From the IMG/VR virus record IMGVR_UViG_3300043449_000873, positions 1 to 26,815 of that record: DNA of 26,815 nt; one strand, given 5' to 3'. Shown one piece after another: positions 1 to 26,815 of this stretch. Made by a program: the position numbers and the translations under genes. The notes under the pieces were generated by a model. The model worked only from the letters and a program-made list of their open reading frames with translations. It did no database searches and was not told the DNA's origin. How positions within the stretch are numbered: the first letter of the stretch is position 1; each line of letters starts with the position of its first letter. This stretch comes from a virus.

Positions 1-1
1 T

Positions 2-514
2 AGTCTTTATATTAATAGTGATGGTGGTTCATCAGGTTGGGAAATGTTAAATAGAAATGCTTGGGGTGAAATATACATACAGGCTAACGGTACAAATACT
101 GCGGGTACGACAAATTGGGTTAGTTTAACAGGTTTAACATGGTCTTATACAGGTGGAAACGGTATCGACATGGTTACAAACGGTAAATTAAGAGTAAAAC
201 CTAATAACGGAGGATTATATTTTTTATTTTCTGTCGGTTCAATACAAGTTCAAAACGTTGCATCGGCATATGATTTTTTCTTAGGTATTTCTAAAAACGG
301 GGCGACCCCCCAACCAGGATTTTGGCAAGGTGCGATGTGTGATGGTAACTTAACCGCAACTGCAGCAGAAGAAGATGATAAGACTTTAAGTATAAATAAT
401 ATAGTTTCATTATCAGATGGTGATACTTTAGAAATGGCAATGAGGATGAGTAGTGCAGTTCCACAAGGTAGGCTTGAGAGTGGTAGTATATTTATTTATA
501 GAATAGGAGATTAA
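2..514 (+). CDS. C-terminal part of a phage fibre protein, C1q/TNF-like jelly roll (5' end outside window)
   Basis: The frame is open from base 2, so the ATG at 44 is probably internal and the gene starts upstream of the window. The visible 171 residues are rich in Gly, Asn, Thr and Ser and show alternating beta-strand patterns. They end in a C1q-like signature: an aromatic strand (GLYFLF), then the SLSDGDTLEMAM strand, then a closing strand (GSIFIYRIG). Such jelly-roll heads commonly trimerise and form receptor-binding tips of phage fibres. The next gene starts one base after the stop, and its ribosome-binding-like AGGAGA lies inside this frame's last codons, so the two are probably co-transcribed. 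The fibre role comes from composition and neighbours; the exact family is inferred. Confidence 0.6.
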   Translation, partial: SLYINSDGGSSGWEMLNRNAWGEIYIQANGTNTAGTTNWVSLTGLTWSYTGGNGIDMVTNGKLRVKPNNGGLYFLFSVGSIQVQNVASAYDFFLGISKNGATPQPGFWQGAMCDGNLTATAAEEDDKTLSINNIVSLSDGDTLEMAMRMSSAVPQGRLESGSIFIYRIGD

Positions 515-515
515 T

Positions 516-2360
516 ATGGGAATTTTACAAAAAAAATCTGTAGGGAATATTGATTATGTATTAATCGATGATATGTACCCCACTTATAGTGGTGAATCAG
601 GAACTGTTGCCATTTCTACTTTAGGAGGTATATTTTCTTGTGAAAGTGGATATACTTGGTCAACATATTCTAATAAAAATATTTCGGGTGAAATATATGC
701 CTATAATCATACCGATGTTGGGTTAATACCAACTTTAGACACTTGGTTTAATTTTAATGGAGTAGCAACAACAACACCATTTACGTTAACTTCAAATTCA
801 TCTGGGTTTACCTTAACATTAGCAAATTCCGCACCACAATTAAATGTATCCAATGATACGATAGGTAGATTTCTAACAATTAGTAGTAATACATTTAGAG
901 CGGCAAATGCGCAATGGAATCAATTAAGGGCCGCACCTGCAAGAAATAACGTATCACCAATTAGATATAGTAATGCACATTTTGGAACAAGTGCCCAAAA
1001 TGATACTGCAAATATAATAACACCTGTTATGTTTACAGGTAGCAATAGAAATAATGATTATTTTTTTGAGGGGTATTATGTCGATTCTAGAGAAGGTGTT
1101 AACTCATCATTATCTAGGATTAGTAATAAAGTATCTGCGATGATGATTGAAGAACCTGTAAAATTTAATGAAACAGGTGTAAGTAAATCATTCACAACCA
1201 ATAAATGGATTACTGTAAATGATAGTGTAAATCAATGGTTTATGGGTACGGGTACAACATTTAGCGGTGGAGGAACTTCAATCTATATCTCAAATGACGG
1301 AGGACTGACTCCAAGTTATACAAACAGTACTCCTCAAGTATCACATTTTTATAAAGATTTTACATTTCCTAAAAACTTACAATCAAATGTTTTAATAGAG
1401 TTTTATTGGAAAGGTGTGGGAGAAGTTGGGTTAGATTATGGTAAAACTTATGTAACCCCAACAACAGTAACTCCATTAGCGGGTACCCAAGTTTCTTCAA
1501 TCTATTCTGTTGGTTTAACTAACTATCAAAATACCGCCTCATTTACTTATCAATCAATAATCATAAATAAAGACGATGCAATAGACCAAACAAAAAGATT
1601 AGTCTTTAGTTGGATAAATGATAACTCATCAGGTACCAACCCACCATTTTGTGTTGATAGTTTAAGAATTTCATTTTATGTTAATGATGATTGGTACACA
1701 TTAACTTCAGGTGATACTGAAACCTTTAATTATAAAGGGTTTAGTGGAAATGGGTGGACCGTTGTAAATGGTGCAACTAATTTTTGGACTGTTGGTGTTT
1801 CAGAGTTTAGTGGTAGTAATGATAATTATTCTGCTTATATAACTAATGCAAATAATATAACATATTATGGTTCTGAATTTAATAATGCGGATAATAGAGG
1901 TTTGGCACAATACACAATAACAACTGCTCAAGTATCTCATTTTTATAAAGATTTTACATTAACAAGTGCGTCAACACTAACGTTTAATTGGAAGTGTTGG
2001 GGGGAAAATGGATTAACTACCTCACCAACTAACTATGACTATGGTACTGTTGTAATGACAACTACTGGAACTACTCCAGTTGCGGGTACTGAGGTGTCAA
2101 CAGTCCAAGCGACTGTAGGTGGTAACGGTAGGATTGGTGCAACAACAAATTCAGGTAAATTTAACGAAGGTTATGGTGGTTCTGATAATAATTGGAGAAC
2201 TGAAACTATTAATCTAAGTGCTTATTCAGGTCAAACCAAAAGAATAGTGTTTACTTGGAAAAATGATGGTTCGGTAGGTGACAACCCTCCATTTGTTGTT
2301 GACAATATACAAATAACAGGTATCGGTAATTGGTCAACTTACTTACAAAAAATAAACTAA
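516..2360 (+). CDS. Tail fibre/adhesin with two cleaved-adhesin-like (gingipain-type) domains
   Basis: 614 residues. The N-terminal ~225 residues are beta-rich and not recognised. Two related domains follow, at about residues 231-386 and 414-604. Each starts near a Trp (W231, W414) and contains the shared motif QVSHFYKDFT (residues 274 and 472), then a strand with a Trp (FYWKG, FNWKC), a DYG motif, and an ending of type RLVFSWxND...NPPFxVDxxxI. This is the pattern of the cleaved-adhesin/MAM-like jelly-roll domains of Bacteroidetes surface proteins such as gingipains, which bind protein or glycan. The start is supported by AGGAGA five bases upstream, one of the few clear Shine-Dalgarno-like sites here. 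A role in host-surface binding is inferred from the domains and from the fibre gene immediately before it. Confidence 0.6.
   Translation: MGILQKKSVGNIDYVLIDDMYPTYSGESGTVAISTLGGIFSCESGYTWSTYSNKNISGEIYAYNHTDVGLIPTLDTWFNFNGVATTTPFTLTSNSSGFTLTLANSAPQLNVSNDTIGRFLTISSNTFRAANAQWNQLRAAPARNNVSPIRYSNAHFGTSAQNDTANIITPVMFTGSNRNNDYFFEGYYVDSREGVNSSLSRISNKVSAMMIEEPVKFNETGVSKSFTTNKWITVNDSVNQWFMGTGTTFSGGGTSIYISNDGGLTPSYTNSTPQVSHFYKDFTFPKNLQSNVLIEFYWKGVGEVGLDYGKTYVTPTTVTPLAGTQVSSIYSVGLTNYQNTASFTYQSIIINKDDAIDQTKRLVFSWINDNSSGTNPPFCVDSLRISFYVNDDWYTLTSGDTETFNYKGFSGNGWTVVNGATNFWTVGVSEFSGSNDNYSAYITNANNITYYGSEFNNADNRGLAQYTITTAQVSHFYKDFTLTSASTLTFNWKCWGENGLTTSPTNYDYGTVVMTTTGTTPVAGTEVSTVQATVGGNGRIGATTNSGKFNEGYGGSDNNWRTETINLSAYSGQTKRIVFTWKNDGSVGDNPPFVVDNIQITGIGNWSTYLQKIN
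1206..2328 (+). repeat. Two imperfect tandem copies of an adhesin-like domain inside the fibre gene
   Basis: Copy 1 spans about 1206-1674 and copy 2 about 1755-2328. The best conserved stretch starts at 1335 and at 1929 (594 bases apart) and differs at one position in about 31 bases, while the rest has diverged strongly. An internal duplication followed by uneven divergence or gene conversion would explain this. Confidence 0.7.
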
Positions 2361-2365
2361 ATGAA

Positions 2366-2372
2366 TATTTAT
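2366..2372 (+). promoter_or_regulatory. TATTTAT element before the 208-residue gene
   Basis: TATTTAT ends four bases before the ATG at 2377. The same heptamer lies in sense orientation before most genes of the window. If it acts like a -10 element, transcripts of this gene would be nearly or completely leaderless. Confidence 0.5.
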
Positions 2373-2376
2373 AATT

Positions 2377-3003
2377 ATGAATTTACTTAAAATAGGTTAT
2401 AGAATACAACAACAAACTGTTTTAGCTGGTGAATCATCATCACTACCACCTCTTTACATTTTTAGTGAAACGTTAGACACTAATGTCTATAACGATATTA
2501 CATCTGTATCATCTTGGATGAATTACGGAAGAATTAATTATGATTATACATTTTGTCGAGTACAAGGAAGATTATTTGTTGAGCAAGAAGGATGGAGTGG
2601 TCTAACACAAGAAGATAAATTTTCTGCGGCATCGAATTTTATTGTGGATAAAACTTATAGAGATGAGGTTTTAACCGAAGAACAACAAAAAAGTTTTTGG
2701 GATATTTTAGTTGATTCGTCATATAATTCTAGACTAAACAGATGGAAATCTGCAAAATCATACATGTCTTATTATCTAACATTAACCGAATCTGCCGATA
2801 TTGCGGTTTCAACAAAAACATTAAGTGAAGATTTTGTAACATATAATATACAATCGTTAACTACTGATGGTGTTAATGGTCTATTTGATTGGATTACAAG
2901 TACCAATAATTATAGTAGTGGTAACGGATTTAATGGTAAACCTTATTGGTCTCAAACACATCAAGATAATTTAATGAAGATTCTTAAAGACGGAATTTAT
3001 TAA
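2377..3003 (+). CDS. Hypothetical protein, 208 residues
   Basis: I do not recognise a family. The protein is rich in Ser, Tyr, Asn and Trp. The N-terminal half is beta-like and carries an FCRVQGRLFVEQEGW segment. The middle (about residues 80-140) is helical and polar with basic and aromatic residues (SRLNRWKSAKSYMSYY), and the C-terminus ends in a helix. No signal peptide or membrane segment is visible. It follows two fibre genes in the same direction, 16 bases after the fibre stop, with its own TATTTAT element. A fibre accessory or assembly role is possible but rests only on position. The stop codon directly abuts the promoter of the DNA polymerase gene. Confidence 0.6.
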   Translation: MNLLKIGYRIQQQTVLAGESSSLPPLYIFSETLDTNVYNDITSVSSWMNYGRINYDYTFCRVQGRLFVEQEGWSGLTQEDKFSAASNFIVDKTYRDEVLTEEQQKSFWDILVDSSYNSRLNRWKSAKSYMSYYLTLTESADIAVSTKTLSEDFVTYNIQSLTTDGVNGLFDWITSTNNYSSGNGFNGKPYWSQTHQDNLMKILKDGIY

Positions 3004-3032
3004 TTGACATGATTTAAAAAATATCATATACT
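3004..3032 (+). promoter_or_regulatory. Sigma70-type promoter for the DNA polymerase gene
   Basis: TTGACA at 3004-3009, a 17-base spacer and TATACT at 3027-3032. The -35 box is a perfect consensus match and the -10 box has one mismatch, at optimal spacing. Predicted start near 3039, giving a leader of about 55 bases. The TATTTAT element is absent here, consistent with early transcription by host polymerase. Confidence 0.7.
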
Positions 3033-3044
3033 TACTTAAGTAAG
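3031..3044. promoter_or_regulatory. Perfect 14-base palindrome overlapping the -10 box and predicted start site
   Basis: CTTACTTAAGTAAG reads identically on both strands. It begins in the last two bases of the -10 box and covers the expected transcription start, where a repressor would block initiation. A site for a dimeric DNA-binding protein is inferred; its ligand is unknown. Confidence 0.5.
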
Positions 3045-3093
3045 GTAAATGTCGTTAGTTTACGGCAGCTAATAAACCACTTAAAAGTATAAC

Positions 3094-5892
3094 ATGATAA
3101 GTCAAGAAGAAATTAAATTGTTCCTTGAAGGGAATGACCCTGAAGAATTCATAGTATCGATTGAATTCGATTACGCATCCAACTCAATTTTTAAAATCAA
3201 AGAAATACCTGGTAAAGGTAAAGAAATTAGGAAAGATACTTTCACACCTTTTGCTTGGGTTGGTGATTTACGAGGTTTGAACTTTTATCAATCGTCTAAA
3301 GGTCTTCAGAAAGAAGCCATGTCCAAGTACGGAATAATGATTGATAAATTAGAAACGGGTGGGAATGACAGATTAGACCAAGGGTTAAATTTTATGGTTA
3401 AATCTCTCAAAGGTTATCGGGAGCTGATTCAGTTTTTTAGAGATGGTGGAGTAGACCCTTGGGGAGAAAAAACAAAAGACAAAGTGTTAATTTTACCCCC
3501 TGTCGAACAATACCTAATATCAAAAGAAAAAAGATTATTCAAAGGGTATGAGGAATATAACGATATTACCAGGTTTGTATTCGACTTAGAGACGACCGCA
3601 TTAGAACCAAAAGACGGTCGTATTTTCATGATAGGGATGAAAACAAATAAAGGGTTCAAAAAGGTTATTGAATGTTCAAATGAAGATGAAGAAAGGAAAG
3701 GTCTTGTAGAATTTTTTAGGACAATTAACGAATTAAAACCAAGTATCATAGGTGGTTATAACTCAGCAAACTTCGACTGGTTTTGGATTTTTGAAAGATG
3801 TAAAGCACTTCACTTAGACATTAAAAAAATATGTAGAACATTAAATCCCGATATTAATATCAAACAATCTGAAAATCTTTTAAAACTTGCAAATGAGGTT
3901 GAAAGATATAATCAAGTTGGTATGTGGGGATATAATGTTATTGACATCCTCCACTCAGTTAGACGAGCCCAAGCGATTAATTCAAGTATTAAATCTGCAG
4001 GGTTAAAGTACATTACTCAATATATTAATGCCGAAGCGAAAGACCGTATTTATGTTGACCATGATAAGATTGGTCCGATGTATAGAGACAAAGAAGATTA
4101 TTGGTTAAACATTGAAAACGGTAAATATAAGAAAGTTGGGTTAGACCCAAAAATTGATTTGGCCTGTGAAAAACATTCTAATGTCTATATTAAAACGACA
4201 GGTGATGATATAATTGAGCGTTATCTTGACGATGACTTGGAAGAAACCCTTTTGGTTGATGAGGAATTCAACCAAGGGACGTTTTTGTTGGCTTCATTAG
4301 TACCAACAACATATGAAAGGGTGTCGACTATGGGTACCGCAACATTATGGAAAATGTTGATGTTGGCGTGGTCTTATAAATACAAATTAGCAATTCCTAA
4401 AAAACAAGAAAAAACAGAATTTGTAGGTGGGTTGTCAAGGTTACTTAAAGTAGGTTATTCGAGAAATGTATTAAAACTTGACTACTCTTCACTTTATCCA
4501 TCAATACAATTAGTTCACGATGTATTTCCTGAATGTGATATTATGGGAGGGATGAAAGGAATGTTATCATATTTCCGTAACGCCCGTATTATGTATAAAA
4601 ATTTAGCGTCAGAATGGGAAAGTAAGGATAAAAAGAAATCATTATCATTCGATAGAAAACAATTACCTATTAAAATATTCATTAACTCAATGTTCGGTGC
4701 GTTATCTGCACCACAGGTATTTGCTTGGGGTGATATGTATATGGGTGAACAAATCACTTGTACAGGTAGACAATATTTAAGACAAATGATTAGATTCTTT
4801 ATGAAAAAAGGATATACTCCTTTGGTGATGGATACCGATGGTGTTAACTTCTCTAAACCTGAAGGATGGGAAAATCATAGATATATCGGTAAAGGTTTAA
4901 ATTGGAAAGTTAAAGAGGGTAAAGAATATACTGGTGACGATGCAGATGTGGCAGAATTTAATGATACATTCATGAGAGGTGAAATGGCGTTAGATACTGA
5001 CGGTACTTGGCCATCATGTATCAACTTAGCACGTAAGAATTATGCCGTAATGGAAGCTAGTGGCAAAATTAAACTAACAGGTAATACTATTAAATCTAAA
5101 AAACTACCGTTATATATTGAGGACTTTTTAGATAAAGGGGTTAAACAACTACTTGAGGGTAAAGGTCAAGAATTTGTTGAGTGGTATTACGAATACCTTA
5201 ATAAGATTTACAACAAACAAATCCCTCTTATGAAAATTGCCCAAAGAGCAAAGGTAAAGTTAAGTTTGGATGATTATAAAAAACGGTCAACTCAGAAAAC
5301 AAAATCGGGTGGAGCTATGAGCATGATGGCACATATGGAACTTGCCTTAAAACATAAATTAAATGTGAGTTTAGGGGATGTTATTTATTATGTTAATAAT
5401 GGGACCAAGGCATCACAAGGAGATGTGCAGAAAGTTAATAAACTTAAACGAGGGTGGAGCGAGGAACAACTTAAATATTATTATGAGGGTCATGGAAAAT
5501 ATCCTGACGATTCTCTAACGTCGATGATTCAAATTAATTGTTATATGTTGGACCAATCCGAGATTGAGAATAATCCTGATATGAAAGGTGATTATAATGT
5601 CCCAAGGGCTATTGCAACTTTTAATAAACGGATTGAACCATTATTAGTCGTATTCAAAGAAGAAATAAGGGATGGTTTATTGGTTTCTAAACCTGATGAT
5701 AGAAGTTTCTTTACTAAAGACCAATGCGAATTAATTAACGGAGTCCCATTTGAGGAAAAGGACCAAGATAGATTGTATGAGGACGTGTTGGATATTAGTG
5801 AGCCTGAACTTAAATATTGGGAAAAACGAGGTTTAAGCCCTGATTACATATATGATTTAGCAGAAGAAGGATGGGAAGAAAAGTTAATCTAA
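3094..5892 (+). CDS. 43: Family B replicative DNA polymerase with 3'-5' exonuclease (T4 gp43-like)
   Basis: Template-directed DNA synthesis with proofreading; the phage replicase. 932 residues, close to T4 gp43 (898). Exonuclease motifs: Exo I FDLETT (D164, E166), Exo II with NSANFD (D228) and an Exo III-like Y-x3-D in YLDDDLEE. Polymerase motifs: A, DYSSLYPS from D463; B, KIFINSMFG with N531; C, DTDG at 580-583. A KNY and KSKKLPLY region follows motif C as in T4-type enzymes. All catalytic carboxylates are present, so it should be active. It is transcribed from the sigma70-type promoter at 3004-3032, in contrast to the TATTTAT-driven genes around it. Its last nine bases overlap the convergent gene on the other strand. 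Confidence 0.96.
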   Translation: MISQEEIKLFLEGNDPEEFIVSIEFDYASNSIFKIKEIPGKGKEIRKDTFTPFAWVGDLRGLNFYQSSKGLQKEAMSKYGIMIDKLETGGNDRLDQGLNFMVKSLKGYRELIQFFRDGGVDPWGEKTKDKVLILPPVEQYLISKEKRLFKGYEEYNDITRFVFDLETTALEPKDGRIFMIGMKTNKGFKKVIECSNEDEERKGLVEFFRTINELKPSIIGGYNSANFDWFWIFERCKALHLDIKKICRTLNPDINIKQSENLLKLANEVERYNQVGMWGYNVIDILHSVRRAQAINSSIKSAGLKYITQYINAEAKDRIYVDHDKIGPMYRDKEDYWLNIENGKYKKVGLDPKIDLACEKHSNVYIKTTGDDIIERYLDDDLEETLLVDEEFNQGTFLLASLVPTTYERVSTMGTATLWKMLMLAWSYKYKLAIPKKQEKTEFVGGLSRLLKVGYSRNVLKLDYSSLYPSIQLVHDVFPECDIMGGMKGMLSYFRNARIMYKNLASEWESKDKKKSLSFDRKQLPIKIFINSMFGALSAPQVFAWGDMYMGEQITCTGRQYLRQMIRFFMKKGYTPLVMDTDGVNFSKPEGWENHRYIGKGLNWKVKEGKEYTGDDADVAEFNDTFMRGEMALDTDGTWPSCINLARKNYAVMEASGKIKLTGNTIKSKKLPLYIEDFLDKGVKQLLEGKGQEFVEWYYEYLNKIYNKQIPLMKIAQRAKVKLSLDDYKKRSTQKTKSGGAMSMMAHMELALKHKLNVSLGDVIYYVNNGTKASQGDVQKVNKLKRGWSEEQLKYYYEGHGKYPDDSLTSMIQINCYMLDQSEIENNPDMKGDYNVPRAIATFNKRIEPLLVVFKEEIRDGLLVSKPDDRSFFTKDQCELINGVPFEEKDQDRLYEDVLDISEPELKYWEKRGLSPDYIYDLAEEGWEEKLI

Positions 5893-6237
5893 CTTTATCC
5901 CATCTGACGATGTTATGTACCAATTACCGTTAAAATAAAATAGTTCTACACAAGCTCTATTATTAATTAATATTTCATCATATTCTTCATCAATCTTACC
6001 TTGTTTAGGTTTTATTAAAACATTGGTTAATGATTTAATTTTAATATTTTCTGTTGTTGACTCATCTAATATTACTACACACTCATCTACATTTTTAACC
6101 ACTATAAAGTCCTCTCCATTAGTGGTATACGTATCTTGAGATATTACTTTATTAGTTGACACGACTTTAGAATGTTCAAAATGGACATGTCTATCACTAA
6201 TTTGTTTTCTAACTAATGTTGATTTTTGACCTATCAT
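5884..6237 (-). CDS. Small beta-rich protein, possible virion component (hypothetical)
   Basis: 117 residues, not recognised with certainty. The N-terminal ~35 residues are polar. The rest is a run of short beta strands: DFIVVKNVDECVVILD, then IKIKSLTNVLIKP, then ACVELFYFNGNWYITSSDG. This repeating pattern, ending in a xWYIxSSDG strand, resembles beta-layered segments of phage structural or decoration proteins. It starts four bases after the stop of the gp13-like gene and is probably co-expressed with it. Its stop region (TTAATCTAA) overlaps the end of the DNA polymerase gene and supplies the stop codon for both strands. Confidence 0.6.
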   Translation of the reverse strand: MIGQKSTLVRKQISDRHVHFEHSKVVSTNKVISQDTYTTNGEDFIVVKNVDECVVILDESTTENIKIKSLTNVLIKPKQGKIDEEYDEILINNRACVELFYFNGNWYITSSDGIKLD

Positions 6238-6241
6238 AAAA

Positions 6242-7366
6242 TTAGATTACATAAATTTGTCTTGGCATTGCGGTAAATTTCTTTTGTTTATTTAAGTTTT
6301 CCGCAAGTAACGCCTCTCTTTCCATAACCTTCTCAGGTCTCAGTCTGGTTAATCTACCTTCAGCACCAATCAATTCTTCTATCAATTTTGTTTTTTCATC
6401 TTTACCTTCAGTTGCTAATGATTGATAGTCCATTGTTAACTCACTATCAGGTGTTTTAATATTACCACTAAATTTACCTCTAACTTTAGAAAGAGCTTCT
6501 TTAGCGGATGCAAAGAAATATCTACGAACCCAAATTTGTGCTGGATTATTTAAATCAACCCAAGATATTTTATCGAAAGGTACATCAGATGGTAATTTAA
6601 TAATATCAGGATTATCTTTTAAACATTTGTCTCTATCTGAAGTACCCGTATCATAATACCAATACCATACTTGACCTTTTCTTAAAGACCCACTACCGAA
6701 GTCAAATTTACCACCAGGAACATTCATTAAATGAATCGCCTTCTTACCTTCAGGTAATGCAGTAATTCGGTAAGTTAAATCACCACCAATAATTCTTCTT
6801 TGTATGTTTATTTGTTGCATCCTAAGTAACATATCAAAGGCGGGCATCATAAAATAACTTCCTGACATATTACCCATTTGAGCAAAACCTCCGTTACCTC
6901 CGATACCTCCACCACCTAAAGTACCAAATGACCATGGGTCAAATAAAAGATTATTCATCGCGGTTGGTGTAAACCATAATAATTCATTTATTTCTCTACC
7001 CGCAGGTATTTCATAAATTTGTTTACCCCTCTCAAGAGTGAAGTAATCTTTTTTAAGTACATAATCACCACCCGCTTGTAAACCAACTATTTTAGAATAT
7101 GCGTAGGTATATCTTTCTTCATAGTCTAAACTTTTAGTTATGAACGCTCTTGATAGAGATTGAGTATCTAAATTAAGATTATATAATGAGGTCCACTGTG
7201 ATTCAATTAACCAATCCTGTACATATTGGGAATAATCTTCTATGGATAAAGCTAATATAGAGTCTAATTGCTCATCTTCTAATTCAACACTCCTTAAAGG
7301 AGCTCCTAATGTATGTCTCAATCTTGTATATAATTGAGTTCTTTCTGGTTCTGCGATAATTGACAT
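6242..7366 (-). CDS. Putative neck/head-completion protein (T4 gp13-like)
   Basis: 374 residues. The N-terminus has the helical pattern common in head-completion or neck proteins (LGAPLRSVELEDEQLDSILA, then SIEDYSQYVQDWLIESQW). A Gly-rich, Met-rich loop sits at about residues 150-175 (GGGGIGGNGG), followed by a beta-rich core and a helical C-terminus with EGRLTRLRPEKVMEREALL. No transmembrane segment is seen. In T4, gp13 and gp14 form the neck that closes the filled head and docks the tail. The gp14-like and gp15-like candidates across the divergent promoter region fit this. It has its own TATTTAT element and an AAGGA sequence seven bases before the ATG. The family call is from pattern memory and is moderate. 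Confidence 0.55.
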   Translation of the reverse strand: MSIIAEPERTQLYTRLRHTLGAPLRSVELEDEQLDSILALSIEDYSQYVQDWLIESQWTSLYNLNLDTQSLSRAFITKSLDYEERYTYAYSKIVGLQAGGDYVLKKDYFTLERGKQIYEIPAGREINELLWFTPTAMNNLLFDPWSFGTLGGGGIGGNGGFAQMGNMSGSYFMMPAFDMLLRMQQINIQRRIIGGDLTYRITALPEGKKAIHLMNVPGGKFDFGSGSLRKGQVWYWYYDTGTSDRDKCLKDNPDIIKLPSDVPFDKISWVDLNNPAQIWVRRYFFASAKEALSKVRGKFSGNIKTPDSELTMDYQSLATEGKDEKTKLIEELIGAEGRLTRLRPEKVMEREALLAENLNKQKKFTAMPRQIYVI

Positions 7367-7380
7367 GATTCCTTTTTATT

Positions 7381-7387
7381 ATAAATA
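7381..7387 (-). promoter_or_regulatory. TATTTAT element before the gp13-like gene
   Basis: On the minus strand TATTTAT lies 14 bases before the ATG at 7366. It sits directly after the stop of the SOD fusion gene, so the downstream pair could be transcribed on its own. Confidence 0.5.
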
Positions 7388-8926
7388 TCATTTCAGTTGA
7401 TAAATTAATGCGTCTTTAGGGAACGTGTAAGAACCATTAACTATTTTAAATTTACTATTATCAAAAATTAATACTCCTTTACCTTTTCTAGCAAATATTA
7501 ACCAATCAGTTGTATATTTTTTAACTTGACCAGTATTCAAAACCGTAATCTCATTATTTTCCTCAACAATATTACCGTAAGGTTTTATTTGACATGTTTT
7601 AGTTTGACCATTTAAAATCACTTTACAGTCAATTCCTTGAATCATGTCTTCTTTATTCCCTAATTCCCCAATCTGTTCAACGTTATCGTCACCAAATTCT
7701 TTATTAAGGACCTCAACTGCATAATCTTCAGTTTTCCCACCCATCGTGTGTGTTGAACCTAAAGTCATCATTATATTTTTAAAAGTTTCTGAATTGGTAT
7801 TAAAAATTCTTGTTTTATATTGGTCTATAATTGATATTAATTTTTTAGTGTTACTTATTTGAACAAACGGAGGTAACCCAACCATTTTTAATTCAGGTTG
7901 ATTTGACGCTTTTAAAACTTTATTAACATCTCGTAATAAAATACAAAAACAACTATAATTAGTATTTAATTTATTTATCACTGACCTACCATCACTTTCT
8001 AAATCATAAATTCCTGACATAGAACCTTCGGAGTACTTATCTTTATCATAAAAATTATTGGGAAATACTTTTTTTAATATATCATCAATACCATACCTAA
8101 ACATGTTTTTAACTTTTGGGTTGACGTTGAATATGAATCTTATTGCCTCATTCATTTCACGGCTACACTTTTCACCAACACTTTCGGTAAGAATTTTTTT
8201 AACCATTAAACTTTCATTTAATTTTGTTTTGTCTTTTAATAAAAATAATTTATTAACAAACTCCCAATTAACAACATCCCAAAAATTATTGATATATTCG
8301 TCTTTTTTATTTCTATATTTTAAGTAATATGAGTGTTCCCACAAATCCAAACCTAAAATTGGGTATCCACCATCTTTTACAATATTCATTAATGGATTAT
8401 CTTGGTTTGGGGTTGTTGTAATTTTTAAAGTATTTTTTTTAGTCAAAACTAACCAAGCCCATCCTGACCCAAATCTATCTTTTGCGGACTCCTCAAACTT
8501 TGTTTTAAAATTTTTAAAACTACCGAAACTTTTATTAATTTGTTTTAATAATTCACCTGAAGGTTTTTGTTTTTTAGGTGAGAGCATTTTCCAAAATAAA
8601 GCATGATTAAATGCACCCCCAGCATTATTTCTAACAGTTTTGTCAAATTTACTAATAGATTTAATAATTTCTTCAAGTTCTAAATCACCACCTTTTCTTT
8701 TGGATAACGCGTTATTTAATTTATCAACGTATCCTTTATAATGTTTGTTGTAGTGGTACGTCATAGTTTCAGCATCTATAAATTGTTTTAATGCTGAGTA
8801 AGAATAAGGTAATTTTTCTATACCTATTTTTTTCATTTCAAGAAGAAAAAGATTTTCATTTTCTCTTTCTTCATGTAAGATTAACGATTCATTTATTAAG
8901 TTAATCTTATCTTGTATTTTTTTCAT
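7388..8926 (-). CDS. Mn-type superoxide dismutase fused to a PD-(D/E)XK nuclease-like domain, with prohead-protease-like sites
   Basis: 512 residues. Residues ~38-230 are a complete Fe/Mn superoxide dismutase with all four metal ligands: H58 (YHYNKH), H108 (FNHALFW), D194 and H198 (GLDLWEHSYY). AGG at 102-104 before the second His, and Q175 in NQDNPL, fit the Mn-type rather than the Fe-type. The C-terminal half (~250-512) is unrelated to SOD and ends in a nuclease-like core: E400, GID (431-433) and QIK (446-448). The same C-terminal half occurs in the zinc-ribbon protein at 11303-12790. Sites of the form (L/I)xE-S occur at residues 11-14, 236-239 and 246-249, at the N-terminus and at the domain junction. 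I infer a packaged, processed cargo protein. SOD call strong, nuclease call tentative. Confidence 0.85.
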   Translation of the reverse strand: MKKIQDKINLINESLILHEERENENLFLLEMKKIGIEKLPYSYSALKQFIDAETMTYHYNKHYKGYVDKLNNALSKRKGGDLELEEIIKSISKFDKTVRNNAGGAFNHALFWKMLSPKKQKPSGELLKQINKSFGSFKNFKTKFEESAKDRFGSGWAWLVLTKKNTLKITTTPNQDNPLMNIVKDGGYPILGLDLWEHSYYLKYRNKKDEYINNFWDVVNWEFVNKLFLLKDKTKLNESLMVKKILTESVGEKCSREMNEAIRFIFNVNPKVKNMFRYGIDDILKKVFPNNFYDKDKYSEGSMSGIYDLESDGRSVINKLNTNYSCFCILLRDVNKVLKASNQPELKMVGLPPFVQISNTKKLISIIDQYKTRIFNTNSETFKNIMMTLGSTHTMGGKTEDYAVEVLNKEFGDDNVEQIGELGNKEDMIQGIDCKVILNGQTKTCQIKPYGNIVEENNEITVLNTGQVKKYTTDWLIFARKGKGVLIFDNSKFKIVNGSYTFPKDALIYQLK

Positions 8927-8947
8927 ATGGCTTATAATAATATACTA

Positions 8948-8954
8948 ATAAATA
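8948..8954 (-). promoter_or_regulatory. TATTTAT element before the SOD fusion gene
   Basis: Minus-strand TATTTAT, 21 bases before the ATG at 8926, in the 43-base gap after the helicase gene. Confidence 0.45.
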
Positions 8955-8969
8955 AGCCGATATTTTGAT

Positions 8970-10736
8970 TTATCTCAAAGAGTTAATTCTATTCATCATC
9001 TCTTCAACAATGTCAGTTTTATCTAAATTGTCTCCCATAACAGTTTCAAATATATTTTTCTTGTTTGCCAAAATGTCATAAATAACACCTTCGATAGTGT
9101 TTTCAAATATGGGGTAATATACTGACACGTTTGATTTTTGACCATATCGATACGCTCTATCCTCAGCTTGTGAGTGGTCAGAAGGTACAAAAGACAGGTC
9201 ATTCATAATTACCGCTTCACCAGCAGTTAATGTTAATCCGACCCCTGCGGCTTTAAGGTTCCCAACAAAAACTTTAATTTTTTCGTTCTCTTGGAATTGG
9301 TCTACGGCATATTGTCTTTGTGGTTTACTTGTACTACCATCTAACCTAACCGCTTGTTTACCAAAATGGTCTGCAATTTTATTAAGAGTATCTGTAAAAT
9401 TAGTAAAAATAATTACTTTTTTATCTTGGTCTATAATATTTTGTGCGAGTTCAATTGTATTTGAAATTTTCTCTTCTGCTATTACTTGTCTAACCTTCAT
9501 TAATTTTGAAAATTGGACTGTTAATGAATTTGATTCTTCTTTTTTGTTATCGTACCAATCATAATATTCACCCATTAAATTTTCATACATTTTAGATTTT
9601 AATCTAAGGTAGACAGGTGTAATAATTTTATCTGGTAAATCTAAAACATCGGTTTTTAATCTCCTCAAGACTTGTCTCGAAGTTCTATCTCTTAATTCTT
9701 CTAAATTTGATGCCCCTGAAACGTTCCATATTTTACGATTACCCGCTTTAAACTGATAACCTTGACAGTATCTGATAGCATAAGCCATCCAATTTTGTGC
9801 AACAGGACTTTCAATTAAACTAAGTAGATTAAAATAATTCATTGGTCTTGAAGTCATTGGAGTACCTGTGAGTAACCAAAGCCTTTCTGTTCTTTTACTA
9901 AAACTATTAACTAATTTAGTTCTTTGAGCCTGACCATTTTGTATATAATGTGCCTCATCAATAATAATTAAATCAGGGTTAAATTGGTATATTAAACTTT
10001 CCTCTTTGTTTTTACCTGTATCATAAAAGTTTTTTAATATATCATAATTAACAATTACAAAATCATGTTCTAATGAAAAATTTTTACCTTCGGCAATGTA
10101 AACACTTCTATTCGTGTAATTAGAAATTTCTCTTTGCCAATTTATTTTTAAAGATGCGGGACAAACTATTAATATTCTTTTAGCCCCTGTCTCTAACGCG
10201 GCGATTATGGTTGATGTTGTTTTACCTAAACCCATATCATCGGCTAAAATATATCTTTTTGAACCTGTTAAATTCTCAATAGCGATTATTTGGTGAGACA
10301 GTGGGGGTCTATGGGAATACTTTGAATAGTCAATATTAACTTTTTCTATTTTATGGGTTTTTAATAAAGCACCTTTTGGTAACCAAAACTCGTGTAAAGA
10401 TTCATTTTCAAAAAATTTACCCCATATATGATAAGATTTTTCTTTTTCTGCCAATAACTTCTCAACCCAAACTTGTTTAGGGATTGTCATAAATAATTTT
10501 TCGTCCGCAATTTTTTTAGCGAAATAAGGGTCCATATCGACCCACTTACGAGCAACTTTTGGTTTTACATCGTAATAATTTATTATATAATCAGATTGCG
10601 CTCTGGTCGGGTAAAATTTCTTATTACTTTCTTTTTTACTTTTGATGTATAAAATATAGTTATTTGCACCTGAATATGTGTCAAGGATATTCATTGCTTT
10701 AACTTCTATTAGGTTAGAACTATTTTCTACATTCAC
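8970..10736 (-). CDS. SNF2-family DNA helicase/translocase
   Basis: ATP-dependent translocase of helicase superfamily 2, SNF2 type. 588 residues with all motifs in order: Walker A DDMGLGKT (166-173), DEAH (260-263), TGTP (290-293), the C-lobe FTNFTDT strand (~444-450), LDGSTS (465-470), AGVGLTLT (497-504) and motif VI QAEDRAYRYGQ (523-533). The arginine-finger region is intact. About 140 N-terminal residues are not recognised; the architecture resembles small SMARCAL1-like or bacterial single-protein SNF2 enzymes. In T4 a different SF2 helicase, UvsW, remodels replication and recombination forks; a similar role here is inferred. It is the first gene of the leftward unit, read from a divergent promoter region. 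Confidence 0.93.
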   Translation of the reverse strand: MNVENSSNLIEVKAMNILDTYSGANNYILYIKSKKESNKKFYPTRAQSDYIINYYDVKPKVARKWVDMDPYFAKKIADEKLFMTIPKQVWVEKLLAEKEKSYHIWGKFFENESLHEFWLPKGALLKTHKIEKVNIDYSKYSHRPPLSHQIIAIENLTGSKRYILADDMGLGKTTSTIIAALETGAKRILIVCPASLKINWQREISNYTNRSVYIAEGKNFSLEHDFVIVNYDILKNFYDTGKNKEESLIYQFNPDLIIIDEAHYIQNGQAQRTKLVNSFSKRTERLWLLTGTPMTSRPMNYFNLLSLIESPVAQNWMAYAIRYCQGYQFKAGNRKIWNVSGASNLEELRDRTSRQVLRRLKTDVLDLPDKIITPVYLRLKSKMYENLMGEYYDWYDNKKEESNSLTVQFSKLMKVRQVIAEEKISNTIELAQNIIDQDKKVIIFTNFTDTLNKIADHFGKQAVRLDGSTSKPQRQYAVDQFQENEKIKVFVGNLKAAGVGLTLTAGEAVIMNDLSFVPSDHSQAEDRAYRYGQKSNVSVYYPIFENTIEGVIYDILANKKNIFETVMGDNLDKTDIVEEMMNRINSLR

Positions 10737-10765
10737 TATATCAATACTTATCTTTAATAAAAATA

Positions 10766-10772
10766 ATAAATA
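10766..10772 (-). promoter_or_regulatory. TATTTAT element before the SNF2 helicase gene
   Basis: Minus-strand TATTTAT, 29 bases before the ATG at 10736. Only six bases separate it from the plus-strand copy at 10779-10785, forming a divergent pair. Confidence 0.5.
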
Positions 10773-10778
10773 GTAATA

Positions 10779-10785
10779 TATTTAT
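10779..10785 (+). promoter_or_regulatory. TATTTAT element before the gp14-like gene
   Basis: TATTTAT five bases before the ATG at 10791. It is the right half of the divergent pair, and the very short spacing suggests a leaderless or nearly leaderless message. Confidence 0.5.
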
Positions 10786-10790
10786 CAATA

Positions 10791-11303
10791 ATGAATAATA
10801 AAGTACCAATTACAAGGGTCGGTAAATTTTTTGGTTCCGATGATTATAACCTTGATTTATCTATAGGTGAAGAATGGTTATATGGTGATATGAACTTTAC
10901 GTTAGTTCTTTATAGAATAGATAGAATTAAAACCAAAACTGATGATGTTTATGGTGAAACAGTGAAAGATGGGATTAAATTTTTACCTCCTGTTGAGTTT
11001 AAAGGTTACGTCCAAATAATGGCTCCTGAAAATAAAACCATAGGGACATCAAAAGTAAATCAATTTGAGCCTGGTAATATAAAAGTTTCAGTTTATATCA
11101 AACATTTAGAGGAATTAGGTGTGGACATTAACTATGGTGATTATATAGGATATTACGAAACTGAAGATAAAGTTAGGTACTATGTAGTTAATAATGATGG
11201 TAGAGTAGTATCCGACAATAAACATAATTATGCTGGGTACAAACCTTATTATAGAACAATTGGTGGTTCCGCAGTTACAGAAAATGAATTTAGAGGATTA
11301 TAA
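10791..11303 (+). CDS. Possible neck/head-tail connector protein (gp14-like position)
   Basis: 170 residues, beta-rich and acidic. Notable segments are YRIDRIKTKTDDVYGE, KFLPPVEFKGYVQIMAPENK, HLEELGVDINYGDYIGYYE and a C-terminal GYKPYYRTIGG. No signal peptide or membrane segment is visible. It opens the rightward neck-tail cluster that continues with a gp15-like tail terminator and the sheath, the position gp14 or a connector occupies in T4-type phages. It is shorter than T4 gp14 (256), and I see no decisive motif. Its TAA overlaps the ATG of the next gene by one base (TAATG), so the two are translationally coupled. Confidence 0.55.
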   Translation: MNNKVPITRVGKFFGSDDYNLDLSIGEEWLYGDMNFTLVLYRIDRIKTKTDDVYGETVKDGIKFLPPVEFKGYVQIMAPENKTIGTSKVNQFEPGNIKVSVYIKHLEELGVDINYGDYIGYYETEDKVRYYVVNNDGRVVSDNKHNYAGYKPYYRTIGGSAVTENEFRGL

Positions 11304-12790
11304 TGAAAATCATTTTAAGTGAAACTCAAATTATATCATTATTAGAGAAAATAAATTCTAATGAAGTTACTTGCGATAAATGTGGGTGGTCTTGGGATTT
11401 ATCTGACGGTGGTGATGACCCATATATTTGCCATAAATGTGGACATAGTAATTCTGAAGAAGATTATGTTGGTAAAAAAGTAATGGTTTATTACAATTTA
11501 CATAAACATACATTCTCAGTTACTTATAAATCAAAAGTTGTATTACACGCAGATTATGTTAAATTAAAAGATGTTGAGTTTAGGGTTAGAACTGGTGGTA
11601 AAGAAAAAGTTAGAAATGAAAAAAGAAAAAATGTTCACGCATTTGTAATAGGAAAATTAGTAGATTTTTGTGAACACCCATGTAAAGATTTACCAAAAGA
11701 AAGTTCTTCTAAAATAGTTACTTATGACCCTTATAAGTATGATACTTTTGTTTATAAAGATACTGAAGAACCTGTCCACACTGCTAAAGAGATTGATATG
11801 ATTAATCATAGAAACAAATTATTCGTAATTTCTGAAATTAAATCGTCTTTAAATGAAAGTGAGGAAGTTGATGGTCCACCAAATAAGTTTACATACACTA
11901 CAATAGGATTATTCCAAAAAGGTACAACTAAAAGATATTACTTTAATGACCCTAAACCTGTTGATGGTGAGGATATTCCTGACGGCATGATTGGTATTAA
12001 CGGTGCGTTAGGTAATTTTTTATTTACTAAGAATGATGTTGGGTTTGACTCAAAAAATAATAAATTATTTGTTAGCAAAGATATTTTAGATTCTAAATAT
12101 AATGGTATAAAAAGTAATAGTGACGCTGAAAAAATTGGTATCACACCTATTAAAATTAGAGAGGCGTTAAAAAAAGCGTTTCCTTCTAATTGGCATGAAG
12201 AAGATTCAATATTCACTGCGGGATTAAGAGACGTATATAGTATTGGTGAAAAAACAAATGATGGGGAAGAGACTTGGTCTATAATGAATTACTTCGATAC
12301 TAAACCTGAAATACATGCTCTACTTTATCTAAAATATATGGATGAAAAATCTAATGAGGAGATAGTTGAGTGGATGTCAAATCTTTTTAGAAATGATGAA
12401 GAATTTACAAAATTGTTAGTTAATAGACAATGGTCTTCAATAGAGAACGGTTTAAGACTTGAGAGAGACTCTGTTTCTAATTTTCTAAATAAAATATCAA
12501 AAGGAAACGTAGTATATTATCCTCACGGTTCTAAAATGGATAGATGGTCAGGAGTTGACGTTACAATTGAAGGGGTTAATTACCAAATTAAACCTTTAAA
12601 ATCTTATGAAGAAGAGAATGGTGTATTTACAGTCAATACTTATGGTATGAGAGATTATACATCAAAAACTAAATTAGATAAAATAGCTTTTGCAAATTCT
12701 AAAGAAGCGTTAGTTTTTGATAATAAAAATTACAACGTGGTTAGTCGTAACAAAGCAGTATTTAACCAAACTCCAAATATTATAAATTAA
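11303..12790 (+). CDS. Zinc-ribbon protein with PD-(D/E)XK nuclease-like C-terminus, with prohead-protease-like sites
   Basis: 495 residues. The N-terminus MKIILSE-T matches a (L/I)xE cleavage rule at residues 5-8. A four-Cys zinc ribbon follows (C24, C27, C43, C46; CDKCGWSW...CHKCGH). Next is a basic beta-rich module (~55-120) with NLHKHTFSV and RKNVHAFVIG. A second site, LNE-S, lies at 183-186, before the C-terminal half. That half matches the SOD fusion protein: LKKAFPSNWHEED (289-301) against LKKVFPNNFYDKD there, then E387, GVD (417-419), QIKP (428-431), an EEN/TVNT segment and LVFDN (470-474). The E...D...QxK spacing suggests a PD-(D/E)XK nuclease fold, unproven. It lies between the possible gp14-like and gp15-like genes, coupled to the former by a TAATG overlap with GAGG upstream. 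Confidence 0.8.
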   Translation: MKIILSETQIISLLEKINSNEVTCDKCGWSWDLSDGGDDPYICHKCGHSNSEEDYVGKKVMVYYNLHKHTFSVTYKSKVVLHADYVKLKDVEFRVRTGGKEKVRNEKRKNVHAFVIGKLVDFCEHPCKDLPKESSSKIVTYDPYKYDTFVYKDTEEPVHTAKEIDMINHRNKLFVISEIKSSLNESEEVDGPPNKFTYTTIGLFQKGTTKRYYFNDPKPVDGEDIPDGMIGINGALGNFLFTKNDVGFDSKNNKLFVSKDILDSKYNGIKSNSDAEKIGITPIKIREALKKAFPSNWHEEDSIFTAGLRDVYSIGEKTNDGEETWSIMNYFDTKPEIHALLYLKYMDEKSNEEIVEWMSNLFRNDEEFTKLLVNRQWSSIENGLRLERDSVSNFLNKISKGNVVYYPHGSKMDRWSGVDVTIEGVNYQIKPLKSYEEENGVFTVNTYGMRDYTSKTKLDKIAFANSKEALVFDNKNYNVVSRNKAVFNQTPNIIN

Positions 12791-12795
12791 GAAGA

Positions 12796-13833
12796 ATGGC
12801 TCTACCTAAAAAAATAAAAAAATATATTCCACTAACAGAATCTAAAACTTTGTTACCCAGAAGACATGAGTTATTAGATAAGATTAATAAAGATGGTACT
12901 TATTTACCGAAATCAATTTTACATGCGGATTTAGATAAAGGTTTTTTGGATTTTGTTAAAGACGAATTAAAATGTGTTGTTGAAGGTAGAACAATACCAA
13001 TGGTGGATATTTTAGTTACAACACAGAATTGGACTCAGTTTATTGAAACATGGGATTTTCAAAATATTGATAAAAATGCCGAACCACCATTTATAACGGT
13101 CATTAGAGTTCCTGAAGTTAAATTTGGTACTAATCCTGCGGTGTTATATAACATACCAAATAGACGACAATATTTTTATGCACAGGTCCCAACTTGGGAT
13201 GGACAAAGAGCAGGTATGGATATATACAAAATACCTCAACCTGTTCCTGTAGATATTACATATCAAGTTAAGATTGTGTGTAATAGAATGAGAGAATTAA
13301 ATCAATTCAATAAAATTGTAATTGAAAAGTTTGCATCCAAACAAGCTTACCAAGTAATTAAAGGTCATTACATACCAATAATAAATGGTAATATATCTGA
13401 CGAATCAGTAATGGATGTTGAAAAAAGAAAGTATTATATTCAAACTTATGAATTTACTATGTTAGGATTTCTTATGGATGAGGACGAATTTCAAGTATCC
13501 CCAGCAGTTACTAGATTATTACAAGTTGTTGAGGTTGACACTAAAACCTCAAGAAGACAGGTTAAAAAAATGCCTTCGATAGAGAAGGACCCCACAGAAA
13601 TTTTATTTGTAGTTGGTAATGACACAATTTCTCAAGTATTTGATTATGTTGCAGATATTAAGATAGTAGGAACTGAAAATATTGACGGATATGATGTGTT
13701 TATAAATAACGATTATTATGGTACTGATATAAGTACAATTCAGATAAACACAAATGATGTATTAAAGTTTACTATAACTAAGACAAATATTAACCAAGAA
13801 TCAAAAATATTATTATACGGAATTTTAATTTAA
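12796..13833 (+). CDS. Putative tail terminator/sheath-stabilising protein (T4 gp15-like)
   Basis: 345 residues, soluble. The core at ~150-250 has the gp15 pattern: PVDITYQVKIVCNRMRELNQF, a long helix, HYIPIINGN, then KRKYYIQTYEFTMLGFLMD. In T4, gp15 is a hexameric ring closing the top of the tube and sheath and joining tail to head. The C-terminal ~70 residues form an additional beta-rich module (KDPTEILFVVGNDTISQVF and onward). It lies five bases after the zinc-ribbon gene, and the sheath gene is the next rightward gene, as expected for a tail cluster. The N-terminus contains IPLTES, which also fits a (L/I)xE-S site, but a tail protein has no obvious reason to be cut there. Call based on pattern and synteny. 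Confidence 0.6.
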   Translation: MALPKKIKKYIPLTESKTLLPRRHELLDKINKDGTYLPKSILHADLDKGFLDFVKDELKCVVEGRTIPMVDILVTTQNWTQFIETWDFQNIDKNAEPPFITVIRVPEVKFGTNPAVLYNIPNRRQYFYAQVPTWDGQRAGMDIYKIPQPVPVDITYQVKIVCNRMRELNQFNKIVIEKFASKQAYQVIKGHYIPIINGNISDESVMDVEKRKYYIQTYEFTMLGFLMDEDEFQVSPAVTRLLQVVEVDTKTSRRQVKKMPSIEKDPTEILFVVGNDTISQVFDYVADIKIVGTENIDGYDVFINNDYYGTDISTIQINTNDVLKFTITKTNINQESKILLYGILI

Positions 13834-13994
13834 TTCTCACCGTATATATCCTTTTTTTCTTTACATTTTTCAATAATAAGTCTTTCTAAAAATCTATACA
13901 TCTTAACTCCATTTTTATCACAATATTTTTTTAATATGTCGTGAACCTCAACTGAAATCTTTAAATTCTTTATTTTTTTATCATTATTTGACAT
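13830..13994 (-). CDS. Small ribbon-helix-helix (CopG/Arc-like) transcription regulator
   Basis: 54 residues, MSNNDKKIKNLKIS...YGEN. The fold is readable: a short strand (KNLKISVE), helix 1 (VHDILKKYCDKNG), a turn, and helix 2 (VKMYRFLERLIIEKCKEKK). This is the ribbon-helix-helix layout, in which a dimer inserts its paired strands into the major groove. It lies antisense between the tail-terminator and sheath genes, and its stop overlaps the convergent gene's end by four bases. Directly before its ATG are an 18-base inverted repeat and an extra half-site, then a TATTTAT element, so autoregulation is likely. It may also influence the nearby sheath promoter. Strong for fold, inferred for function. 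Confidence 0.75.
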   Translation of the reverse strand: MSNNDKKIKNLKISVEVHDILKKYCDKNGVKMYRFLERLIIEKCKEKKDIYGEN

Positions 13995-14023
13995 GGTAGA
14001 AAAAAGGTAGAATTTATTCTACC
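13995..14023. promoter_or_regulatory. Operator-like inverted repeat at the start of the RHH regulator gene
   Basis: GGTAGAAT (14006-14013), two bases, ATTCTACC (14016-14023): perfect 8-base arms. A third half-site GGTAGAA (13995-14001) lies in direct repeat next to the RHH start codon. The cluster sits between the TATTTAT element and the ATG of the regulator, the place for an autoregulatory operator. Confidence 0.6.
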
Positions 14024-14029
14024 CAATTT

Positions 14030-14036
14030 ATAAATA
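14030..14036 (-). promoter_or_regulatory. TATTTAT element before the RHH regulator gene
   Basis: Minus-strand TATTTAT, 35 bases before the ATG at 13994 and upstream of the inverted repeat. The plus strand reads TATAAATA here (14029-14036), the T4 late promoter core, so either direction is possible. Confidence 0.45.
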
Positions 14037-14073
14037 GTTGCATCAAAGTAAAGTATTTTGGGTTTTTTGATAA

Positions 14074-14080
14074 TATTTAT
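14074..14080 (+). promoter_or_regulatory. TATTTAT element before the tail sheath gene
   Basis: TATTTAT, 37 bases before the ATG at 14118, the longest spacing seen. The rest of 14024-14117 is A/T-rich leader with no recognisable ribosome-binding site. Confidence 0.5.
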
Positions 14081-14117
14081 CTATAAAAATAAATTAACTA
14101 GATAAATTAAATTAATA

Positions 14118-17100
14118 ATGGCATCTAACAACAAAGTATTCGTATCTCCTGGGGTGTACACATCAGAGGTGGATTTAAGTTTTGTAGCACAAAGTGTTGG
14201 GGTTACAACTTTAGGAATTGTTGGTGAGACTTTAAAAGGTCCTGCTTTCGAACCTATCTTTATAAGAAACTTCGATGAGTTTACTACATATTTTGGAGGA
14301 ACTTCCCCTGAAAAATTCATTAACACACAAATACCTAAATATGAAGCGGCTTACATCGCTAAATCATATCTACAACAGTCTAATCAATTATTTGTAACAA
14401 GAGTATTGGGATTGTCAGGTTATGACGCAGGTCCTTCATGGTCTATTACCACAAAGGCAAACGTTGACCCAAAAACAGTTGGTTTCTTTTGTGAAGACCC
14501 TGTGATTAGTAATTGTCAACCTGATTGTAATGATTATTTAACAATTGATTATTCAATAGACTTCTCAGGTTGCACTAATGATGTAAATAGTATATCATTT
14601 GTAACCCCATCTCAAATACCTGATGAAATCTCATCAAAAATGAATTTGTCATATGAAAAATTTAATGGGTCAACATCAACTTTATATCAAGATATGACGA
14701 CTCAAATTTTTGAGATATTAAATGATAATTCATTAGAGATGACATCTATTAATTATTATGGTGCGATATCAGGAGAAACATATGATGTTTTATCACCAAT
14801 ATTCACCGCAGAAACAAATGTTTTCGGTGTTAATAATGTTAGTGCGTCTTTAATTGATTATAGTGATTCTGTTAATGACCCTTGGTATTACGCGACTTTT
14901 GATAATATTGGAAATGCGGTTTATAGTGGTTTTTCATATTGGAGTATTGTTACAGATTTGGCATTAGTTCCTCTAACTACAACCACAACGATGGTACCAG
15001 TAACAACAACGACAACAACTAATCCTTGTGTTACACCTGTACCTACCTCAACTACAACTACAACAACTGCGGCGCCTGTAAATTGTTATACAGGTAAATT
15101 GGTTGGTAGATTATATGTTTTCTCAGGAACTGCATATACTGACTACGACGATTTAGTTATTGCAACATTACGTTCAAGAGGTTTAGCGACTTATGGTAGT
15201 GACGACGGTGCGGTTTATGAAGTATCAGGTTTAACTGATGTTGAAATGGTATGTGGTAATGAATATTCAGCAGTTACTAAAAATCCTTACTCTACATTTG
15301 GTTTAAATGTTAAAGATAAAGATGGTAATAAATTCTTCTTTGAGACATCATTCTCAAATTCAGATAGTAAATACCTACCAAAAGTATTTGGGTCTTCAAA
15401 CTTTGCAAAACCTAAAGATGTCGTTCCATTATTTGTGGAGGAAAGATTCCAATCTTTATTAAATTATGCTTGGAGAAAGGGTTATATTAGAGGTTTGAAT
15501 TGTGAACTAACCGCATTACCAAACGCTAGACAAGGTAACGACCCAACGTCAATAGCTTGGTACTTAGAAAAATATCAATCACCAGTTTCTCCTTGGGTTG
15601 TATCTGAATTAAGAGGTAACAAAGTTTATAACTTATTTAAAGTTACTACAATTGCGGACGGAAACGCGGCGAACATTGAGGTAAAAATATCAATTGCAAA
15701 CATATCATTTAATAATGGAACATTTGATGTTTTAGTTAGAGATTTCTTTGACTCTGATTCGGCACCTACAGTTCTTGAAAAATTCACTAACTGTTCTATG
15801 GACCCAAATCAAAATAACTTTATCGCTAAAAAAATAGGTACTGTTGATGGGGAGTACGCATTAAACTCTAAATTTATTATGGTTGAGATTAATGAAGATG
15901 CACCTGTTGACGCACTACCTTGTGGATTCCAAGGTTATTCATTTAGAGAGTATGCAGGAGTAAGACCCCCATTCCCAATTTATAAAACTAAATACGATTT
16001 TCCAGGTGAAGTAGTATATAACCCACCATTTGGATTATCTTCAGGGGCTGATGATATTGTTAGAAGTCCTGGTGATAATATTCGTAGAACTTATTTAGGT
16101 ATCTCTGACACAGTTGGATTTGACGTTGATTTCTACGGATATAAAGGAAAACAATTACCATTAGATATTTGTACTGATGTTAGTGGTGAGGATTGGTTCT
16201 ACAAAACAAGAGGTTTCCACATGGACATAAATGCTTCAGCAATCACTATTGGAAATAGTTTTATTACAAGTGGTGCTCCAGCGTTCTTTGCAGGTTCTGC
16301 TCCATTTACAAGTGACCCTGAAGATTCATCAAATCCTTACTTTAGATTATTTGCACGTAAATTTAGTTTCCTATGTTCGGGCGGTTTTGATGGATGGGAT
16401 ATCTATAGAGAAAGAAGAACTAACGAAGATAAATTTGTCTTAGGTCAAACAGGATATAGAAAAGGTGCTTGTCCATCATTTAAGTACCCTACCGCAACAG
16501 GTTGGGGAGCGTTTAAACAAATCACTGTTGGTGATAATACTCAAGATTGGGCAAACACTGACTATTACGCATACTTGTTAGGTCAAAAAACATTTGCGAA
16601 CCCTGAAGCGGTTAACATAAATGTATTTGTAACTCCAGGTATTGACTATGTTAATATGTCTAACTTAGTTGAGGATGCGGTTGACATGGTTGAAAATGAT
16701 AGAGCGGACTCAATCTACATTTGTACAACACCTGATTACAATATGTTAGTACCTACAACAGGAGACCAATTAGACTTTATCTACCCTCAAGAAGCGGTTG
16801 ATAACTTAGAAGAGTCAGGAATTGATTCAAACTATACCGCAACTTATTACCCTTGGGTTCTTACAAGAGATAGTGTTAATAATACACAAATTTATATACC
16901 ACCAACGGCTGAAGTTACAAGAAACTTAGCGTTAACAGATAATATCGCGTTCCCTTGGTTCGCGGCGGCTGGTTACACTCGTGGTATTGTAAATGCTATT
17001 AAAGCGAGAAAGAAACTTACTCAAGAAGATAGAGATGTTCTTTACAAAGGTAGAATTAACCCGATTGCAACTTTCTCAGATGTGGGTACAGTAATTTGGG

Positions 17101-17447
17101 GTAATAAAACTTTACAAATTAGAGAATCTGCATTAGATAGAATCAACGTTAGAAGATTGTTATTACAAGCACGTAAATTGATTTCTGCGGTTTCTGTAAG
17201 ATTATTATTTGAACAAAACGATGAGAAGGTAAGACAAGATTTCTTAGATGCGGTTAACCCTATCTTAGATGCAATTAGAAGAGACAGAGGTCTTTATGAC
17301 TTCCGAGTAACAGTATCTTCAGACACTGCAGATTTAGATAGAAACCAATTAACAGGTAAAATTTATATTAAACCTACTAAATCTTTAGAATTCATTGATA
17401 TTACATTCTATATAACACCTACAGGTGCTTCGTTTGATAATATCTAA
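14118..17447 (+). CDS. 18: Contractile tail sheath protein (T4 gp18-like) with large Thr-linked insertion
   Basis: Main subunit of the contractile sheath around the tail tube. 1109 residues against 659 in T4 gp18. The N-terminus is typical (FVSPGVYTSEVDLS, then GIVGETLKGPAFEPIFI and FDEFTTYFGG). The C-terminal part (~880-1109) is also typical: YPWVLTRD, IPPTAEVTRNLALTDN, FPWFAAAGYTRG and GRINPIATFSDVGTVIWGNKT, ending in the conserved polymerisation and domain-swap strands. The excess length lies in the middle, including two Thr runs (287-291, 296-301) and a third ending in TTTTTTAAP (312-320), followed by an inserted beta-rich domain with paired Cys residues. Such insertions sit on the outer surface of the sheath and tolerate variation. 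No Shine-Dalgarno is visible. A hairpin follows the stop. Confidence 0.93.
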   Translation: MASNNKVFVSPGVYTSEVDLSFVAQSVGVTTLGIVGETLKGPAFEPIFIRNFDEFTTYFGGTSPEKFINTQIPKYEAAYIAKSYLQQSNQLFVTRVLGLSGYDAGPSWSITTKANVDPKTVGFFCEDPVISNCQPDCNDYLTIDYSIDFSGCTNDVNSISFVTPSQIPDEISSKMNLSYEKFNGSTSTLYQDMTTQIFEILNDNSLEMTSINYYGAISGETYDVLSPIFTAETNVFGVNNVSASLIDYSDSVNDPWYYATFDNIGNAVYSGFSYWSIVTDLALVPLTTTTTMVPVTTTTTTNPCVTPVPTSTTTTTTAAPVNCYTGKLVGRLYVFSGTAYTDYDDLVIATLRSRGLATYGSDDGAVYEVSGLTDVEMVCGNEYSAVTKNPYSTFGLNVKDKDGNKFFFETSFSNSDSKYLPKVFGSSNFAKPKDVVPLFVEERFQSLLNYAWRKGYIRGLNCELTALPNARQGNDPTSIAWYLEKYQSPVSPWVVSELRGNKVYNLFKVTTIADGNAANIEVKISIANISFNNGTFDVLVRDFFDSDSAPTVLEKFTNCSMDPNQNNFIAKKIGTVDGEYALNSKFIMVEINEDAPVDALPCGFQGYSFREYAGVRPPFPIYKTKYDFPGEVVYNPPFGLSSGADDIVRSPGDNIRRTYLGISDTVGFDVDFYGYKGKQLPLDICTDVSGEDWFYKTRGFHMDINASAITIGNSFITSGAPAFFAGSAPFTSDPEDSSNPYFRLFARKFSFLCSGGFDGWDIYRERRTNEDKFVLGQTGYRKGACPSFKYPTATGWGAFKQITVGDNTQDWANTDYYAYLLGQKTFANPEAVNINVFVTPGIDYVNMSNLVEDAVDMVENDRADSIYICTTPDYNMLVPTTGDQLDFIYPQEAVDNLEESGIDSNYTATYYPWVLTRDSVNNTQIYIPPTAEVTRNLALTDNIAFPWFAAAGYTRGIVNAIKARKKLTQEDRDVLYKGRINPIATFSDVGTVIWGNKTLQIRESALDRINVRRLLLQARKLISAVSVRLLFEQNDEKVRQDFLDAVNPILDAIRRDRGLYDFRVTVSSDTADLDRNQLTGKIYIKPTKSLEFIDITFYITPTGASFDNI
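14976..15077 (+). repeat. Thr-rich low-complexity linker in the sheath (ACA/ACT/ACC codons)
   Basis: Encodes sheath residues 287-320: three runs of five to six Thr separated by Pro, Val, Cys and Met, ending TTTTTTAAP. Nearly the same coding string recurs at 24993-25016 in the giant baseplate gene (TTTTTTAAP followed by Pro). Confidence 0.75.
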
Positions 17448-17458
17448 AATAAAATAAT

Positions 17459-17497
17459 ATGGTAAGTCGGTGTAAAAATCGACTTACCATTATTTAT
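17459..17497 (+). terminator. Hairpin after the tail sheath gene
   Basis: Perfect 11-base stem ATGGTAAGTCG/CGACTTACCAT (17459-17469 with 17480-17490) and a 10-base loop. The tail is TATTTATATA rather than a pure T run, so termination may be partial. The promoter element TATTTAT begins at the base after the stem. Confidence 0.6.
17491..17497 (+). promoter_or_regulatory. TATTTAT element before the HAD gene
   Basis: Eight bases before the ATG at 17506 and directly abutting the upstream hairpin. Confidence 0.5.
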
Positions 17498-17505
17498 ATA
17501 ATGAT

Positions 17506-18327
17506 ATGAATAGAAACAAAAAATATTTAATAGAGGGTATTGACGAGACAGGAACACCTGACATGAAATATTACGCCTTTGATTGGGATGATAATATCAT
17601 GACAATGCCGACTAAAATAATTTTAAAAGACGATAAAGGTAAAGAAGTTGGTATGTCAACCGAAGACTTTGCAGAGTACAGAACAGAGATTGGTAATGAG
17701 CCATTTGAATATGAGGGGAAAAAAATTGTTGGTTTTGCAGAAAACCCATTCAGATATTTTGGTGTAGAGGGAGACAAACAATTTGTAGTCGACTCAATGT
17801 TGGCTAAAACAGGTCCCGCATGGAATGACTTTGTCGAGGCTATTAATAACGGCTCAGTATTTTCAATTATAACCGCTAGAGGACACACCCCAAATGTTAT
17901 TAAAGAGGCGGTGTATAATCTAATCGTGTCAAACCACAACGGTATAAGTTCAACAGAGTTAATTAAAAATCTTAAAAAATATAGAGAACTTGCGGATGAA
18001 GATAATATGTCAAATAGGGAGTTAATTAAAAACTATCTTGACTTATGTAAATTTTATCCTGTTAGTTATGGAGAAGGTTCCGCCACAAATCCTGAAGAAG
18101 GTAAAATTAAAGCGATGAAAGAATTTATACAATATATTAGAGAGATTTCTGAAGATATTAATAAGAAAGCATATTTAAAGAACAAAGTATCTAATAATTT
18201 TAAATTACCTAGTATTGGTTTTTCAGATGATGATATTAGAAATGTAGAGAAAATGAAAACTCATTTTGAAGATGAACCAATATTGAAAACGTATTCAACT
18301 GCAGGAGGAATTAAAAAACTTTATTAA
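17506..18327 (+). CDS. HAD-superfamily phosphatase, likely cargo gene in the tail cluster
   Basis: 273 residues. HAD motifs: I, FDWDDN with nucleophile D26 and D28; II, IITARGHTP with T123; III, a Lys before the last motif (K233, or K202 in EEGKIKAM); IV, GFSDDDIRNVEKM (D241-D243). The likely reaction is hydrolysis of a phosphomonoester; the substrate cannot be told. The ~95 residues between motifs I and II, and the helical stretch after motif II, would form a cap domain. The N-terminus NKKYLIE-G fits the (L/I)xE rule (residues 8-11), as in the two fusion proteins of this window. It separates sheath from tube, genes normally adjacent in T4, and has its own promoter element and flanking hairpins, the layout of an inserted accessory gene. 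Confidence 0.85.
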   Translation: MNRNKKYLIEGIDETGTPDMKYYAFDWDDNIMTMPTKIILKDDKGKEVGMSTEDFAEYRTEIGNEPFEYEGKKIVGFAENPFRYFGVEGDKQFVVDSMLAKTGPAWNDFVEAINNGSVFSIITARGHTPNVIKEAVYNLIVSNHNGISSTELIKNLKKYRELADEDNMSNRELIKNYLDLCKFYPVSYGEGSATNPEEGKIKAMKEFIQYIREISEDINKKAYLKNKVSNNFKLPSIGFSDDDIRNVEKMKTHFEDEPILKTYSTAGGIKKLY

Positions 18328-18342
18328 CTAGGTTCTAGTTAA
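18324..18342 (+). terminator. Hairpin at the stop codon of the HAD gene
   Basis: TTAACTAG (18324-18331), loop GTT, CTAGTTAA (18335-18342): a perfect 8-base stem containing the stop codon. It is followed by an A-rich tract and not by T residues, so it may be an mRNA-stabilising 3' end or a weak terminator. Confidence 0.4.
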
Positions 18343-18391
18343 GAGATTAAAATAAAAAAAATAAAAGTAAAGAGAAAAATTTAACTCGATA

Positions 18392-18398
18392 TATTTAT
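18392..18398 (+). promoter_or_regulatory. TATTTAT element before the tail tube gene
   Basis: Part of the 12-base palindrome TATTTATAAATA (18392-18403), which contains both TATTTAT and the T4 late core TATAAATA. It lies 35 bases before the ATG at 18434. Confidence 0.55.
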
Positions 18399-18433
18399 AA
18401 ATAAAATAAACAGAAAAACTAAAAAAGAACACA

Positions 18434-18922
18434 ATGGCTGATTTATTAATGAAAATGCCGATACCTTATGAACCGAAAAGACAAAACAGGTTCATTCTTC
18501 GTTTCCCATCTACTTTGGGAATTAACGAATGGTTCGTAGAAACTGCATCAAGACCACATATAACAGTAAACCCTGTAGAAATCCAATTTTTAAATACGTC
18601 AACATATGTTGCAGGACGTTTTACATGGAGTACGATTAACGTTAAGTTCCGTGACCCTATCGGACCTTCGGCTTCACAAGCATTAATGGAGTGGGTTCGT
18701 TTATGTGCGGAATCAGTAACAGGTCGTATGGGTTATGCAGCAGGTTATAAAAAGAACGTAGATTTAGAAATGTTAGACCCAACAGGAGTTGTTGTTGAGA
18801 AATGGATTATGGAAGGTACTTGGTTATCCGATGTTAACTTTGATTCATTGGCTTATAACTCAGACGCTATTGCATCTATCACTGCAACACTTAGACCCGA
18901 CAGATGTATTCTTGTTTACTAA
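18434..18922 (+). CDS. 19: Tail tube protein (T4 gp19-like)
   Basis: Forms the inner tail tube through which DNA passes. 162 residues, almost exactly T4 gp19 length (163). Typical features: NRFILRFPSTLGINEWFVETASRP near the N-terminus, the strand YVAGRFTWSTINVKFRDPIGPS, the helix QALMEWVRLCAES, the LEMLDPTGVVVEKWIMEG strand pair and the terminal DAIASITATLRPDRCIL. Its codon use is the most GC-tolerant of the window, as expected for a very highly expressed virion protein. It has an A-rich leader without Shine-Dalgarno, and a strong terminator follows. Confidence 0.93.
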   Translation: MADLLMKMPIPYEPKRQNRFILRFPSTLGINEWFVETASRPHITVNPVEIQFLNTSTYVAGRFTWSTINVKFRDPIGPSASQALMEWVRLCAESVTGRMGYAAGYKKNVDLEMLDPTGVVVEKWIMEGTWLSDVNFDSLAYNSDAIASITATLRPDRCILVY

Positions 18923-18947
18923 AACAAAAAACAAATTTATAAAATTA

Positions 18948-18983
18948 ATCCCATATATTCAACTATATGGGATTTTTTATTTA
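18948..18983 (+). terminator. Rho-independent terminator after the tail tube gene
   Basis: Perfect 10-base stem ATCCCATATA/TATATGGGAT (18948-18957 with 18964-18973), loop TTCAAC, then TTTTTT and TATTT. It is the best terminator in the window. Confidence 0.85.
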
Positions 18984-19008
18984 AAAAAAACTTAAGTCAA
19001 CTATATTT

Positions 19009-19014
19009 TATAAT
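19009..19014 (+). promoter_or_regulatory. Possible -10 box (TATAAT) before the gp26-like gene
   Basis: TATAAT lies 14 bases before the ATG at 19029, after a strong terminator, so some promoter is expected here. No -35 box is visible at the usual distance and the TATTTAT heptamer is absent (nearest is TATTTTATAATA). Weak. Confidence 0.3.
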
Positions 19015-19028
19015 AAAAAGACAATTAT

Positions 19029-19787
19029 ATGGAACAAAATGCTTATACAGTAGGACAAGAAAATTTTAATTTACCGCATGATGTGGTGATGTTACCTTCG
19101 GGAGGAGTTTTTTACAAATCAAAAAAGAAATCAGTTAAGGTTGGTTATTTGACCGCAGCGGATGAAAATCTTTTACTATCTACAGGTAGATTAGGTTCGG
19201 GTGGAATTGTAATGAGTTTGTTAAGAAATAAACTTTATGAACATGATTTAAGACCTGATGAATTATTGGAAGGAGACGTTGAAGCAATATTAATATATTT
19301 GAGAAATACTTCTTTTGGTCCTGAATATAATATAACATTAACTGACCCAGCAACAGGAAAAAAATTCCAACATACATTATTACTTGAAGAGTTAAACATT
19401 AAACAAACACCTGATAAACCAGACAATGATGGGTTTTTCAATACTAAATTACCTAAGAGTGGTACTAATGTTAAATTAAAAATGTTAACATACTCAGAAA
19501 TTTATGAGTTGGATAAAATGAGTGAACAATATCCTGATAACATGGTGGCTCCAAAAATTACGTGGAGACTTAATAAACAAATAGTCGAAGTTAATGGTAA
19601 TCAAAGTAAAGAAGAGATTGCTAAATTTATTGAGAGCATGCCGATTATGGATTCTAAATATATTAGAACCTTTTTGAAAGATAATCAACCGTCTTTAGAC
19701 CTAAGAAAAACAGCAGTAGCCCCGTCAGGAGAATTGGTATCTTTCGAGATAACCTTTGGGGTTGAATTTTTTCGGCCTTTCTTTTGA
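19029..19787 (+). CDS. gp26-like baseplate/tail-assembly protein, 0-frame product
   Basis: 252 residues in the 0 frame. Features of the T4 gp26/tail-chaperone type are GGVFY (25-29), GYLTAADENLLLS (39-51) and RPDELLEGDVEAILIYLRNT (75-94), followed by FGPEY and a beta-rich middle. It ends in EFFRPFF and a UGA stop at 19785-19787. The +1 frame stays open beyond the stop for 47 more codons to 19929, and the junction TTT TGA G within a run of four T is a plausible +1 slip site (see next entry). Position between tube and tape measure is where tailed phages usually encode tail-assembly chaperones, often made in two lengths by frameshifting. The family call is moderate; the reading frame is clear. 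Confidence 0.75.
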   Translation: MEQNAYTVGQENFNLPHDVVMLPSGGVFYKSKKKSVKVGYLTAADENLLLSTGRLGSGGIVMSLLRNKLYEHDLRPDELLEGDVEAILIYLRNTSFGPEYNITLTDPATGKKFQHTLLLEELNIKQTPDKPDNDGFFNTKLPKSGTNVKLKMLTYSEIYELDKMSEQYPDNMVAPKITWRLNKQIVEVNGNQSKEEIAKFIESMPIMDSKYIRTFLKDNQPSLDLRKTAVAPSGELVSFEITFGVEFFRPFF

Positions 19788-19929
19788 GTATAGAAAACAT
19801 TTAATAGACGAGTTTTATTTATTGTCTAAAATTCTTAGAACCTCATATTCTGACTTTAATGTCATGCCCACATATATGAGAAAATATCTAATAGATAAAA
19901 TAATTGAACATAACACACCTAAAAAATAA
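19782..19929 (+). other. Likely programmed +1 frameshift and 47-codon extension of the gp26-like gene
   Basis: At 19782-19788 the 0 frame reads TTT TGA G. A tRNA-Phe on TTT (19782-19784) can slip one base to TTT (19783-19785), while UGA waits in the A site, and continue with GAG, much as in the prfB +1 shift. The extension is protein-like: EYRKHLIDEFYLLSKILRTS, then a helical part with MPTYMRKYLIDKIIEH, ending at TAA 19927-19929. Its first in-frame ATG is at 19864, leaving only about 21 residues, so it is not a credible separate gene. The full product would have 299 residues. A one-base sequencing error is the main alternative. Confidence 0.65.
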
Positions 19930-19941
19930 TTAATCTATAGG

Positions 19942-19948
19942 TATTTAT
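19942..19948 (+). promoter_or_regulatory. TATTTAT element before the tape measure gene
   Basis: Fourteen bases before the ATG at 19963, just after the stop of the frameshift extension (19929). Confidence 0.5.
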
Positions 19949-19962
19949 AAAAAAAAACTTTT

Positions 19963-21876
19963 ATGGCAGGATTAGGTGACGGTATGTTAGATAGGCTTAA
20001 AAAGGCCAAGGACGATATGTTCTCAATCTCAGGTTTGACCGCTATTATAATGGAGGTTGAAAAAGAGGCCTACGATTTAGCTCAAACTTTTGCATTAGGT
20101 GGACAAAACGCGGATACTATAAGGGCGAGTTTAGCCGACGCCGCATCAGAAGTTAAGGCTTTAGGAGGTTCATTTAATGACGTAGTAGCTACTCAATCAG
20201 CGGTATTTACTAATTTAGGACGACAAGTCAACATGACCTCTGAGGGTATGACTGAACTATACGCGACAACTAAAGCAACTGGTGTTGGTGCGGGAGAATT
20301 ATTAAATCACTTTAAAAATATTGGTGTATCAACTTATGATGTTGGTGAGAACATGGAAAAAGTTGTACAAGCCGCAAGAGATATTGGAGTTAATGCTTCT
20401 GCAGTATCAGGTGAGGCGATAAAAAACATGGAGATGTTAAATAAGTACAATTTCCAAGGAGGTGTTGACGGTTTAGCAAGAATGGCGGCTCAGGCGGTTA
20501 ATTTAAGAGTTAGTATTGATAGTATCTCAAATCTAATGGCCAAAGCCTTTGAACCTGACCAAGCAATCGAATTGGCGGCTAAGATGCAAATGTTAGGTGC
20601 TCAACAATCGGCATTATTAGACCCATTAAGATTAATGGATATGGCTCAAAACGACCCTGAAGAAATGATGAACCAAGTTGCGGAGTTGGGGAAACAATTT
20701 GTCCAATTTAATGAAGAAGCAGGTAGATTTGAAATCGCCCCTGGAGGTAAAAGACAAATGATGGAATTGGCCAAGGCTATGGATATTCCTTATGACCAAT
20801 TAACTAAAATGGCGTTAGCAGGTACTGAACTTGACGATAAGATGAATAAAATCAAATTTCCATCTGACGTTGCCGATGAAGACACTCAAAAAATGATTGC
20901 GAATATGGCCGAAATGAAAGACGGTCAATACGTTGTTAAATTTAAAGACGAAAACGGACAAGTTTTAACCAAAGCTATTGAAGATTTAACAGATAAAGAA
21001 ATTGAGTCATTAGCACAACAAAAAGAAGAAGCTCCAAAAACAATGGAGGAAATTGCCGCGTCACAATTAGATACCATGGAAAGTATTGATGCTAATATTG
21101 CATCAATGAATAAAGCGGGTTACGCAGTTGCTGGAGGAAAAGCAACTGGTGATGTCATGAAAACAATGAGAGGTGGGGGAGATATTGCAGGTAAGTTTGT
21201 TAGGGACGTTCAAGGGGATTCCGATAAAATGAGAGAAGGTGTTGATAAAGCGTTTATGGATAATATAGGTTCAATCAACAAATTATTAAGTGGTGAAGGT
21301 TCATTAAATGATGTAATATCAACGGTATCATCAACTTTTGGAGGGTTAAAAACTAATTTAACTGAGAATTTTAATAAAGCGGTTGATAATGCTAAAGTTT
21401 CTTTAGATGGGTTAACAAATAGTAATAATATGTTTGTTGAATTAATCAAAAACGCAACTACTGCAACAATTGGTTATGTTAAAGAACATGAAAAGCTTGG
21501 TACCGATAATTCTAAAACAGATAATGTAACGACAAATACAACAACATTACAAGCACAAGATTTATTGATACACACACTACCTGAAGATAAATTGGTTTTG
21601 GCGGCAGGTACTAATTTGGACGGTAATAATAATAACGGACAAACTAACAATACACCAAAAGATATCAATGTTAATTTTAAATTAGATTTAACGTCTAATA
21701 ACCCCAATATTAATCCACAAGATATTATTAAAGCCTTAAGTGATACAGGATTACAAGGTAAAATGGTATCTGCAGTACAACAAGGTGTAAGAAATATGAG
21801 TGGAGCACCTTTTGGTAATGAAATGTCAAATTATAAAAACAATTTAATGTTGGGTGAATCTATGGGTATTTCATAA
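19963..21876 (+). CDS. Tail tape measure protein
   Basis: 637 residues, mostly helical, with long amphipathic stretches rich in Ala, Met, Asp and Lys. It sets tail length and is placed inside the tube. At the usual 1.5 angstrom per residue this predicts a tail of roughly 95 nm, close to T4 (gp29, 590 residues). Repeated helical blocks cover ~1-300, with VSGEAIKNMEMLNKYNF and AAKMQMLGAQQSALLDPLRL. A Gly-rich segment near 400 (GGGDIAGKF) is followed by more helices. An Asn/Thr-rich spacer (~525-565) then leads to a beta/alpha C-terminal end (DINVNFKLDLTSNN...MVSAVQQGVRNMSG). Its position after tube and frameshifted chaperone-like gene is canonical. No lysozyme or peptidase motif was seen. Confidence 0.75.
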   Translation: MAGLGDGMLDRLKKAKDDMFSISGLTAIIMEVEKEAYDLAQTFALGGQNADTIRASLADAASEVKALGGSFNDVVATQSAVFTNLGRQVNMTSEGMTELYATTKATGVGAGELLNHFKNIGVSTYDVGENMEKVVQAARDIGVNASAVSGEAIKNMEMLNKYNFQGGVDGLARMAAQAVNLRVSIDSISNLMAKAFEPDQAIELAAKMQMLGAQQSALLDPLRLMDMAQNDPEEMMNQVAELGKQFVQFNEEAGRFEIAPGGKRQMMELAKAMDIPYDQLTKMALAGTELDDKMNKIKFPSDVADEDTQKMIANMAEMKDGQYVVKFKDENGQVLTKAIEDLTDKEIESLAQQKEEAPKTMEEIAASQLDTMESIDANIASMNKAGYAVAGGKATGDVMKTMRGGGDIAGKFVRDVQGDSDKMREGVDKAFMDNIGSINKLLSGEGSLNDVISTVSSTFGGLKTNLTENFNKAVDNAKVSLDGLTNSNNMFVELIKNATTATIGYVKEHEKLGTDNSKTDNVTTNTTTLQAQDLLIHTLPEDKLVLAAGTNLDGNNNNGQTNNTPKDINVNFKLDLTSNNPNINPQDIIKALSDTGLQGKMVSAVQQGVRNMSGAPFGNEMSNYKNNLMLGESMGIS

Positions 21877-21895
21877 TAAAAAATAAGATAATATC

Positions 21896-21902
21896 TATTT
21901 AT
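21896..21902 (+). promoter_or_regulatory. TATTTAT element before the giant baseplate gene
   Basis: Again part of the palindrome TATTTATAAATA (21896-21907), 15 bases before the ATG at 21918. The leader after it is A-rich with no ribosome-binding site. Confidence 0.55.
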
Positions 21903-21917
21903 AAATAAAACAAATAA

Positions 21918-24900
21918 ATGTCTGAAAGTACTTTATCATTTGTCTCGTCATCATCTTTTAGGGATGCGTTAATGGCTAAAAATTTAGACCCATATGATGT
22001 GCCAGGGGTATATACCCCACCGTCAGGACCTCTTAATTATGAAATAGTTCAGACAGTCTCTAATGTTATTGATTCACCTGATGAATTAATAGCAAATGAC
22101 CCTTTCGCACAACAATTATATCCATTAAACGAATATGGGCCCGAAGGAGGTTACAATTTAAATATAACCTATAATGGACCTCCATTACCCGTTAATTCTA
22201 ATCAAGGGGAGTATGACCCAACGGATACAGTATTAGATTTGGTTAATGAGTTCTATATTGATGGAGCGTATATTGAAAATAAGTTTGGACCTGAAGGAGG
22301 TTTTAAAGATATGGTTGTTATTGATAACATTCAAAACAATAACAAACTATATCTACCTTATTGGAATCCACCAATTTTTACTCCATCAGTTTATACACCA
22401 TATGAGATATTACTTAATAACAATCCTACAGGGTTATCTCAAGATTCGTTTATTGCAAAATTAGGGGCTCAAACATTAAGAGCTTTATTACAAGAAAGGG
22501 TTAGTGCTGAGATATATCAAAATACTGTTGGGTTAGTAAATTTAGAGTCATTATCAGACCCTTTTGAGGCTAGTTTAATAGTTACAGGTCAAGAACCTTT
22601 AGTATATAGAAATTGGAGAATTACAGTTGCTGAGAATCCTATTGTTGCGGCGGCTGATTTTGCAACAAGATTGACAGGTGCTTATTGGCCTGTATCACCA
22701 ATACCAGGTGATTATTTTGAAGAAAACGAACCTGATGCAGGACAATCAACACAGATATCAGGTGCATTAAATGTTATTAACCAATTAACGGGAGGATTTT
22801 TAGGACCAATTCTTAATAAGAAAAGAAATCCTTCTGAAATATTTTTAGCCAATACAGGTAACGGACAAAGGTCGGCATTATTTGCAAATATTAATTACAA
22901 TAGATATAAACCTGAATATAAAAAAAATTTTGGAGGATTATTAGGAGTCGCTCAAGCGGTTGTAAACTTAGCGGTAAATTTAATTAATCCTGGTAATGAT
23001 ACCTTAAATAGTTCATACTATGTAGGTAGTCCTATTGCTGAACCATCAACAATAACATCACCACCAAATCAAGTTCCTGTTAACGCTTTTGGTAAACAAG
23101 AACAAGTACCTGTTTATGGACCTTCTGAAATGGGAATCCTATATGAAGGTAATGAAAATAAAATTAATTTTGGTTTAGCCGCTAAATCTTCTTCTGATGG
23201 TGGAGATATTAGTGGTCAATTTGTTTGGGTTTCACCTAAATACAAATCAGATGCAGGATTTAAGGCGACTGTTGGTGGAGGTACAGGTAGTTTAGACCAA
23301 GAGTTTAATCAGATTGCGTCATCTTATACTAAAAATCAATCAACAAATATTGAATTTAAAAAGAGTTCGATATTAGATGAAACTCAAAGACTTGTTGATT
23401 CTGCAGATAACGTATCGGGAGGTAATAGATTAAAGCACGTTGGTAACGCAATTAATCAAGTTTCTAAAGTATTCAATGACGGATATAAAGAAATGACCAA
23501 AGGTTCTCAAGTGGTTTCATATAAAGATAATACGACAGGGGACCAAGTTGGTACAGAATATTGTAGAGTGTTTACCAAAGATACTCCATATTACACATAT
23601 GCAGATTTACAAAAAACAGATGGTATAACAACTTCGGGTAGAAGATTTACAAATTCTATATTTGATAATACCTACAATTTAAACATTGCACCATTAAAAA
23701 ATCCTGGGTCTACAAATATACAACCAAATGCTAAAGGAGATTTAGTTGCGAAAAAATACATGTTCTCGATTGAGAATTTAGCGTGGAGAACGTCAAGCAG
23801 ACCTGGTTTTACTTACGATGAATTACCTGTATGTGAAAAAGGACCTAATGGTGGTAGGGTAATGTGGTTCCCTCCGTATAATTTAAGTTTTAGTGACTCT
23901 TCGGCACCTAATTTCACACCGACAAATTTCATGGGTAGACCTGAACCAATTTATACTTACACCAACACTAGTAGAAGTGGTACATTAAGTTGGAAAATAC
24001 TTGTTGACCACCCGTCAATTATGAACGTATTAGTTGAAAAACAATTAAAAAATCAAAATAACGAAAGAATAAATTCTATAATTGATTCGTTTTTTGCGGG
24101 ATGTGTAAAATATGACATTTACGAGTTGGCCAAAAAATTCAATACAATACCAACTAAAGATTTATTTGTATACCAAGAAATACTAAATAACCCTAGATTA
24201 ACACCTGAAGAACTTGCGGGTATTACACGAGAAATACCAAAAGAAAATACAGGACCTGCTGAAGGTAACACACAAGTTCAAGCAACAGTTGAAGAAAATA
24301 AAGTTACTCCTGACACATCACTTGATGATTTTAAAACAAATTATGATAAAGGGTTAGCGTTTTATTTTTATAATGATAGACCAGACCCAAATACAAATAA
24401 TACAACTTCAACCGAAGCGTTCGATACTTTATACGCTAGATATACGGCAACTGATTTCATAACAAAATCTCAAACAAATGCTGATAGTCAATTTAACCAA
24501 GGAGTCACTAGTAGAAATGTTACAGATTTTTATAATAAAGTCATAATCGACAACTATAACAAAATCGCTAAAAATGAGAAAAACTTTATAGTTGACGCTT
24601 ATAATATTTTAAAAGAAGGTAAAGGTAAAATTTCAATTAAGATGATAGGTTCCGCATCGGCACCAGCTTCAGTTGATTATAATGTTAATTTATCTAAAAG
24701 AAGACTTGATGCGGTTAAGAAATTTTTTAAAAGTTACACTATAGGTGAAGCTAATTTAAGTAAATACATTGATAATGGGGATTTTAAAATTATAAGTGAA
24801 GAAGGTAAAGGTGAAGAAATTGTAATCCCTGTTAGTGAATCGGGCGGTTACGGTTCTGAAATAAATTGTACTACAAATATTAAAAACAAAAATAATCAAG

Positions 24901-26815
24901 TAACCGATTTATCTCAAATTTTCTCAGTTGATGCGATGGCATGTAGACGAGTTAAAATTAGTGAAATAACAGTTACACCAAATGTTAGCCCTACAACCAC
25001 AACCACAACTGCGGCACCTCCACCACCACCTCCAGCACCACCTAAGACTGAAAACGTCCCTGTTGTTAAACCTAAACCAACTGTTGATGTTGTTAAAAAG
25101 ATTAAAGAAGGTATTGCTAAAAAAATATTAAGAAATTTATTAACTGAATGTGATTATTTTGAATTAATCAAGGAAGAAAATCCTATGATTTACAATTCAT
25201 TTAAAGAAAAAATAAAATATTTTAACCCAACATTCCATTCAATAACCCCTGAAGGTCTTAATGCAAGATTAACATTCTTACAACAATGTATGAGACCTGG
25301 TGAAACTATACCAACGATAGGTGCGGATGGTAAACCAAAATATAACGATGCGGTTAATACATCATTTGGGGCTCCTCCTGTATTAGTATTAAGAGTGGGT
25401 GACTTTTATCATACTAAGATAATACCTACAGGTTTACAAATTCAGTACGAACCAATTACTTTTGATTTAAATCCTGAAGGTATTGGAGTACAACCTATGA
25501 TGGCTAACATATCTCTTAATTTTAATATTATTGGAGGTATGGGGTTGGCGAAACCCGTAGAACAACTTCAAAATGCACTGTCATTTAATTACTATGCTAA
25601 TACAGAAATTTATGACGAAAGAGCAGTTGCAACTGAAGACACTTCGGCATTAGATAAAGAAATAGTAGAATCAATAATCGCGTCAGAAACACCAGCAACT
25701 GTTAATAACGTAGATACCCAACAAACAAATAATGGAGGAACAACCATAGGAACTATTATAACTAATATACCTGTAACTAGTGGTCAAACAGGTGAAATTA
25801 GTTATAATGACATAATGGATAAATTATTAACTGAGACTAAAAATTATTTTGAAACAGTTGTTAATAAACTTGAAAGTGTTAATTTACAATATTCATATCC
25901 TGTTGTTAGTATGTTAAGTAAAGACGTAAAATATAATTTAGGTAAAATCTACAAAGGTAATGATACTAATAACATACCTGGTGAAACAAATACGGTAAAT
26001 CCATTAGAAATTGATATTTTTGGTAAATCTGACAAATATCAAACATTAATTAGTGAAGAATTTAAAGGTTGTTTATCGGACATTGATACGGATAAAAACC
26101 CAATAATATTTGAATTATTAAATACTTACCAATTTAAAAAGGAACAATTAGCCCAAGTTTATTTAAATTTAAAAGATTACATCACTAATTTAGAAAAAAC
26201 ATTTATAAATGGCGTAACTACAATAACCCAAGAATTAACCGATTTCCAACAAAATTATGTACAGATAATCAGAAAAATAAATTTAGTGGTTACTAAAACC
26301 GATGGTAAGATATTAGAGACTAATTTACCTAGAGTTTATACGATTGCTGGTACACAATATGAAGGAAACAATACCTATACAGTTTTATGTGAAGATTTTG
26401 TAACTTTAGATACAGTTCATGGCGAGTTTGTAACATTATTAAGTGACAAAAATTCAGGATATGAAATCGGATTTAGTAAGGACAATTATACAGGTAGAGG
26501 AGATTTTATTCTCAAAAATAATAATGATTTTGGAGGTAATAATCAAATTGCTAATAAAACTTTTTATTTAATTATGTCCCGAATACTCACCGATAAAAAT
26601 AAAAAAGAGGAATTTATTAATTATGTAATAAAAGGCGATTTATTAAATGTTAAAGACCCCGTTAATTTAAAAAATAAATTTGAAAAAATAGTTAACAATT
26701 TAGAAAAATTATATACTAAAGAAATTAAAGACGAAGAAAAAATTTACATAAAACTTAAAAAAGATTCTAAATATAAAGATTTAACGGAAGGTATTGATGA
26801 TAAAATGTACACACC
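21918..26815 (+). CDS. Giant baseplate/tail hub protein with OmpA-like domain (3' end outside window)
   Basis: One uninterrupted frame of 1632 codons from ATG 21918 to the window end, with no stop. The start MSESTLSFVSSSSFRDA follows a TATTTAT element. Residues ~1-700 are Pro/Asn/Gly-rich with GVYTPPSG and many beta strands. Residues ~885-980 resemble an OmpA-like peptidoglycan-binding domain: ISIKMIGSASAPA from 905, NLSKRRLDAVKKF from 924, then EEGKGEE. A Thr/Pro linker (1026-1042, TTTTTTAAPPPPPPAPP) follows. Residues ~1155-1236 carry a conserved-looking tail module: VLRVGDFYHTKI, YEPITFDLNPEGIGVQP and LQNALSFNYYANTEIYDERA, similar in style to baseplate hub or LysM-associated tail proteins. 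The remainder is helical with Lys/Asn-rich segments. Gene order after the tape measure supports a hub or baseplate role; exact T4 counterpart unclear. Confidence 0.75.
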   Translation, partial: MSESTLSFVSSSSFRDALMAKNLDPYDVPGVYTPPSGPLNYEIVQTVSNVIDSPDELIANDPFAQQLYPLNEYGPEGGYNLNITYNGPPLPVNSNQGEYDPTDTVLDLVNEFYIDGAYIENKFGPEGGFKDMVVIDNIQNNNKLYLPYWNPPIFTPSVYTPYEILLNNNPTGLSQDSFIAKLGAQTLRALLQERVSAEIYQNTVGLVNLESLSDPFEASLIVTGQEPLVYRNWRITVAENPIVAAADFATRLTGAYWPVSPIPGDYFEENEPDAGQSTQISGALNVINQLTGGFLGPILNKKRNPSEIFLANTGNGQRSALFANINYNRYKPEYKKNFGGLLGVAQAVVNLAVNLINPGNDTLNSSYYVGSPIAEPSTITSPPNQVPVNAFGKQEQVPVYGPSEMGILYEGNENKINFGLAAKSSSDGGDISGQFVWVSPKYKSDAGFKATVGGGTGSLDQEFNQIASSYTKNQSTNIEFKKSSILDETQRLVDSADNVSGGNRLKHVGNAINQVSKVFNDGYKEMTKGSQVVSYKDNTTGDQVGTEYCRVFTKDTPYYTYADLQKTDGITTSGRRFTNSIFDNTYNLNIAPLKNPGSTNIQPNAKGDLVAKKYMFSIENLAWRTSSRPGFTYDELPVCEKGPNGGRVMWFPPYNLSFSDSSAPNFTPTNFMGRPEPIYTYTNTSRSGTLSWKILVDHPSIMNVLVEKQLKNQNNERINSIIDSFFAGCVKYDIYELAKKFNTIPTKDLFVYQEILNNPRLTPEELAGITREIPKENTGPAEGNTQVQATVEENKVTPDTSLDDFKTNYDKGLAFYFYNDRPDPNTNNTTSTEAFDTLYARYTATDFITKSQTNADSQFNQGVTSRNVTDFYNKVIIDNYNKIAKNEKNFIVDAYNILKEGKGKISIKMIGSASAPASVDYNVNLSKRRLDAVKKFFKSYTIGEANLSKYIDNGDFKIISEEGKGEEIVIPVSESGGYGSEINCTTNIKNKNNQVTDLSQIFSVDAMACRRVKISEITVTPNVSPTTTTTTAAPPPPPPAPPKTENVPVVKPKPTVDVVKKIKEGIAKKILRNLLTECDYFELIKEENPMIYNSFKEKIKYFNPTFHSITPEGLNARLTFLQQCMRPGETIPTIGADGKPKYNDAVNTSFGAPPVLVLRVGDFYHTKIIPTGLQIQYEPITFDLNPEGIGVQPMMANISLNFNIIGGMGLAKPVEQLQNALSFNYYANTEIYDERAVATEDTSALDKEIVESIIASETPATVNNVDTQQTNNGGTTIGTIITNIPVTSGQTGEISYNDIMDKLLTETKNYFETVVNKLESVNLQYSYPVVSMLSKDVKYNLGKIYKGNDTNNIPGETNTVNPLEIDIFGKSDKYQTLISEEFKGCLSDIDTDKNPIIFELLNTYQFKKEQLAQVYLNLKDYITNLEKTFINGVTTITQELTDFQQNYVQIIRKINLVVTKTDGKILETNLPRVYTIAGTQYEGNNTYTVLCEDFVTLDTVHGEFVTLLSDKNSGYEIGFSKDNYTGRGDFILKNNNDFGGNNQIANKTFYLIMSRILTDKNKKEEFINYVIKGDLLNVKDPVNLKNKFEKIVNNLEKLYTKEIKDEEKIYIKLKKDSKYKDLTEGIDDKMYT

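Follow-up and report, generated by a model that had tools for sequence, protein, structure and literature searches.

The main outcome of our analysis is that two proteins encoded in the window (the whole stretch of viral DNA analysed, positions 1 to 26,815 of IMG/VR record IMGVR_UViG_3300043449_000873) are probably late-made capsid cargo precursors, which the prohead protease would cut and which would enter the host cell along with the DNA; their packaging, cleavage, injection, enzymatic activities and targets are inferred. P0001 (512 aa, 7388..8926, minus strand) is an SOD-nuclease precursor with full-length relatives in many IMG/VR contigs, and P0002 (495 aa, 11303..12790, plus strand) is a Zn-ribbon-L5gp82-nuclease precursor, supported by its open reading frame and its relatives. 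In the mechanism that we propose, a short leader would direct each precursor into the prohead, and a gp21-type prohead protease would then cleave behind each (L/I)xE, so that the leader comes off and the domains part from one another. P0001 would give a Mn-type SOD (residues ~31-238) and a PD-(D/E)XK nuclease (~249-512), and P0002 a Zn-ribbon/L5gp82 protein (16-185) and a paralogous nuclease (186-495). The cleaved products would be ejected together with the DNA at infection, where the SOD would lower superoxide inside the attacked cell and the nuclease would cut DNA without phage protection, such as the host chromosome, plasmids, prophages and rival phages. We favour this reading because of the border motifs, the gp21 protease and the capsid sites, the recurrent leaders, the modularity, the genomic context and the T4 precedent.

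Previously, it had been predicted from the sequence alone that the two proteins share their C-terminal halves and have unrelated N-terminal parts, and both claims held, as did both sets of gene coordinates and protein lengths. The matches quoted for P0001 and P0002 were exact, namely LKKVFPNNFYDKD at 284-296 with LKKAFPSNWHEED at 289-301, GID 431 and QIKP 446-449 with GVD 417 and QIKP 428-431, the EEN segment, and LIFDN 486 with LVFDN 470. The C-terminal halves (hereafter bodies) are homologous: BLASTP aligned the two proteins with E=1e-6 across ~220 aa, the bodies scored 39.7 bits against each other while 200 shuffles reached 25.8 at most, an HMM of either body family retrieved the other family, and profile-profile comparison gave a probability of 97.9 (E=5e-13, 205 columns). 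Chance similarity of the two C-termini was rejected on these results. The N-terminal halves scored just 16.5 and are not homologous. No convincing match to the body was found in Pfam, PHROGs or NCBIfam, and among the isolates of the phage collection none has it. A search for a bacterial origin found 0 relatives in 84,980 species genomes, which is weak evidence as only one narrow pattern was used. Among viral models, Foldseek found the SOD-nuclease A0A6J5L953 and a marine phage protein of 1113 aa, A0A8D9CCA0, that contains this body. Membership of a known defence or anti-defence family was considered with PADLOC, and the matches to LmuC (42 residues, E=6e-4) and PifA (0.017) were too weak to be retained.

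P0001 begins with a leader (residues 1-30; 8837..8926, minus strand) that ends NLFLLE/M, the slash marking a predicted prohead-protease site, here after E30. It is followed by a Fe/Mn SOD domain (residues 37-226; 8249..8818, minus strand) with both PF00081 and PF02777 (Pfam E=4e-41), so that the full Mn-type SOD head of the original prediction held. Phmmer matched it to MnSOD 6gsc with E=5e-63, and the metal-ligand segments are intact, since YHYNKHY (57), FNHALFW (106) and LDLWEH (193) align to those of 6gsc. By analogy with E. coli SodA, we take H58, H108, D194 and H198 to be the metal ligands. The linker (8183..8248, minus strand) has two sites predicted from the [IL]xE of relatives, TKLNE/S (E238) and KILTE/S (E248), of which E248 is invariant across 20 aligned bodies. 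The nuclease body (residues 249-512; 7391..8182, minus strand) consists of a helical part and then a PD-(D/E)XK core (~392-512) with the motif residues E400, D433, Q446 and K448.

In P0002, on the plus strand, the leader MKIILSE/TQIISLLE/K (11303..11347) has two (L/I)xE sites, E7 and E15; it is supported by relatives, is modelled with low pLDDT, and its M1, E7 and Q9 are invariant among 28 relatives. A zinc ribbon, CDKCGWSW...CHKC (residues 24-47; 11372..11443), was identified by regular expression and alignment, and is missing from some relatives (L070). The zinc ribbon head had been predicted correctly, and the 'basic module' that was predicted beside it is a Phage_L5_gp82 domain (residues 57-170; 11471..11812; PF25735, E=6.7e-31; phrog_586). 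The linker (11834..11875) carries the site SSLNE/S (E185), supported by 12/12 fused homologues, and is disordered in the AlphaFold2 (AF2) model (pLDDT ~28). Ahead of the nuclease, AF2 secondary structure places a small beta domain (~194-260; 11882..12082) that was also found in L009, L284 and L252; L009 also has an HExxH-like C-terminal part. The body spans residues 280-495 (12140..12787), with the PD-(D/E)XK core at 381-495 and the motif residues E387, D419, Q428 and K430.

Both bodies have a PD-(D/E)XK nuclease fold with an intact E...GxD...QxK motif, whereas their cleavage activity is inferred. The AF2 model of the P0001 body (pLDDT 87, pTM 0.81) matched I-Ssp6803I with a Foldseek probability of 1.0, the best Foldseek E-value being a modest 0.017. 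It also matched archaeal Hjc with Z 8.3 (101 residues at 3.5 A), as well as the SPARDA nuclease, NhoI, DpnI, EcoRV and PvuII. The P0002 body led to the same enzyme families, with Z 7.8 for 2ost, 7.1 for Hjc, 7.1 for NhoI and 6.5 for DpnI, and with Z >=5 only PD-(D/E)XK enzymes were retrieved for either model. The residues E, G, D, G, D, Q, K and P are invariant in 30 sequences; E162, D195, Q208 and K210 in body numbering are also retained in a third paralogue, and D-x12-Q-x-K is located on strands one and two of the core sheet. The predicted fold is thus supported by models, fold searches and invariant residues, and the outcome that would have refuted it, i.e. no common fold or scattered GxD/QxK residues, did not occur, as judged from separate fold searches and the motif rather than from direct superposition. 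The bodies share the core fold and the order E...D...(E/Q)xK with nucleases that have a Hjc/I-Ssp6803I/DpnI-like core, but differ in an extra helical part on the N-terminal side, in Q replacing D/E, in being fused to or adjoining leader and heads, and in lacking a detectable sequence family; despite the similarity to Hjc in fold, no Hjc family hit was obtained in Pfam or NCBIfam. Alternatively, the body could be a non-catalytic, DNA-binding carrier that keeps the head domains attached to the packaged DNA while it is ejected. The body is constant while the SOD is repeatedly lost, and Q takes the place of D/E as third residue of the motif, both of which fit such a carrier. However, a mere binder would not need E, D, Q and K to be invariant in 30 divergent sequences, and we consider this explanation unlikely.

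Motifs of the prohead-protease type at the borders between domains, which the original prediction overlooked, hint at the mechanism. Among 27 SOD-nuclease proteins that are <85% identical, the three borders carry [IL]xE in 27/27 (position 30), 26/27 and 25/27, with a middle residue that varies; the site adjoining the body is lacking from its place in 2/27 (missing in L004, displaced in L014). The sole other [IL]xE conserved to the same degree is the SOD metal signature DLWEH, in which the W is invariant. Likewise, [IL]xE is present at the junction of the Zn-ribbon/L5gp82-nuclease fusions in 12/12. By chance, [IL]xE is expected ~0.11 times per 10 residues, and single occurrences mean little. 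Head-only proteins without the site were considered as an independent test and rejected, as their tails are <=4 residues. (L/I)xE is the T4 prohead protease site, and Alt is reported to be processed at ITE-6 and LTE-619 (PMC5694885). When we read T4 with a similar script, FLTE/A was found at 65 in gp23, ITE-6 in Alt, IAE-10 in IPII and IPIII, ITE-19 in IPI and LRE-10 in gp24. The leaders of P0001 and P0002, MKIILSETQIISLLEK and MKELIKRILTES, resemble those of T4 capsid cargo and the borders carry protease-type motifs, whereas cleavage itself is inferred.

The protease gene is absent from the 26.8-kb window, which is itself a fragment. In related genomes a gp21-type protease is present: Peptidase_S77 (E=1.2e-24) was found in 4/4 near-complete related records, 308-322 kb in size, and in another record of 174 kb. 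The major capsid proteins examined in relatives have FLINE/A or HLINE/A, similar to FLTE/A of T4. A strict leader pattern opens 13 and 22 genes in two near-complete genomes, with 0.12 and 0.19 expected, and 0 genes in T4. T4 gp24 (MAKINELLRE/S) resembles MKELIKRILTE/S, and the leader is too short for homology to T4 MKTYQEFIAE to be judged. In one genome, the third nuclease paralogue has gp21 on one side and the scaffold and capsid genes on the other; that it could be an ancestral head gene of the whole clade was unsupported, as it is absent at four other gp21 loci. This paralogue encoded within a head gene cluster, the neck and tail context, and the presence of Hjc resolvases among the closest structural matches would fit a head-associated, resolvase-like debranching nuclease that clears branched DNA in or near the prohead during packaging, with a leader serving only assembly. 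We regard this as very unlikely, since it leaves the SOD, Zn-ribbon and L5gp82 heads and the cut sites between head and nuclease unexplained, the head-cluster paralogue is not shared by the four other loci, and the similarity to Hjc is generic (DpnI, NhoI and EcoRV match too).

The idea of a shared body with exchangeable heads held and was understated, as at least seven architectures were found; the label 'effector' that came with it is plausible and unproven. Loss, splitting and duplication all occur at the borders. The SOD was lost three times independently, each time leaving leader, site and nuclease, and in L284/L287 the second head and the body are two separate adjacent genes. L267 is an SOD-nuclease-nuclease protein with KLTE/S and LLE/G between the nucleases. 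Its placement in the tree, with an SOD and bodies like the third paralogue, is supported but on a long branch, and it was not counted as evidence for a second fusion event. For the body joining or leaving the L5gp82 head the tree gives ~4 changes, of which well-supported branches force only one. A rival view is that the proteins are uncut intracellular fusion effectors, in which the SOD counters oxidative stress, the nuclease recycles host-DNA nucleotides and the linkers are mere hinges. In its favour, SOD and nuclease motifs both appear intact, solo SOD genes occur in some phage records, and large phages have host-DNA nucleases (T4 DenA/DenB). However, a hinge has no need to retain Leu/Ile-x-Glu at each border while the middle residue varies, and neither the leaders common to unrelated proteins nor the splitting and deletion at the same border sites are explained, which makes this view unlikely.

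Both genes sit among neck and tail genes, a structural context that is plain from the annotation. A T4 gp13-like head-tail adaptor of the neck (6242..7366, minus strand; phrog_211, E=6e-9) lies 21 bases downstream of the P0001 gene on the same strand, and a SNF2-type helicase (8970..10736, minus strand; PF00176, phrog_62) lies upstream. The original prediction that the pair flanks the helicase and neck genes therefore held in part: the helicase and a 170-aa gene are between the two, and the neck gene is outside. Five bases after P0002 a conserved 345-aa gene (12796..13833, plus strand), in the same order in relatives, leads into the tail sheath and tube genes. A scan for promoters and terminators was at background level and uninformative. 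The carrier is likely a T4-like jumbo phage, with a host that is probably a freshwater member of the Bacteroidota.

On a bolder reading, to which we incline by a narrow margin, these Bacteroidota jumbo phages have a general capsid-cargo system, in which a short cleavable leader is common to dozens of unrelated proteins, some of them polyproteins that the prohead protease cuts in trans, and by which an SOD and PD-(D/E)XK nucleases are jointly packaged and injected. Such joint packaging or injection was not found described for bacteriophages in the literature searched. Against the cargo reading, it is possible that the leader repertoire serves another sorting purpose, and a packaged nuclease may be a difficulty as it would have to be kept off the phage's own DNA. 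A precedent in favour is that the T4 CTS packages foreign proteins, a nuclease among them (PMC3012670). An odd domain fusion would become a testable rule, in that a leader with (L/I)xE marks the head contents of an uncultivated jumbo phage. If true, virion cargo could be predicted from sequence alone in a large group of lake phages in which this gene is not represented by an isolate, and an antioxidant enzyme and a nuclease would be delivered at entry, which suggests that oxidative stress and resident DNA are obstacles in early infection.

The open-access literature searched gave no case of an SOD in a phage virion, or of a prohead protease that cuts a phage polyprotein. The chlorovirus PBCV-1 has a late, virion-packaged SOD that is associated with reduced superoxide in the cells it infects (PMC7019647); unlike that in P0001, it is of the Cu/Zn type, from an algal virus and not in a nuclease precursor. 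In the jumbo phages SPN3US and phiKZ, head proteins are cut by the prohead protease and some are thought to be injected (PMC5694885), but these have an A-x-E protease motif (SPN3US), long propeptides and other cargo. T4 IPI, IPII, IPIII and Alt likewise open with a short leader whose last residues are (L/I)xE, in a phage with a gp21-type protease, Alt being cut at both ends (PMC5694885, PMC9958956), and the T4 internal proteins are likewise variable, dispensable cargo. They are not SODs or nucleases, cutting into two enzymes is unreported in the literature searched, and the leader differs (MKTYQEFIAE in T4, MKIILSE or MKELIKRILTE here), with packaging shown for T4 and predicted here. Polyvalent proteins are multidomain, have unrelated activities, are encoded beside virion genes and are predicted to be co-injected with DNA (Iyer et al. 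2017, PMC5512222); some are separated by proteolysis, and the authors liken them to polyproteins (PMC5512222), without mentioning SOD. P0001 joins an SOD to a nuclease fold as polyvalent proteins join disparate catalytic domains, although its virion association is only inferred. The multidomain make-up is shared, whereas polyvalent proteins use embedded peptidases, of which Pfam detected none in P0001 or P0002, and a prohead protease acting in trans is proposed here. The system thus likely resembles both the T4 internal proteins and the polyvalent proteins, differing from them in cargo and cutting scheme.

The proteins encoded at 7388-8926 (-) (512 aa) and 11303-12790 (+) (495 aa) were described in the original prediction as paralogous nuclease-like fusions with swapped N-terminal domains. 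The coordinates of both ORFs and every motif quoted held at their exact positions, as did the homology of the C-terminal halves, which was supported by BLASTP (E=1e-6), reciprocal HMM matches between the two C-terminal families, profile-profile comparison (E=5e-13 across 205 columns) and a shuffle test (39.7 bits, with 200 shuffles reaching at most 25.8). The claim that the N-terminal halves are unrelated also held: the first is an Fe/Mn superoxide dismutase (SOD) with intact ligand segments, the second a zinc ribbon with a Phage_L5_gp82 domain and a small beta domain.

The PD-(D/E)XK fold suggested for the shared C-terminal body held on models of both bodies and on the motif, with G158, E162, G185, D189, G193, D195, Q208, K210 and P211 (body numbering) invariant across 30 bodies of both families. 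The AlphaFold2 model of the first body (pLDDT 87) matched the PD-(D/E)XK nucleases I-Ssp6803I, Hjc, SPARDA, NhoI, DpnI, PvuII and EcoRV. A separate model of the second body, built on that body's own alignment, has its helices and strands in the same order and matched the same enzymes. The matches were of middling strength (Z of 7-8; best Foldseek E only 0.017), and the assignment, likely but predicted by model and without enzymatic data, rests on their uniformity together with the motif. The Hjc motif of Sulfolobus is D-x12-E-x-K (D42, E55, K57); the body, with D-x12-Q-x-K, has the same spacing. No family covering the body was found in Pfam, PHROG or NCBIfam, and it was absent from all isolates in the phage collection searched. 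Foldseek against viral models also matched a full-length SOD-nuclease, as well as a marine phage protein of 1113 aa from outside the window (BFVD A0A8D9CCA0), whose model includes the nuclease body (TM 0.78).

Overlooked in the original prediction was a Leu/Ile-x-Glu, (L/I)xE, at the domain borders. Among 27 SOD-nuclease proteins less than 85% identical, it was found directly before the SOD in 27, directly after it in 26 and directly before the nuclease in 25, with a variable middle residue (N, T, S, F, L, K and others); the only other equally conserved (L/I)xE, whose middle residue does not vary, belongs to the metal signature of the SOD, DLWEH. In an alignment of 20 bodies, the glutamate preceding the nuclease occupies one of the invariant columns. 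All 12 fused zinc-ribbon/L5gp82 proteins carry the motif at the junction (LNE, ITE, LSE, IKE, IRE, LIE or LKE), in a stretch modelled at pLDDT ~28. Cuts after E30 and E238, inferred without cleavage data, would yield an SOD of 208 residues, a length normal for the free enzyme, with methionine as its first residue in 24/27 relatives.

The T4 prohead protease gp21 cuts after sites of this type: ITE-6 in Alt (also cut at LTE-619, as reported; PMC5694885), IAE-10 in IPII and IPIII, ITE-19 in IPI, LRE-10 in gp24 and FLTE-65↓A in gp23 (arrows mark cuts, predicted for the present proteins). The leaders MKIILSE↓T and MKELIKRILTE↓S resemble MELITE↓L of Alt and MAKINELLRE↓S of gp24. Each of the four related records of 308-322 kb carries a gene for a gp21-type protease, as does one of 174 kb; shorter fragments without the gene are uninformative. 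FLINE↓A or HLINE↓A occurs in those major capsid proteins of the relatives that were examined, and SL[NTSF]E↓Q in the scaffold proteins of these phages.

Sequence comparison shows modules being gained and lost at these sites. Besides SOD-nuclease, there are three kinds of SOD-less leader-nuclease, which occupy three separate positions within the SOD clade of a tree, so three losses of SOD are the simplest reading; two of the kinds recur on several contigs from different samples. The zinc-ribbon-L5gp82-beta-nuclease lacks its zinc ribbon in one relative (L070), and at L284/L287 head and body are encoded by two neighbouring genes that have a leader each. A 582-aa protein (L009, 5911-7659) reads beta-nuclease-KIITE↓T-zinc ribbon-peptidase-like, and in one genome and its close relatives a leader-nuclease of 318 aa is encoded between the gp21 and scaffold genes. 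The 873-aa protein at L267:4297-6918 (SOD-nuclease-KLTE↓S...LLE↓G-nuclease) has two bodies in tandem, and protease sites are predicted at every border between its parts. The last part of the L009 protein is HExxH-metallopeptidase-like, and its zinc ribbon and peptidase-like parts form a separate gene in other phages (L022, L023 and L027). In a further set of phage proteins, the largest of 1372 aa (L025, L041, L049-L051, L060), the same zinc ribbon is joined to a nucleotidyltransferase of the GxFKPPHxGH type; two of them (L051, L060) also have a leader-like (L/I)xE segment at the start.

A strict leader pattern occurred at the starts of 13/326 and 22/351 genes in two near-complete relatives, where its frequency in internal stretches predicts 0.12 and 0.19, respectively; no T4 gene has it exactly. 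The pattern was defined after the leaders were seen, and the count thus shows recurrence, not independent prediction. Many leader-bearing genes encode small proteins in tandem arrays, recalling the adjacent ipII and ipIII of T4, and these genes may possibly form a capsid cargo repertoire. In the 322-kb (L216-L233) and 308-kb (L351-L368) relatives, dozens of genes with no other relation have this kind of short N-terminal leader (MKIIITES, MKYLITES, MKELIKKILREE).

The window, a 26.8-kb fragment of an uncultivated virus, shares its gene order with metagenomic phage contigs of up to 322 kb, in which a small reverse-strand gene adjoining the protease encodes ribosomal protein S21 (PF01165, E=2.9e-8; locus-search E-values apply to candidates only). 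This fits the bS21-encoding jumbo myoviruses known from freshwater lakes, with predicted Bacteroidetes hosts (PMC9723584), and we infer membership of that clade. The SOD-nuclease gene is followed, 21 bases downstream and in the same orientation, by a gp13-like neck gene (phrog_211). The second gene begins at the stop of the gene before it and is followed, after 5 bases, by the gene that leads into the sheath and tube genes. These surroundings suggest that both genes are expressed late. The 1109-aa tail sheath protein (14118-17447 (+)) has a threonine-rich insert (TTTTTTMVPVTTTTTTNPC...TSTTTTTTAAP). Between the sheath and tube genes, a 273-aa protein (17506-18327 (+)) without a Pfam family starts with MNRNKKYLIE↓G and contains YYAFDWDDN (HAD-phosphatase-like). 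A 614-aa protein (516-2360 (+)) with repeated SHFYKDFT...LTFNWKCWGENGL segments is probably a virion adhesin.

In the mechanism we favour, and consider likely, the precursors would be synthesised late, guided by the leader into the prohead and cut there by the prohead protease, and the products would be packaged together with the DNA and ejected at infection; from the cutting onward this is inferred, without virion or enzymatic data. Foreign proteins, staphylococcal nuclease among them, are packaged when they carry the T4 targeting sequence (PMC3012670), which makes nuclease cargo physically possible; for a packaged SOD, an algal virus provides a precedent (PMC7019647). No earlier report of such a system was found in the literature searched, which left out most subscription journals. 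The predicted mode of action resembles that of the T4 internal proteins and of the polyvalent proteins (Iyer et al., PMC5512222). Separation of the latter is attributed to peptidase domains that they contain themselves (PMC5512222), whereas the predicted cutter here is the prohead protease acting in trans. This feature, the SOD and a new family of nucleases would make the system a variation on those known kinds.

Follow-up and report, generated by a model that had tools for sequence, protein, structure and literature searches.

The stretch analysed here (the window) is a 26.8-kb viral fragment, IMG/VR record IMGVR_UViG_3300043449_000873, positions 1 to 26,815. Its genes include T4-type tail genes for sheath, tube and baseplate, and others for a phage DNA polymerase, an SNF2-type helicase and accessory proteins. 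The source is probably a large T4-like myovirus, for which we infer Bacteroidota as the probable host. Large myoviruses of Bacteroidota described in the literature (PMC9723584) resemble it in their late-gene region and are probably of the same kind as the window phage. Relatives of the window among viral contigs reach 322 kb, and a near-identity search of isolate phages with the window gave no match. The tail sheath protein (14118-17447) contains threonine-rich low-complexity inserts.

Three accessory genes are considered here. The first lies on the minus strand at 7388-8926 and encodes a 512-residue fusion of a superoxide dismutase (SOD) with a nuclease-like half. The SOD is of the Fe/Mn type (Pfam Sod_Fe_N and Sod_Fe_C, E 2.6e-23 and 4.1e-41), with a fold match over residues 37-233 at Z of about 21-22, and the predicted mature enzyme comprises residues 31-238 (8213-8836). 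It is followed by a junction peptide, residues 239-248 (8183-8212), that runs from LNE/S to LTE/S (slashes mark predicted cuts), and by the nuclease-like half, residues 249-512 (7391-8182), recognized by homology and by the conserved E400, D433 and QxKP (446-449). In an alignment of 29 sequences sharing less than 90% identity, position 238 is Glu in 29/29 with L or I at P3 in 28/29, and position 248 is Glu in 28/29 with L or I at P3 in 28/29. At the N-terminus, the preliminary description had proposed INE-S, residues 11-14 (8885-8896), where E13 is retained in 23 of the 29 sequences and P1' is mostly Gln. It had missed E30, which is Glu in all 29 sequences with L or I at P3 in all 29 and lies at the start of the SOD fold. 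Normal SODs start at about the position of E30/M31. As judged from the alignment, the propeptide likely ends at E30/M31 and not at INE-S; it would then consist of residues 1-30, ending FLLE/M (8837-8926), with INE-S as a weaker internal site that is doubtful as a cut site. A conserved Glu with L or I at P3 in at least 90% of the sequences occurs at E30, E238, E248 and E197 and at no other position of the SOD fusion; E197 belongs to the WEH motif of SODs, and the other three mark the edges of the SOD domain. In the structure model, pLDDT is below 50 over residues 11-43 and 232-251, which cover E30, E238 and E248. At least 599 pattern-matched relatives of the fusion occur in viral contigs. Among isolates the SOD domain alone was matched, with no record covering 80% of the fusion. 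An SOD with a different partner, of roughly 650 residues (L368, 3598-6333), retains a similar double site (KLKES..VITEQ).

The second gene, on the plus strand at 11303-12790, encodes a 495-residue fusion identified through PF25735 and alignment as a Zn-ribbon, a Mycobacterium phage L5 gp82-like domain and a nuclease-like half. The protein begins with MKIILSE/T, a predicted capsid-loading tag of residues 1-7 (11303-11323). An insert at about residues 20-52 (11360-11458) forms the Zn-ribbon in the alignment; L004 and L009 lack it or have it in shortened form. The gp82-like domain, residues 57-170 (11471-11812), matches PF25735, the Mycobacterium phage L5 gp82 family, at E=6.7e-31 (107 bits, cut-off 27). 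The same domain is present in 769 Mycobacterium phage records and also in Bacillus phages, Mater and phiNIT1 among them, where it lies in the terminal repeats; in phages of this type such repeats usually carry early host-takeover genes. A junction site, LNE/S (11849-11860), precedes the nuclease-like half, residues 186-495 (11858-12787), in which fold comparison places a PD-(D/E)XK-like core at about residues 382-495. In an alignment of 12 sequences, E7 and E185 are invariant (12/12) and P3 is always L or I amid variable surroundings. The linker around E185 is variable and gapped, and pLDDT is below 50 over residues 179-191.

The two fusions share a homologous C-terminal half. For the half in the Zn-ribbon fusion, NhoI, Hjc and DpnI make up the top 12 fold matches (Z 5.0-7.1), with unrelated structures at 3.0 or below. 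A Foldseek search with the Zn-ribbon fusion gave nothing at E <= 0.001, and its best coherent match, a weak one, was Hjc (probability 0.66). The invariant residues E400, D433, Q446 and K448 of the SOD fusion and E387, D419, Q428 and K430 of the Zn-ribbon fusion supply the acidic and (D/E/Q)xK residues that characterize the PD-(D/E)XK superfamily. The fold comparison is moderate evidence for a PD-(D/E)XK-like fold, and the shared half is regarded as a putative nuclease. It also occurs as a free-standing protein with its own N-terminal tag, MKELIKRILTE/S in L089 and MKITISE/GQY in L165, where the gene lies between the protease and scaffold genes.

The third gene, at 17506-18327 on the plus strand, encodes a HAD-type protein of 273 residues with 35 homologues. 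A Pfam search gave no match, so the assignment to HAD depends on the motif FDWDDN. A propeptide of 10 residues ending LIE/G is predicted (17506-17535); hydrophobic-x-E/G is present in 28 of 32 homologues, mostly 7-10 residues from the start, and the homologue in L429 (11-910) carries a class A tag, one of the two tag classes treated below.

The preliminary description had proposed that these three proteins carry (L/I)xE cleavage sites, at their N-termini in all three and at the domain junctions in the two fusions. The translations confirm its six quoted sites at the residues given, namely INE-S 11-14, LNE-S 236-239 and LTE-S 246-249 in the SOD fusion, LSE-T 5-8 and LNE-S 183-186 in the Zn-ribbon protein, and LIE-G 8-11 in the HAD-type protein. 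Short motifs of this kind are frequent, and 15 window proteins, together about 6,800 residues long, contain 22 instances of [LI]xE[STG]; presence by itself is thus weak, and the evidence lies in conservation. The tail protein encoded at 12796-13833 on the plus strand contains a look-alike, LTES (12832-12843), that the preliminary description did not name. It was rejected as a part of the system and taken as a chance occurrence, its Glu being found in just 24 of 55 homologues, and it illustrates that such motifs are not always meaningful. A first conservation filter proved too strict, since E238 was the sole site to pass it, and sites were ranked instead. When all 98 (L/I/V)xE sites in 13 window proteins were ordered by pair conservation minus flank identity, the six named sites took ranks 1, 2, 3, 5, 6 and 11. 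That the motifs arose by chance is therefore a negligible possibility, because few motifs of this type stand out from their flanks by conservation as strongly as the named sites do; conservation rules chance out for five of the six, INE-S 11-14 being the exception. By these alignments, all six sites are genuine and under constraint. Homologues retain them in general; at the N-termini the proposal held for E7 of the Zn-ribbon protein and E10 of the HAD-type protein and was weak for the SOD fusion, in which E30 is the better candidate, and at both junctions E238, E248 and E185 proved invariant or nearly so with L or I at P3.

In phage T4, the prohead protease gp21 cleaves on the C-terminal side of L/I-x-E, and a segment of 10 residues at the start of the internal protein IPIII is enough for packaging (PMC9026906). 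A gp21-type (S77) protease was sought. The window fragment lacks it (PF03420 gave no match within the window, as expected of a fragment, and gp23 is likewise absent from it), and relatives encode it, including contigs with the SOD fusion. S77 was present in 9 of 18 first-round contigs, that is, in 9 of the 10 that carry gp23. Among the matches listed, 28 tag-bearing contigs are 120 kb or longer; of these, 19 carry S77 and 20 carry gp23, and both genes are present in 11/11 of the listed tag-bearing contigs above 215 kb. A control with size-matched contigs selected by a P-loop pattern was set aside because mostly small contigs were returned. The comparison with the capsid protein agreed with the expected specificity, as the gp23 maturation site in 21 close-clade sequences reads LINE/A at the T4 position. 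P1' is A in gp23 and often S, T or Q in the tags. Orthologues encoded near gp23 in L165, L166 and L167 have differing leaders and similar sequence after the site (VLRE/ASGDSGG, HINE/STSDGGG and HISE/ATSDSSG), which resembles gp23 INE/ATSDGS. These proteins (L165, 15607-16338; L166, 6713-7234; L167, 10526-10954) combine the gp23-like N-terminal site with a class B-like C-terminal helix.

Our preferred reading, to which we give about three chances in four, is that the SOD fusion, the Zn-ribbon/gp82 fusion and the HAD-type protein are head cargo with capsid-targeting peptides that S77 removes, and that the two-enzyme polyproteins are separated in the prohead. While the prohead assembles, the basic-hydrophobic N-terminal peptide would dock the cargo on the scaffold core or on the inside of the capsid wall, and the gp21-type protease would cut after (L/I)xE to take the targeting peptide off. 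The same protease would cut the fusion junctions, so that one gene would load two enzymes in equal amounts and have them parted inside the head. The pairs released would be SOD with a PD-(D/E)XK-like nuclease, and the Zn-ribbon/gp82 protein with a second nuclease from that family. When the virion infects its next cell, the released proteins would exit the head together with the DNA. Packaging and cutting are proposed by analogy with T4. Injection is proposed on the same grounds and with less certainty than the other steps, and any role of these enzymes inside a new host is likewise conjectural. The interpretation of the preliminary description is supported as a whole, and two outcomes that would have spoken against it, relatives without a gp21-type protease and homologues without the sites, were not observed. 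Points that count against the preferred reading are the shortness of the (L/I)xE motif, the difference in P1' between gp23 and the tags, the want of a clear scaffold match for the tags in the clade of the window, and the absence of protease and gp23 genes from the window.

It may also be that the tags do target the head core and are cut there, and that the junctions are flexible linkers left over from an old tag of the nuclease, with the fusions remaining whole and bifunctional. The free-standing nuclease-like half with its own tag fits this idea, as the junction sites may then be fossils, and the linkers are modelled as disordered in both fusions. A fossil site should decay, however, and the junction Glu and its L or I are invariant or nearly so amid varying neighbours and varying linker length; the double site is also kept in the SOD of L368 with its other partner. 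Whole bifunctional fusions are consequently considered unlikely.

The proposal of targeting peptides extends beyond the window, since similar tags are found on many other proteins. Two tag patterns, class A and class B, were scanned across viral contigs, and the counts given here come from the matches listed. At least 232 complete, non-redundant tagged proteins of both classes fall into at least 147 body clusters that are unrelated to one another at the BLAST level applied, so that near-identical N-terminal tags stand on at least 147 otherwise unrelated bodies. Class A alone occurs on at least about 65 unrelated clusters. The leader of the window Zn-ribbon fusion is class A-like, and those of the SOD fusion and the HAD-type protein are looser. 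Class B is a 22-residue amphipathic basic pattern that ends abruptly at I/L-x-E. Its search pattern selects residues 1-12 only, and among the matches listed residue 22 is Glu in 77/83 and residue 20 is I or L in 76/83; residue 21 is variable, and conservation stops right past E22. Near-identical 5' ends on unrelated genes would also be expected from module shuffling, with the shared starts acting as a DNA-level cassette whose function lies, for example, in recombination or expression and whose translation is incidental. The tag codons vary synonymously and the upstream DNA carries almost no information, which indicates that selection acts on the peptide; the codon variation largely rules out such a cassette, and it is regarded as very improbable.

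Pfam searches with 105 tagged representatives matched, among others, families of lysozyme, M23 peptidase, cell wall hydrolase, ECF sigma factor, RNase T-type exonuclease and L5 gp82. In L188 (G001 at about 314-319 kb), several neighbouring genes each carry a class A or class B tag and may form a cargo cluster. Another tagged protein (L352, 3585-4127) has a start, LYHGS..GL, that is reminiscent of ADP-ribosyltransferases, with no Pfam match. The tag peptides used as tblastn queries against isolates gave no match, 20-23 residues being short for tblastn, and a search of open-access text found no paper that prints these sequences.

A sister clade comprises Flavobacterium phage immuto and contigs related to it. 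Its N-terminal tags, for instance NEQFLKMQKLAGVITE/SQY and MEKQINEQFLKMQKLAGVITE/SQY, have their match at the C-terminal ends of scaffold proteins, for example ESNEVFARMQRLAGIN and SEQVSRWQKLAGIIK. In the culturable immuto 2-6A, gp077 and gp083 are among the proteins with such tags. The scaffold-tail motif was found 18 times at protein ends and 0 times in 263,544 internal residues. By sequence likeness, the tag apparently mimics the scaffold tail in this clade. In the clade of the window, comparison of class A and class B tags with the scaffold gave no clear match, and the likeness of class B to the scaffold of that clade (EEIKELVKESLNEQ) was too weak to count. In two large uncharacterized proteins (L139, 8536-11316; L132, 16191-18608), the scaffold-tail motif is present at the N-terminus and again at the C-terminus.

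The tags might also dock proteins to the baseplate, a replication compartment or a membrane, with the Glu serving as a helix cap. The amphipathic basic character of the 22-residue class B tag and the variable P1' are compatible with such a role, as are the tagged peptidoglycan hydrolases, which could act somewhere other than the head and so count against the preferred reading. The exact I/L-x-E end, the variable P2 and the abrupt stop of conservation nevertheless follow the rule of a prohead protease, and a place in the head is also indicated by the scaffold-tail copy and by the gp23-like residues that follow the site. Docking outside the head is accordingly judged distinctly improbable. The wider form of the head-cargo reading, in which a widespread clade of giant T4-like phages has a general cargo system with a portable peptide, in some lineages copied from the scaffold tail, on well over 100 unrelated proteins and a prohead protease that parts enzyme pairs for injection, is given barely better than an even chance.

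The kind of system is already known from the T4 internal proteins, and what would be new is polyprotein cargo together with the apparent mimicry of the scaffold. The likeness to T4 IPI-III and Alt lies in a short N-terminal L/I-x-E peptide common to unrelated proteins and in a gp21-type protease, here seen in relatives (PMC9026906). The differences from T4 are the at least 147 clusters of candidate cargo bodies, a longer tag type of 22 residues, internal sites in two-enzyme fusions, and predicted cargo that consists of enzymes (SOD and a PD-(D/E)XK-like nuclease). In phiKZ-like phages and SPN3US, the N-terminal propeptides of ejection proteins are cut after Glu by the gp21-related proteases gp175/gp245; the SPN3US propeptides are mostly long (111-254 residues), with two of 20-24, and the accessible portion of that report describes no portable tag on unrelated families (PMC10052503). 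DarA of phage P1 and related anti-restriction proteins, likened here from the descriptions in the accessible portions of the sources, are packaged in the head and act in the next host (PMC9024508, PMC12810830). The cytidylyltransferase T4-GC190 of cyanophage S-SM1 has been reported in virions by mass spectrometry (PMC3037559). It starts MKKFSAFLNE/A, and its Syn9 orthologue starts MKKFSAFLSE/A; a motif scan of the S-SM1 gene calls gave four matches, and T4-GC190 alone resembles a T4 leader. It is thus a single case of a virion enzyme with a 10-residue LNE/A start, and cleavage is not mentioned in the accessible part of that text (PMC3037559).

Overall, if the head-cargo reading is true, the tag would be a general packaging signal that reaches beyond the T4 model, and the head protease of a phage would part enzymes as the proteases of animal viruses do. 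The reading would also suggest a route by which a virus-encoded SOD and nuclease enter the host as soon as infection begins. A tag at the gene start would then list the proteins, mostly of unknown function, that many uncultured aquatic phages inject.
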